A stretch of DNA of 64,000 nucleotides from Sycon ciliatum. Taxonomy: Eukaryota; Porifera; Calcarea; Leucosolenida; Sycettidae. Within the stretch, counting starts at the first letter, position 1. Every line of letters begins with the position of its first letter. The notes under the pieces were generated by a model. It searched no databases, was not told the DNA's origin, and saw nothing but the letters and a program-made list of their open reading frames with translations. Below are positions 1 to 64,000 of this stretch, piece by piece. The stretch lies in the NCBI RefSeq assembly GCF_964019385.1, contig NC_088649.1:21253075-21317074 (forward strand), given 5' to 3'. The position numbers were made by a program, and so were the translations under genes.

Positions 1-1030
1 TCATGCAAGGCAGCTGGTTAAAGTGGAGAGACACGATGTTTGAAGACCTCACTTGGAAAAAACTGTTGTACGAAGGCTACGGGAGAACTTTCTCCTTTCA
101 ACTAAACTGTGTATTAAACACACTACCAACAGTTGACAATCTGAGGAGGTAGGGTAACTCTGTGGTCGAACAACAATGCCCTCTATGCAACAGGCAAGCT
201 ACGCTCCGTCACATATTATCAGCATGTCCAACAGCCCTCCACCAGGGCAGATATATCTGGCGCCACGACAACGTACTGAAATGCATAGTAAAACTAGTAA
301 ACGAAACCATCCAAACTTATCAAAAGGCCACGGCATCAGCAGAAACGCAGAGTAATCAGAAGAGAATTGATTACATAACTTTCTGCAAGGCAGGAGAGAA
401 TCTCCCCAAACAGCCCCCCTCCCAACGCAAACGGCTAAATGACCAATTCGTAACTAGCTCAGCAGACTGGCAGGTCCTGGTGGACATGAAGGATGAGAAA
501 CTTGTTTTCCCCCACTTCATAGCACCTACAACCTGTCGTCCAGACATAGTGCTCTTCAACAAAGAATTGAGAAGAGTTCTGTGGCTGGAACTCACGGTAT
601 GTAGTGAAGATCGCTTTGCACAATCGCGCGAAATCAAAATCGAATGCTATCGTCACCTTCATAACGCGTGTGTAAGGAATGGCTGGGAGACGGAAAGTCA
701 CACAGCAGAGGTGGGAGCGAGAGGCGCCATATCCACCAGCTTGGATTCCTTCGCGAGATCCTTGCGCTGCACTAAGGAACAGCGCAGGCTCTTGCGGAGG
801 AATTGTCGCCAAGCAGCGCTGAACTCAAGCTATGTCCTATGGCTAAAGGCGAAGGGAGCGAACATGGCGCGACTGGCCGTTGTATTAAAACTGTTTGGTG
901 AACCTGTTGTAGAGCACTTGGTGGGCGATCGGCCACCCAGCGAGGATAGTTGGACGTCCTTAAAATCAAGATTTGAACTCGCCATTCCGGCCTCTAAAGG
1001 GCCGGGGGTGGACGATCGCCAACCTTGCCA
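1..1030 (+). pseudogene. 3' part of an R2-type non-LTR retrotransposon ORF (zinc finger plus restriction-like endonuclease)
   Basis: One frame is open from base 3 to beyond 1000 except for a TAG at 150-152. Reading through it, the protein contains CPLCNRQATLRHILSAC (C-x2-C-x7-H-x4-C), followed about 110 residues later by CRPDIVL and WLELTVCSE. That order, a CCHC finger and then an RPD...E motif, is typical of the C-terminus of R2/NeSL-type LINEs, where it forms a DNA-nicking restriction-like endonuclease. The reverse transcriptase would lie upstream, outside the window. The TAG falls where a Trp codon seems likely (inference), so the copy is probably dead. The frame stays nominally open to a stop at 1254-1256, but its last 50 codons belong to the foldback element that follows. 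Confidence 0.7.
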
Positions 1031-1103
1031 ACCTCTCGTAGTCACTTGTTCTTGTCGAATCGTTATTTTCATAGCCTACTCGACATTCGCTCTACAAATT
1101 ACC

Positions 1104-1536
1104 ATTATAGAAATAAAAACTGCTTTATGGCAGTTTTCTAAAAAAAGTTATTGTGTTCTAGTCCATGGACCTCGTCTAAAAAGTAAGAAATTAACGAAAT
1201 GTGATAGCCGAAAATTAAAATTTCACACAAAACCTCACAATAATCACGACACTTGAAGATCTAATAGTACGGCTTTCAACACTTGTTTATTCCGACACTT
1301 GTACTTGTACAAGTACATGTACTGCGCCAACATGCTTGCATACATGTATGAAAGAGGACCACGAGGGGAAAAGGTCGTCTCGCATCCTGTGTGTGATTAT
1401 TGTGAGGTTTTGTGTGAAATTTTAATTTTCGGCTATCACATTTCGTTAATTTCTTACTTTTTAGACGAGGTCCACGGACTAGAACACAATAACTTTTTTT
1501 AGAAAACTGCCATAAAGCAGTTTTTATTTCTATAAT
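1104..1536. mobile_element. Foldback element with ~145-bp inverted arms
   Basis: Bases 1104-1248 are repeated as reverse complement at 1393-1536 with about one mismatch. The outer ends read ATTATAGAAATAAAAACTGC and its complement. The central 144 bases have no recognisable coding content. No target duplication is clear. It sits immediately after the retrotransposon ORF and supplies that frame's stop codon. It is probably a non-autonomous MITE/foldback of unknown superfamily. Confidence 0.75.
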
Positions 1537-3130
1537 TTCTTTTTTTTTTTTGGCTAAAGGATATAATTGTGTAACAAATGGAATGCCCTAATGATGGCCT
1601 ACATGTAGCGCCTCTGCATGTTATTATTATTTTATTTATTTTACTAGGGTGTTTCCCACAGACCTATGTTCTTCTTACGGCAGCCCCTACATGTATGTGT
1701 ATCATATCAAATTCAATACCGTATTACACGCATTGATGTGCAAGCCTTTTCTTGCAGAAAATGGAACTAGTCTTGCATACATGTATTCATGTTCTTCTGC
1801 AGGGGAATCATATGGGTCGTGGCGGTGATACTTTTTTTATACGCAAGTCATTCTGTGGATGTTGCCGAATTTCATGACTGTCATAAAATTGTCTTGTCTT
1901 TCAGAAAATTCAGATGTCCACACCCTAAATCACATTTACTTGAGAATTGTAACCAGGTGTGTGCCGCAGATGTTTTTGTTGATTCTGTGTTTATAATTGT
2001 AGTCATGGGTTGTCGTGATAAGGTCATCCGGCATCATATTGTAGTGAAATCGTAATCCTGTTGATGTCGATAAAACTTTTGGAAGTAGTTCAATGACTTC
2101 AAAGTGTCCACGATTGTCTAAAACAACACAGCAAAGTAGGAACAATAAACATGCATTAAAATGTAAACAAATACATCGCTGAGTCCGACACCTCGTTCCA
2201 ACAACTACACTGATCCTGAGGATATAAGGGGCAAGGATATATATTATGGTTTTAGGTACTGAGAGATAAACAAGGCACTCCATAATAGTAAAATGTTACA
2301 CGACTTCGGGGGAGTATGAATGATATCCAGTCAAACCTCTTTAGGACGAACATCAAGGGACCGATGGCATTTGCTCTGTGAATTTGTGTTAACCCTATTT
2401 TATAACGAGTGAATACAATTATTTCTCCAATAGAGACACGAATAGATTTCTTCTACAGCGAAAGATTCTAAGCCGGACCAAACCATTGACTCGTCTTTTA
2501 TGAAACAAATGAGTCACTGAACCTTTCTTTAGCAACATGATGGCAACTGAAACAACAACAGAGAAAATACGATACATGTATAGCACATTCTTGCAGGTAC
2601 TACAAACAGATTGCAGATCGTAATTCTTGCTCTACCGGTACGCAACTTTATTTGGGGCAGTGCAATCTCGGCGCTACTCACAAATCAAACAGCCCAGACT
2701 CGAGTAAACAAATCCAATCGTACGAGATTTTCACGAGACGAGACTGCACCCATTGGCTTGTTTCGTATGAAGCAAACAAGTCACTGAATGCATGAACCTC
2801 TCCATATAATGGAGATTTTCCCTGATATGCGAATTTATTTTGCATACTAGTACTCGGCCAATGCGTCTTTGAACCTTTCCCTCCAGATTGGGAACTGCCA
2901 ACGATGCTATGCCACTGCAAAATTCAGATTCTACCCTATGATCGGAGCACGGAATGCCGGAAGCAATCATGACCAGTGCCTTACTTGTAACGTACCAATG
3001 TACAATGAACATGAGTATTTCGACAACACATCTATTTAAAGCCTCAGCAGCAACATAAGCCTTACCGTCAAGAAGGTGAACTCGCGTTCTTCGGACTGTT
3101 GGCAAGGGCAAGGAGAAACGAATGGATCTA
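1537..3130. other. No recognisable gene
   Basis: Only short open frames are present, the longest being 162 codons on the minus strand at 2731-3219. None has a recognisable motif or a convincing splice context. A short T-run and an ATTATTATTTT stretch lie near 1540-1640. Confidence 0.6.
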
Positions 3131-3455
3131 AATCCGAATAAAATCAGCACACGTTTCCGTAAATGAAAGGGTGAGCATAAGCAAATGAATCGAAGGAAGC
3201 TGGTCAACTCAGAGATCACTTGTCATTGAGTATTCCGTAAAAGGAAGCCTCGACAGCAGAAAAGCTAAATTTAGAAAAGAGATCCTGTCAGCTTTTCCAT
3301 TATTAATTTTATTGTATTCCACCTAAAATCAGCACACTTTTCGTAAATGAAAGAGTCAACACAATTACAAGCAAATGAATCAAAGGGAACTGGTCAACTC
3401 ACCTGTCATTGAGTAATATTCCGTGAAAAGAGGTCTCAGCAGAGCCGAAGCGAAA
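3130..3455. repeat. Diverged direct duplication (~130 bp units)
   Basis: The block around 3138-3262 (AAATCAGCACAC ... CTGGTCAACTCA ... TCATTGAGTA) recurs at about 3324-3447 in the same order with substitutions and small indels. The spacer is about 60 bases. No coding function is seen. Confidence 0.65.
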
Positions 3456-3628
3456 TAAGCCAGGACACGAAATATCCGAAACAGCTCATGCAAGAAGCAG
3501 TTCCAAAGAAGGAAGTTCCTCGCGCATGCACATCCGAAAACGGACTGCACTGCGCGTGTACTGCATGCAACACAATGTCTGCCGTGCACGTGCACAGCAC
3601 GCAGCTACCACGCGTTAGTAGATCTAAT

Positions 3629-3735
3629 ACCGAGCACCTTACGTAGAAACCAGGGAGTCGTATAGACCCCTGGTAGAAACTTACGTAGCCTAAGTGAAGT
3701 ACCGAGCACCTTACGTAGAAACTTACGTAGCATAG
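3629..3735. repeat. Short direct repeats ending in ACGTAGAAAC
   Basis: TACCGAGCACCTTACGTAG occurs at about 3629 and again at about 3700, with further TTACGTAG copies between and after. This is a local 70-bp duplication with palindromic TACGTA cores. Confidence 0.6.
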
Positions 3736-3987
3736 CGGTGTCGTTTTTTCTGCCATGTGAACACAATAATAGAAAAGCTGACAGGATCGCTTTTCTAAAT
3801 ACATCACAACGCAACTACCTGTACATGACACACCATACCATACGGACACAACCACACCCCAACTGTACTGGGGGCCTATCTCTTCGAATTGCATTATATG
3901 AGTTTCTTTTTCCTTTTTTCTTTACCCGTTACTGTCTAAAAAGCAGTCGAAACGGTTTTTATCCACCATTTGATGGTGAGCATTTCC

Positions 3988-4863
3988 CTCTTCTTCTCTT
4001 CTTCTTCTTCTTCTTCTTCTTCTTCTTCTTCTTCTTCTTCTTCTTCTTCTTCTTCTTCTTCTTCTTCTTCTTCTTCTTCTTCTTCTTCTTCTTCTTCTTC
4101 TTCTTCTTCTTCTTCTTCTTCTTCTTCTTCTTCTTCTTCTTCTTCTTCTTCTTCTTCTTCTCTTCTTCTTCTTCTTCTTCTTCTTCTTCTTCTTCTTCTT
4201 CTTCTTCTTCTTCTTCTTCTTCTTCTTCTTCTTCTTCTTCTTCTTCTTCTTCTTCTTCTTCTTCTTCTTCTTCTTTCTTCTTCTTCTTCTTTTCTTTTTT
4301 CTTCTTTTTCTTCTTCTTCTTCTTCTTCTTCTTCTTCTTCTTCTTCTTCTTCTTCTTCTTCTTCTTCTTCTTCTTCTTCTTCTTCTTCTTCTTCTTCTTC
4401 TTCTTCTTCTTCTTCTTCTTCTTCTTCTTCTTCTTCTTCTTCTTCTTCTTCTTCTTCTTCTTCTTCTTCTTCTTCTTCTTCTTCTTCTTCTTCTTCTTCT
4501 TCTTCTTCTTCTTCTTCTTCTTCTTCTTCTTCTTCTTCTTCTTCTTCTTCTTCTTCTTCTTCTCTTCTTCTTCTTCTTCTTCTTCTTCTTCTTCTTCTTC
4601 TTCTTCTTCTTCTTCTTCTTCTTCTTCTTCTTCTTCTTCTTCTTCTTCTTCTTCTTCTTCTTCTTCTTCTTCTTCTTCTTCTTCTTCTTCTTCTTCTTCT
4701 TCTTCTTCTTTTCTTCTTCTTCTTCTTCTTCTTCTTCTTCTTCTTCTTCTTCTTCTTCTTCTTCTTCTCTTCTTCTTCTTCTTCTTCTTCTTCTTTCCTT
4801 CTTCTTCTTCTTTCTTCCTTCTTCTTCTTCTTCTTCTTCTTCTTCTTCTTCTTCTTCTTCTTG
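3988..4863. repeat. Giant (TTC)n / (GAA)n tract, ~875 bp
   Basis: Nearly pure TTC triplets with a few phase slips (near 4160, 4275-4310, 4563, 4710, 4768 and 4796-4820). It continues directly into a TTGG tetranucleotide tail at 4862-4880, which belongs to the 3' end of the minus-strand LINE beside it. The long Phe/Ser/Leu or Lys/Glu/Arg open frames here are repeat artefacts. Uninterrupted purine/pyrimidine asymmetry of this length can form triplex DNA (known for GAA tracts). Confidence 0.95.
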
Positions 4864-6530
4864 TTGGTTGGTTGGTTGGTTTTTATTTCACTTCGCACAT
4901 TCAAACGGGATGACGACCCAATAAAATGACGGCGAAGGCTTAGCCTAGAAGTGGCTATGGAAGAACATAGTAAAAGCTATGGAAGCACATAGTAAGAGAA
5001 TAGGATACTAATAACTGCGGGTAAACGGGGGGAGAGAGAGAATACGATGTATCTGTGATACTACGTGCGGGTTACTGAACTGCACGGGGAGGGAGAGCAG
5101 AGCACATCAGCAGCAACTCGAACTACTCCCTACAGGCGTATGGTACACATGCATGCTTAAACCCAGGTAGCCGGGTAATTGTGCGGACCTCACCAGGGAG
5201 AGCGTTCCACAGCAGAGCACCAGCAACAGAAAATCTCCGCTGACCGCGGCGGCTACGGTTTGCCTGGCTTAGTAGGCCATTTGACTGCTGATGGCGGGTA
5301 GGGGTGCCTTGTGCCGGGGTCAGAAGCTGGGCGAGCACAGGGCTGGTGCGGGCGTTGATGCACCGCCAGATGGTGATCAATATTTTCTGCCTGTAGAGCT
5401 CGCTGACACGGTACAGGGAGGAGCAGTGAGCAGCGGCTGCATGGCTGTCCGGGGCGGGTTGCCATCGATACAGCGGATGGCTCTGTTTTGCGTGGTTTGC
5501 AGTCGTTTCAGTTGACCCTCTCGCATTGCGGCTGAAAAACAGCAGGAGCCATAAAGCAGGTCGGGCATTATGACCGCCTTCACATACACCTGACGAGAGC
5601 GTCTTGATAGGCTTCGGCGTGCCCGCCACAAGGCGCCAATTTTCTTGGCAACCTTGGTGACCACATAGTTTACATGGGTGTCCCAATCTAGGCGATTGTC
5701 AAGGTGAACGCCGAGGTAGCGCGCAGAAGACGCTGAGGGGAGGAGACAGTCGCCGCTTTTGACTGTTACTTCCTGTACATGCTGCTGGGGAGAGATAGTC
5801 AGAACCTGGCTCTTGGTGGCGTTCAAGATAAGGCCTCGGGACTTCAGCCAACCGGCCAGAGCAGTTGCCGCTGTGGTGAGGGTTCTGGACGCTTCCGCCG
5901 CTGAGGCCTGGGAGTCGTACAGGGCTATGTCGTCTGCAAATTGTACACTTGGCACAGGCGAGGAAACCAAAGGGACATCGCGTGTGTATATACTGAAGAG
6001 GACAGGGCCGAGAACAGAGCCTTGGGGCACTCCGCAGGTGCAAGCCAGAGCAGGGCTGGTTGAAGCGAGATGAGGATCTGCTGCTTGCGGCCGGACAAGT
6101 AGTCGACGAACCAACTAAGGGCTTTTCCAGAAATTCCAACCGCAAGGAGGTCTTGAATTAACTTGTCGTGGTGCACTTTATCAAAAGCCTTCGACATGTC
6201 TAATAGGCACAGCCCTGTGGTCTTGCCACTGTCTCTCGCCTTCTGCAGATTATCAGTCAGCACACAGAGGGCGTCTTCCGTGGAACATTTCTTGCGGAAG
6301 GCAAATTGTGTTTCGGGTAATGCCTGGGTCAAGTCCAAATGACGAACTAACTGGTGTTGCACTACCCTCTCCAGCAACTTGGACACTATTGGGAGAAGGG
6401 ATACAGGCCTATAGTTGGTGGGGACTGATGGGTCACCGGCCTTGTACAGTGGCACGACAGACGCCAATTTAAATGCGGATGGAATGGTTCCAGTCCTCAG
6501 CGAGGTGCAGAACAGCACAGCAAGAGAATA
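4864..6530 (-). mobile_element. 5'-truncated CR1/L2-like LINE, copy A
   Basis: On the minus strand the element runs from a truncation at about 6530, where it abuts a GAA tract, through reverse-transcriptase coding sequence to a 3' UTR. The UTR ends in CCGTTTGAATGTGCGAAG, then TGAAATAAAAA and a (CCAA)n tail. The same 3' end is found in copies B (7115-7160) and C (~9250-9302), so the three belong to one family. Tails made of short tandem repeats rather than poly(A) are known in CR1/L2-related LINEs. Confidence 0.8.
5123..6518 (-). pseudogene. Reverse transcriptase of LINE copy A, frameshifted
   Basis: Three overlapping minus-strand frames (6518 down to about 6070, about 6070 to 5425, and about 5425 to 5123) together give one RT with its C-terminal region. 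Seen in order: LYKAGDPSVPTNYRPVSLL, SKAFDKVHHDKL, GVPQGSVLGP, the catalytic QFADDIAL (FADD box), KSQVLTIS, RYLGVHLDNRLDW, and a tail with NALPGEV just before the stop. Two frameshifts are needed, so this copy cannot make a full protein. The first two RT blocks and any apurinic endonuclease domain are missing because of 5' truncation. Family placement (CR1/L2, Jockey superfamily) is by motif style. Confidence 0.85.
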
Positions 6531-6704
6531 TCTTCTTCTTCTTCTTCTTCTTCTTCTTCTTCTTCTTCTTCTTCTTCTTCTTCTTCTTCTTCTTCTTCTT
6601 CTTCTTCTTCTTCTTCTTCTTCTTTTCTTCTTCTTCTTCTTTCTTCTTCTTCTTCTTCTTCTTCTTCTTCTTCTTCTTCTTCTTCTTCTTCTTCTTCTTC
6701 TTCT

Positions 6705-6749
<45 letters not shown>

Positions 6750-7114
6750 TTCTTCTTCTTCTTCTTCTTCTTCTTCTTCTTCTTCTTCTTCTTCTTCTCT
6801 TCTTCTTCTTCTTCTTCTTCTTCTTCTTCTTCTTCTTCTTCTTCTTCTTCTTCTTCTTCTTCTTCTTCTTCTTCTTCTTCTTCTTCTTCTTCTTCTTCTT
6901 CTTCTTCTTCTTCTTCTTCTTCTTCTTCTTCTTCTTCTTCTCTTCTTCTTCTTCTTCTTCTTCTTCTTCTTCTTCTTCTTCTTCTTCTTCTTCTTCTTCT
7001 TCTTCTTCTTCTTCTTCTTCTTCTTCTTCTTCTTCTTCTTCTTCTTCTTCTTCTTCTTCTTCTTCTTCTTCTTCTTCTTCTTCTTCTTCTTCTTCTTCTT
7101 CTTCCTTCTTCTTG
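6531..7114. repeat. Second giant (TTC)n / (GAA)n tract, ~580 bp
   Basis: TTC triplets with phase slips near 6625, 6640, 6704, 6725, 6798 and 6940. On the minus strand it lies between the 3' tail of LINE copy B and the 5' truncation point of LINE copy A, so one tract is bounded by LINE sequence on both sides. Confidence 0.95.
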
Positions 7115-7160
7115 ATTGATTGATTGATTGATTTTATTTTACTTCGCAAGTTCAAACGGG
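7115..7160 (-). mobile_element. 3' end of LINE copy B
   Basis: Minus strand: CCCGTTTGAACTTGCGAAG, then TAAAATAAAA and a (TCAA)n tail of about five units that runs straight into the GAA tract. The rest of the copy is hidden by the assembly gap at 7161-7360. Confidence 0.75.
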
Positions 7161-7360
7161 NNNNNNNNNNNNNNNNNNNNNNNNNNNNNNNNNNNNNNNN
7201 NNNNNNNNNNNNNNNNNNNNNNNNNNNNNNNNNNNNNNNNNNNNNNNNNNNNNNNNNNNNNNNNNNNNNNNNNNNNNNNNNNNNNNNNNNNNNNNNNNNN
7301 NNNNNNNNNNNNNNNNNNNNNNNNNNNNNNNNNNNNNNNNNNNNNNNNNNNNNNNNNNNN
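7161..7360. other. Assembly gap (200 N)
   Basis: Two hundred N. Minus-strand LINE sequence enters on the left and plus-strand LINE sequence leaves on the right. The gap therefore covers at least one head-to-head junction, and its true length is unknown. Confidence 1.
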
Positions 7361-8986
7361 GTCTCGGATGCCTTCCACAGCATTGTACATGATCCGTCCC
7401 GTCCGGGCGCAGCTCCAGATTCCATTGGTCCACAGCCGCAAGGCTCAATGCTGACCTTCCAGTCAACCACCCCAGATGAGGTCAAGCACCTCCTGGAACG
7501 GATAAATCCCTGCAAAGCCACAGGCAGTGATGGGATTCCTGGGTGTCTGCTACGTGCTTGCGCTGACCTGTTGGCTCCATCGCTTTCAGTGCTCTTCAGC
7601 TCATCGCTGAGGCATGGTGAAGTCCCTCTGGCTTTCAAACATGCTGTAATAAGCCCTCTCTTCAAAGCTGGCGATCCATCGGTAGCTGCAAATTATCGTC
7701 CTGTGTCGCTCCTGCCGATCGTTTCCAAACTACTCGAGAAGATAGTCCAGAAGCAACTTGTTGCACATCTGGAGCGATCATGTGCCATACCACCGACTCA
7801 GTTTGCCTTCCGCCGTGAGCACTCCACAGAGGACGCCCTAGTTGTAGCAACAGATGCCATCTTAAAGGCCCGGGACTACAAGTTGACCACAGGCGTCTGC
7901 CTAATCGACATGTCAAAAGCCTTTGACAAGGTCAATCACAGCCAACTGGTCCAGGACCTATTCGATCTCGGCCTGGACAATGCCTCCCTTCGCTGGTTCT
8001 GCAGCTACTTAAGCGATCGAACCCAGCAAGTGCGCATTGGCCCCACCTACAGTGTTGCTGCTAAGTGCTCATCTGGTGTACCTCAGGGCTCGGTCCTAGG
8101 ACCGATCCTGTTTAGCATGTACACCCGTGATGTCCCTGCCATAGCCCATCCTGCTCCATCTCTGCAATTTGCCGATGACATTGCAGTGCACTGCCACAGA
8201 AAATCAGTGCTAGCCACATCAGCCTGCCTGTCAGGGGCCGTCACCAACGTCGCTGACTGGCTCAAGCATCGACATCTGCTACTAAATGACAAGAAGAGCC
8301 AGGTCCTGTCAATTGTACCACAACGCAATGCGGGTCAGCATGTCGCTGTCCGCTGCAACCAGACAGAGCTTCCCCTGAGCCCAACAGCAAGGTACCTCGG
8401 CGTGACCCTTGACGCCGCTGTGAAGTGGGACCCCCATGTTGACGCGATGGCGAAGAAAGTTGTGCAGAAGATTGGAGCATTGTGGCGGTCCCGCAGATGT
8501 CTGAGCCTCAGTAGTCGCATCCAGTATGTGAGGTCAGTCATCATGCCTGACCTCCTATATGGGTCTAACGCCTTCTCTTCCTCCCTCAAGGTTTCGCAGC
8601 TTGATCGCCTTCAGGTCCTGCAGAACCGAGCGGCGAGAGCGGTATACGGTTTGCCGCCTCACACCTCGGCTCAGCCTCTGCTCGAACGGATGTCCTTGTA
8701 CAGAGTTCGGGAGTGCTACGCCCAGAAGCGGCTCGTCCTGGTGTGGCGCTGTGTCAATGGGAAAGCCAGCAGTGTCCTCCAGGACCTATTCTCACCATCA
8801 GCTGGCAGCACCACCCGGCACCAGGTTTCCAGGGGCCTCACTGTCCCCTCGGCACAGTCAGAAGCCGGCAGATCTCGCCTGGCCTTTCAGGCAGCCTTGG
8901 CATGGAACGCTCTCCCAAGGAGTGTAAGGGAGATCAAGGCTGCCCAGCAATTTAAGCTTGCCTCCATCCCCTACAGCTTGCAATGA
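7361..8986 (+). CDS. Reverse transcriptase of LINE copy C (intact from the gap to the stop)
   Basis: An uninterrupted frame of 541 codons after the gap. RT signatures in order: INPCKATGSDGIPGCLL, LFKAGDPSVAANYRPVSLL, TQFAFRREHSTEDAL, IDMSKAFDKVNH, SGVPQGSVLGPILFSMY, the catalytic LQFADDIAV, KKSQVLSIV and ARYLGVTLDAAVKWD. These are followed by a typical CR1/L2-like C-terminal region with AWNALPRSVREI before the stop at 8984-8986. No frameshift or stop is seen, so this is the youngest or best-kept copy here. Its 5' part, including any endonuclease domain, lies in or beyond the gap. Compared with copy A the spacing of blocks is the same, but the sequence differs at many residues, so the two are not a recent duplication. 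Confidence 0.9.
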   Translation, partial: VSDAFHSIVHDPSRPGAAPDSIGPQPQGSMLTFQSTTPDEVKHLLERINPCKATGSDGIPGCLLRACADLLAPSLSVLFSSSLRHGEVPLAFKHAVISPLFKAGDPSVAANYRPVSLLPIVSKLLEKIVQKQLVAHLERSCAIPPTQFAFRREHSTEDALVVATDAILKARDYKLTTGVCLIDMSKAFDKVNHSQLVQDLFDLGLDNASLRWFCSYLSDRTQQVRIGPTYSVAAKCSSGVPQGSVLGPILFSMYTRDVPAIAHPAPSLQFADDIAVHCHRKSVLATSACLSGAVTNVADWLKHRHLLLNDKKSQVLSIVPQRNAGQHVAVRCNQTELPLSPTARYLGVTLDAAVKWDPHVDAMAKKVVQKIGALWRSRRCLSLSSRIQYVRSVIMPDLLYGSNAFSSSLKVSQLDRLQVLQNRAARAVYGLPPHTSAQPLLERMSLYRVRECYAQKRLVLVWRCVNGKASSVLQDLFSPSAGSTTRHQVSRGLTVPSAQSEAGRSRLAFQAALAWNALPRSVREIKAAQQFKLASIPYSLQ

Positions 8987-9302
8987 ATGCTCTGTCTGAC
9001 TTTTCCCGTCCACACACCACGTCATTTACTCTTCTCTGCGTGCTTGTGCGCTCAAGTTATGAACTCGTTGTGTTCCCTCTGTTGACGCTTCAAAATCGCT
9101 CTATTGACACTGCAAAATCGCTCTGTTGACGCTACAAAATTGCTTATCATCTCCCTCCCTCCCTGCCCCCCCCCCTCTCTCTCTCTATCCCTCTCTCTCT
9201 CTCTCCCCGTAGCTCTCTCCCTTTTGAAATTCGCTTCCATAGAATTGGGCACCATTGCCCGTTTGGCCTTGCGAAGCAAAATAAAAATCAACAACAACAA
9301 CA
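8987..9302 (+). mobile_element. 3' UTR and tail of LINE copy C
   Basis: Non-coding sequence after the stop. It contains two GACGCTNCAAAA-like repeats and a short CT stretch at 9161-9212, and ends with CCGTTTGGCCTTGCGAAGC, AAAATAAAAATCAA and a (CAA)n tail that merges into a (CT)n tract. The shared GCGAAG-x-AAAATAAA terminus ties it to copies A and B. Confidence 0.75.
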
Positions 9303-9303
9303 A

Positions 9304-9395
<92 letters not shown>

Positions 9396-9406
9396 CTCTC
9401 TTTCTC

Positions 9407-9466
<60 letters not shown>
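9303..9466. repeat. (CT)n / (AG)n microsatellite
   Basis: About 160 bases of CT repeats with a few T, A and G interruptions, starting directly at the LINE copy C tail. Confidence 0.95.
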
Positions 9467-9469
<3 letters not shown>

Positions 9470-9671
9470 AGCTCACAATTTGAATTTGAAGTTCTCCCAA
9501 TCCTTTCAAAATTTAATCACTTTCTTTTAACTCTGGTAGTTTCCAGAAACTGACCGCGTGGTTGGTCCCCTGGGGGGAGGGAAAAAGACCCAAGTGCCAT
9601 CAGTATGTGTGGCACGTGTTGTGAGCTGCCTTTGGAGTGAAAAACTTGTCGGCGCCTTCTAGCTTCAGCCT

Positions 9672-9742
9672 GGTCCCATAGCTCAGTGGTTAGAGCATTG
9701 CTCATGACAAGCAGGGTCCCAGGTTCGAGTCCTGGTGGGTCA
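9672..9742 (+). ncRNA. tRNA-like module 1 (tRNA-derived, probably not a working tRNA)
   Basis: A box TAGCTCAGTGGTTAGAGCA and B box GGTTCGAGTCC match the polymerase III internal promoter. The T arm CCAGG/CCTGG and D arm pair well. The acceptor GGTCCCA/TGGGTCA has mismatches. The anticodon loop folds as CATGACA with A at position 33, where a working tRNA has U. Transcription by Pol III is plausible; decoding is not. Confidence 0.6.
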
Positions 9743-9978
9743 GGCGTTTTTTTTCTCTTTTCAGGCAGTTCGCTTTCTCGACAGATCCTTTGAATTTGAA
9801 GTTCTCCCAATCCTTTCAAAATTTAATCACTTTCTTTTACCTCTGGTAGTTTCCAGAAACTGACCGTGGTTGGTCCCCTGGGGGAGGGAAAAAGACCCAA
9901 GTGCCATCAGTATGTGTGGCACGTGTTGTGAGCTGCCTTTGGAGTGAAAAACTTGTCGGCGCCTTCTAGCTGCAGCCT

Positions 9979-10049
9979 GGTCCAATAGCTCAGTGGTTAG
10001 AGCATTGCTCATGACAAGCAGGGTCCCAGGTTCGAGTCCTGGTGGGTCT
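9979..10049 (+). ncRNA. tRNA-like module 2
   Basis: Same module as at 9672-9742, with GGTCCAA at the 5' end, which weakens the acceptor stem. A and B boxes are intact. Confidence 0.55.
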
Positions 10050-10284
10050 GGCGTTTTTTTTTCTTTTCAGGTAGTTCACTTCCCCGACAGATCCTTTGAA
10101 TTTGAAGTTCTCCCAATCCTTTCAAAATTTAATCACTTTCTTTCACCTCTGGTAGTTTCCAGAAACTGACCGTGGTTGGTCCCCTGGGGGAGGGAAAAAG
10201 ACCCAAGTGCCATCAGTATGTGTGGCACGTGTTGTGAGCTGCCTTTGGAGTGAAAAACTTGTCAGCGCCTTCTAGCTTCAGCCT

Positions 10285-10355
10285 GGTCCCATAGCTCAGT
10301 GGTTAGAGCATTGCTCATGACAAGCAGGCCCCCAGGTTCGAGTCCTGGTGGGTCT
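10285..10355 (+). ncRNA. tRNA-like module 3
   Basis: Same module, with CC for TC in the variable region (GCAGGCCCCCAGG). A and B boxes are intact, followed by a T-run that could stop Pol III. Confidence 0.55.
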
Positions 10356-10448
10356 GGCGTTTTTTTCTCTTTTCAGGCAGTTCACTTCCCCGACAGATCC
10401 TTTGAATTATTATTATTATTATTATTTAAAAAGGCGACGTTGAGACAA

Positions 10449-11371
10449 TAATCTTAATAATGCAATGAATATTAACTAAATGCGCACTCATATCACAACC
10501 ATGGGGACGAATCATGTACATGTATTCCAGAACGTTTTCTTGTCACAATTATCAATGGAATTCGTGACTTCCGGCAGAGGCTTCTGCTCCACAAACGGTG
10601 TCTCGGAAAAACCAGCACAGCACGAAGACCGGTCAGGAAGAGAACGCGACGGCAGCTGGAGGAGGAGTGTGGAAGCGACATGTGCAGTGACGATGATGAA
10701 CCCGGTGGTCAGTTGCTGGGAGAGCTGACGACAGGTGAAGGTGGCAGCGATGATGAAGAGGACGATGACGAGTATGACGATGATGGTGCAGATGGTGTGA
10801 AGGACGGTGGTGGTCAGAAACCAAGTGAAGGCAAGGGCGGTAAGAAGAAGAAGAATACATCGGCAATTAAATTGCATTTGTTGTCTAACCCCGTGTGTCG
10901 TGAAAGTTATGATGATTCTTGGTTCAGTGTTGTTCGTTCTGCAAGTAGTTTCAAGCAGTTGAAAGTTCTAGAAGCAGTCTACATTCGCATTCATGATCCA
11001 AATCTTTGTAAACAAAAAGAAAATGTCACCGCACTTACGATATTCCAGTAAATTCGCACTCACACACACTTGCATATGCATGTCCATTGTCACACTGCAC
11101 TTGCTGAATTTCCTATCATTTCTCACCTCACCTATAGTTTATTACCTGTGCACATTGTTCCTAGGTTTGTGCTATTTTTCTTACTATGCTTGTATCCTCG
11201 CTGTTCCACTACAAGTGTATAAATCCTATTGTAGTTTCATCATTCTTTTTAGTCACGAATTCCATTGATAATTGTGACAAGAAAACGTTCTAGAATACAT
11301 GTACATGATTCGTCCCCATGGTTGTGATATGAGTGCGCATTTAGTTATATTCATTGCATTATTAAGATTAT
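10449..11371 (+). mobile_element. PLE-derived foldback element A (121-bp inverted arms)
   Basis: 10449-10569 and 11251-11371 are reverse complements, differing by only a few bases. The enclosed 680 bases carry a plus-strand frame whose end matches the C-terminal tip of a PLE GIY-YIG endonuclease. ATT microsatellites flank both sides. PLEs are known to end in pseudo-LTRs that can be inverted, and this arrangement fits a heavily shortened PLE. Confidence 0.65.
10680..11051 (+). pseudogene. C-terminal GIY-YIG-like tip of a Penelope-like protein, with acidic linker
   Basis: The frame begins with an Asp/Glu/Gly-rich stretch (SDDEEDDDEYDDDGADG), then a Lys-rich turn (GKGGKKKK). It ends with the pattern HLLSNPVCRESYDDSWF ... 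LKVLEAVYIRIHDPNLC and a QKENV box 9 residues before the stop. That final pattern (Hx-Leu, Cys, Phe, Leu-Glu-Ala, Pro-x-Leu, Gln-Lys) is what closes the GIY-YIG endonuclease of PLEs. The catalytic GIY and YIG residues and the reverse transcriptase are absent. Related tips occur at 12327, 14054 (minus), 17020 and 18180. No start codon is assigned with confidence. Confidence 0.6.
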
Positions 11372-11415
11372 TATTATTATTTAAAGAGTCGGCGTGGAGA
11401 AAGCAATTTTATTAG

Positions 11416-11852
11416 TGCAATTAGGAGTATAATCGATGCAGACATGGCCAGACAACAACGAGTTCATGGAATTTTTAAGGATTTTTATGTTATTCAAAAT
11501 CGATTTTCGTGTTCCTTTGTGGCTGCACTCAGTTATATACGTTAGCACTATGTTTGACACCTATTATGCGGAAAAAACACTGAATTTCTTTATTTAGTGC
11601 TCTACTACGCGAAATGTGCTATTATTATTATTATTATTATGTAATGCTGTAGCACTTCCTTTGTTGTTCACACTTTTAATTAATTATGCTGTTATAAAAT
11701 GTTCTATTTTTGTACACAGTACCCTCAGTTCCGATACTATTCACTGATGAGCGGAACACGAAAATCGATTTTGAATAACATAAAAATCCTTAAAAAGTCC
11801 ATGAACTCGTTGTTGTCTGGCCATGTCGGCATCGATTATACTCCTAATTGCA
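11416..11852. mobile_element. Foldback element with 100-bp arms and a hammerhead-like motif
   Basis: 11416-11515 and 11753-11852 are reverse complements with about two differences (for example TGCAGACATGG against TGCCGACATGG). The core of about 235 bases has an ATT microsatellite near 11620-11640. A hammerhead-like motif overlaps the start of the right arm. The right arm ends one base before the left arm of element B. Confidence 0.75.
11738..11777 (+). ncRNA. Hammerhead-ribozyme-like motif (type I layout, weak stem II)
   Basis: TATTCA, CTGATGA, a 9-base stem II region, GAAA, the palindrome AATCGATT, then T and TGAATA. Stem I pairs TATTCA with TGAATA perfectly. Stem III would be AA/UU with loop UCGA, and the cleavage base is U. 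Stem II (GCGGAACAC) has only one clear pair, so activity is doubtful. Confidence 0.5.
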
Positions 11853-12326
11853 TTATTAACGAAGGTACGTGTTGGGTCGTAAGTATCCACGCAAACACAC
11901 ATCCAGTCAAAATAAGGCACTTGTCAAAGTATCCGAACGTTTTCGGTCCCTTCTCATCAAGGATTATACAGGGAATGGCTCAAGTTGGAAAGACTAAAAC
12001 TTATATAGCGTAAAGATATGAGATAACAACACTCGTGACAAGGTGGAAAAAGTATCAAGTTCAGCACGACACAAAACTCGAGGGAAATAATAATAGCGAC
12101 AAGAACATAGTGAGCAAATTAAGTTACATTGTTAACACCTCGACGAGGAGTAACAAAGCTTCAATAGAAATCAATAGAATCAATAGAAATCCGCAATGGA
12201 GGAGACGTAGCTGAAAGGACACTGGGCATCGCGCACACAACGGCTAGTGTCAGAAAACGTGGAAGGCCGCGGAAAAGCAAAGAGACGGATAGTGGTGATG
12301 CCGCGAAGAGGCGAGATGACGGGACA

Positions 12327-12580
12327 TTGGAGGAGACTACACCCAACGGAGCTAAGAATCGCACTTCGTCCATCAAGCAACATCTGTCAGCCCGTACCAA
12401 TTGTCGTGAGTTGTACAGTGATAATGTGTTCTCAATATTGTCACATGGTAGATGTGCGTTGCATCTGGCTATGTTAGAAGCTTTGTATATCCGTAAGTTA
12501 GATCCTGAACTTTGCGTACAGAAAGAAAATGTGTTGTCGCTACAATTGTTTGGTGTTACTCCTCGTCGAGGTGTTAACAA
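12327..12580 (+). pseudogene. C-terminal GIY-YIG-like tip of a Penelope-like protein (element B)
   Basis: The plus-strand frame reads TSSIKQHLSARTNCRELYSD, then FSILSHGRCALHLAMLEALY and IRKLDPELCVQKENVLSLQL, before running into the inverted arm. These are the terminal motifs of PLE endonucleases. Upstream (12160-12330) is low in motif content. The reverse transcriptase is missing, so the element cannot move itself. Confidence 0.65.
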
Positions 12581-12743
12581 TGTAACCTTATTTGCTCACT
12601 ATGTTCTTGTCGCTATTATTATTTCCTTCGAGTTTTGTGTCGTGCTGAACTTGATACTTTTCCACCTTGTCACGAGTGTTGTTATCTCATATCTTTACGC
12701 TATATAAGTTTTAGTCTTTCCAACTTGAGCCATTCCCTGTATA

Positions 12744-12777
12744 ATCCTTGATGAGAAGGGACCGAAAACGTTCGGAT
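12744..12777 (+). ncRNA. Degenerate hammerhead-like motif in the element B arm
   Basis: ATCC, TTGATGA, GAAGGGACC, GAAAACGTTC, GGAT. Stem I ATCC/GGAT pairs. The first core base is U instead of C, stem II has one pair, and stem III is the palindrome AACGTT. The layout is that of a type I hammerhead, but the core is damaged. Confidence 0.35.
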
Positions 12778-12959
12778 ACTTTGACAAGTGCCTTATTTTG
12801 ACTGGAAGTGTGTTTGCGTGGATACTAACGACCCAGCACGTACCTTCGTTATTAAAGTATTATCCGCCTCCGACTTCTTGTGAAATTGCATTATTATTAT
12901 TATTATTATTCAAAGGATCAGTCGGGGAAGTGAACTGCCTGAAAAGAGAAAAAAACGCC

Positions 12960-13030
12960 AGACCCACCAGGACTCGAACCTGGGACCCTGCTTGTCATGA
13001 GCAATGCTCTAACCACTGAGCTATGGGACC
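12960..13030 (-). ncRNA. tRNA-like module 4
   Basis: Minus-strand GGTCCCATAGCTCAGTGG ... GGTTCGAGTCCTGGTGGGTC. A and B boxes are intact; the anticodon loop lacks U33. Confidence 0.55.
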
Positions 13031-13266
13031 AGGCTGAACCTAGAAGGCGCTGACAAGTTCTTCACTCCAAAGGCAGCTCACAACACGTGCCACACATACT
13101 GATGGCACTTGGGTCTTTTTCCCTCCCCCAGGGGACCAACCACGGTCAGTTTCTGGAAACTACCAGAGGTGAAAGAAAGTGATTAAATTTTGGAAAGGAT
13201 TGGGAGAACTTCAAATTCAAAGGATCAGTCGGGGAAGTGAACTGCCTGAAAAGAGAAAAAAACGCC

Positions 13267-13337
13267 AGACCCACCAGGACTCGAACCTGGGACCCTGCTC
13301 GTCATGAGCAATGCACTAACCACTGAGCTATGGGACC
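13267..13337 (-). ncRNA. tRNA-like module 5
   Basis: Same as module 4 with two substitutions (GCATTGCTCATGACGAGC). Confidence 0.55.
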
Positions 13338-13430
13338 AGGCTGAACCTAGAAGGCGCTGACAAGTTCTTCACTCCAAACTCCATTTGAAGTTCTCCCAAT
13401 CCTTTCCAAAATTATTATTATTATTATTAT

Positions 13431-14318
13431 TTTTAGAATTGCGATCAACAGAACGAGCTGAACCGACATTTCACAAAGGCTTTTATTGTTTTCAAAAAAC
13501 GAGTGGATACGAAGGCAGTGAAGAACGTGGAAGAAAGAAAAAATGTGATATGGAAAAAAATGATGAACAAAAAATTTGTACTTCGAACTAGTTTTCGCAC
13601 AACACTCCTCAGGAAGCTACGTTGTACTAATGAAAAACAATCCAGAAAGATACTAATAAAGAGAAATGGAATGAGAAGAAACAACACCTATGAAAATGAT
13701 AATCCTAGCACTAAGGTAATAACAGAAAAAACTGCGAAAGCAATTAACGAACTTGTAAGGACTACTAGTATACTGTGACACAAGATATGACACCATGGCC
13801 AACCAGAGCCAAACCGACAGAACAAGCTGCCACTAAAACAATTTCAAACGAATAATGCTGTCCTTCTGGACACACAGATCAGGCTTATGAATACGTTGAC
13901 AAACAGCTTCTAACACACTCAACTGCAACTTATAACCATGACGAGCACGGCACAAAACAGAAAAAGAAGAATCAGAATACACCTTGCAACAATCAGGACG
14001 AGATGCAAGATGCTTATACACTGATGACTTCCTACTAGAAACACACGCTCGCACCCACTCTTACTCACACAATCATTCTCGCTCTCACACTCACCGGAAT
14101 CACTGGACTCACTGGCCGAATCCTCCTCAACGACGTCCTGCCTCGGAGCAATCAGGTCCGTCATCAGGTCAAAATTTTTTGTTCATCATTTTTTTCCATA
14201 TCACATTTTTTCTTTCTTCCACGTTCTTCACTGCCTTCGTATCCACTCGTTTTTTGAAAACAATAAAAGCCTTTGTGAAATGTCGGTTCAGCTCGTTCTG
14301 TTGATCGCAATTCTAAAA
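13431..14318 (-). mobile_element. PLE-derived foldback element C (147-bp inverted arms)
   Basis: 13431-13577 and 14172-14318 are near-perfect reverse complements. The interior codes the PLE C-terminal tip on the minus strand, so this element is inverted relative to A and B. ATT repeats border it at 13412-13431 and 14344-14389. Confidence 0.75.
13833..14164 (-). pseudogene. C-terminal GIY-YIG-like tip of a Penelope-like protein (element C)
   Basis: Two minus-strand frames joined by one shift. First comes an acidic/Ser stretch (EEDSASESSDSGECESEND), then SSVYKHLASRPDCCKVYSD, FSVLCRARHG, LSVLEAVCQRIHKPDLCVQK and a closing RLKLF. The acidic linker plus terminal box is the same layout as in element A. 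Catalytic residues are missing. Confidence 0.6.
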
Positions 14319-14343
14319 CTATTGTCGCCTCGACGCCTATTTA

Positions 14344-14389
<46 letters not shown>
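14344..14389. repeat. (ATT)n microsatellite
   Basis: About 15 ATT units between PLE elements C and D. Similar short tracts sit at the edges of most PLE-type elements in 10.4-17.5 kb. Confidence 0.95.
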
Positions 14390-15563
14390 GTAAAAGAGAA
14401 AAGGACATATGGATACGAGTTTAGAGTAACTCTCCATCACTGTAACATGATACTATATACAGTCAGAAAGTGCAATAACTAGGCACAAAACTGACAGAGT
14501 ACTGAGACATTCGACTTGACATTCGACAAGCTTCCCTTTCTTTACTTATCTTTGATATTTATGACCCACCCAAGTTGGGTGGTGTGCTGCTTTGCTGCTT
14601 CGAATTGTAGTTAGACCGCTTTGTCAAATATCGTACTGGTCTCGTCATCGTCCAGTAACAATCGACATTCTTTGTTCCGTTGGGACTGTGGCTTTTGCTC
14701 GTTTTCGTTGCGCTTGCCTTCCCCTCTTTGGTATTTCCATAACCTTGAACCTTCCAAGTTGGAAGGCTGTCGGTTAGCGCTACGGAGATGTGTTAAAGTT
14801 AGGTGTCAGGACGTCGAATGTCTCAGTACTCTGTCAGTTTTGTGCCTAGTTATTGCACTTTCTGACTGTATATAGTATCATGTTACAGTGATGGAGAGTT
14901 ACTCTAAACTCGTATCCATATGTCCTTTTCTCTTTTACATTTATTTATGGCTCAACATCCGAGTTTCAAATTGCACACCTGATGAGCCGTCACGAACCAT
15001 ACGGCGAAACGTACGTCGTGTGAAACAACTTGTTTTGTAGTCAACTAGTCCATCACAATGTCATGCATGAGGAGTACTGTAGGAGTTTGGCTTTCGGCTT
15101 GTACAATTCGTTTTCGCAAAGCTTCCCTTTCTTTACTTATCTTTGATATTTATGACCCACCCAAGTTGGGTGGTGTGCTGCTTTGCTGCTTCGAATTGTA
15201 GTTAGACCGCTTTGTCAAATATCGTACTGGTCTCGTCATCGTCCAGTAACAATCGACATTCTTTGTTCCGTTGGGACTGTGGCTTTTGCTCGTTTTCGTT
15301 GCGCTTGCCTTCCCCTCTTTGGTATTTCCATAACCTTGAACCTTCCAAGTTGGAAGGCTGTCGGTTAGCGCTACGGAGATGTGTTAAAGTTAGGTGTCAG
15401 GACGTCGAATGTCTCAGTACTCTGTCAGTTTTGTGCCTAGTTATTGCACTTTCTGACTGTATATAGTATCATGTTACAGTGATGGAGAGTTACTCTAAAC
15501 TCGTATCCATATGTCCTTTTCTCTTTTACATTTATTTATGGCTCAACATCCGAGTTTCAAATT
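14390..15563 (+). mobile_element. Tandem pLTR element D with an internal hammerhead (PLE/retrozyme-like)
   Basis: Two 445-bp direct repeats, 14528-14972 and 15119-15563, look identical and are spaced at a 591-bp period. The 146-bp spacer starts with a canonical hammerhead. An inverted partial copy, 14390-14515, matches 14813-14938. Tandem pseudo-LTRs with an inverted partial copy and a hammerhead are the known layout of PLE termini. No reverse transcriptase is present, so it may be a non-autonomous, retrozyme-like dimer. Relatives occur at 27985, 40288, 43190 (minus), 58928 and 59835. Confidence 0.75.
14974..15022 (+). ncRNA. Canonical type I hammerhead ribozyme
   Basis: Stem I CACAC (14974-14978) pairs with GTGTG (15018-15022). 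The core CTGATGA is at 14979-14985. Stem II GCCGT (14986-14990) pairs with ACGGC (15001-15005) across a 10-base loop. GAAA starts at 15006. The minimal stem III AC-GTAC-GT ends with the cleavage triplet GTC (15015-15017). Every invariant base of the fold is present. Such minimal type I hammerheads are known in the pseudo-LTRs of Penelope-like elements, where they cut tandem transcripts. Confidence 0.88.
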
Positions 15564-15645
15564 ATTATTATTATTATTATTATTATTATTTTCACTAGTT
15601 TGAGGGAAAGAGACAAACGGGAAAAGTCTGAAGAAAAAAATGACT

Positions 15646-15717
15646 TTCACCACCAGGACTCGAACCAGGGACCCTCGCTTGTAGCTAGCGATGCTCTAAC
15701 CACTGAGCTATGGTGTA
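15646..15717 (-). ncRNA. tRNA-like module of a second family
   Basis: Minus strand: TACACCATAGCTCAGTGG, TTAGAGCATCGCTAGCTACA, then GGTTCGAGTCC. The anticodon stem TCGCT/AGCGA is perfect, but the loop AGCTACA has G at position 33. Probably a SINE head rather than a tRNA gene. Confidence 0.5.
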
Positions 15718-15904
15718 GTCGTCATCCCAGCAGAGACTGTTCAACATTTTCTTCAGACTTCGTAACTCACACTTCCTGTGAATCCACACAGGCGGGTGGG
15801 ACGCAGCCCTCACTGTACCCACACACTTCATTATTATTACTATTATTATTAATATTATTTATGTAAACAGTTTCCTCTGAGACAAAAATGCGATAATACG
15901 CACT

Positions 15905-16060
15905 AAAAGACACACTTTAGGCACTTTACAAACACCTTGAAAGTTTTTGGTTTTACAAGTATACAAGTACACCTGATGAGGAAGGCTTGAAACTTGAAAG
16001 TATACTTGTGAAACCAAAAGCTTTCAAGATGTCCATTAAGAGTCGAAAGTGTGTCCTTTT
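15905..16060. repeat. Short foldback with a hammerhead-like loop
   Basis: About 60-base arms (15905-15964 and 16001-16060, with mismatches) surround CACCTGATGAGGAAGGC at 15971-15987 followed by TTGAAAC. The core boxes CTGATGA and GAAA are present, but stem II is weak and a 7-base TTGAAAC-like duplication disturbs stem III. It is related to the motif at 18630. Confidence 0.45.
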
Positions 16061-17005
16061 ACGTGTATCACTAATATGATTCACTGGTTGTGGGTGTCCG
16101 TGTATTGAACACACCTGACAGTACATAAAATACTGTTGAGGGGTATATCTCCTCACACAGATACACTAGCAAAGCGTAGCGAAATACAAAACTGCAGGCA
16201 GGTTTCTGAAGAATAATTATATTAAAGAGAAGTCTAAAGTCCTTCTCACACAGGAGAAATGAACGAAGAAAGGTGCTGAATTACTTATTTCCAGGGCCGG
16301 AAAAGGTTACTCAGAGCGTACATTTACAGTGCAATGCATGCAATAATAAACCTACAGTAGAAATGCCAAATAGCGACAACCCAGAGTACAGTATCCTACG
16401 CGACTGTGTGTGTGGTTTAACAAATAACTATTTAAAACTGCAACAACAAGAAGTGTCATGGACAGTTAAACAAAGCAAAGCAAAACAAAGTTCAAAAGAA
16501 ATTGTATGTTTGTCACAATTACTCTGCAAACTAACAGTATAAAGCAGAATTCGTAGTACACAAAAAAACATGCAGTAGATCTGTGCCAGCTCTGTAGTTC
16601 GTCATCTGCTCTCTACAAACAGACATCAACCTTTGTAAGCAGGTGAATGTATTACCATTTCGTCCTCAATACCAGTATATGAGCATACGGTAGAACCACA
16701 CCTTTTTTTTGGTTTGCGATGTAAAATACAACTTCAAACAAACAAACAAACAACCAGGAGCAAATATCGACGCCGCCTGTGTTCACAAAAATACAAAATA
16801 ATATCATTGACATAATGTCCATGCTCCACTGCAAGCATCCTTGGAAGACTGAGTGCCTGCGGAAACAACATAGGCAGAGGGAAGTGTATATGCACCATGG
16901 TTAACATATAAACACAGGTCCTGGTTTCAATGCATCTCAGAGGTTTCCAGCAATCTCACAGATGAAAATTCCCATCAAAAATTGAGAACACGAAGTTCAG
17001 GATTT
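16061..17005. other. No recognisable gene
   Basis: Short open frames only (longest 89 codons at 16273-16542). No motif, repeat arm or splice pattern was recognised. Confidence 0.55.
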
Positions 17006-17009
17006 AGCT

Positions 17010-17510
17010 TACAGAACTTTGCTTACAGAAAGAAAATGTGTTGTCACTACCATTGTTTGATGTTACTCCTCGTCGAGGTGTTAACACTGTAACTTATTTG
17101 GCTCACTATGTTGTTCTTGAAAATGCCCTGATGATGCCCAATGGGCGAAATACTGGCAAACTTATTTAGTTGGTGCAGCTGAGAGCCTGTTGTCGGAATA
17201 GCGGTGTTTTGAAGTGCAAGAAATACGCTGCAATGGAGTTTGGGAATTCTGAAGAAACGCTATGTTGTTGTCACTATTATTATTTTCCCTTCGCGTTTTG
17301 TGTCGTTCTGAACTGTATAATTTTCCACCTTGTCACGATTGTTGCCTTCTCATTATCGTTACGCTATATAAGTTTTAGTCTTTCCATCTTGAGCCATTCC
17401 CTGTACAATCCTTGATGAGAAGGAACCGGAAACGTTCGGATACTTTGACAAGTGCCTTATTGTGACTGGATGTGTGTTTGCGTGGATACTTGCGACCCAA
17501 AATGATTATT
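17010..17510 (+). mobile_element. Partial copy of PLE element B (coding tip and right arm), interrupted
   Basis: The sequence opens with LCLQKENVLSLPLF and continues into the element B right arm (ACTCCTCGTCGAGGTGTTAA ... TATATAAGTTTTAGTCTTTC). A ~145-base insertion at about 17115-17265, starting near a hammerhead-like motif, splits the arm. The left arm is missing. Confidence 0.65.
17124..17158 (+). ncRNA. Degenerate hammerhead-like motif
   Basis: TGCC, CTGATGA, TGCCCAATGGGC, GAAATACT, GGCA. Stem I TGCC/GGCA and stem II GCCC/GGGC pair. An unpaired U precedes stem II, and stem III and the cleavage triplet are poor. Confidence 0.35.
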
Positions 17511-17676
17511 ATTTATATTATTATTATCTCCATTCTATTCACTCCTTTCGAAGGGGACAAGCCAGTCCCACCTGGAAGCTACAAGTAATTCCATGGGTTG
17601 GACAGCAAAAAGAAAGGGAAACATAAAGCTCTCCCGTAAAATTAACGAAGTTTTGACGACCTACCTAACAGCCTAA

Positions 17677-18090
17677 GGGCATGTTCGATTGGTAAGGATC
17701 GGGATCGGGATCCAGATCTCAGATCCTTCGGATCCTTCAGATTCAACTGAACACTTTATTTTGGACCTTGACTGTTGCCATGTTGACAATGGCGCTCACA
17801 AGTCACCCAAAAGGGTGAACGTCGTACTCATCGCGTGCTTCGTACCAAAAGTCAACAAGCTCTATCTCTATCCACGTGTGCGTACCACAATGTGTACAAA
17901 AATGATTTTACCCGCCATATACGCACAAAGATCACATTTGGATCCGTTGGATCCGGTCAACCCTGCTCCCCGAGGTGGGTTGACCGGATCCAAATCCGAA
18001 GGATCCGGATCCGGATTCGACCAATCGAAAGGGTGCGAATCCAGTGGATCCGGTGGATCGGGATCCCGATCCTACCAATCGAACATGCCC
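17677..18090. mobile_element. Harbinger-like MITE, 414 bp, TSD TAA
   Basis: Terminal inverted repeats GGGCATGTTCGATTGGTAAG and the complement at the right end. TAA lies immediately outside both ends (17674-17676 and 18091-18093). A 3-bp TWA duplication is the hallmark of PIF/Harbinger. The interior is rich in GGATCC/GGATCGGGATC motifs. A relative with TSD TTA lies at 36129-36447. Confidence 0.8.
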
Positions 18091-18425
18091 TAAGTGTGAA
18101 TCTAATTTGCTTCTGCTTGCAAAGGTTGGGTTAGCTAGGGTCCATTCGACCAGCCATGTGATATCCGATGTGTCCACAGCAGATGCTGATTGTTCTGATG
18201 TTAGTTCTGATAAGTATGAGTCGTCTATTGCTAGTCATTTGTTTGATCATCCTGATTGTCGTGCTGTGTATTCAGATGATTATTTTTCGACTCTGTCACG
18301 TGTACGCAGTGCTTGATTGCTGAATGTTTTGGACGCCGTATACACCCACACAAAAAACCAACCTTTGCAAGCAGAAGCAAATTAAATTTACATTTAGGCT
18401 GTTAGGTAGGTCGTCCAAACCTCGT
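18091..18425 (+). mobile_element. PLE-derived foldback element E, split by the Harbinger MITE
   Basis: Sequence at about 17655-17676 plus 18091-18133 (CCTAAGTGTGAATCTAATTT, GCTTCTGCTTGCAAAGGTTG) is inverted at about 18355-18410. The MITE at 17677-18090 sits inside the left arm, so it came later. The interior has the PLE tip: SSDKYESSIASHLFDHPDC, RAVYSDDYFSTLSRVRS, a stop, then LLNVLDAVY. Broken by stops. Confidence 0.6.
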
Positions 18426-18629
18426 TAGTTATGTCCAGTGGTGTCTCTTGTTGTCGCACTACATGTCATGCTTATTGAATTTTCTCGCACTTGCAGATTG
18501 GGTCATTATTGCTATGTGCATAGGTCACGCATTTTCGCTGTTTACTTTAGCTATCTTCTTTTTCGCGCTGTTTTACCACCTCCTTACTGTACTTAATCCA
18601 CTGTTCCTGTTCCTTTTCCCTTGCCTGTA

Positions 18630-18668
18630 TTTCACATGATGAGAAGGCTTGAAAGTATACTTGTGAAA
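18630..18668 (+). ncRNA. Hammerhead-like motif with one core change
   Basis: TTTCAC, ATGATGA, GAAGGCTT, GAA, AGTATACT, T, GTGAAA. Stem I TTTCAC/GTGAAA is perfect. Stem III AG/CU closes loop UAUA and is followed by cleavage base U. The conserved first C of the core is A, and stem II is weak, so it is probably inactive. Flanks resemble 15905-16060. Confidence 0.45.
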
Positions 18669-18769
18669 ACAAAAACTTCAAGACGTTCGTAATGAGCCTG
18701 AAGTGTGTCCTTTTCATGAGTGTCATAAAGTGTCCGAACAAAAAATTTCCGTTCACATTAAAGCTTGTA

Positions 18770-19112
18770 TAGAGAACGGCTCAAGTTGAAACGACAATTA
18801 TTGAATTATTGCAAAGATGGTGGGATAACAACACACCTGACTAGGTGGAAGGTTATCAAGTTCAGAACTGCACAAATCTGGAAAAAATGCAGAAAGTAAA
18901 GTTGTTGTCTCTACAATCGTTTGGTGTTACTCCTCGTGGCTCACTATGTTGATAATAAGAAGAAAAGAGGACCAAAGACCTACAAGCTACGCTACAATAT
19001 TCACTAAGACCACACGTTACTTTACAATCAGCTCATGAGATAACATTGCACCGCACTGACCACCGGTACTGACGTTCTCCGCCTAACTTGCAATCAGCTC
19101 TAATACATCTCG
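18770..19112 (-). mobile_element. Two PLE remnants: element B left arm and an inverted pLTR
   Basis: 18770-18955 is a diverged copy of the element B left arm ending in QSFGVTPR-type coding (ACTCCTCG). 18957-19112 is the reverse complement of the pLTR end seen at 28100-28190 (GTGCAATGTTATCNCATGAG). Confidence 0.55.
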
Positions 19113-19439
19113 GAATTTTTATAGCCAAGCAGCTTGAGCCTCTTGTAAGAACAAAATAACATATTTTTGAGGCATCAACACAATTGCTTAAAACGAATGA
19201 TATAATAATGATAATACAGACTCTGTATGATCAATGCAGGTTTGCTGGATGCGTGCCTCAGCCACCACTAGAAGTGCAGGGGACAAAGGCACGGCAGGAG
19301 CAAACACGTTCCTTGAGCCACGCAGGCACATGGCACCACAACGAAACAGGGCAAACCCAAAGTGGCAGCGCAGCAAGGAGATAACCTGCCCATATGGCTC
19401 CTTGCTCTTCTCAGCCAGGAGAGGAGATCTGTGAGAAAA

Positions 19440-19760
19440 GTGTATTAGCATCCTTGCTATAGCCACAGTTGGTTGGTCAAAGACCATGATTGAGATACGA
19501 GAGGTACCGGGTTCAAGTCCTGCCTGGGAGCGGTTTTTCCAGCCATGCTGTTACCCACAGTCAACTGGGAACTTGTGGCCAGGCACAAGGGGTACATGGA
19601 TGCAGCTAATGGGGTCGTTTTCGGAACTTGTGACAGTGGTTGTGAGACGTATCCACTCAACCCCACCGTTAGGCGCTGCATCTGCCGCTAGGGTTTATCG
19701 GGTGTTAGCGGCCGTCGTGAGGTCCCTTCGGGAACGGACACGATAATTTATTTTACCTTT
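19440..19760 (+). mobile_element. tRNA-derived SINE, full length
   Basis: The head has a B box (GGGTTCAAGTCC) after a tRNA-like 5' part. The body reads CCCACAGTCAACTGGGAACT and GGCGCTGCATCTGCC. The 3' end is GTGTTAGCGGCCGTCGTGAG, a CCCTTCGGGAA hairpin, ACGGACACGATAATTTA and a T-rich tail. The body matches minus-strand copies at 43390, 51960 and 54850; the 3' end matches 33768-33840. Confidence 0.7.
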
Positions 19761-21650
19761 TATAGCCACCAGACGCAGAAAGCACAAGGGGCACGAAGTA
19801 GGCATGCTCCCAACTCGCATTATCGCTCCTCGTACTTCCAATGCTTTGCTTGTTCATGGCGTTTGTAGCTATCAGCGAAGGAGGCCGCACGACTCGAAGG
19901 CGCAAAGGTTGAACACCCGTACATCGATTAAGATGTGCTCGAATCAGCCACCCCTCACAACACGCCCCGTCCAGCCTGCTCCTCCGTGACAGCTATGCGA
20001 TGGCGGGACGCCTCTCCGGTTACTGGCTGGAGGTGGGGTTCCACCATCACGTTGTGAGGGACATGCCTCAAAGCTCTGGCGGTGATGTCCCTCACCTCGC
20101 TATGGCGCAGCGTCGGGAAGCCACCAAACGTGCACAACAGGACAAGACTGACATATCAGCGTCTTGCTGCAAACGGAAAGGCTTGAGAGCAGAGGCGGTG
20201 TCCAGCCGTACCGGAGGCACAGGCCCTCCCTGAAGTCTCCCTTGCTGAGGGTGAAATCATGGCGGCTGAGGGTGTGACAGGTCCGCCAGCTGGATGCACC
20301 CTTTTCTGAGACCAGGTCAAGAACAGGGGCCAGCTCTCGGCGATCCGAGCGAAGTGTGTCAGATATGGACTTGGCCGCGCTCCCCTTCTCGGCAAGAACC
20401 GTCGCCTTGACCGTCCAGAGCTGAGTCAGAGAGTCTTTGAGAATTTTGTTTTCCTCCAGAAAACAGTTCTTGGGACCTTACTTGACCTCTTGAAGGTGAT
20501 ACAGGGCAGAAAAGTAGTCTACAAGTGCCCCAAACACCGCTTTCAAAATACTTTGAAATAGAAAATGACAGTTTTCGCACAGTCTGACACAAAGAGACAA
20601 ACTATTACTTAGTGGCTTTTGTGGCGGAGCACAATACAACGGAACTAAAGATGTTGACACCGACTTGAGCATGTCAACGACATCAGTTCAAAGGCATGGC
20701 CCAAGTTCTTCCTGGAAAACAAAACGATGCGCTGGGCGGCGTTGCACTTGCATACTCTTTCGATTCTGGAAGTGACACTTTCGATCGTCGCCTGCGTTTC
20801 CGAGACTGCGTCAGACGCCTCATGAGAGTGAACGCAAGTAACGTCGTAAGGCAGCCGGTTCGCTGCCTACATGATTATGTACTAGCCCACAACTTGTGCC
20901 TCTTCGCTACTGGAGACGACGGGGACGATTCAGCTTCGCTGTCGACATCAACATCTATGAGATCCCAACAAATTGTCAGCGTCGCTCTGCAGACCCGCCG
21001 CCACGGACTTGCAGACACCTGAACAAACCTGGGCCATGCACAGCGATCGTCTGGCCCTGCGAGCTGCTCTAGTATCACTAGATGCGGACATTGTCAGTCT
21101 TTGCTCGCCAGCTACTTGAAGTAGAACGCCAAACAAGTGTTTGAACAAAATCTGAGAAGATGATCGCCACATCATGAATCATTTGAATGAAGTGCAGAGT
21201 GAACGCGCTCCAAAAACATTTTTTTTCATTTCGTCATTTCCCAACTTTTTTTTACGAAACCCCAAAGACATGTTTTAGCTGATCGCGGCCCATATGCTGA
21301 TATCCTTTGCAAAGGTGCTTCCCTCTTGGATGCACATGGCTTTTTCTCCTACATATCGGCGCACGTGAGTAAAGATGAACCCAAGATCTTTGGTCGGAGG
21401 AGTAACCTTTGCCCCGCCCCAACTTCCATCCAATACGCCACTGTCCCAGCTGCATCTGATGTTTCTGTTGTATTCAGTAAAATGAAATAAAATAAAATAA
21501 TCATAGTAACTCGAGTCCGCCAATGCGCCCGGATGTGTGGTATTCCCCAATAATTAGGTCAAAGTTCACACGTTTGCAGTACCACCGGCTGTACAATTGT
21601 GTTTAAGGACTCAACATATTTAGGAAGTTTTGTTTATGTCAGGCCACAAC
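19761..21650. other. No recognisable gene; GC-rich stretch at 19.98-20.45 kb
   Basis: Many short open frames on both strands (longest 108 codons, plus, 20696-21022) but no motif. A GC-rich block at about 19980-20450 could hold host or regulatory sequence. Nothing further can be supported. Confidence 0.5.
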
Positions 21651-21654
21651 CATG

Positions 21655-21935
21655 CTTGATATACCAAGGTGGCAGATGCAGCGCCTAGCGGCGAGGGTGA
21701 GGTCGCAAGTCTTACAAACCTCGTTAGCTGCATTCATGTTATCCTCACTCAGAGTAGTGAATACACAGTTGACCATGCTGGTCACCGCAGTTCATTGTAT
21801 GTGGAGAGATTCACGCATGCATCACAGCATTTGTTTGCTCAGTAGACACTCCCTGGAAAACCAGCTCAGGTCTCGAACTCAGGACCATGTGATTCCCATC
21901 CCAGCCCACAACCACTCGTCCAAAGTGCTGGTCTT
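21655..21935 (-). mobile_element. tRNA-derived SINE relative
   Basis: On the minus strand: B box-like GAGTTCGAGACC, then a body ending CGCTAGGCGCTGCATCTGCC, which it shares with the SINE at 19440-19760. The middle is diverged. Confidence 0.55.
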
Positions 21936-21994
21936 ACATTGGGCTCTTTCGATTACACGTTTACAATAATCTGGATCTGGGTTTTTTAATTTTC

Positions 21995-23017
21995 GAATGA
22001 CCAGAATGTACGGATTGCGGCAATGTAAGCGAACAACTGGAATTCACGACTCATTCCCAAGCCGTGAAAGCAGGCGGCCTGATTTCGGAGGATCGTCCAG
22101 TAAATACAGGTGTACCACAAGGGTCTGTTCTTGGCCCCCTGCTTTTCTTGATGTACGTGAATGATTTGCCATCCGTTACTCCTGGCCTCTCGCTTTATGC
22201 AGATGACACCGCCCTTCACCGCTCAGCCTCCACCGAGCATGAACTAACGGTATCGCTCCAGCAGGGCATCGATGACGTGGTAAACTGGATGAAGATCTGG
22301 AAACTACTGCCCAATGTCCAGAAGACAAAAGTGTTGTATATTTCTGCACGTCCACCATCTGCACCGTTGACGTTTCCGAACTGCACCCAGGCCCTGGAAG
22401 TTGTAACTTCTCTCCGGCACCTGGGAATCATTCTTGACTCGAAGCTATCATGGTCCGAACATGCTGACCATATTTGCCTTAAAGCATCCAGAATTTTAGG
22501 AACTCTGAAGCCTCACTGCTGTTATCTGCCTCACGACTGTAGATCTCTGTTTTTCTCTTTGTATATTTGTCCGATCGTCGACTACTGTGACGTAGCGTGG
22601 TGTGGGTTATCAACCACGATATCAGACAAGCTCGAAGTTTGCCAACGAAAATTATTTTAAATGCTATTTTGCTTGCCCCGTGATTTCTCCTCTGCACAAC
22701 TCTATGTTCTCGCTCGTGCTTGCCCCCTTTCTATTTGACGCAGTCTCCACAGCAGCATGCTAATTCAAAAGATAAAACTCGAGAAAGTACCAAGGTATCT
22801 TTTTCCCTATGACTGGTTTGTGCGGAGCCGTTCAACCAGGGCACAAGTCTCGCAACCTGTAGCTTGCACTGTCCAGTTTACAAAATCCCCTTTGTTTCAT
22901 CCCTATTCTGACTGGCTCAAGCTATCAAGCCTCGCCCACCACTGCCACAGCATGTCTCAGTTTCGCCAAGTTGTTTGTACTGAGTTGCGTTTTCCTGCAG
23001 CACTCACGCGTGTTTAG
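21995..23017 (+). pseudogene. 3' half of a second LINE reverse transcriptase
   Basis: The frame opens after a TGA near 21990 and reads TGVPQGSVLGPLLFLMYVND, LYADDTALHRSA (YADD box), TKVLYIS and RHLGIILDSKLSWSEHAD, to a stop at 22658-22660. A second frame (22757-23017) gives the expected C-terminal segment (KVPRYLFPYDWFVRSRSTRA ... HPYSDWLKL), so one frameshift separates them. Its YADD and surrounding residues differ from the FADD family at 4.8-9.3 kb. 5'-truncated and dead. Confidence 0.8.
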
Positions 23018-23260
23018 CTAAACAATGTAATTTCCGGCTATCTCACTTAATTAGCTGAGCTTTGTTTTCCTCCCTGTTCCTTTCTTGGCTGAGCTTTGTT
23101 TTCCTCCCTGTTCCTTTCTTTCCATTGTTTTCTTGTCTTCTTTTGTACTTTTACCATGGCTGGTTATCGCCCTCATCTCTGGGGTTGCTCCCCACATTAG
23201 CAATGCGTGCACATGCTACGAGATTGAGTTTAATAATAATTATAATAATAATTTTGTTCG
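23018..23260 (+). mobile_element. Probable 3' UTR of the second LINE
   Basis: A T-rich segment with a 35-bp direct duplication (CTGAGCTTTGTTTTCCTCCC at about 23057 and 23091), ending in an (AAT)n-like tail near 23230-23255. Confidence 0.4.
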
Positions 23261-23325
23261 TGTCATGTTGCAAACGAAATTGGTCCTAAAAAGAGATAAC
23301 GTACAACCTCGCGCGCATGTGCACC

Positions 23326-24035
23326 TGTAGTGACTTCGTACATGCATTTTGTATATGAAATTATTTTCGTAAAACATTGTCTCTGTATATATTTTCGTAT
23401 GGAAAGAAATGAACTTTCTCTTTGGCCACAACTTCGTTGTGGTGTGGTTGGCCATTGTAACCATCATGGTTGACATAAAGCACCATAATAATGGTGACCC
23501 CTGACACTGCACTGAGTCGGAGTTGTTAGTGCTTGATGGATGGCATGGAGTAGGCCTTCGACCTCCTCTGCCCACCATCCACCATCCGCTGATCCGCCAA
23601 TCAGCCAAGATCTCCCAGAGTAAGCAACCGCCTCTGACAAGATCAAGCTCCGTCCTACTCTGTCACGCATACGTTTCCCTTTTTCTTTTCTCCACTTTCT
23701 TTCTCTAGACTGCGTTTGAAACGTACTTCCACCTCTGTCACGCATGTTTCCTTTTTCCCTTGCCTGCATTTTTCTACCTTGTTTCAGACCTTGTGTTTAC
23801 GTAATACACAACGGTATTAGACGTGCAGTTCATTTCTTCACTTTGTGTACTTTTCTTTTCCGTCTTTCCGGTTTGTACACGTCGCTCACTCTTTCTTTTT
23901 CCTTTCTAAGATCTTTTCCATTTGGCGTTCTTCAGCAACTGCTCTCGGCTTCATCTTGGGTGGGGGTGTAATGTACTGACCTCGTAAAATGCATTTTGTG
24001 TACATAAATCATTTCTCGTTAAAATGGCCTTTGAA
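23326..24035 (+). mobile_element. Candidate short non-autonomous LTR element
   Basis: A segment starting TGTAGTG at 23326 and one starting TGTAATG at 23967 share TGCATTTTGTRTA, followed by TTATTTTCGT-like sequence. The second follows a G-rich polypurine stretch (GGGTGGGGG). Downstream of the first, TGGTGACCCCTGACACTG resembles a primer-binding site region. The right copy is cut by an ATT repeat at 24034. The internal part (~480 bp) has no pol domain. Confidence 0.4.
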
Positions 24036-24425
24036 TTATTATTATTATTATTATCGCATCAGTGCCACTACACAATCTGAGTCCCAATTCTAGGGCCAAG
24101 TTTCGACATGCTGCTGGGGTGTTGGATGGACATACTTTTTATAATATTGCATAAGGAAGTTGGGATAGATGAGAGATGTGACTTCCGGCTGTGGCGGTAA
24201 AAGTAGGACCTTTGTTTTGGTATTTTACTTCGAGACTAGTGAAAAATGTTAAAAGCAGGTCAGAAAGTCTCTTCTTCGTTTGTTCTCCTGTGCAATCTTA
24301 AAGCAAGAATCATTGTAATCGAGTGAAAAAGAGAAAAGAGAAAAGTAGCCCAACTAGACTACAGTATACTCACTACCTTTGCCCGGGCAAACACCCTGAA
24401 TCATGGAATCTCCATATCCCTACCG
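24036..24425. other. No recognisable gene
   Basis: An ATT microsatellite at 24034-24054, then unique-looking sequence with no open frame or motif of note. Confidence 0.5.
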
Positions 24426-24850
24426 CATACATGCCAACCTGGACTCTTGACTTCCCTGAACAACGAGGCTGAATTCCCTTGATTATTTTCGTTTTCCCTG
24501 GACACCAATTTGTTTAGTGCATTCATCATTAGCAGATATATTGTCATGACTACTTCTCAATCAAACGGGATGTCATTGCATTGAGCAGTAACTGCACTAG
24601 TAAACTTTCGGTTGACTACTGTTATCCGGCGATCCATTGCAGTTCCACGTGGATGTTTAAACTTTTTGTCAGTACACTTAGACACGATCTCAAGTTTTAA
24701 TATACACTGAAAATGTATCATAAAAAAGAGAACTTCGATTTCAAAAGTTCCATCTCAATCCCTGGACTTTCGCAGGACATCCCGGGACCCCGGAACAAAC
24801 ACCCTATTCACTGGACTGTCCCGGAAAACCCTGGACGGTTGGCACGTATG
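24426..24850. mobile_element. 425-bp TIR element with CTACCG duplication
   Basis: CATACATGCCAACC at the left end and GGTTGGCACGTATG at the right end form a 14-bp inverted repeat with one mismatch. CTACCG precedes the left end (24420-24425) and follows the right end (24851-24856). The interior is non-coding. Superfamily uncertain; the CA...TG ends and 6-8 bp duplication could suit a hAT relative. Confidence 0.65.
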
Positions 24851-24856
24851 CTACCG

Positions 24857-26575
24857 CATATAAGATGCACAGATACGTAAAAGAAAACAGAGTGCCGGCC
24901 GAGATAGTCAAATCAATGGTCACAGGGCTTGTCCGTGCAGTTTGACAGGCCAGCTGATTCTCGGCTGTCTAGAAGTAGCTCATCTTTTTAATTAGCTACA
25001 TACGTACCTAGATTCCAGTTTAACACACACGCAAGAGACAGAAGTCCTCCGACAAGTAAGTCATCTGATGCTCCAACAGGGGTTAAGATTTTTTAACTAT
25101 TGAACATTCACTGCATGATGAACTAAAATGAGGAGAACTCGACACAATGGTACATATCCAGCAGGACGGAGTGGGTGGGACCTGTGAAGCTCCGCCGACC
25201 AAGGGTCTGGACATCACAGCTGCACATGTTCACCAAAGGAAACGAATCGGGGAGTGGAAGTGCAGGGAGCAGGAGAGCAAAAACCCTAGGGGTAGGAAAG
25301 AGATTAGGGAGGGGAGGAACCAGGAAACTTGTTAGTTTTCCGAGTTATTCCAAGATAAGATGTAACAGGTAGATCTTTTTCTGGTAAGTTGGAGATGGCT
25401 AAGATGAGTAAGGACTTCACATTCCCTCTCCAAATACAGGCCGGAAATGCAGTGTCCAATGAATTGGTCGATAGGTCACCAGCTTTATCAATACTATCTG
25501 TGGCAAGCCAAGATTTGTGCTTTGTGTTTATATCTCCTACGAATAGAATGGAGAGTTATTATTTCAGAGACCTATACAGGGCTCGTATTCTTGGCAGAAA
25601 CGCATACGGATTTGTGTTTGGAGGACGGTAGCAGCAGTCAACTGTACGTGATACGTAAGTCGGCACTGGACAGCAGTGCTTACCTGTATAAGATAAGACG
25701 TGGTCAGCAGAGACACTGTGCTGCTCCGGGAAGCTGGTGTAGCCCATGCTCTAGGTAACCTTTTCAGCAGGAAATGTGACTGTGTTGGCCCGCAACTCCG
25801 TTGATGATACCTTTCTCAATGGGTCCTGTGCTCCATTGTCTGCAACGAGCTCTCCGGCCTACAAGTCCGGTGCAGTAACCCTCTCCGACTTGCTGGAGTG
25901 CTAGAAGTATTGTCTATAACGTTAGGGCGGAGCTGAATAAAAATGCCTCCCTTTCTCTCCGGGAAACACTCTATATTATACCAGTAACCAACTGAGAGTT
26001 GTGAATGGGGCGCATTATTCCCTACCCCCACCCCTTCTGACGACGTATTCCGTACCTTGCATAGAAAAAATGCTACATAAAGTGATCACATGTACTCTCT
26101 CCATAAACTCATGGAACGTCTTACCTCCATTTTAGAGCAAATCAGGATTCATTGTTTCAGTAGCATCCTTAGAGAAATATTTTTCCTACATCACATGTGA
26201 ACCAAGTACACAGAAAATGATGGAACTCAGACTGACTAAAACTGGAAGAGACCTACTTAGCTTTCGCGACAACAAAATGCATCCAAGTTACGGAATCACC
26301 AGAAAACTCTAAAACAGCACCATAATGAGAGGCAACGAAATGATGGTTAAAGTACACATGGCGGTAAATTCATGTGATTGTGTGGGCAGGAGTGTTTGTA
26401 CATGCAGGCACGCTTTCACTTCCGTTTTATTATAGTTACGCTACCAGCCCTGAGACATCATGGGAATAATCCCTGCCTTCGCAGAAACTCGAATGAAGCC
26501 GCCACGAATCTTCACTTGCTGAACAACAGCCCAACATGACGAAGGGATCCAGGGACACCTGAGTAAGTCCTAAAT
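24857..26575. other. No recognisable gene
   Basis: Short frames (longest 103 codons, plus, 25447-25758) without recognisable motifs. AAGCTCCGCCGACCAAGGGT near 25190 resembles the complement of sequence near 21395, suggesting a diverged repeat. Confidence 0.45.
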
Positions 26576-26830
26576 GAGCATCTAAATCCGAAAAAGGGGC
26601 TTATGTCGTTTCACGCAGTGCTGAGAAATATGCATGTGAAAGTGAAGTTTTCCGCATAAAGCGATGGATAATTCATTTATTGAAACACCCGCAGCTCTGT
26701 GAAGGCTTAGGGTGCATATTTTGGACCTAGGTCTTTACAGAGTGATCTGCTTCGATACAGCAATGCCATGGAAAGATACCTCAACATGCTCAAAAATGAC
26801 ATAAGCCCACTTTTTCGGATCTAGCTGCTC
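26576..26830. mobile_element. 255-bp MITE, TSD AAAT
   Basis: About 36-base inverted ends: GAGCATCTAAATCCGAAAAA on the left, matched by TTTTTCGGATCTAGCTGCTC on the right, continuing into GGGCTTATGTC. AAAT lies outside both ends (26572-26575 and 26831-26834). The interior is non-coding. Confidence 0.75.
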
Positions 26831-27278
26831 AAATAAGAGCCACTACTAATGGAACAAAAGCAATATGAGCCGTCAGATGCAAAAAGGGTGCTTATGGCAT
26901 CACACAGCAAATCGAGTAAAGTGCGTCAGAGTGACAGGCTGTCATGTACCTGTCATGTGCATCAGTGAATATTGACGCGACGTCATTTTTCGATCGTTGC
27001 AGTGTGAGTGTGCATCCTACAGTGCTGGTATGTACACTAGCGCACCGCTGAGACTCCCCGCTTTCCGTAGATACTTCAACCGGCCTGATACGGCAAAGCA
27101 CGGCGGAGCTCCATACAACAGAAACTGCCTTTTTTTGGTGGCGCGAGCTCCGTTCTAATTATGAACGAAATAATTATTTTGTCTCCTGACCTGCTTGACT
27201 TCTCTGTTCTATTACAAATTTACTTTACTGTGGATGAGGCTTTAGCCAAAGCTCTTCAGGACATGGATGTAGAATCTT

Positions 27279-27500
27279 TTGGCGACTCACTCAGAGTGCG
27301 AGCCAGACGAGGTATTTGACCCGAGCGAAAGTGCAGCACCCGAAAACAGCGATGCAATTTCTGATGAAGAAGAGGACAATGCAGAACCAATCGAAATCAA
27401 CGTTGCTGAAGTTACGGAGCTCTTTTTTGGCGGCTCATCTTCCCAGGAGCAAGCGTGTGCTTGTGCGGCAACAGCAGCAGCAACAGCAGCTCCTGTGTAA
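27279..27500 (+). CDS. Short acidic frame of unknown function
   Basis: 73 codons, rich in Asp/Glu/Ser (DAISDEEEDNAEP), ending in an Ala/Gln-coding CAG-type repeat and a stop. The preceding 27148-27278 is also open in parts. Transposase N-termini and transcription-factor exons can look like this; no family is recognised. A second frame over the same CAG run (27316-27657) is probably a shadow. Confidence 0.25.
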   Translation: MATHSECEPDEVFDPSESAAPENSDAISDEEEDNAEPIEINVAEVTELFFGGSSSQEQACACAATAAATAAPV

Positions 27501-27984
27501 CCAATTCCTGCGTGGCAATGCCGAGATGAGTGACTCAAACAATTTAGTCAGCTCGAATTACGGAGAGCAGGTTGAATCTTATGGAGATGGAGAAGTAGCA
27601 GAAGAAATGCAATCTTACTGGAACTTATTGAAAGTGGAAGATACCCAGCTGAAGTAAACTCCAAGGGTAAAAAGAGACGGAGGCAATCATTTAGCTATTC
27701 ATTTGCTGGTAAGGAGGAACAACAATAATTCTTGCTGTAAATAGGGCGTGATATTTAATGCTGATCCATTTATGGCGTGAAATCACTGTACTCGCTTGAT
27801 TAGCCTGTGGGGCACTATTCTTTCAAAGTCCATCACCGACGGGGCACTGCTCAAGCGGTGTACTACAGTGTACATGCATTTTGTTTTATGTTGGTACATT
27901 CACATCATCCACCATAAAAGAAGTAAAAAAGAGAGTCGAAAGTTAACAACCTCAATATTAGAGTGCACTCGGATGCCTTTCTCC
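27501..27984. other. No recognisable gene
   Basis: Nothing beyond short frames is seen. Confidence 0.45.
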
Positions 27985-28200
27985 CCTCATGTTATTTCTA
28001 TAACTTAGAACCTTCCAAGTTGGAAGGCTGTTGCAGTGCGCATCCAAGATGTGCTAGAGCTGTTAACCAGTTAGTTGTAAAACATCAGTACCATTGGTCA
28101 GTGTCGTGCAATGTTATCGCATGAGCTGACTGTTTAGTAACTGGTGGTGTTAGTGGACAGTATAGCGTAACATGCAGTTCCTTGGTCCTTTCTCTTTTGT
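27985..28200 (+). mobile_element. Solo PLE-type pLTR fragment
   Basis: AACCTTCCAAGTTGGAAGGC is shared with element D (14741-14768), followed by a diverged tail GTGCAATGTTATCGCATGAG ... CTTGGTCCTTTCTCTTTTGT. The same tail occurs at 59835 and, inverted, at 18957-19112. Confidence 0.6.
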
Positions 28201-28633
28201 ATAAATTACCTCAAAACAAGTATAATCTATCACAACTCAACAGAACCTGCACGAGGAATTACGATTTTGATCCTAAATCCACATGGACAATTACTTGGAC
28301 AAGGTCATTAGCAAAACAACGCCAAATCTGTACATGTCGGCTTGACCACAATGCCAAGTAGGGAGCACCATGCAAGAGTGCGCATTATGTTTTCAATGGC
28401 TCTTAGAGACAGGCATACTGTTTGAGAGAGGGCACAATTCGAGATACGGATTTCCCATAATTATATTCTCTATTTTTAAGCACAGGTCTCCACTACTAGC
28501 ACAGTCTCTAATACTAGCACACTGTGAGCACCGTTCGAAACATAATATACACAGTCTCTATTATTAGTCTTGTTGGAAATCAATGCTGTATGCATGATAT
28601 GTAGCATGTATTACTTCTTGCTCTGCATGGATG
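28201..28633. other. No recognisable gene
   Basis: No motif seen; short direct repeats around ACAGTCTCTA at 28499-28562. Confidence 0.45.
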
Positions 28634-28825
28634 TACAGTCAACTTCGCTAATAACGGCAGCGGATATAACGACAATTCGCGAATAACAACAGAATTTCCA
28701 TGCCCAGAGCAAAGTCCTATCCAACTGTAATACATATAAAGAGACTTCGGGTATAATGACACTTCGCGAATAAGGACACTTTTCTGATGCCCCGCCGTGT
28801 GTGGTTATATGCGAAGTTGACTGTA
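28634..28825. mobile_element. Mariner/pogo-like MITE, ~190 bp
   Basis: TACAGTCAACTTCGC at the left and GCGAAGTTGACTGTA at the right are perfect inverted repeats with TA at both outer ends. Internal TAACGACAATTCGCGAATAA motifs are of the kind seen in Tigger/pogo ends. Confidence 0.75.
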
Positions 28826-29098
28826 TTGGTTGAAACAAATGTAAGCACTGTCTCCAATATAAGCGCTTTCTCCTATATATGCACATGGTAGAGAGGTATT
28901 GAAGAATACAAGCACAGCGCTTATCGTGCAAGCACGTCAAAACCTATCGCACAGAACAGGTCCAAGTAGCACAATATCTAGCTAACAAGGTCGACGATGC
29001 ATACAGGTATTAGGAAATTATCTCAGATACAGCAATGCTGACTGGTTTATTTCACACACCGGACCACTGATGTAGGCCATATATCATCAATGACTTAA

Positions 29099-31323
29099 GA
29101 GAGCATGTCTGAGAATACCAAAGTATGTGTGCAAGTGGATCTCTCCGATTTCGCTCAAAATTTGCAGGTAGGTTCCCTTTGGGGTGTGGATCGATTATGC
29201 AAAGCCCTTGAAAAAGTTTCTGAAGGGAACCTTGAAATTTGCATACCCCTCAAAAATGGCCGAAATATCACATTATTTATGGGTCTAGAAACGAGTCACG
29301 CCACAGCGTATACGAACAAGCTATGAACAAAACTCCATCAAGCCAACATTGCCTCACCTTAGAAGAGTTCCTGGAGCAGTACCGCTTAGCCACGCCAGCA
29401 TCCCAGAAGACGAGGTCCATCACCCCCTGACGCCACAAATGATCGTCTTGAAAATAGCCAATTTACAAGCGCTGGCAAAACAGCCAGCTACGTCCTCAAT
29501 TAGCCAGATCTATACACCGGCAGATAGTAGAACACCTCTTCTAGCGCTGAGGACATGTCCCCCATCTTCCTTTTGGGGTTTTCTTGAAATAAACTTTTTT
29601 GAATTTTTCCACTCGACCCTGCTGAAATACGGCCAAAGTCATACCTGCGCAGGAAAGCTCGCCACTCCGCGACGTCTCCTCAGCAATTTCTACTCCAACA
29701 CTACTCCCAAGGCCGCAGAACAACGTGTAGTGTTGACTCTGACAAGGAAAAGCAGCGGTGATCACTTGTCACTCCAAACGACAAGCTTCTCCTTGCGCCA
29801 CCAATAATTTTTTGTGCGACTGTTGCTGCAAAAGTGACTGAAGGCCTGAGCGCAGTTTTTGAATTTTATTGCAAAATGCACGGTGAGATCGCGTGCTCTG
29901 TGACGTAGGATGACGCTTCCTGCATCACGTTACGCGGCCATCGATCGCGAATGTGCCTGGAACGCTACTCGGAACAGACCATGATGGCAGAGGTAAGATG
30001 AGCTTCATTTCCTGCTTGAACTGCTGAGAACCCCCACAAACTGTCCTAGGAGTGTTGCAATGGCAGCAAGCCGTTGGAATATGCCCCGTACAGCATGGAG
30101 AGTTATTCGTCTTTCACACTTACCTCCTGCAATCCCGAACATAGTCCAACAGTAAAAGTCCCTTGTTTTCATGTCGATGCTCGCCAAAAGCGACTAGCTC
30201 GGTCCCTTTGTGTTGACTGGCACGCGAGCAGCACTGGCTGCACGCACTTGTCGCGTGAACTGCATGAGAGATTTCTTACGTCATAAAGAATGTGATTTCA
30301 TCATCATTTTGACTGGTCTTCGACCTACATGGTCAGGGAAAGTCCCGGTTCGTAGGCCTACAACACGGTCAGCGTGTTCTTGAGCGCCGTAACCATGGTA
30401 ACAACACAAGTGTGATCACTTCCAGACCAACGGGCGTTCAAGGCGAGTAACAAGCGCACTTGACAAAGGTGACTCTGAAATCGCGTGAGCCGTGGGCCAC
30501 GCGACTTGGCATTCTTGCGTCACAAGGCACCTGATTTCACCGTGCATCTTGCAATAAAATTCAAAAACTGCGCTCAGGCCTTCAGTCACTTTTGCAGCCA
30601 CAGTCGCACAAAAAAATATTGGTGGCGCAGGAGAAGCTTGTCGTTTGGAGTGACAAGTGATCACCGCTGCTTTTCCTTGTCAGAGTCAACACTACACGTT
30701 GTTCTGCGGCCTTGGGAGTAGTGTTGGAGTAGAAATTGCTGAGGAGACGTCGCGGAGTGGCGAGCTTTCCTGCGCAGGTATGACTTTGGCCGTATTTCAG
30801 CATGGTCGAGTGGAAAAATTCAAAAAAGTTTATTTCAAGAAAACCCCAAAAGGAAGATGGGGGACATGTCCTCAGCGCTAGAAGAGGTGTTCTACTATCT
30901 GCCGGTGTATAGATCTGGCCAATTGAGGACGTAGCTGGCTGTTTTGCCAGCGCTTGTAAATTGGCTATTTTCAAGACGATCATTTGTGGCGTCAGGGGGT
31001 GATGGACCTCGTCTTCTGGGATGCTGGCGTGGCTAAGCGGTACTGCTCCAGGAACTCTTCTAAGGTGAGGCAATGTTGGCTTGATGGAGTTTTGTTCATA
31101 GCTTGTTCGTATACGCTGTGGCGTGACTCGTTTCTAGACCCATAAATAATGTGATATTTCGGCCATTTTTGAGGGGTATGCAAATTTCAAGGTTCCCTTC
31201 AGAAACTTTTTCAAGGGCTTTGCATAATCGATCCACACCCCAAAGGGAACCTACCTGCAAATTTTGAGGGAAATCGGAGAGATCCACTTGCACACATACT
31301 TTGGTATTCTCAGACATGCTCTC
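29099..31323. mobile_element. 2.2-kb foldback element with ~800-bp arms, TSD TTAA
   Basis: 29099-29906 is repeated in reverse complement at about 30514-31323 with few differences. Both outer ends read GAGAGCATGTCTGAGAATAC next to TTAA (29095-29098 and 31324-31327). The arms contain a short frame starting MSENTKVCVQVDLSDF. The 600-base centre has a minus-strand frame (30005-30187) without a known motif. The right-hand TTAA is shared with the next transposon. Confidence 0.8.
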
Positions 31324-32574
31324 TTAAAGGGGAAGTTAAGGCAAAAATTAAAATTTCACCAGTTGTAGTCTTCGGGGTGCTGAGTCGAATGGTCGTGGTC
31401 CGCATGGCTGTTTCCACTTGGCCATCTAACAATATGGCGGCTTTTGCGCCGTTTTTGACAAATCCCAACGGTATTTTATAATACGAAGCGAATTATTACA
31501 TTTTCACATCGAAACCATGACGAACCGAATTTTTGTACTTGCTGACACGCGCGTCAGACGCGTCCTCGATCGCCTCCAAAAAATTTTGTGAGGAAAGAGA
31601 TTGAGATGAGAACAAAGGAAACAATCTGAATTATTTTGAGAGTAGAGAAAGCTAAAAGAGCTCGATGGAAGGCCGAGAATTTCAGATAGGCCAGCAAACA
31701 AGATGCAGAGATACACTAACTTTACTGTGAGGATTTCCTCTTCCTGCTGACTGGACGGAGCGACTCGTGTTGTGGGAGAGTTGCAATCAAATGCGTCTGT
31801 GCAACAGACTTGAGGCGCTCCAAGGGATTGCGGATGGCCTCGTGGTGTCTCCTTAGCTCGTTGAAGCGGGCGTGAATGCTCTCACTCCCTTGCTCTGCGA
31901 GGAGACCAAGACCAACGCCTCGCCGTCGGATGGACGGCACGACATGCACCTCCAACATGTGCAATTTCGGCGTGATGTGGCCGAGCTTTTTGCTGACGAC
32001 GATATCTCGGCATGCAGTCATAAATGTCTCCACCAAGCCTTCTAGCTTGGATATGGTGGCCTCGTCCACAGGCCTGCAGTGGCTGAAGAGGGCAGTGCAC
32101 TCGCCATACAGGGACATCAGGTGCTGGTAATCCTCATGAATTCGATTTGCCTCTGGGAGCAGCAGAGCAGCAGCGGCGCACGAGAAGCTACTGCAGATAA
32201 ATGTGCTGGGGTTATTTCAGTTGTCACTGCTGGCTGAAGAGCTATGTGCACATGGTTGCCCACAAAAGCACCTCCATGGTATGCTTGCCTATCGATTCCA
32301 TTGCGCTGGACAACTGGCTCGATGCTTGCTCAACATGGCCCCTCACACTTTTTGTTCTGTTTTATTGCGGCCATTTGGTCGGTGAGTGACTGTCTCCACG
32401 CAAGCAATACAGTACGGCGTGCATCACCATTCTTCCACTGGTCTTGTAGGTGTTGTGTCACGCCCTCCACTGTGGCAGCAGGTATCAAGCTGAGAAAAGA
32501 GAACAGTGTACTGGACTTGCTGCTGCACTACATGTAGTTGTTGGGTAACTGCAGAAATCTCCTCATCCAATGGC

Positions 32575-32855
32575 TGCAAGGATGACAGTGGCAGCAGGAA
32601 CGCCTGCAGGAGCGACAGTGGCTGCAGGAGCAGCTGCAGGGACGGCAGTGGCAGCAAGGACGGCAGTGGCAGCAAGGACGGCAGTGGCAGCAGGAACGGC
32701 TGCAAGGACGGCTGCAGGGACGGCAGCAGGAACGACTGCAGGGACGGCTGCAGGGATGGCAGTGGCAGCAGGAACGACGGCAGTGGCAGCAGAAACAGCG
32801 GCGGTGTCTGCTGTAGTAGCAACGGCGGCAGGAACGGCGGTGTCTGCAGCAGCTG
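32575..32855. repeat. GC-rich minisatellite inside the transposase
   Basis: Imperfect 9-18 bp units of GGCAGTGGCAGCAGGAAC and GACGGCTGCAGG type. On the minus strand it reads as an Ala/Pro/Val/Thr-rich run (VPAATAVPAA) inserted after LKALDIELA. Confidence 0.85.
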
Positions 32856-33767
32856 TTCTTCTGGCAAGCTCAATGTCGAGGGCTTTGAGCTCAGCCTGAA
32901 AAGCAGTCAGCATCCATGGGAAAATACCCAGATCCAGATGAAGAGCCGCGATAACAACATTCTCCTCGGGAATAGGTAAGATCACTGGACGTATGCTGTT
33001 GTTGTAGTTCTTTGCATTCTTTAGATTTGAGCCACTGTTCGTGAATCCAGTGAAATCGTTGTACAGAGTTTCTAGTGTTCTGCTGGTAGAATCGGCATCT
33101 GGGTTTAGGGCTGGTGGAATGTCCATATTCTTCTTCTGACATAGACAGTGTAAGCATGGTCGGTGCCACTGGACCCCGACAAACCATATGCTTTCGTTTG
33201 ATATTCGTAGTCGCCAAAGAAAAACAATTTGAACGACTTGTTCTTCCATGTTGCTGTTGTTTGCAGATCTCTGACCTCGTCACGATAGACTCCTAGCGCG
33301 GTTTCAAGGTTCGATGGCGTGTCTTGTGCCTCGAAGATGCAAATCGGGATAGTGTTGAGGAGTGAATTCGGCCGCTGCACATTCACGATCTGCAGGACAA
33401 ACTTGAAAGATCCTCCGCCGTGATCACCACCGAGTTTGATCCACAGTGGACGGACCAGTTCGCAAGCAGTTGACAGAACAGGTCGCTTGGCTTTGCCAGT
33501 TCTGAAGCACGCAGGGTATGTTGGCAGGCTGGACACTGCGCACCGTTAGTTAACGTGTGGCATATGCATTTCGTGCAAAATACTCTAGAACAGCATGGTG
33601 ACCGAACACCATTGCTCGGCATGCTGCGGCAGATCATGCATTGTACTGTGGCTGCTGCACTGCTGTCGGCAAATCTTGACATAGTCAAATTGCACTCTGC
33701 TTCATAATCAGGTGCAGATATGTCATACGCCTCACTTTCAGGTATATCCATGCTATTGCTAGATGCA

Positions 33768-33840
33768 TAGGGTTTACCGGGTGTTAGCGGCCGTCGTGAG
33801 TTCCCTTCGGGAACGGACACGATAATTTACTTTTTACTTT
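33768..33840. mobile_element. 73-bp retroposed SINE 3' end with a 14-bp target duplication
   Basis: TAGGGTTTACCGGGTGTTAG through ACGGACACGATAATTTA equals the 3' end of the SINE at 19688-19760. The target duplication TATTGCTAGATGCA lies on both sides (33754-33767 and 33841-33854). It interrupts the transposase between the GRPSKR segment and the RING. Confidence 0.85.
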
Positions 33841-34758
33841 TATTGCTAGATGCACATGCACTGCTACTGCTTGATGTCATTTTTGCTGCATGCTCCGCTT
33901 GCTGTTTTTATCCGTTTGCTTGGTCGGCCACCCTTCGATTTTTCTTGAAACTTGGTGCAGACCCTGCGAATCACAGGTTCAGGTCTTTTCTAACTAAATG
34001 TTGCCCCTTGTCCACAACCACCGCCACTGGGATTGAACTTCTCTGTGCTCTGTGATCTCTTCAGCACTCTTTGGCAAAGAGCACAGATATATGTTGGGTG
34101 AATGGTAGGGTCGTCATTACAAACATCAATACTGAATACGTTTTTCATCGTTTCAGTGTAGTCAGACACTGGATATCTCGTCTGTTGGGAGCACGCAGTA
34201 AATTTTGCGCCTCCAACACGGCATAGATGCTGTAAATGCGCTGCATGGTGCTCCATGTCGTGCGATGCGTCGCACATGTGCATATCTCTCACTGGAAACA
34301 GAGAAAAGTAAAGGCCCATCGTATTTTTGATTTCACCATCGTATTCAAAAGAACTTGCGAAAATATAACGGACAACTACCCGAGGATGCGAGGAAAACCT
34401 CGAGTGGTGACTGAATAACTCCAGAAGACGTACCACGAGCGTGATGAAGGTAGCTAACAATATACTGACAGCAATTTCAGTCGATAATTCCACTGCGCCA
34501 AAACAGAAAGCAACTTCCTTCTCCTTCGTCCGATCAAGGAATGTTTGGTACCAAAATGTTGCTGTGCGCGTCAGCTTTCCACTCCCGCGGATTTAGTATC
34601 AAAAATGTGGGGCTAGCGGCGGTAAATCGCGGAAGAATGATAGCAACTCACCTTAATCTCAACGTAAAAATGATTAATCTTTGATTTTTTGCAAAAATCA
34701 GCGGGTACCCCCCGCCATGTTAGATGGCCAAAAATCGCTGGCTGAAACAGCCGTGTCC

Positions 34759-35465
34759 GAGGAAGCTGAGACGCTCCCTTCCTACTTGAATCCCAATCGA
34801 ACTCGCGCACTTCCACCGAAACTGGGTGACTGCGCCCTACTAGATGGGGATTTGTATGCAAAATGTCACTAAAAGCGCCATTTCGTTCTTATAAAAGCAC
34901 GGATGACCGCGATTGGCCCATATGTTGTAGTCTTTTGGACGCTGCGTCGACTGGTTTTGGTCCGAAAAGGCTGCGATGCAGCATTCCTCCTTTATTCCCA
35001 ATCGAACATGGTTGAACAAGTGGTCACGTGCTCCTGCGTACGCCAGTCACCTGGCCACCGTGCCTGCAGGGTACAACTTACTAGCCTGTTTGACCTTTTT
35101 TGGGTGCAGTCCTGTCACTCGAGTTGAACCTTGGTGTGAAAGTTGTCGCCTGCTGGCGTGATGACCAGGTGATTTGGGCACCCAGGAGCACGTGACCGCT
35201 TGTTCAAGCATGTTCGATTGGGAATAAAGGAGGAACGCTGCATCGCAGCCTTTTCGGACCAAAACCAGTCGACGCAGCGTCCAAAAGACTACAACATATG
35301 GGCCAGTCGCGGTCATCCGTGCTTTTCTAAGAACGAAATGGCGCTTTTAGTGACATTTTGCATACAAATCCCCATCTAGTAGGGCGCAGTCACCCAGTTT
35401 CGGTGGAAGTGCGCGAGTTCGATTGGAATTCAAGTAGGAAGGGAGCGTCTCAGCTTCCTCGGACC
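34759..35465. mobile_element. Foldback inserted in the right end of the RAG1-like transposon
   Basis: Arms of about 300 bases (34759-35055 and 35166-35465) are reverse complements with few changes. They begin at GAGGAAGCTGAGACGCTCCC and contain GACGCTGCGTCGACTGGTTT, a motif related to the TTAA-element ends nearby. Comparison with the left end shows the host repeat resuming on both sides. Confidence 0.7.
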
Positions 35466-35598
35466 ACGACCATTCGACTCAGCACCCCGAAGACTACAAC
35501 TGGTGAAATTTTAATTTTTGCCTTAACTTCCCCTTTAACGCCGCAAGTGTTAATTAAAAAAGAGACATGGACGGAGTAATGCAGTAACTTGCACATAC

Positions 35599-35743
35599 CT
35601 CAATCCACGAGACTTTCTCCTTGCCAGGGTTAACACAACACCGCCAAACACTGCAACTGCCAATAAGCTTCCAATGACAATTCCTGCCAGTGCCCCAGTG
35701 CTCAATTGGGAATTTTCACCTGGAATAATTGTGGTGACTACTT
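35599..35743 (-). CDS. Transmembrane exon of a host cell-surface gene
   Basis: On the minus strand the exon opens after a ...GGAG acceptor and ends at AG followed by GTATGTGC, a canonical donor. It reads TTIIPGENSQLSTG, then the hydrophobic ALAGIVIGSLLAVAVFGGVV, a stretch ending VLTL, then the basic stop-transfer ARRKSR. That is the form of a single-pass type I membrane segment. The exon starts in phase 1, the same phase as the EGF exons on the same strand, so it may be the membrane anchor of that gene (inference; 9.3 kb separates them). No cytoplasmic exon was recognised downstream. Confidence 0.6.
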
Positions 35744-35789
35744 CTCCAGTCAAAAAAGTCAAAAGAAAGACACCACACCAGTATACACA

Positions 35790-35896
35790 TACCAAAGCAC
35801 ACATGCATGCACACATACACACACACACACACATGCACACATACACATACATGCATGCACACATACACACACACACATGCACACATACACACACGT
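35790..35896. repeat. (CA)n-rich microsatellite with CATGCA units
   Basis: ACACACACATGCACACATAC-type repeats in the intron upstream of the transmembrane exon. Long Cys/Val or His/Thr frames over it are artefacts. Confidence 0.9.
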
Positions 35897-35924
35897 GCAA
35901 ACATGGAAGCTATAGAGTTGTTTC

Positions 35925-36103
35925 AATGGCTCGGCCCGCCAACGAGGTTTCGTGCCCCATCAAAATACTCTTCTACTACATCATCCAACACAGACAAAGC
36001 ACGCACAACAGGTTTGCCATCTGTCTCAGGCTCCAAAACTACTGTAATGTCCGGTGAAAAAGCCTGTCTCACATACTGTAAAATGCTATTTTGAAATGAA
36101 ATC
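35925..36103 (-). CDS. Possible exon next to the transmembrane exon
   Basis: After a TTAAAAATCAG acceptor the minus strand is open and reads SILQYVRQAFSPDITVVLEP, ETDGKPVVRALSVLDDVVEE and YFDGARN to a stop near 35932. Codon content looks protein-like and the place is right for a membrane-proximal domain. No canonical donor in phase with the transmembrane exon was found, so the 3' edge is uncertain. Confidence 0.35.
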
Positions 36104-36128
36104 CTGATTTTTAAGATCAGCACATTTA

Positions 36129-36447
36129 GGGTAAGTTTGATTGGTAAGGATCTTGATCGGAATCCAGATCTCAGATCCGTTGTATTCTTTAGAGACAACT
36201 GGACACTTTTTTGGGCCTTGACTGTTGCCATGTTGACGAAGTAATAAAAAGTCGTTCTCACCGCGCCAGTTGTGCAAAAGGTCCACAAGCTCTGTCTCCA
36301 TCCACACGGGCGTACCACAATGTGTACAACAACGAGTTAACCGGATCCAAATCTGAAGGATCAGGATCCAGATTCGACCAATCGAAAGGGTGCGAATCCA
36401 GTGGATCCGGTGGATCGGGATCCCGATCCTGCCGATTGAATATGCCC
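36129..36447. mobile_element. Harbinger-like MITE, 319 bp, TSD TTA
   Basis: GGGTAAGTTTGATTGGTAAG at the left and CCGATTGAATATGCCC at the right, with TTA outside both ends (36126-36128 and 36448-36450). It shares GGGCCTTGACTGTTGCCATG and the GGATCC-rich right half with 17677-18090. Confidence 0.8.
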
Positions 36448-36768
36448 TTAGCCTCATAATCTCTGTTAGTATTGGCATAGATGGGGAGACGTTAAAGGGG
36501 AACTACACCCAAAAATCAAAACTTCATGGTCCGTAGAGTTTTGGACGCTGAGTCGAATGGTGAAGGTCCCACTTCGATCCGACCAAGCGTTCCTGAGATA
36601 TCTTCGGTTTAAATTGTACTTTCGGGGGACGCGCCATGACGTCATGCGGCCGCGACACACCCCCAACACACCCTTCTACGTCATTGAGACTTGCTTGCCT
36701 GGGCCAAGCTCAGAAGTACCGGTATTTTCGTATGTGAAAGGAATAGTTCTGACAAAGACGTCCTCACC

Positions 36769-37023
36769 ATGAGCGATTCCGACGTATCAGACGAGCTTGA
36801 AAGCTCAGAGCCTGAGCTGAAAATGTTTGGCTTCGGGCATGAGCCGAAATTTTCAGGAAAGGATATGGCAGCGCAAGCGGTGGCTTCCAATCGGGCTGTA
36901 AATGTGGATGAAGCAGAAATTACTGCAATTGGAGAAGTCGCTCTCCATCAGCAACATCTGGCAACCGGTTGGCTGGGCTATTTCGAAATGAAGCGGCAGC
37001 CAAAGCAGCTCAGACAACCCTGA
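36769..37023 (+). pseudogene. N-terminal fragment of an unidentified transposon protein
   Basis: ATG at 36769 opens MSDSDVSDELESSEPELKMF, then GFGHEPKFSGKDMAAQAVA and a tail to the stop at 37021-37023. An acidic start followed by a Pro/Phe turn resembles first exons of proteins carried by TTAA elements in marine invertebrates, but no domain is certain. Only 85 codons remain, and a splice or frameshift may follow. Confidence 0.35.
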
Positions 37024-37499
37024 CAACCCGTAAGTGTTTTCACAGTATAGTCCTACGTAATGCTCACAAATCGAATCGTTCTCTTCATATCGTAAATTGT
37101 GTGAAATTTTGTATTCGCACAGTACTCAGATCAATAGTCTCCTCACTCGTACTCCTGTACATGGAGTTTGCTGCGTAACATGGCTAGCATTATCTCCGTG
37201 CAAGTCGTGCAATGTGTATCGGTTCACTTGTGCTTTATCTCACATAAGTGGACTGCACTCAATTCGTATTGTGGCGAAATACATTCTCACCTTTTGCATT
37301 ATCACTTAGTCTTTACAGAATGCTGAGACGTTCTCTTGTATTTCACGTAGCTGTGTACCAACAATTACGCTGTGCACTCTAGCAGCAGCAGCAGCACAGT
37401 AGCATATTGAGTGCGTTTTGCCCTACTGTGGTGTCTCATGACTGCATTACCGGAACAGCTCTGTCCTTGATAATCATTCTAAAATGTGTGCACATATCC

Positions 37500-38080
37500 G
37501 CCTGCGCCCCACACACACGCACGCACATGTGCTCACCTTGGTGGGCACATAGTATAGTAGTCACACATGCTCACGCACGCAGACACGCAATTTCACAAGC
37601 GCGTGCGCACACGAGTGCATAAGCATACAAGTGCCTGTGCACATGCTCGTGCACGCACACATGCGCGCACTCATGCACTTGGTTGCATACCCACACATCC
37701 CGCAGGATCACTAACGGCAATGCATCTACTACTTGTCATTCCATGTCCCTCCTGCAAATGGGGAGAGAATGACATAAAGGAGAACACAGAATAGATGACG
37801 TGAATATATTTGGAATGTTATATTACATTACACAAAAGCACACGCATGTGCGCGCACACACACACACTCACGCAAGTGCGCGCGCACACACACTCAGTGT
37901 CACGCGCGTGCGCGCGCACACACACGCGCGTGCACCCACACACACGATAATAATGTCTGTCTCTCACGCGCGTGCGCGCAAACACACTCACGTGCGCGCA
38001 CGGGCGCGCGCACGCACACACTCACGCGCGTGCGAGCGCACACACACACTCACGCGCTTGCACGCATACACACAATAATA
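37500..38080. repeat. CA / CG alternating purine-pyrimidine tract
   Basis: Blocks of CACACACGCG and GCGCGCACAC inside the TTAA transposon. ACACAYAATAATAATGTCTG occurs twice (about 37940 and 38071), showing tandem growth. Such CG/CA alternation favours Z-DNA. A CAG run is at 37381-37395. Confidence 0.9.
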
Positions 38081-38984
38081 ATAATGTCTGGCTCTCATCT
38101 GCATCCATACTGAGAAAACCCAACGAGTTCCCGAATAGGTGTACACCGTTGCCGGTATGTGGACTATCTTCTCTCCTTGAACTGCGGGTCATTGCGTGAT
38201 GTAGCTTATCAGCAGTACATACTGTGTGTTCATACAGGAAAAAAACATGCCAGCTAGAGGCGCTGGCGCTGCAAACAGTCCTTCCTATAACCTTGGGGCG
38301 GTGGCAGTGGTCGTAGCTCAACAGTGAGTCACTGCGACCGATGGTACAGCCGCTCTTGATCTTCTTCCTGTAAAATCAAGAACAGCAATAGCAGACAGGT
38401 TCATCGATCGCACGCAGCATAGCCTAGGGAAACAGGAGATCTACTGCCGTCCACCTCATCAGGCCGGTTTCGAAAAGCTTCACATTTCGTAGTGATGTAG
38501 TCCAAAACAATTCTACAAATGCTTTGGAAAAGAAAGAACTACATACAGTAGCTAGTGTTTTTGAAATATTGCACTCACCTCCGCTTTTCGACTGACACTT
38601 CATAGTGTGGCGTGCGAAAAAGGACGCACCACAGTTTCATCCACCAGCGTCCGCATCGGATGAGTGCCATAATATTCCTCCTGAAAATCCTCCTCTGCCA
38701 AATGGCTGGAACACACGCGAAGGATTTACATTGTAGTCCCTAAATTGTCAAGCAAATAATTCTGCCGCTTGATAGCTGCTATGGTGCACTGCTCGGCCTG
38801 TGCCAAGCACAATCCTTCAGAAATTGGTGCAGGTTCATCCCAGGGGGGTTACCAGTAAGATTATAGTAGCCAACAACACAGCCAGAAGCCATGATGACAC
38901 AAATACCCTCTTCTTCCATGGACAAACAGAAAGAAGATGCGAAATCCCAGTGTTTCTGGATCTGGCCAAATGATCACCAAGTCT
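38081..38984. other. Interior of the TTAA transposon, no gene recognised
   Basis: The minus strand between 38740 and 38580 has codon-like sequence but no complete frame. Confidence 0.4.
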
Positions 38985-39156
38985 CAATGACGTCACGGGT
39001 TTGTGACGTCACGGCACGGACCCGAAAAGGACAATTGCAAACTGATATATCTCAAGAACGCTTGGTCGGATCGAAGTGGGACCTTCACCATTCGACTCAG
39101 CGTCCAAAACTCTACGGACCATGAAGTTTTGATTTTTGGGTGTAGTTCCCCTTTAA

Positions 39157-40287
39157 GAAGGAAGGAACAAAGGTTCACAGGTTACCCGTTGCTGTCCAAC
39201 ACTGGCAATTATAAGCTTGTTATTGTGATGAATCATATTGTGCAACAGTTAGCATAACAATAACTGATCTGGTACTGCCATTCAAGGATCTGACGTTTAG
39301 CTCAATGACGTCTTGAATACACGTGCCAACAGCCTTATCAAGCAATCAAGCTTGTAATTGACTGTGTTTGGCACTTATGGATAACCTGTGAATCTCTGGT
39401 CCTTTCTTCTCGCAAACCTAGAAACCTCAGTTGACATTGGCTGGCACGAGAATCAGCATGGCTGTTATACATGCCATTAAGGTATGCTTTGCAGAGCTGG
39501 TTTGACATGTGTGGGAGTAGCCGGTACAGGAAATTATGAAGCCGTAGTGCAACACATTTGCAGTTAGAGAGGATGAGTTTGAGGGGAAAGTCTTAGAAAA
39601 AACTGAAACAAATTCCCCCAAACTAGGCCAAATAAATATTCTGTACAAGTGGCTTTTTCCGCCAAAGTCTGGCAAACTCGAAACCTCCTTAAATCGTTAG
39701 CAAAAAGTCTCCACTGTTTTATCCAGTTGATGATCCAGTGGCGAACATTTGCAGTGGAGAAAGTGTTTTCGTGTTTGGATTAAAGAAAAGAAGAGGAGCT
39801 AAAAACATTACCAACGCATTCAACTGAGAGCATGGAGCCAGTAGTTCAGCGAGTACTTCAAATCCCTGTCCTTTGTACGACTCATCTGTTTCCTTTTCTG
39901 CATGCCATATGGAAACTGGATACGATGGAGCCATTTGGACCTCTTTTATACGCTATTTTCACATAACAAATCGAACCAGTCTGCGTATCACTGGATCAGA
40001 TTATGTCGTGTGCGCCATATGCTGTGATTTGTTGAGTAGCCATCTCTTTCCGGATTGCAGTGGCACCGGCTAGAAAACCTGGATAAGCGGCGTCTCTCTG
40101 TGAATATAAAGATTGGCCTGGGCTCGGCAATTTATTCTGAAAATTGATACGCCCATCTGGTTAACCAAGTTCGAAATGGAGATTTGGCGAGGTTTAGACC
40201 TTCGCGCAATCGTAAAGAAAAGACCCAGGAAATAAATACCAAATTTAATTATTTTTTTAAACTCTGGTATTGAGCCAATAATAAATT
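39157..40287. other. No recognisable gene
   Basis: Only short frames on both strands. Confidence 0.5.
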
Positions 40288-41250
40288 TAGAAAGGAAAAA
40301 GGACATATGGAAACGAGTTAAGAGTAACTCTCCACCATTGTAACTAGATACTATATACAGTCATAAAGTGCAACAACTAGGCACAAAACTGATACAGGTC
40401 TACTCTCCATATAACGTAATCTCTGGGACCACGCAAACATTATGTTATATCGAGAGTTATGTTATGTAGAAAACCATGTGTAAAATACAAGATGCACCTC
40501 AAAATGAAGGGTATTACAAGGCGGGTTCAACCGTGCAAACATATACACACTGTACCACCATCGACATCAGATACCATCAATGCCGCAGAATATATGCACA
40601 TAGGACTAAACAGGCTAGCTACGGCTACAGCTTGATTGTACCGCGCACGTGAATCTACGTTGTATCGAGAGTGTACACGTCGGGGACTGCGCCGTAGGGT
40701 GCGTTATGCCGAGGTTTACGTTATGTAGGACTAAACTGGCCTAAACTGCCTAGCTACAGCTACTGCTTGATCATACCGTGCACGTGAATTTATGTTGTAT
40801 CGAGAGTGCGCACGTCGGGGACCGCCGTAGCGTGTGTTATGTCGAGGTTTATGTTATGTAGGATTATGTTGTGTAGAACAAATTTTGTATGGGAGTGATG
40901 CTGTTTCGGCGCGGGATTTGATTTTTTTATGTACTAACGAGGTTTATGTACAAGTGAGAGTTGTTATATCGAGAGCAGACCTGTATAACCTTGAACCTTC
41001 CGAGTTGGAAGGCTGTTGGTTAGCGCTACGGAGATGTGTTGAAGCTAGGTGTCAGGACTTCGAAGGTCTAAGTACTCTGTACTCTGTCGGTTAGCGCTAT
41101 GGAGATGTGTTGAAGACAGGGTGTCGAATGTCTCAGTACTCTGTCAGTTTTGGGCCTAGTTGTTGCACTTTCTGGCTGTACTATAAGTATCTAGTTACAG
41201 TGGTGAAGAGTTACTCTTAACTCGTTTCCATTTGTCCCTTTCCTTTCTAC
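40288..41250 (+). mobile_element. PLE-type pLTR element, inverted arm plus one pLTR
   Basis: 40288-40395 is the inverted partner of 41140-41250 and both match element D (GACATATGGAAACGAGTTAA, AGTCATAAAGTGCAACAACT). 40987-41135 carries AACCTTGAACCTTCC and GGTTAGCGCTACGGAGATGT twice, a local duplication. The 590-base centre holds repeated ATGTTRTATCGAGAG and TTATGTTATGTAGGA motifs, probably another inserted repeat. No hammerhead core is kept. Confidence 0.65.
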
Positions 41251-41366
41251 AATTATTTTTTAGTTCGCCTGAATACTTTAGCTGCCCCAAAGACTTAGCA
41301 GAGCTTATTGGTAGTCATCATAATGTCAGAGATTCCCACTAGGGATGAGCAGAATACTCAAAACAT

Positions 41367-42591
41367 ATACTTGGTCCGACTTATTAAAATGTGCGTTTCG
41401 CTTCAAACGTCAGCCAAACAAATTCAAATAATCTCAGGACGGAACAAACTTTCCAGCTACCTAACACCATCCTTCAGTTGTCGATTTGTAATTTTGAAGA
41501 AGAAATGGCTCCAACCCCAAAGGAAGCAGCGCCTCAGGATCCTAGTCGACTCGAGAATTTTGCGTGCAAATTTTGTCGTCAGAGGACTCCTGTTGCTTCT
41601 TGCGCAACACAGAGAAGGCCTGGTGCTGAAATCAACACCCCACTGCGATGCCGAATTGTCACGGAGTACCAGAAACTCCTGGGCGATCGTTCTCGAGTGC
41701 TTCCTGGCGGATTGAAATCGCTGCAGTCGCTGTTTCCTTGGAAGAATCAAGTAAGTTCAGCAAACGCGTCATCCAGAAACTCAAGCAGAAAGCACCTGCA
41801 TCGCTCCGTCCAGTTTGTGCTGATCTCTCTCGCATTCGTTCACGATGTGGCGGCTGACGAATCAAGATCACAGAAGGGATCGTCGAGAAGTAAGTTGATC
41901 GATATAAACAACCGCCCTTGAGGTCGACTTTCAGGCGACAACCTGGCTGGAAAACTGAAGCGCAGAAAGGGTGAATACGGTGCGTGAATGGTGCGGAGTC
42001 CTCGCCGACTGCTCGGAGCCGCGATCGCGATCGATGCGTCACAAGATCGCCAGTCTCCGGGGCCAGTGGATTCGTGAAACAGGCAGGGAAGAGCACGCAT
42101 GGTCTGATGCAGCTGACTGTATGACAGTCATCATGGTCATGTCGACACAGATCAGACTCAGTACTAGTTTTACGCGCGCGGCACACGGTGATGAGAAGTG
42201 ATTTTTTATGCGTGGTGGTTTACTTGTTCGCCTCATTTGAAAGTCTCGTGGGAGCGTCAGGCGAAAAGACCTACAGCCACCATTCTGGCAATCGTACTGT
42301 ACGAGGAGGAAGCGAAGTCGATCGTCTAAATCGTGCCTATGGAGTGAAAAAATCAAGGAAGCGCAGTGTAGCTTGGAGGAGATGAAAAAATGTCGACGTT
42401 TTGCAGGCTGACGCACTTGAAGAAGCGCCCTGAGACACCAGCAGAGATGGAAACTAGAAGGTCAGGCCAAGAAACGACACAGTAGTTATCTATCTATCAT
42501 CTCTTGGTCGATTTTTTAGTACAGGTGCTCCTTTGGACATAGGCTTGAGTTTTGAAGCGAAGCGCACATTTTAATAAGTCGGACCAAGTAT
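41367..42591. mobile_element. 1.2-kb TIR element with candidate exons
   Basis: ATACTTGGTCCGACTTATTA, then AAATGTGCG, opens the left end and is matched in reverse at the right end over about 45 bases. CCACTAGG occurs a little outside each end (about 41336 and 42595). Inside, the plus strand has CAA-GTAAGT at 41747-41755, GAA-GTAAGT near 41890 and TTTTGCAG near 42400, so spliced coding sequence is possible. Confidence 0.55.
42191..42385 (+). CDS. Small putative secreted protein inside the TIR element
   Basis: 65 codons. MRSDFLCVVVYLFASFESLV followed by GASGEK has the shape of a signal peptide with a small-residue cleavage site. The rest is short and basic, with a KKSRKRS furin-like site close to the end. 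No family is recognised. It could be a first exon or chance; it lies inside the inverted-repeat element. Confidence 0.3.
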   Translation: MRSDFLCVVVYLFASFESLVGASGEKTYSHHSGNRTVRGGSEVDRLNRAYGVKKSRKRSVAWRR

Positions 42592-43185
42592 TTCCACTAG
42601 GTTCTCACCAAAGGGGAGTTTAACAGAATTAAATTCCCTACTTCATTGTTTACAACGTTATTTTATGGATCGATGCGCAGGTGGGGCAGTCCAGTGAACA
42701 TACGGCAACTAAAAGCGTATATGCGTGTACAGCCCAGCCAACCTGTTTCTACATGCTAACCAGCCCAAGGCATGCTGCAAGACTGCAGATAATCTAACCA
42801 AGACCCTAGACAGCCACTCTATTCCGGGGTATCAGATTTCTTGGATCCTCCCGATTTCAGATTTATGCCAGAAGATAAGCGTCTTTTGGGTGGTGTGAAG
42901 GAAGTAAAGTATCTTGCACCAGACTGCCGAGCAAGACTTAATAGTGTTTGTATCATGTTGCAGCATCTTATTCATCTCAAAGCGCTTGTGCATCTGAGTT
43001 GGGCAAATGCATGCTAGACGAAGAGTGCCACACACTGTACCGTTACCATATCAGTGGGTCTATTTGGAACATCGCTAGGTTGATGTAGATGTAACTTTGA
43101 ATTTTATCTGATTCAGATTGTAACATGGACAAATGTGGGGACAAGTTATGCGCGCGAGTCCACCAAATGAAAAAGATTTTGAAAC
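42592..43185. other. No recognisable gene
   Basis: Short frames only. Confidence 0.5.
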
Positions 43186-43189
43186 GTCA

Positions 43190-43310
43190 GACATGCATAT
43201 TCTAGTACAAAGCTGGCAGAGAGTACTGGGACATTCCACGGCTTGAAAGTCAGCTTCAGCGCTGCTTGATAGCGCTAACCCACTGCTTTCCAACTTGTAA
43301 GAAAGAAAGA
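43190..43310 (-). mobile_element. Diverged PLE-type pLTR fragment
   Basis: Minus strand CAAGTTGGAAAGCAGTGGGT, TTAGCGCTAT and CCAGTACTCTCTG parallel element D 14753-14840. Confidence 0.5.
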
Positions 43311-43389
43311 AAAAAGAAGGATTGGCGGTTCGGGTTAGACTCGGCTGGATACCAAATTTTCTGCATCCGTTGGAACGCCACCACCCTCC

Positions 43390-43645
43390 AAAATCATGGC
43401 ACAAATGCAGGTTCTTGAGCGGTGCGAGTTGAGTAGATCAGACCCACCACCAATGTGTCAACGACAGAAAATACGACCCGCTGCATCCATGTTTCGCTCG
43501 TGCCATAAAACCAGTTCCCAATTAACTGTGGGTAGCAGCACGGCTGAAAAAAATCCTTTACCTCACTGGCAAGACTTGAACCTGGTACCTTCTGTTTCTC
43601 AATCAGGGTCTTAGAACATCCCACTATGCCTGACATTGCCAACTT
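43390..43645 (-). mobile_element. tRNA-derived SINE (block copy 1)
   Basis: Minus-strand B box GGTTCAAGTC, then CCCACAGTTAATTGGGAACT and GGATGCAGCGGGTCGTATTT. Copies at 51960 and 54850 sit in matching positions of duplicated blocks, so they spread by duplication, not by separate insertion. Confidence 0.65.
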
Positions 43646-44191
43646 GGACGTTTCATGGATATTAGTTCATTTCATCAAGCCTTGGAATGTAGCTTTGGGT
43701 CGGCTCGATGGTGTTTGCCTTTCCCTCTTTGGAATTAAAAATAATGTCTGACTGTTGCACATCTGACTGTTCAAAATCTGGTTTAGTTGATGGACTCGAT
43801 CGCACAATTATGCCCGCAATTTTCCATGTTAAAATTTTATAGTATTCCCAAAAGTGTTCGCCTGCCGAGAGAGATTCCAGAATATCCTTAATTCATACCA
43901 AAGCTTAATAAGGCGTGATGAGCAATAGGTGGGCAAAGAAAAGACATAGTCTAGAACAGAGCTCTCCGCTTGAACATACATAAGCGTGCAGAAAATTTAA
44001 TGATGAAACGTGTGCCAGAGATAAACCCCTAAAGAAACTGCAATACGTGGTAACACTACATGTTCATCGGATTTCCGTTAAAGTGTAACCAATTCTAGTA
44101 GAATCGTTTGGGCAGTTCTTAATTCCGTTTCATCTTTTTGTGTGCTCCCGTCGATAACGACTCGCATGGATAGGTCTGCACCCAAGGACGT

Positions 44192-44568
44192 TGTTGCGAA
44201 CCCTCTGGTTCTCTTAAGTACCAGGAACGAACGACCCCACACGGCACGAGGACAACTATTTATTCTCAACAGTATATTTCACTTCCATCGACAAACTAAA
44301 CGATGAATGAATGAACAACTGAAACATTGAAACTAACACTAAAACCACCAGGCAGGTATAGCGTGAAAATGACAGCGTATATGAGAAAAGCATACACATA
44401 CAACATACAACTACAGCGCACACAGCAAACTGCACATAGCGCCTGTAGCGTATGCCACGTCGTAAACATCAGCGGTACGGCGGAGTGGGGATACAGGTGC
44501 ATTGAAACGAACACAATGTCACAAGCGAGAAGGCCTTTCACTCTCGAGAACTTTGTCGTTTCACAACA
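44192..44568 (-). mobile_element. Solo LTR, 377 bp, TSD GACGT
   Basis: On the minus strand it starts TGTTGTGAAACGACAAAG and ends GGGTTCGCAACA, with AATAAA internally. GACGT flanks both sides (44187-44191 and 44569-44573). The paralogous block at about 52765-52785 lacks it. No internal region remains, so the element was lost by LTR-LTR recombination (standard mechanism, inferred). Confidence 0.85.
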
Positions 44569-45016
44569 GACGTAGCCTATTGATCACGACTCCACCAAAC
44601 TTCAGCCGAATTTCATAATCGAGACATCTAGCAGGTAGCAGAGAATCACCAGCTGTCGGCTCAAACAACTTTCAGCTCTCTGCGTTGATGTTTAAATGAT
44701 TTAAAAGGGGCCGTCTAGGATTACCAATAGTTTTTGCAAATAGAAAAGTTTTAGTATTTTTCAGCACCCACTTACCCACCGACCTTTTCTGCAGGCTAAA
44801 CGAATTCCAATATTGATGTCAATTTTCGACACCCAGAAATAACTGGGCATTCTCCATCTGCATTCAATAATTATTTTCAAAACGAAACTCCTTGAAACAC
44901 CCCCACCCCCAAATGAAAACGTTTCGTTTTGAAAATACTATTGGTAACCTTGGACCTTTGGCCACTAAGCTCCATTGGACTCTTCTTATTATCGTAACCA
45001 ACAAATTGTAACATAC

Positions 45017-45139
45017 CTTTGCAGGAGGTGCCGTCACCTGAAAACCCAGATTTACATGTGCAGTTGTAGGACCCAATCGTATTGGTACAGTTAGCATTGG
45101 AGCTGCAAGTGTGAGTCTGATATAGACACTCATCTGCAT
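45017..45139 (-). CDS. Calcium-binding EGF exon 1
   Basis: A 123-bp exon between TTTAG and GTATGTTA, phase 1 at both ends. It reads [17 protein letters not shown], then TNTIGSYNCTCKSG and FSGDGTSCK. Six Cys, the D-x-D-E-C calcium site (first Asp split across the junction) and C-x-N-x4-Y-x-C-x-C, the Asp/Asn hydroxylation consensus, are all present. Such domains build rigid extracellular rods in fibrillin-, Notch- or fibulin-like proteins. Symmetric phase explains why it could be duplicated without a frameshift. Its pair is exon 6 (58746), which shares TGTAAATCTGG and the ADEC start. Confidence 0.9.
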
Positions 45140-45197
45140 CTAAACCACAAGCCAGGTTTAAACACAATGACGTGAATCATAGGAGGGACCATACAAA

Positions 45198-45531
45198 TGT
45201 AATGGGTAGCCGAGTGGTAGGCGCGGTGAAATCAACAAGAATTAGTTTTATTCTACTTCTCTCAGGTACACACCTGAGATATAATTAATAGTGAAAGAAG
45301 AAGCGGCAAAATAAATAACTTTCTCTCCGGTGCTCACCTAGAGGTTGACTACTTCTTCTTCGAGTTAGCTTTCGTTGCTATCGAATCTAATCTAATTAAA
45401 ACAGAAATGCGCAGCCGCTTTAATGCAGCAGACGCCGTACGCTTACATACGGAGATACACCACATATACATCAGGCAAAGCTCCGTATTAGTTCCGTACT
45501 ACTTCCGTATTGGTCGGGCAGGGATACTACA
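45198..45531 (-). mobile_element. 3' LTR of an LTR retrotransposon
   Basis: Minus strand starts TGTAGTATCCCTGCCCGACC and ends GGCTACCCATTACA. A purine-rich stretch GTAGGAAGGGAGGC lies immediately upstream (45532-45545) as a polypurine tract. AATAAA is present. No second LTR is visible, so the 5' part is missing. Confidence 0.65.
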
Positions 45532-46252
45532 GCCTCCCTTCCTACAGATAATCATGCCCTCGTGATTTTCAAAAAAATAGTGAAGAGTTATGAACACAGT
45601 GTCAACCGGAAGATGGCAAATTATATCGGAAATGATAACGTTCAGAGTAGACAGAAGAAATGAACTGATAACAAATCATAAAGTAGAAGCACACCAGGTT
45701 CACACGATCTCACGGGGTCAAAAGGGGAAAGAACTGTCCTCCAAATAGGACCTGAAAATCCACAGCACTCTTGCTGCACAACGCTGGCACAACCCGCCAG
45801 GAACATCGCAGTTCAAAAACCGAACTGAATACACTATAACTGTAAGGGGCGTTGTCACACACATTGTCCCACGTTAGCTGGGTAAACCGTGGCTCACCAT
45901 GATCAGACGCCTACCAAACTAAACTGGATTCACACACTCGCATAAAGGAAGACTGAAAAGAACAGGGAGAATGAAGGAAGAGAGGAAAGAAAATGCCATA
46001 CCTAGAATCAGCGTTAGTAACCACGGCGGCGGCTGGAGCTACAGCAGAGGGCGAGCCAGGTTTTATCTTCGTCTTGGTTGAGCCGGGCACTCAGAGCGGC
46101 TAGCTCGGCGTCAGACAAATAACCTCCCTCCTCGTCTTGAATCGAGGTCTTCACATTGTCGATAGCATTGCTCTGCCCGACGTAAAGAGTGATGGTCTAG
46201 CCAGGAAGAGTGTCGACGAAAATCTGCATCCCACCACGGAGGCGAAGTACCA
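45532..46252 (-). mobile_element. Internal remnant upstream of the 3' LTR
   Basis: Between the polypurine tract and the point where block homology resumes near 46252. No pol domain is seen. At the upstream end is a ubiquitin-like fragment. Confidence 0.45.
46127..46229 (-). pseudogene. Ubiquitin N-terminal fragment
   Basis: The minus-strand ATG at 46229-46227 opens MQIFVDTLPG, a TAG stop where Lys11 belongs, TITLYVGQSNAIDNVK and TSIQDEEG. About two thirds of these 35 positions match ubiquitin, then similarity ends abruptly and an unrelated open stretch (YLSDAELAALSARLNQDED) follows. It lacks the core and the C-terminal GlyGly, and has a premature stop. It may be a captured host sequence carried by the LTR element. 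Confidence 0.7.
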
Positions 46253-46446
46253 AGTACTGTGCTAACAAATGCGGTGGTGCATGCAGAAACAGCAAAATGG
46301 TATGGGAGGGTATAGAGAATGCAATTTTGTCTGAGGAGCAGCTATGAATACACAGAAAACATTGTGAATAAGGTTCGTTGGATTCCTCACATTATGGCAC
46401 CCTCCCTTACTTGGGTACCTCTAATAAAAAAACAGTTGCTACATAC

Positions 46447-46569
46447 CTTTGCAGGATGTGCCGTCACCTGAAAACCCAGAGTCACATGCGCAATTGTAGG
46501 ACCCAACAGTGTTTGTACAAGTAGCATTGGAGCTGCACTTGTGGGTCTGATATAGACACTCATCTAGAT
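46447..46569 (-). CDS. Calcium-binding EGF exon 2
   Basis: 123 bp, phase 1-1, donor GTATGTAG, acceptor [26 protein letters not shown], then [17 protein letters not shown]. Six Cys and the hydroxylation consensus are intact. Its flanks (46252-48400) match those of exon 7 (60493-63995). Confidence 0.9.
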
Positions 46570-48146
46570 CTAAACCACAAGCCACGTTGAAACACAAGAT
46601 ACACATCATGGTTGGGAAGAATTTTCAAGTCACACCAAGAGCATGAACGATTTTGCCTGCAATACAGTAAGTTAAAAGGCAGTGTCTGTTTGATGAGCGT
46701 TAGCATGCTAACGCGAGTTAGCAGCCAGCCCAGCGAGCTGGCCCAACCTGCACGCATACGCGAGTCACGTGGGCACGCGCCCTTCCAAATCCTGTACAAT
46801 GTCTCTTGCATGTCATTGCTGTTTGGACTTTAGAGCGTGCAACTTGCGGAACACGTGTTCCTAAACAATGTACTTTTGTTAGACTTTCAAGGTCGCATTC
46901 TCGTATCTCTACGTTTCAATTTCAGACTTCAATGACGGCTGTTGGTGCCCGAAACAATGTCGTCGTCTACAGTGGAACGTCGACTGTGAACCTTTAGCTT
47001 GCGGCATCATCAGGTTTCCTGAAATGAACCACGCGATCTCAGCGACCCTTGTTTGTGCCTTGAAAAAATGTCGTCGTCACCAACCGGGGTCTAGCCTCTC
47101 CGGATCGCCTTGCTCTACCTGGCTCCGCCGCCCGCCTACTGGGAACGCAGCGACGGCCACCACGCAGCACCACCACTGCAACAGCAGGCGCGAGCCTGAC
47201 GATCGTAATTCGTATCCAGAGAGGCAAGTTCCTGGACCTGGATTTTCTGTTGGAAGTAACAACGTTAGTTGTCCACTGCCGTCACCACCCCCACCCAGCT
47301 TCTCCTCGCTCTACTTGGATCCGTATCGCCGCTCGCCGCCAGCAGGCCGGACCCTACTTGGAGCGACGACAGCCATATGCGCATGCAGCACCAACAGCAG
47401 GTGGACCTGACTGTCCTATACTCGATCGTGTCCAGAGAGGCGAGTTCGTAGACTTTGATTTCTTGCTGCCCGATACAGTTGCAGTCAGTGCAGCTCCGGC
47501 GACGTTCAACTCCGTAGCCCCTCATATGTTGCTCTTCTGGCGCACTAGCATTTATTTGAATCCGAACCCAGAACTGCGCTTCGTAGGCTGCATGACGGTA
47601 GAACTTGAGTTGAGACCTGGACAGTGTTCATGAATGGTCTGTGTTCCAATGTTCTTCACCGCGTTTCACGAGTGCCTGTTGACGTATTTGGCCACGATTG
47701 TCGCGGCCAATCGCCAGTTCTTGCCATCTAGAAACTGGATGTTATCAATACTCAATCTGCGGACAACTGTTTCTTCCTTTGTGGATTCATCAGCGCAGCA
47801 CAGAGGGAATTAAGCCGAACCTGATAGCAATGGAAAATATAAATCTTCAAAGCCAGGTTATCCATATCAACTTAGGGCAACTGCCCTTCACGGTGTACTG
47901 GAGCAGCACCACCCGCCTGCCAGCAGTGCAGCTCAGTTCACCCACCAGCATTTCCGTGCGCATTTCGTCCCACTCACCAGCACAGATCCGCATCACGTAC
48001 CGCAACCGTGTGCAGCTACTATGCGTACGGCGCTTGTACGTGTCAGCTCAGGCAGTGCTGCCTCCAGTGCCGACAGGAGCACCCCAGGGCTAAGTGTAAG
48101 GCCTCATCAGTAACTGTATAACCACTCTGTTTCTCACTTCTCAAAA

Positions 48147-49640
48147 TTGCTGGACTCACATCCTGATCCTATGCTCCGGAGGTATGTTGCACATGGTCGT
48201 AATTGTGGTGTTGTGGTAGGTTTCATCGGCAACCACTCAACTAATTGGGATCCACTGAATTTAACACGGTCTCATGCTAACCCACATTATATTTCTGCGC
48301 AACGATCCGTTTCTTGCAGCAAGCTTGAAACAGCTGGCCCGTGTTCCTCCCCCCCCCCCCCTTCTCGTCTCTGTGCTGTTCCATCGTAAATGCGGGTCCT
48401 AGACGAACGGGAAGTTACACACGACACACACTTTGTAAAGCCTGGAGGGTCGAAGTGTCAATGATTACATTCCAGCACACCGTATCTCTCCACAATGTCA
48501 AGATGACAATTCTGCAAACATGATTAGACAATTGCTCGCCCCGCTGTATCTTGCTAAGCTCAATGTTAAAAGTGCATTCTGCCGAATTCATGTCTGCCCT
48601 GAGGAGTGGCCCTTGTTGATCCGCTTGCAGGATCAATACTGCCCTTCAGACTGTACTACGCTCCAGGCTAGCTATATGGAACTCTGTCGCATCCGCCAGT
48701 GAATGGATTGTGTGCGGGCAGTTCGCACTTCCACGCCTGTTGCATTACGGGGAATACCTCAATTAACGTTACTTCCTCAATGCATGCTCTGGACTTGTGT
48801 TAGCTTGCAAGCAACTCGCTATTCTGCTCCTAACGTTTACATACCTCGGTGTTTCTCTGGCCCCAGCAAAAATGGAGGGTCCAGCTCAAGTCCTGACGTT
48901 ATTGAGATCTTCCCATTACGGGAAATACCTCGACTAACGTTTCTGTCTCCATGCATGCTCTGGACTTGTGTTAGCTCGCCAGCAACTCGCTACTCGGTGC
49001 CGTGCGTTTACATGCCTCGGTGTTTCTCTGGCAACAGTAAAAAGTGCTTCCTCGATGTATGCTCTGGACCTGTGTTAGCTCGCCAGAAACTCGCTACTCA
49101 GCGCCGCGCGTTTACATACCTCTGTGTTTCTCTGGCGTCAGCAAAAGTGGAGAGTCCAGCCCACGTCCTGACATTTATCGGCGTCATCCCGGACAACCGC
49201 GTGCTCACATCAGTCTGCCGATGGACGAACTTGCCAAGCTTCACGACCTCCTACGGGCGACTCTCCACACAGCTTCAACTACCGAATGTCAACTCGAGGA
49301 TCTTCTGGGAAAGCTCTCGTTTGCTACAAGAGTGATAGTCCCAGGATGCACATTGCACATTGTGGTCACTTGCCAACTGGTACCGGCAGCCGTATTACCT
49401 GATCAAACTCTCCGAAGAGTGCCTCAAATATCTTCGTTGATGGCCTGAGCTCCTGGAATAGTAGAACGGCCGGTCCGTCTTCCTATGCCCTAAGTGGACG
49501 CCGCCCCCCAACTTGCTGCTATTCACTGATGCAAGTGGTGCACTTGGCTGGTGCGCAAACAATTGCGACCGGGGATAGGGCAATGGACAGTCAATCAAGC
49601 AGACCAGCCAATCGCAAATAGTGGTTTGCAATTGTGGCAG
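48147..49640 (+). pseudogene. DIRS-like reverse transcriptase and RNase H, broken
   Basis: Pieces in different frames: HPDPMLRRYVAHGRNCG at 48159, LAKLNVKSAFCRIHVCPEEW at about 48550, FTYLCVSLASAKVESPAHVL at about 49108, RLPMDELAKLHDLLRATL-type sequence and LEDLLGKLSFATRVI at 49215-49340, and the RNase H start LLLFTDASGALGW at about 49520. Many shifts and stops. A segment of the RT (48750-49150) is repeated three times. Confidence 0.65.
48750..49155 (+). repeat. Local triplication of an RT segment
   Basis: CATGCTCTGGACTTGTGTTA, then GCAACTCGCTA and TTTACATACCTCGGTGTTTC occur three times (starting at about 48782, 48952 and 49058, with flanks), with 5-10% divergence. The first and second units also carry a GGAATACCTC-like lead. 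Confidence 0.8.
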
Positions 49641-49884
49641 CACCTGGGAAAGCTAGCGGCACCGGCTGCGGATGCCAATCGATCGGCTTTACAGCAACTG
49701 CGAAAATCTTACTCATCAGTTGATGCTATGCCCTGGCGTTATACACCGGCCACTCGTTTCGAATCAGCTGCCGGACTCGATATTCAGAGAGGCGGGAAGG
49801 TGGAAAGCGATTTCTGCCCGAGTAACATCCAGACGCCACCAGCAGCCAAAGCATGGGTGGCTGTGGCAATGGCCTCAGGCCATG

Positions 49885-50245
49885 ATATCGGAGTCATTTG
49901 GCGGCTCCATGTGGAATAATTTTGAGCTCCATGCGGAGTCATTGGCCGACTCCATGCAGAGTCATCTGGCGGCTCCATGCGGAGTAATTGGCGGCTCCAT
50001 GCGGAGTAATTCGGCGGCTCCATGTGGAGTCATTCGGTGGCTCCATGCGGAGTCATTCCCCGGCGCCATGCGCAGTCATTCGCTGGCTCCATGCGGAGTC
50101 ATTTGCCGGCTCAATGCGGAGTCATTCGCAGGCTCCATGCGGAGTCATTTGCTGGCTCCATGCGGAGTCATTCGCCAGCTCCATGCACAGTCATTTTTTG
50201 GCTCCATGCGGAGTAATTTGCTGGCTCAGCTGCGGGCCATCTAGC
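49885..50245. repeat. 23-bp minisatellite, about 15 units
   Basis: Consensus GGCTCCATGCGGAGTCATT plus four variable bases. Each unit has a small hairpin CTCC-ATGC-GGAG. The period is exactly 23, so all three frames are used in turn. No spacers of unique sequence. Confidence 0.9.
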
Positions 50246-50779
50246 GGCTCCAAGCAGCGCCATTATACCAGTTGCTCAAATGGGCACTCCCAGCTTAATG
50301 CAAAACTCGGTTGCTCTGTTGGGAGGTGGGAGGATGCTAATGAGGTATAAATTACAAAACGTGAGCATTTGTAACCCGTATACTCTCAGCACTCAAGACT
50401 CTCAAAGGACATACTTGTAGCTACGTAAGTTACCATCAGTGCTAGCTGTCTCACATGGATAAGAAGAAGACCAAGGTAGTGTGAATATGCGTACAGCGAT
50501 CCATGCACTCTGGCTGTGGTGTACTATTTATGTGTACAGAAATTACGTGTGATAAGTAGCCATACTACACTTTACTACTTCTACCAAATATTCACGCCCT
50601 CAACAATAGAGAAATAAAACAGAAAAAAACTCAGGACATAGCAAAACAAGTAAACCAACCGGCAGTCCAGCACTGCAAACAAGATGGGCTCTGAGAGGTC
50701 GACATCCGCAGATTTGGCAGCAGCAAACTCAGTTGCGGAGAGGCAATCTAATACAGGAGTCGCGACAACAACAGATGTC

Positions 50780-51440
50780 GTTGCAGCAGTGGAACTAGCT
50801 TGCTCCGGCTGCTCTGCAGAAGTCTCGAGATAGGATCAATGCGCCTCCAACAACAAGGAACATGAGAGACCATTTGGATTCAAGTACTGCCGACCCGGCC
50901 GGTGAACAGCAATGAAGCTATAGTCCAAGGTTTGCTCCACCTACCGAGCTTTGCGGCCGCGTGTTTCCTTAACGGACATTAACGCCTTGATTGGAGTGGT
51001 ATCGGCACGATCAATGAAATTTCGACATAGCAAATAGTGCTGGAGCTGATCGGCAAAATGCACAAGGGAAAGCGTTTCCCCGTTTGACACATTGTAGTTT
51101 CTCTCTACCTTCATCAATATCTGCCTGACAAAGGCAATGGGGTTGTTCCTCGCCACCTGGAATTTGACTGAGGAGTCAGGTGAGGACAGCTCCAATGGCC
51201 ACTTGGTTTGCATTAGTATCTAGAACAAGGCTGTCAGACGAGACAGAAAAATCAGGATACAACAAACACTGGGGCTGTTGTAGGTGACCGCTTCATAGGC
51301 TTCAACGCCGCATTACTACTCTTAGTCCATATAAAGCTAGCACCGTTGCCTGATATTACATTCAGTGGAGCGGAGCGCTGAGCAAAACCCCAGGGATGAA
51401 GCGGCGGTAAAACCCGGCTTTATGCCAGAAACACATGTAT
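50780..51440 (-). pseudogene. Ty3-type pol fragment (RT end and RNase H), copy 1
   Basis: Minus strand: KAGFYRRFIPG, YPDFSVSSDSLVLDTNANQV, then VERNYNVSNGETLSLVHFAD, QLQHYLLCRNF, LMSVKETRGRKAR and YSFIAVHRPGRQYLNPNGLS. These are the RT thumb, the RNase H core and the box before integrase of Ty3/Gypsy pol. Several stops and shifts. Confidence 0.75.
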
Positions 51441-51496
51441 ATCTCATACAGACTGGGGTACGTGGGTACCTCGAATACAAGCCAATTGTAACATAC

Positions 51497-51619
51497 CTTT
51501 GCAGGATTTGCCGTCACCTGAAAACCCAGAGTCACATGTGCAGTTGTAGGACCCAACAGTGTTTGTACAGGAAGCATTGGAGCTGCAATTGTGCGTCTGA
51601 TATAGACACTCATCTCGAT
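51497..51619 (-). CDS. Calcium-binding EGF exon 3
   Basis: 123 bp, phase 1-1. [19 protein letters not shown], then [20 protein letters not shown]. Matches exon 5 most closely (both GDGKSCK). Acceptor GTGGTTTAG, donor GTATGTTA. Confidence 0.9.
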
Positions 51620-51959
51620 CTAAACCACAAACCACGTTGAAACACAAGACGCATTTTATTGTAGAGAATAATTTTCAAGTCACACCAAGAGCATGAACGT
51701 ATTTGCCTGCAATACAGTAAGTTCAAAGGCAGTGCTTGTGTGCTAGGTACCAAATACAAAACTTGACCAAAGCTCTAACCATCTAAGGCATGGGACCAAG
51801 CTGACTCTAGAAGGCCAGTGACACGTTTTTCACTCCAAATGCAGCTCACAACACGCGCCATACACATTGATGACACAAATTTTGAAGTCTGGAAAAAAGT
51901 GTGTGCGTTTGCGGTTTCACAAGCTTTACCGAATTGTTTGCATCCGCTGGGACGCCAAC

Positions 51960-52215
51960 ACCAACCAAGATCAAGGCACAAATGCAGCTCCTTAAGCGGT
52001 GGGAGTTAATTAAATCAGACCCATCACCAATGTGTCAAATACAGAAAATACGATCCGCTGCATCCATGCTTCCCTCTTGCCATACAACGAGTTCCCAATT
52101 AACTGTGGGTTGCAGCAGGGCTGGAAAAATCCTTTAGCTTACTAGCAGGACTTGAACCTGGTACCCTCTGTTTCTCAATCATGGTCTTAGACCATCCCAC
52201 TCTGCCTGCCATTGC
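51960..52215 (-). mobile_element. tRNA-derived SINE (block copy 2)
   Basis: Matches 43390-43645 over its length. B box GGTTCAAGTCC on the minus strand. Confidence 0.65.
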
Positions 52216-52990
52216 CAACTTGGAAGGTTCATGGATATTAGTTCATTCCATAAAGCCTTGGAATGTATCTTGTGGTCGGCTCGATGGTGTTTGCCTTCCC
52301 CTCTTTGGAATTAGCAATAATGTCTGACTGTTGCACATCTGACTGTACAAAATCTGGTTCAGTTGATGGACTAATCACACCATTATGCCCACAATTTTCC
52401 ATTCTTCAATTTTATATTATTCCCAAAAGTGTTCACCTGCGAGAGAGATTCCAGAATATCCTTAATGCCAAAGCTTTTTAAGTTGTGATGAGCAATAGGC
52501 GAGCAAAGAAAGGACATAGTCTAGAACAGAGCTCTGCGCTTGAACATTCCCTAAGCGTACAGAACAGGAATAATAAAATTATTTCAATGATGAAACGTGT
52601 GCCAGAGATAAACCCCTAAAGAAACCGCAATACGTGGTAACGTTACATATTCATCGGATTTCCGCTAAAGGGAAACCAATTCTAGTAGAACTGCTCGGGC
52701 AGTTCTTTATTTAGTTTCATCTTTAAGTGTGCTCCCGTCGATAACGACTGGTGCGGATAGGTCCGCACACAAGAAAATGGTCTATTGATCGTGACTCCAC
52801 CAAATCTCAACCGAATTTCATAATCGAAACACCTAGCAGGTAGCAAAGAATTCCAGCTGTCGGCTCAAAAAACTCTCACCTCTCTACGTTGATGTTTAAG
52901 TTAAACACTCATTAAAGCTCCATTGGACTCTTCTTATTATCGTAACCTTACTCACTTGGATACTATGAATCAAAACAAATTGTAACATAC

Positions 52991-53113
52991 CTTTGCAGGA
53001 CGTGCCGTCACCTGAAAACCCAGAGTCACATGTGCAGTTGTAGGACCCAACAGTGTTTGTACAAGTAGCATTGGAGCTGCACTTGTGGGTCTGATATAGA
53101 CACTCATCTAGAT
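52991..53113 (-). CDS. Calcium-binding EGF exon 4
   Basis: 123 bp, phase 1-1. [19 protein letters not shown], then [20 protein letters not shown]. Nearly identical to exons 2 and 7. Confidence 0.9.
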
Positions 53114-53539
53114 CTAAACCACAAGCCACGTTGAAACACAAGATACACATCATGGTAGGGAAGAATTTTCAAGTCATACCAAGAGCATGAACGGTTTTGC
53201 CTGCAATACATTCAGTTGAAAGGCAGTGTATGTACGTGAGGTATAAATTAGAAAACGTGAGCATTTGTAACCCGTATACCCTCCGCACTCAATACTCGCA
53301 AAGCACATGCTTGCAGTGACGTAAATTATCATCAGTGTTCATCGTTTCACATGGAGAAGAAGAAGACAAAGGTAGTGCGAGTATGCGTACAGCGATCCAT
53401 GTATTCCGGCTGTAGTGTTTTTTTTATGTGTATAGAAATTATGTGTGATAAGTAGCCATACTACACTATCCTGCTCCTACCAAATATTCACGCCCTCAGG
53501 AATAGAGAAATAAAACAGCAAAAAAAACTCAGGACTAGC

Positions 53540-54318
53540 AAAACCAGTCAACCGATCAGGCAGTCTAGCACTGCAAGCAAGATGGGCTCTGGGAGGTCGA
53601 CATCCGCAGATTTTACAGCCACAAACTCAGTTGCGGAGAGGCCAGCTAATACATTTGTCGCGACAAACACAGATGCCGTTGCGGCACGGGACCTAGCTTG
53701 CTCCGGCTGATCTTCAGAAGTCTCGAGATGAGATCGATGCACCTCCGACAACAAGGAACACAATAGCCCATTTAGATTAAAGTACTGCTGAACCAGCCGG
53801 TGAACAGCAATGAAGCTATAGTCCAAGGCTTGCTCCACGTAACGAGCTTTGGGGCCGCGTATTTCCTTAAAACAGACATTAACGCTGTGATTGGAGTGTT
53901 ATCGGTACGGTCAATGAAATCCGACATACCAAATAGTGCTGGAACTGATAGGCAAAATGCACAAGGGAAAGAGTTTCCCCGTTTCACACATTGTAGTTTC
54001 TCTCTACATTCGTCAATATCCGGCTGTCAAAGGCAACGGGGGTGTTCCTTGCCACCTTGAATTTGACAGAGGACAGCTTCAATGGCCACCTTGTTTGAAT
54101 TAGTATCTAGAACAAGGCTGTCAGACGAGACAGAAAAGTCAGGATACGGGAAACACTGGGGCTGTTGTAGTTGACCGCTTCATAGGCGTCAACGCCGCAT
54201 CACTACTCTTAGTCCATGTGAAGCTGGCACACTTGCCTGATAATACATTCCGTGGAGCGGAGAGCTCAGCAAAACCAGGGATGAAGCGGCGGTAAAACCC
54301 GGCCTTACTTCAGAAATA
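53540..54318 (-). pseudogene. Ty3-type pol fragment, copy 2
   Basis: Block partner of 50780-51440. YSFIAVHRLVQQYFNLNGLL and RTDNTPITALMSV remain; more decayed. Confidence 0.7.
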
Positions 54319-54381
54319 CATGTACATCTCGTACAGACTGGGGTACGTGGGTACCTCGAATACAAGCCAATTGTAACATAC

Positions 54382-54504
54382 CTTTGCAGGATTTGCCGTC
54401 ACCTGAAAACCCAGAGTCACATGTGCAGTTGTAGGATCCAACAGTGTTTGTACAGGCAGCATTGGAGCTGCAATTGTGGGTCTGATGTAGACACTCATCT
54501 CGAT
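54382..54504 (-). CDS. Calcium-binding EGF exon 5
   Basis: 123 bp, phase 1-1. RDECLHQTHNCSSNAACTN, then [20 protein letters not shown]. The acceptor tract is shortened by about 5 bases (CTTGTATAG instead of CTTGTGGTTTAG), which may weaken splicing. Confidence 0.85.
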
Positions 54505-54849
54505 CTATACAAGCCACGTTGAAACACAAGACGCACATTATGTTAGAGAAGAATTTTCAAGTCACACCAAGAGCATGAACGTTTTTGCCTGCAATACAGT
54601 AAGTTCAAAGGAAGTGCTTGTGCGTGAGGTATCAAATACAAAACTTGACCATAGCTATAACCATCTGAGACATGGGACCAAGCGACCCTAGAAGGCCAGT
54701 GACATGTTTTTTACTCCAAAGTCAGCTCACAACACGTGCCACACACATTAATGGCACAAATTTTGAGGTCTGGAAAAAAGTGTGTGCGTTTCTGGTTTCA
54801 CAAGTTTTACGGAATTTGCTGCATTCACAGGGACGCCACCACCAACCAA

Positions 54850-55105
54850 GATCAAGGGCCAAATGCTGCTCCTTAAGCGGTGGAAGTTGAGTAAATCAGA
54901 CCCATCACCAATGTGTCAAAGACAGAAAATACGATCCGCTGCATTCATGCTTCCCTCGTGCCATACAACGAGTTCCCAATTAACTGTGGGTTGCAGCAGG
55001 GCTGGAAAAACCCTTTAGATTACTTGGAGGACTTGAACCTGGTACCCTCTGTTTCTTAATCGTGGTCTTAGACCATCCCACTATGCCTGCCATTGCCAAC
55101 TTGGA
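54850..55105 (-). mobile_element. tRNA-derived SINE (block copy 3)
   Basis: Matches 51960-52215 by block duplication. Confidence 0.65.
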
Positions 55106-55195
55106 AGGTTCATGGATATTAGTTCATTCCATAAAGCCTTGGAATGTATCTTGTGGTCGGCTCGATGGTGTTTGCCTTCCCCTCTTTGGAATTAA

Positions 55196-56078
55196 CCCTT
55201 TATGTACGGAAAAAAATGTACACAGACTGAATTTGATCTCGACTCACCTCAAATTCCATAATTATCCGGGTCATAACTTTAGTCTTCTTTTCACGATTTT
55301 TTCAATCTTGGGCTTCCTGGAAAGCTCGTCGCAAGAGGAACACATTGAGCCTACGCTTGCCACCGCGAAAGTGAAAACGCCAGGGCTACAGCCCAGCGTC
55401 TTAGCAGCAACGCCAACATTCCGACAGAAGTCGTCTTGCATCAGCCATTTCGCTCTCCTTGCTCGTAACAAGTAACTGTTACTTAAAAAAATTCACAAGC
55501 TGCCACGAGTCAGTTTGCCATTTTGAACGTGTTTCTACGTCACTGCATGCCCAGAATGATGGGGAAATCCCTCATTCAAATCTGCGCGAGCGGCTATTGA
55601 GCGACATTTGCCGCGATTCGACTTTCGAGCTTCGTAACTCTAATCTGAGAGTGCAGATCGTTCAAGCTCACGGCGGCAGCAATGCATCGTCGATCGTCAC
55701 GTCCGCCAGCACCGTAGCACTAAGAAATGTCACAGCAGGGGACTTCTACTTCCGTGTCTCATCGACAAGCAGTTCCTCGGCTGCTTACTCTCAGGAAGTG
55801 TTCTTTCATATCTCATGTAAGTTATCAGTTGGTGCTTGAGATCTTTAAGGGAAGGTGAGGGGTGGGAGGAGGGTAGGGGGGGAGAAGGGGGGGGGGGTGG
55901 TAGGTGATGTTCCGAGACCAAATCCATTGTCAAAATTCTGCTGATGGGTGCTTGTGTGTGTAGCATTATGGGTGCACGCAGCTTCGTGCTACCGCTCGAA
56001 CTATACTGCTGTGTTTGATAGTGCTGTTGCTGCACGCCCATGCTTTGCTTCTGCCTACAGTTGTGTGCACCACGCATC
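55196..56078 (+). mobile_element. Left part of a TTAA/CCCTTT element
   Basis: CCCTTTATGTACGGAAAAAA follows TTAA (55192-55195) at the exact point where block homology stops. A plus-strand frame (about 55562-55815, CRDSTFELRNSNLRVQIVQA, SSTSSSSAAYSQEVFFHIS) ends at a canonical donor AT-GTAAGT, so it may be an exon. No matching right end lies at 56078. A matching end (GTACACAAAGGGTTAA) is at 57963-57978. Confidence 0.5.
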
Positions 56079-56241
56079 AATAATGTCTGACTGTTGCACA
56101 TCTGACTGTTCAAAACCTGGTTCAGTTGATGGACTCGATCGCATAATTATGCTCACAATTTTCCATCTTACAATTTTATAGTATTCCCAAAAGTGTTCGC
56201 CTGCCGAGATAGATACCAGAATATCCTTAATTCCAAAGCTT

Positions 56242-57098
56242 TATTCCCGTAGCTATGCAGAAGACGTTACTTCAGTAACGTCTGGCGCTAGCCAGGGTCC
56301 ACACTGCTTTAATTTGGTGTTTGTGTGTTTGTTTGTTTGTTTGTTTGTTTGTGTGTTTGTGTCACACCTGGCGCTATCACGTATCCGTCCCGTACCGTAC
56401 CGTACCATCAAACACAGCTGGCCACATACAGCTGGCCGCAATATTCAAATAGGGTTTTCAAAAGCGAGACCATACCGTGAAGCAACTTGGAAGAATGGGT
56501 ATCAATGCGAAGTGTATTGGGGAATGCATGTAGGGCTATAGTGCAGGTTCGAATCCCAGGCTATGCCTGATAAAAAATTAGAGAATTGAAAATGTAAAAC
56601 ATCCCTATGCTTTTTTTGCCGTCATCGAGGCGGTAGACGGTGTCGTATTACCCTCGATCGTACCTGTCCTGTACCTATCCCGTACCGTACCGTACCATCA
56701 TAGACGGCTGGCCACAATGCATATTCAAATAGGGCTTTCAAATGCAAGATCGGAACGTGAAGCAACTTGGAAGAATTAGTATGTATACGAAGTGTATCGG
56801 GGGATGCATGCAGGTCGCGCGATAGTGCGGGTTCGAATCCCAGGTTATATCTTATAACATCCCTATGCTTTTTTTGTCTAAGTCATCAAGGTTAAAAAGC
56901 ATAGCGTGGGGCACTGAGCTACCAAGCTCTCTCGTAAGGTGTGATTTGTATTTTGTATTTTATTAGATTTAAGGATTTCCCAAAGGCTTTGGGCCTGTCG
57001 AGGGGATCTCCTGCAAGAAGAATGAAATGACAACTTTAGGTAGAGGGAGCAATTAATCGAGAATAGAAAGTGCAAGGACTCTAAGTCACAAAGGGCAT
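56242..57098. mobile_element. Insertion in block copy 2 with a 290-bp internal duplication
   Basis: Block homology breaks at AAAGCTTT and resumes at TGATGAGCAATAGG. Inside, (TTTG)n at 56325-56355, then CCCGTACCGTACCGTACCAT ... GGTTCGAATCCCAGG occurs twice (56390-56570 and 56680-56860). GGTTCGAATCC is a perfect B box, so a tRNA-like origin is possible. Confidence 0.5.
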
Positions 57099-57328
57099 GT
57101 GATGAGCAATAGGGGGGGGGGGGGCAAAGAAAAGACATAGTCTAGAACAGAGCTCTGCGCTTGAACATACGTAAGCGTGCAGAACAGGAAAAAAAATTTA
57201 ATGATGAAATGTGTGCCAGAGATAAACTCCTAGTGTGCTCCCGTCGATAACGACTGGTGGGGATATGTCCGCACACAAGGAAGTAGTTTATTAATCGTGA
57301 TTTCGCCAAATCTCAACCGAATTTCATA

Positions 57329-58575
57329 CTTCCCCCGGAAACAAACACTTCGTAACTTTTTGACATGATTTTTCAAGTAGTTACTATGCTCAACAAATGT
57401 GTTCTTTTGGAAGAGAAACACTTCAAGATATTCAATCGACATATCTACAATATCTACAGGATCAATTAGTGGGAGTAGAGTCTCAGTCTGGGTCGCCATC
57501 GCTCGTCTCATCACGGCTGAAACCGTTCCAAGTGGCAGGTCGATCGACGCGTGATGTTGTAGATCTATGTGACGGAGAAGCTTCTCCGCGTCCCTGATCG
57601 TCTTCATTGTTACATGAATGCCTTCTCCAACATCTCAGCAGAGACCATAGTAGCGCTGCAACGCTGGTAGATCTACTAGCCACCGCCACCGCTCTCGCTC
57701 AAGGATGCCCCGGAACAATAAACACAGGCAACGCCAAACATTTCAAATTATTTCCTCCGAGGGATATCATGACTCAGAAATAGGTATTCCAGGTATGGCC
57801 TGTATCTGTAGTTGTGTGCTCGGTCAAAATATTTTCTTACCTGGACACATTGATACCAACAGATTCAGAAAAAACATAACTTGCACATACAAAATGTGTC
57901 TTAGTTTTATGCTATAGGTCCATCATTACCGATGAGTACCCTGCGCATACATTAAATGCCTGGTACACAAAGGGTTAACGAGCCGTGATCAGATCTCGCC
58001 TTCTCCTTTGCGACCAAGGACACATCGTCGAGGCTGCTGGAAAAGGCGAGATCATTCACGTTGATGTCTGGGCTCTGCAGTGGCTGAAGAACTTCAGTTT
58101 TGAACTTGTTCATCTTGCTCTGCTGCGCGAAATGACGATTGTCACATCTCCGCGTTTTGAAGTTTTGACATCTTGCCGACCTGTTTGCATGCACACAGGC
58201 GTTTCGGGGATGGCGAAGATTTCAAAACGCAGCTGCTATTGCTATTCATTTTCCACTCTTCTTCCTCCTCGGTGCCATTGTCCTGCTCTTTCAAGTTCTG
58301 AACTAAAACAATAGCTACGACAAGCAGTGATCTCAGTGCTTTCCTTCCCATTACGCCTGATGGACGAAAATGAAAACATGTTCGTTTTGCTTTGTTTGCA
58401 GCGTCGACACCCTTGCTCTGCGACGACTGTGGGTTCCCCAAAATATGAATCATGCTTTCCCACGATTCCGAAATGTCATGTAAGTGTTTCAGGCTGACAG
58501 AACCAGAGAGAGAGAGCGATATAACAGCAGGGAAAAGTAGAGAAAAAAGTCATGAAGTTTTGTTTCCGGAGGAAG
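57329..58575. mobile_element. Mariner-like element, 1247 bp, TSD TA
   Basis: CTTCCCCCGGAAACAAA at the left and TTTGTTTCCGGAGGAAG at the right, with TA outside. The partner block (about 52825) shows the empty site CATAATCG. A minus-strand frame (57607-57345: LPLIDPVDIVDMSIEYLEVF) ends at the left repeat. No DDE motif recognised. A CCCTTT-type right end (57963-57974 next to TTAA) is nested inside. Confidence 0.75.
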
Positions 58576-58745
58576 TAATCGAAACACCTAGCAGGTAGCA
58601 GAGAACATCCGCTGTCGGCTCAAACAACTCTCCGCTCTCTATGTTGATTTTTAAGTTAAATGATTATTATAGCTCCATTCGACTCTTCTTATTATCGCGC
58701 CCTTCCTTACTTGGATACCGTGAATTAAAACACATTGTGACATAC

Positions 58746-58868
58746 CTTTGCAGGACGTGCCATCACCTGAAAACCCAGATTTACATGTGCAGTTGTAGGA
58801 CCCAACCGTATTGGTACAGTTAGCATTGGAGCTGCAATTGTGAGTCTGATATAGGCACTCATCTGCAT
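58746..58868 (-). CDS. Calcium-binding EGF exon 6
   Basis: 123 bp, phase 1-1. [19 protein letters not shown], then [20 protein letters not shown]. Pair of exon 1. Confidence 0.9.
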
Positions 58869-58927
58869 CTAAACCACAAGCCAGGTTTAAACACAATGAC
58901 GTGAATCATAGAAGGGGCCATACAAAC

Positions 58928-59445
58928 ATTACGGCGAAACGTACGTTGTGTGAAATTATTTGTTATCGTAGTCAACTTGTTCACAATAATTTTATTACTG
59001 TCATGCATGAGGAGTACTGTTAGATACTGGTGTCCGGTTTGTACAATTCGTTTTTGCAAAGCTTTCCACTTTCTTTATCTCTGATATTGCTGACCCAACC
59101 AAGTTAGGTGGTGTGTAGTTTGCCGCTTAGAATCGCAGTTGGACCAAATTGTCATGTTAGTACCGTCATGGTCCTGTACAAGTCCGGCATTCTTTGTTGC
59201 CGCGGCACTTAGCTTGTGCACTTTTTTGCTGAGCTTACCTTCCCCTCATTGGTCCTACCGTAACCTTGAACCTTTGAGGCTGGAAGTCTGATAGTTTGCA
59301 CACTGGAGGTTTGTGAGAGCTAGGTCTCAGGACGTGCAATTTCTCAGGAACATGTCGGTTGTGGGCCCTGTTATCGGACTTTCTGACTGCTTATTATCTT
59401 GTTACAGTCGTGGATAGTTGCTTCATAACTCGTTTTGATGTGATT
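58928..59445 (+). mobile_element. PLE-type pLTR with half a hammerhead
   Basis: Begins ATTACGGCGAAACGTACGTT then GTGTG (58929-58952), the 3' half of the hammerhead of element D with cleavage triplet GUU. It then follows element D through GAGGAGTACTGT, AAGTTAGGTGGTGTG and AACCTTGAACCTTTG to GGACTTTCTGACTGC. The 5' half (CTGATGA, stem I) is lost. Confidence 0.75.
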
Positions 59446-59834
59446 TCCTCTATTTTAAATATAATATTACACCAAAGAAAAGGCCCGGGGAGTTATTATT
59501 AGTTAAAGTGAATTTAGCATTCCTGGCCTCTAGCGAAGGTCCCTGAACTGAGCCCTGGCTGCGACTGTCAATTATATTAAGTCTTTCCCGGTTGTATCTG
59601 TTCATCAAATCTGTTAACCCTCTGAGGTGCCACTGAATGTGTGATTTACTATTACAGCAGCAGCTGTAGTTGGAACTACATTGCAACGTTGAACTAGAGA
59701 GGGACATGCCGAATTTACACATAACACGTCACACCATTAGGTGAAAGAGTTCAAAGTAATGGGTATGAACACTAAAAGGCGTGCAGGAATGAGCACAGAT
59801 GGAGAGCCAAGGATTAATTTATCAAAATGAATAA

Positions 59835-60360
59835 ATGCAATGTTATCGCATGAGCTGATTGTTTAGTAACTGGTGGTGTTAGTGGACATTATAGCGTTAT
59901 GTGTAGTTCCTTGGTCCTTTTTATTTTTATAAACACTAAATGGGTATGATATATTGAGTTGAATGTCGGCACTGCGATGGCCGATATGTTGGTAGAATCG
60001 CTGAGCTCATGAGCGCCCACATCAAACAACATGTAACCATTTGGATGTTGTCAGAAGCAGCAACGCACCTACGGCCGAGGCGTGGCAGACCGACCCACAC
60101 GAACACAGTTGACCCAGTTTCAATCACAGAAGAGCATACCTTCTTCGTCGTTGTTTACACTGTGTTCGCAATTGCAGCCACCAATCTCTTATCAGGACTT
60201 GAGGACAAAGGATTGATATAGAATGCATCAATAACCCCGTAACTGATCCTATAATATATTTGAAAGAGATTCCCGTTAACGCCCATTCTGGCTGCCTATT
60301 ATCTTATTAGAGTCGTGGACAGTTGGTTCATAACTCGTTCCAATGTGTTTTCTTCTGTTT
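59835..60360 (+). mobile_element. Further pLTR scraps
   Basis: 59835-59930 matches 28100-28200 (TGCAATGTTATCGCATGAGC). 60300-60360 matches 59405-59455 (AGTCGTGGAYAGTTG). Between them is unrecognised sequence. Confidence 0.5.
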
Positions 60361-60687
60361 TAAACAAAACCCTGTCACAAGCTTGTTCTCATTATTCCTG
60401 CTCTTGCTTGCCATTGCTTTGGCCGAGTGGTTGCGGGCTAGCTTGCGAATCACAGTGTCCAAAGTTGCAGACCAGCGCTGGGAGCAGGAAGCGTGTACTG
60501 TGCTAACAAATGCGGTGGTGCATGCAGAAACAGCAAAATGGTATGGGAGGGTATAGAGAATGCAATGTTGTCTGAGGAGCAGCTATGAATACACAGAAAA
60601 CATTGTGAATAAGGTTCGTTGGATTCCTCACATTATGGCACCCTCCCTTACTTGGGTAACTCTAATAAAAAAACAGTTGCAACATAC

Positions 60688-60810
60688 CTTTGCAGGATGT
60701 GCCGTCACCTGAAAACCCAGAGTCACATGTGCAGTTGTAGGACCCAACAGTGTTTGTACAAGTAGCATTGGAGCTGCACTTGTGGGTCTGATATAGACAC
60801 TCATCTAGAT
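60688..60810 (-). CDS. Calcium-binding EGF exon 7
   Basis: 123 bp, phase 1-1. [19 protein letters not shown], then [20 protein letters not shown]. The most 5' exon of the array in the window, so earlier exons and the signal peptide should lie beyond 64 kb. Confidence 0.9.
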
Positions 60811-62059
60811 CTAAACCACAAGCCACGTTGAAACACAAGATACACGTCATGGTTGGGAAGAATTTTCAAGTCACACCAAGAGCATGAACGATTTTGCCTG
60901 CAATACAGTAAGTTAAAAGACAGTGTCTGTTTGATGAGCGTTAGCATTCTAACGCAAGTTAGCAGCCAGCCCAGCAAGCTGGCCCAACCTGCACGCATAC
61001 GCGAGTCACGTGGGCACGCGCAAAATCCTGTACAATGTCTCCTGCATGTCATTGCTGTTTGGACTTTAGAGCGTGCAACTTGCGGAACACGTGTTCCTAA
61101 ACAATTTACTCTTGTTAGACTTTCAAGGTCGCATTCTCGTATCTCTACGTTTCATTTTCAGACTTCAATGACGGCTGTTGGTGCCTGAAACAATGTCGTC
61201 GTCTACAGTGGAATGTCGATTGTGAACCTTTAGCTTGCGGCATCATCAGGTTTCCTGAAATGAACCACGCGATCTCAGTGACCCTTGTTTGTGAATTGAA
61301 ACAATGCCGTCGTCACCAACCGGCGTCTAGCCTCTCCGGATCGCCTTGCTCTACCTGGCTCCGCCGCCCGCCTACTGGGAACGCGGCGACGGCCACCATG
61401 CAGCACCACCACTGCAACAGCAGGCGCGAGCCTGACGATCGTAATTCGTATCCAGAGAGGCAAGTTCGTGGACCTGGATTTTCTGTTGGAAGTAACAACG
61501 TTAGTTGTCCACTGCCGTCACCACCGCCACCCAGCTTCTCCTCGCTCTACTTGGATCCGTATCGCCGCTCGCCTCCAGCAGGCCGGACCCTACTTGGAGG
61601 CCGGTTCAGTGACGACAGCCATATGCGCATGCAGCAGCAACAGCAGGTGGACCTGACTGTCCTATACTCGATCGTGTCCAGAGAGGCGAGTTCGTAGACT
61701 TTGATTTCTTGCTGCCCGATACAGTTGCAGTCAGTGCAGCTCCGGCGACGTTCACCTCCGTAGCCCCTCATATGTTGCTCTTCTGGCGCACTAGCATTTA
61801 TTTGAATCCGAACCCAGAACTGCGCTTCGTAGGCTGCATGACGGTAGACCTTGAGTTGAGACCTGGACAGTGTTCATGAATGGTCTGTGTTCCAATGTTC
61901 CTCACCGCGTTTCACGAGTGCCTGTTGACGTATTTGGCCACGATTGTCGCGGCCAATCGCCAGTTCTTGCCACCTAGAAACTGGATGTTATCAATACTCA
62001 ATCTGCGGACAACTGTTTCTCCCTTTGTGGATTCATCAGCGCAGCACAGAGGGAATTAA

Positions 62060-63406
62060 CCCTTTGTGGGTCTTACTCAATGTATGTGAGGGGTGGTCAC
62101 GCAAACACGCGTACAAACAACCAGCCATAACTCAAGTTCTGTAAGTTGTAGGTATGGGTAAACTATATATTTTCAAAATCTGTATGCCTGGACGAGTCCA
62201 GAAAACACAAGTATGACTATGTCCAGGCAAGGGTATGACCCGTGGTAGCCCTCCAAGTTGAGAGAAAATACAATTGCGAACAAAAAAACACAAAAATCAC
62301 AGCACGAAGTGCATACCAAGTTCGTGATGGAGCTGAAGTCCTATGATAAACAATCAGGTAAGCGCTACGTCTTGGTGAAGAATATATGCTCCTTATTCCG
62401 TCTTTGAACTCCAATACCTCGCCATCGGCGATGCACCGGCAGCAACGGTTCCACAATATCACAATTTTGGTTCATTCACCTCAGCGCCGCTCGCGTCAGA
62501 TTTACTCCCACTCAGCTGAGTAATCAGGCGCAATGTCACGCATCCCGTGATTCTCACGGCCAGGCGAATCAGCTGATCGCACCTGACAAGTCCTTGTAAG
62601 AGTTGCTGTTGCTGTGCTTCCTCGTGGTTGGTAAATTTGATTTCTTCATTCGGGGACGATATATTTGAGCTAGGAGCCCTCAACGCAGCTCTCTTTCTCA
62701 CCACATTACACTGGAAATCCTCCAGGGACATACAGCCTAGACTGGTTCCGTCAGTGTCCTCAGAAAGCTTTTCTGACACGGCCTTACGAGACGCACTCCC
62801 ATTCTCGAAATGCGCGCATGGCGGATGGTCGTCTTTTCCAATTTCACCAGACTTCAGTCGATCGATACTGCAAAAATTTGTATGGTAAGTACCGTATTTT
62901 ACCGGTTGTAAGTCGACCCCGGTTATAGGTCGACCCCCGTATCCGGAGATCTCAATTCTGCGTTATAAAGTTTTCACCCAACGAAGCACTACCAACCACG
63001 CCCTGCTACTAACACATCAACAAATCATGTAAACATTCCTTGTTGGAGGGTATAAAGTCCCAATCCTTGAAAAAGGCCAATAAACTGGCAAACATGTGTA
63101 CACATGGTGCACTCATGCATGCAGGGCAGGTCATTTTTTGTAAGATTCTGATAGTTCCCGGTTATAAGTCGAATTCCGGTTGTACGTCGACCCCCACCCT
63201 TTCTCCTTCTATTTTTAGTCGTAGAAGGTCGACTTACAACCGGAAAAATACGGTATGGTTGTTTTTTACACCGTTGGAAAGCTTTGAACCTCAGCTATGC
63301 GTGGAGCACCATTTTAGTTGTCTCCTAGCAACAAAACTCACAGAAAATGCGATTTTACTGTAAGGGTCACATACGACCCTTATGCTTATGTGAGACCCAA
63401 AAAGGG
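62060..63406. mobile_element. PiggyBac-like TTAA element, 1347 bp
   Basis: CCCTTTGTGGGTCTTACTC opens it and GTGAGACCCAAAAAGGG closes it, with TTAA outside (62056-62059 and 63407-63410). The paralogous empty site GGGAATTAAGCCGAACC is at about 47805-47821. CCYT ends plus TTAA are typical of piggyBac. The interior has a minus-strand frame (62779-62459, EDTDGTSLGCMSLEDFQCNV) without a known domain, so it is probably non-autonomous. Confidence 0.9.
62890..63255. mobile_element. Nested TIR element with GTCGAC-rich ends
   Basis: TACCGTATTTTACCGGTTGT, then AAGTCGACCCC, is inverted at the right end (GTCGACTTACAACCGG, AAAAATACGGTA). Both ends also hold a second ATAGGTCGACCCCC-like copy. It lies inside the TTAA element. 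Confidence 0.7.
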
Positions 63407-64000
63407 TTAAGCCGAACCTGATAGCAATGGAAAATATAAATCTTCAAAGCCAGGTTATCAATATCAACTTGTGGCAACTGCCCTTCACGGTGTACTGGAG
63501 CAGCACCACACGCCTGCCAGCAGTGCAGCTCAGTTCACCCACCAGCATTTCCGTGCGCATTTCGTCCCACTCACCAGCACAGATCCGCATCACGTACCGC
63601 AACCGTGTGCAGCTACTATGCGTACGGTGCTTGTACGTGTCAGCTCAGGCAGTGCTGCCTCCAGTGCCGACAGGAGCACCCCAGGGCTAAGTGTAAGGCC
63701 TCATCAGTAACTGTGTAACCACTCTGTTTCTCACTTCTCAAAATTGCTGGACTCACATCCTGATCCTATGCTCCGGAGGTATGTTGCACATGGTCGTAAT
63801 TGTGGTGCTGTGGTAGGTTTCATCGGCAACCACTCAACTAACTGGGATCCATTGAATTTAACACGGTCTCATGCTTACCCACATTATATTTCTGCGCAAC
63901 GATCCGTTTCTTGCAGCAGGCTTGAAACAGCTGGCCCGTGTTCCCCCCCCCCCCTTCTCGTCTCTGTGCTGTTCCATCGTAGATGCGGTTCCTAGACGAA

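Follow-up and report, generated by a model that had tools for sequence, protein, structure and literature searches.

A transposon with RAG1 N-terminal homology nested inside a TTAA MITE of the sponge Sycon ciliatum

The described systems closest to the element analyzed here are Chapaev transposons with a RAG1 N-terminal (Chapa) zinc region and a RING, the N-RAG-TP of Aplysia, reportedly the work of Panchin and Moroz, and jawed-vertebrate RAG1 with RAGL/ProtoRAG, RAG1 having the motif order D-D-CxxC-LH-HxxxxH-E. Chapa and RING modules on Chapaev were published in 2015 by Kapitonov and Koonin (PMC4411706, citing Kapitonov and Jurka 2007), who inferred that the common ancestor had both of them joined to the core. 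Chapaev elements are described as having 3- to 4-bp target duplications, CAC/GTG termini and the motifs C(2)C, LH, and H(4)H (PMC4079192), and PF06918 is given as the Chapaev transposase and grouped with RAG1 (PMC3985635); the portion of PMC9435367 available to us makes no mention of Chapaev.

The Sycon ciliatum stretch consists of two nested elements, an inner 3,353-bp element with RAG1 N-terminal homology (RAG1-N element) inside an outer 850-bp TTAA MITE. We classify the inner element, with high confidence, as a probable nonautonomous, internally deleted cut-and-paste DNA transposon of the Chapaev superfamily that has lost its middle, probably spread in trans, and landed in the MITE, an assignment based on PF06918, core motifs, CAC/GTG ends, and target duplications.

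Nesting of the inner element in the MITE

The window, that is, the whole 64,000-nucleotide stretch of DNA analyzed, contains the following features of the two elements:

31324..31327, TTAA target duplication flanking the outer MITE on the left
31328..31402, left-hand MITE segment, 75 bp, with the first TCCG at its end; copies elsewhere are 96–100% identical
31399..31402, TCCG copy 1 of the 4-bp target duplication flanking the inner element; a single TCCG here in MITE copies
31403..34755, minus strand, inner element with RAG1 N-terminal homology, probably Chapaev-type, 3,353 bp; it reads CATGGCTGTTTCC... at the 3′ end, which lies at the low coordinates, and CACGGCTGTTTCAGCC... at the 5′ end
31403..31439, terminal region at the 3′ end, where ATGGC, the second block, starts at +32; in copies the end is CACGGCTGTTCCC
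34711..34755, 5′ terminal region, CACGGCTGTT followed by 15 nt and TGGCCATCTAACATGGCGG
34756..34759, TCCG copy 2 of the 4-bp target duplication flanking the inner element
34760..35534, right-hand MITE segment, 775 bp, palindromic
35535..35538, TTAA target duplication flanking the outer MITE on the right

The original prediction had described 31328–35534 as a single TTAA transposon, ~4.2 kb long and with the RAG1 N-terminus on its transposase, and in the window this entire stretch is indeed enclosed by inverted ends and TTAA flanks. However, the window flanks, once joined, align without gaps to MITE copies elsewhere (L020, 859 nt, 98.7%; L022, 859 nt, 98.0%), in which TCCG is present once rather than twice. 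Because these copies are empty at the insertion site, the TTAA and the ends next to it belong to the MITE and not to the inner element, which has its own 4-bp duplication. The copies elsewhere, in a set of 123 matches listed, with 40 of 3,763 candidates scored, correspond either to query positions 1–75 plus 3428–4207 (the MITE) or to parts of about 73–3432 (the RAG1-N element); among these matches, the longer inner copies (95–97% identity) and the MITE copies (98–99%) lie at separate places, and the two parts occur together nowhere besides the window. A single TTAA transposon is thereby refuted, and we give it virtually no credence.

The MITE is presumably of the piggyBac or Kolobok type, and the inner element has no TTAA duplication of its own, the feature sought for membership in these TTAA superfamilies. 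The ends had also been likened to those of a second local family (36496–39152), which holds for the MITE ends (~70% over 74 nt) and not for the RAG1-N element. The concern that the pieces might come from different elements likewise applies to the ends and not to the coding pieces.

Coding pieces, ends, and history of the inner element

The coding pieces and the two rearrangements between them are, from the 5′ end of the element:

33912..34256, minus strand, zinc region of the RAG1 N-terminal (Chapa) type, with the GGRPSKR stretch; in-frame stop just below 33990
33755..33854, insert of 74 bp, flanked by 13-bp direct repeats (TGCATCTAGCAAT), separating the zinc region from the RING
33443..33760, minus strand, RING region and the beginning of the next zinc finger
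33443..33446, internal deletion junction; residues ~397–645 of the L053-type protein missing
33165..33446, minus strand, core piece with the Asp motifs GGDHGG and GDYE; PF06918 (DUF1280)
32842..33162, minus strand, core piece with C(2)C (CLHC) and LH (ALHLDLGIF), in a frame different from that of the D-D piece
32168..32524, minus strand, core piece upstream of H(4)H
31734..32153, minus strand, core piece with H(4)H (LHMLEVH) and the catalytic Glu (EQGSES), located by tblastn with L053

The zinc region (34256–33912, minus strand) matches Pfam PF12560 (E = 4.5e-10), and a phmmer search of the PDB to E = 1 returned three sequences, RAG1 every time (top 21wb, 3.1e-7). For the RING piece (33760–33443, minus strand), RAG1 was first of 94 matches in the same search (3jbw, 5.1e-6), with RNF4 (1.6e-5) and RING2 (3.8e-5) close behind. 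The RAG1-type zinc region postulated in the original prediction was thus confirmed, and the GRPSKR basic stretch, the RING, and the GGDHGG, GDYE, and EQGSES motifs are all present on the minus strand of one element, with a core piece matching PF06918 at E = 1.2e-12. In NCBIfam, searched with four proteins, the RING region gave a weak rad18 match and the other matches were at chance level; single-sequence structure prediction of the window D-D piece (146 aa) was unusable (mean pLDDT 35), and the longest plus-strand frame within the inner element is repetitive and 161 aa long.

Termini of the form 5′-CAC...GTG-3′ are present in the family, the window's own low-coordinate end being CAT where copies have CAC. 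Duplications of 4 bp flank six of nine distinct insertions (TCCG in the window, TAGC in L004, GACC in L007, taken at an altered end, CGGT in L008, TACA in L013, and CGTT in L015), the exceptions being L006 (5 bp), L014 (none), and L003 (degraded ends); L002 and L005, whose ends are degraded, were left out of this count. Four of the five other families with both ends (L046, L048, L049, and L050) also have a 4-bp duplication and L051 has one of 5 bp, with the choice of ends in all five taking the duplication into account and the L050 end pair, ranked third, picked for carrying the shared decamer. Overall, the duplication is 4 bp in 10 of 14 insertions and 5 bp in 2. All Chapaev hallmarks that we tested were found, namely CAC/GTG termini, 3- to 4-bp duplications, DDE core motifs, and PF06918, as was the order of the Chapa plus RING subgroup, a Chapa zinc region and then a RING.

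The same 37-nt junction, at which about 250 codons are gone between the RING and the core, is present in 16/16 copies (L001–L016), and only one of 19 family copies (L017) contains the middle segment. A probe for the insert detected it in L001–L013 and not in L014–L018, i.e., in 13/16 of L001–L016, a set in which L008 is tandemly duplicated as L009 and L010; L019 stops short of the site. Since the segment between the RING and the core is missing and the frames are broken, the window copy is not a working transposase.

The ancestor of the family would have encoded a transposase of ~1,000 aa with a RAG1-type zinc region, a basic stretch, a RING and zinc finger, a middle, and a DDE core of the RNase H type containing C(2)C/H(4)H. 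Its middle segment was lost, a short insert later came to lie between the zinc region and the RING, and the deleted family probably spread as DNA ends mobilized in trans, with relatives sharing the ends CACGGCTGTT...AACAGCCGTG as the likeliest source of transposase. One copy inserted at TCCG within a TTAA MITE. Transposition was probably cut-and-paste with RAG/Transib-like end cleavage, and the zinc region and RING may have roles in DNA binding, dimerization, or self-ubiquitination.

Open-frame relatives and the origin of the RAG1 N-terminus

The significance of the locus lies in the surrounding genome, where RAG1 N-terminal matches above the curated cut-off occur in at least 122 places, relatives whose open frames encode transposases of ~1,000 aa are common, and the RAG1-core model gives only one weak match, in a Chapaev-type copy. 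Eight relatives from several divergent families have a single open frame from the zinc region through the last motif (1,014–1,152 aa). PF12560 and PF06918 are found in 8/8 relatives and the RING model in 7/8 (not L046), and the C(2)C, LH, and H(4)H motifs are present in the window pieces and in the relatives. Their N-part (zinc region, RING, and next zinc finger) aligns to RAG1 97–377 in one stretch (E = 3.6e-26; 26% identity), and the suggestion that the locus bears on the origin of the RAG1 N-terminus is upheld.

By summed score the nearest family is L053, which shares the 5′ decamer; across the 5′ part, 15 loci are 97–99% identical to the locus of L053 itself, and the 5′ flanks differ at 14/14 loci examined. 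The L053-type family is a recent relative. No match to a 3′ end was present in ~2.35 kb downstream of the L053 frame, and the ends sought for L045 (5′), L047, and L052 (3′) were not found either. A supposed RAG1-N frame of 1,979 aa on contig C5 was rejected, as it enters an assembly gap of N, and relatives in viral contigs (40 pattern matches) and in bacterial or archaeal genomes (25) yielded 0 confirmed cases.

The pieces of the window copy are colinear across several frames, as would be expected of a working gene with introns whose frame changes are splice sites. We consider this very unlikely, given that the eight relatives code the whole protein in one frame, that the middle segment is missing rather than interrupted, and that the breaks vary from copy to copy. 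The one-stretch alignment to RAG1, together with a genomic locus that passes PF12940 (26.4 bits), would suit a RAG-like element proper (RAGL/ProtoRAG), a Transib element, or a missing TransibVDJ ancestor with a RING. That locus, however, is the sole match among seven candidates and proved to be the C-terminal part of an L046-related copy of the Chapaev type, and PF12940, the RAG1 catalytic core, is absent at E ≤ 1 from seven window pieces and the eight relatives. A profile of the middle and core of the eight relatives found no RAG1 or Transib chain in the PDB at E ≤ 10, only two unrelated chains (E of 0.67 and 0.84), in agreement with the earlier view of the core as unlike Transib or RAG1. With PF06918 in every relative and duplications mostly of 4 bp, as opposed to 5 bp for RAGL (PMC7204232), such an origin is scarcely credible; the Transib features (a Transib core, no RAG1 N-part, and a 5-bp duplication) do not fit either.

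In the ends compared, the ATGGC block starts at +32 in 7/7 3′ ends and at +38/39 in 4/8 5′ ends, counts that omit a partnerless L047 5′ candidate and take in the partnerless L045 3′, L052 5′, and L053 5′ ends. When the two ends are compared without a shuffle control, the best shift is 9 nt in two families, 10 nt in a third, and 14 and 6 nt in two others, with no clear shift in one. Identity across eight families is 33% in the N-part versus 41% in the core (L052, which has lost its C-terminus, was omitted from this comparison). The N-part is RAG1-like though more variable than the core, and the core alone finds no RAG1, which favors module exchange; the apparent rate contrast points against fusion in the common ancestor. 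It is possible, though on balance improbable, both that RAG1 obtained its N-part (zinc region, RING, and next zinc finger) through module exchange with a Chapaev-type transposon, as opposed to joint inheritance of the entire protein, and that this Chapaev lineage already had bipartite, unequal ends (a CAC decamer and a second block lying farther from the 5′ than from the 3′ end), a counterpart of the 12/23 rule. The Sycon relatives allow acquisition of the RAG1 zinc region and RING to be tested through rates, trees, and biochemistry, and provide an outgroup for comparing unequal transposon ends with the 12/23 rule.

Comparison with known systems

Likeness to TTAA MITEs is limited to the outer element, which does not carry the transposase. 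The N-RAG-TP of Aplysia, likened here by description only, is also a transposon with a RAG1 N-terminal-like protein (PMC8355894, PMC2996935). With jawed-vertebrate RAG1 and RAGL/ProtoRAG, the inner element and its relatives have in common the N-terminal zinc region, the RING, the next zinc finger, and CAC ends; the order D-D-CxxC-LH-HxxxxH-E is also common to RAG1 and the relatives, with a weak, non-significant alignment of RAG1 in that region. They differ from RAG1 and RAGL/ProtoRAG in a middle and core without detectable sequence similarity, including the PF12940 core, and in duplications that are mostly 4 bp, not 5 bp.

Compared with Chapaev elements bearing Chapa and RING (PMC4411706), the window copy lacks the segment between the RING and the core and has broken frames, and unequal end spacing goes without mention in the part of that source available to us. 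The order of zinc region and RING, the PF06918-kind core, the CAC/GTG ends, and the mostly 4-bp duplications are the same, and the window copy is a decayed, ordinary nonautonomous relative of this already described transposon type.

The inner element and its TTAA-flanked host

We searched the stretch at 31328–35534 against the genome (538 Mb, 313 contigs), and the listing of 123 matches, for which 40 of 3,763 candidates were scored, split into two sets, one covering query positions 1–75 plus 3428–4207 and the other parts of approximately 73–3432. The features concerned, along with others in the window, are as follows.

31403–34755, minus strand: inner element, 3,353 bp, Chapaev-type with RAG1 N-terminal homology, decayed
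33755–33854: 74-bp insert with 13-bp direct repeats, resembling a very short retroposon end
36496–39152: second TTAA-flanked element, longest stop-to-stop frame 117 aa
3900–7140: very long simple GAA/GGA-type repeats, producing spurious long open frames and adjoining non-LTR reverse transcriptase fragments and an N stretch
46883–47633 and 61119–61697: closely similar pair, ~14 kb apart

The first set corresponds to a palindromic 850-bp MITE, with TTAA on both sides in the window and in two other copies (L020 and L021) and on one side only in L023; L022 was assigned to it by alignment. The joined window flanks of the inner part aligned gap-free over 859 nt with L020 (98.7%) and L022 (98.0%), and TCCG, single in the MITE copies, brackets the inner part in the window with one copy at either end; thus, the inner element entered the MITE with a 4-bp duplication. 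The TTAA is not the inner element's own, and the original prediction of TTAA duplications as a property of a transposon with a RAG1 N-terminus was not borne out. The related ends claimed for a second local family are found at 36496–39152, where they resemble those of the MITE (~70% identity over 74 nt) and are not tied to the RAG1-like element; this family probably represents a non-autonomous element sister to the MITE.

On its minus strand, the inner element carries a zinc region, a RING, and a core piece, in that order. The predicted RAG1-type zinc region was confirmed by a match to PF12560 (RAG1_imp_bd, E = 4.5e-10), and among PDB sequences, up to E = 1, it matched RAG1 only (3 of 3; best 3.1e-7). 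The RING, likewise predicted, reached E = 3.8e-5 at best, short of Pfam's own cut-off, with RAG1 as the top (5.1e-6) of 94 PDB matches, mostly RING proteins. The core piece matched PF06918 (DUF1280, E = 1.2e-12), described as the Chapaev transposase and grouped with RAG1 (PMC3985635), and the Chapaev hallmarks listed in PMC4079192 (3–4 bp duplication, CAC/GTG, C(2)C, LH, and H(4)H) were found in the inner family. In two Chapaev subgroups, Chapa, a RAG1-type N-terminal domain, is followed by a RING (PMC4411706), so this kind of element is already known.

Copies and decay of the inner family

Inner-family ends read CACGGCTG...CAGCCGTG. A perfect 4-bp duplication flanks 6 of 9 distinct insertions, provided that the altered end of L007 is taken as extending to GTG; in L006 the fit is to 5 bp, L014 has no fitting duplication, and the ends of L003 are degraded. 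Excluded from the count were L002 and L005, with ends degraded or cut, and L009 and L010, repeats of L008; L011, L012, and L016–L019 lie outside it. At L008–L010 (contig C4, ~3250508, 3259082, and 3267656), the three occurrences of the inner element share their flanks and are spaced 8,574 bp apart, a tandem duplication of one locus containing it. Among 5 related families with both ends, 4 (L046, L048, L049, and L050) have 4 bp and L051 has 5 bp; the duplication was taken into account in choosing these ends.

Coding in the window copy is disrupted, with pieces spread over several frames, and ~250 residues that would link the RING to the first catalytic Asp are absent. When the missing segment of three relatives was used as query, a single copy of the 19 (L017) proved to contain it; a further match, in L008 (23 aa, E = 0.93), is at chance level. 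A 37-nt deletion junction is identical in all 16 copies L001–L016 and was absent on search of L017–L019. The 74-bp insert between 13-bp repeats is present in 13 of the same 16 copies, and a search of L014–L018 found none (L019 stops before that site). A tail similar to that of the insert lies upstream of the frame in L050. The order runs from a full element through deletion, insert, and spread to entry into the MITE; copies lacking coding capacity thus multiplied, which fits a putative movement in trans.

Open-frame relatives and the relation to RAG1

The PF12560 profile gave at least 122 genomic matches at E ≤ 0.001, all marked over the curated cut-off, a lower bound from 137 of 255 candidates scored, with the window copy outside the list. 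By our own table count, 44 of the 122 listed have open frames of at least 997 aa; a 1,979-aa frame running into N was excluded. The proposed search for intact copies in the same genome gave open-frame relatives: of nine among these 44 places taken in full, eight are N-free and continuous, starting with the zinc region and reaching the final core motif, and the ninth, L052, has lost its C-terminus. The common layout (alignment A1, 37–55% identity to the first row) comprises zinc region, basic stretch, RING, further zinc finger, middle, and core. PF12560 and PF06918 occur in 8 of 8 relatives and the RING model in 7, weakly in L047 and with no match in L046. Nearest to the window copy by summed tblastn score is L053. 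Its family (L024–L037, L041, and L042; L024 is L053's own place) includes 15 other loci 97–99% identical to L053 over their 5′ part, with many 1,152-aa frames, and 14 of 14 printed 5′ flanks differ; the family looks recent. No matching 3′ terminus for L053 was found in the ~2.35 kb downstream of the frame.

A profile of all nine relatives matched RAG1 97–377 in one stretch (E = 3.6e-26, 9jpu), with other RING proteins from 7.5e-11 on. Weak extra stretches pairing the second Asp/CxxC and HxxxxH/Glu regions with RAG1 (i-E 1.3e4 and 27) are no evidence by themselves. Consistent with the original view of a core unlike RAG1 or Transib, a profile without the N-part (zinc region and RING part) matched neither at E ≤ 10, and the sole PF12940 match among 7 genomic candidates (26.4 bits, E = 3.6e-4) falls in the C-terminal part of an L046-related Chapaev-type copy. 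By sequence, then, the N-part is clearly related to RAG1, and the core distantly at most.

Among the 8 families, identity is 33% in the N-part, 42% in the middle, and 41% in the core. Distances computed from the N-part track those from the core (r = 0.68, P = 0.002, 5,000 permutations), so no module exchange is visible within these families. The RAG1 N-part is 26% identical to the families, compared with 33.5% inter se (20% and 27.5% without Cys/His columns), and an unrooted N-part tree groups RAG1 and L046 at a modest support of 0.87. Two reservations apply to module exchange: a faster rate of change in the core of RAG1 is possible, and zinc ligands help N-part detection. Joint separation from RAG1 would leave the slower core easier to recognise, and the opposite is seen; for one genome sampled and RAG1 compared by its N-part, its core outside the alignment, this appears to favour module exchange for the RAG1 N-part.

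Spacing of the terminal ends

The decamer CACKGCTGTY is common to families with ends found, one 5′ end (L052) starting CCC. ATGGC starts at +32 in 7 of 7 3′ ends; in the eight 5′ ends it starts at +38 (2), +39 (2), and +46 (L049), and none was seen in L046, L048, and L051. The best 5′/3′ shift is 9 in the window family and L046, 10 in L048, 14 in L049, and 6 in L050, with none clear in L051. Pooled end identity, without a shuffle control, peaks at shifts 10 (33%) and 6 (32%), most others giving 20–25%; the ends are not independent, since some families are close (L045 and L048 share 55% identity). A full-text search on Chapaev, terminal inverted repeats, RING, and transposase returned no paper on unequal Chapaev ends by title, and this silence, judged by titles, lends slight support to their novelty. 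Vertebrate RAG relies on bipartite asymmetric signals, and invertebrate RAGL is expected to be insensitive to asymmetry (PMC7204232).
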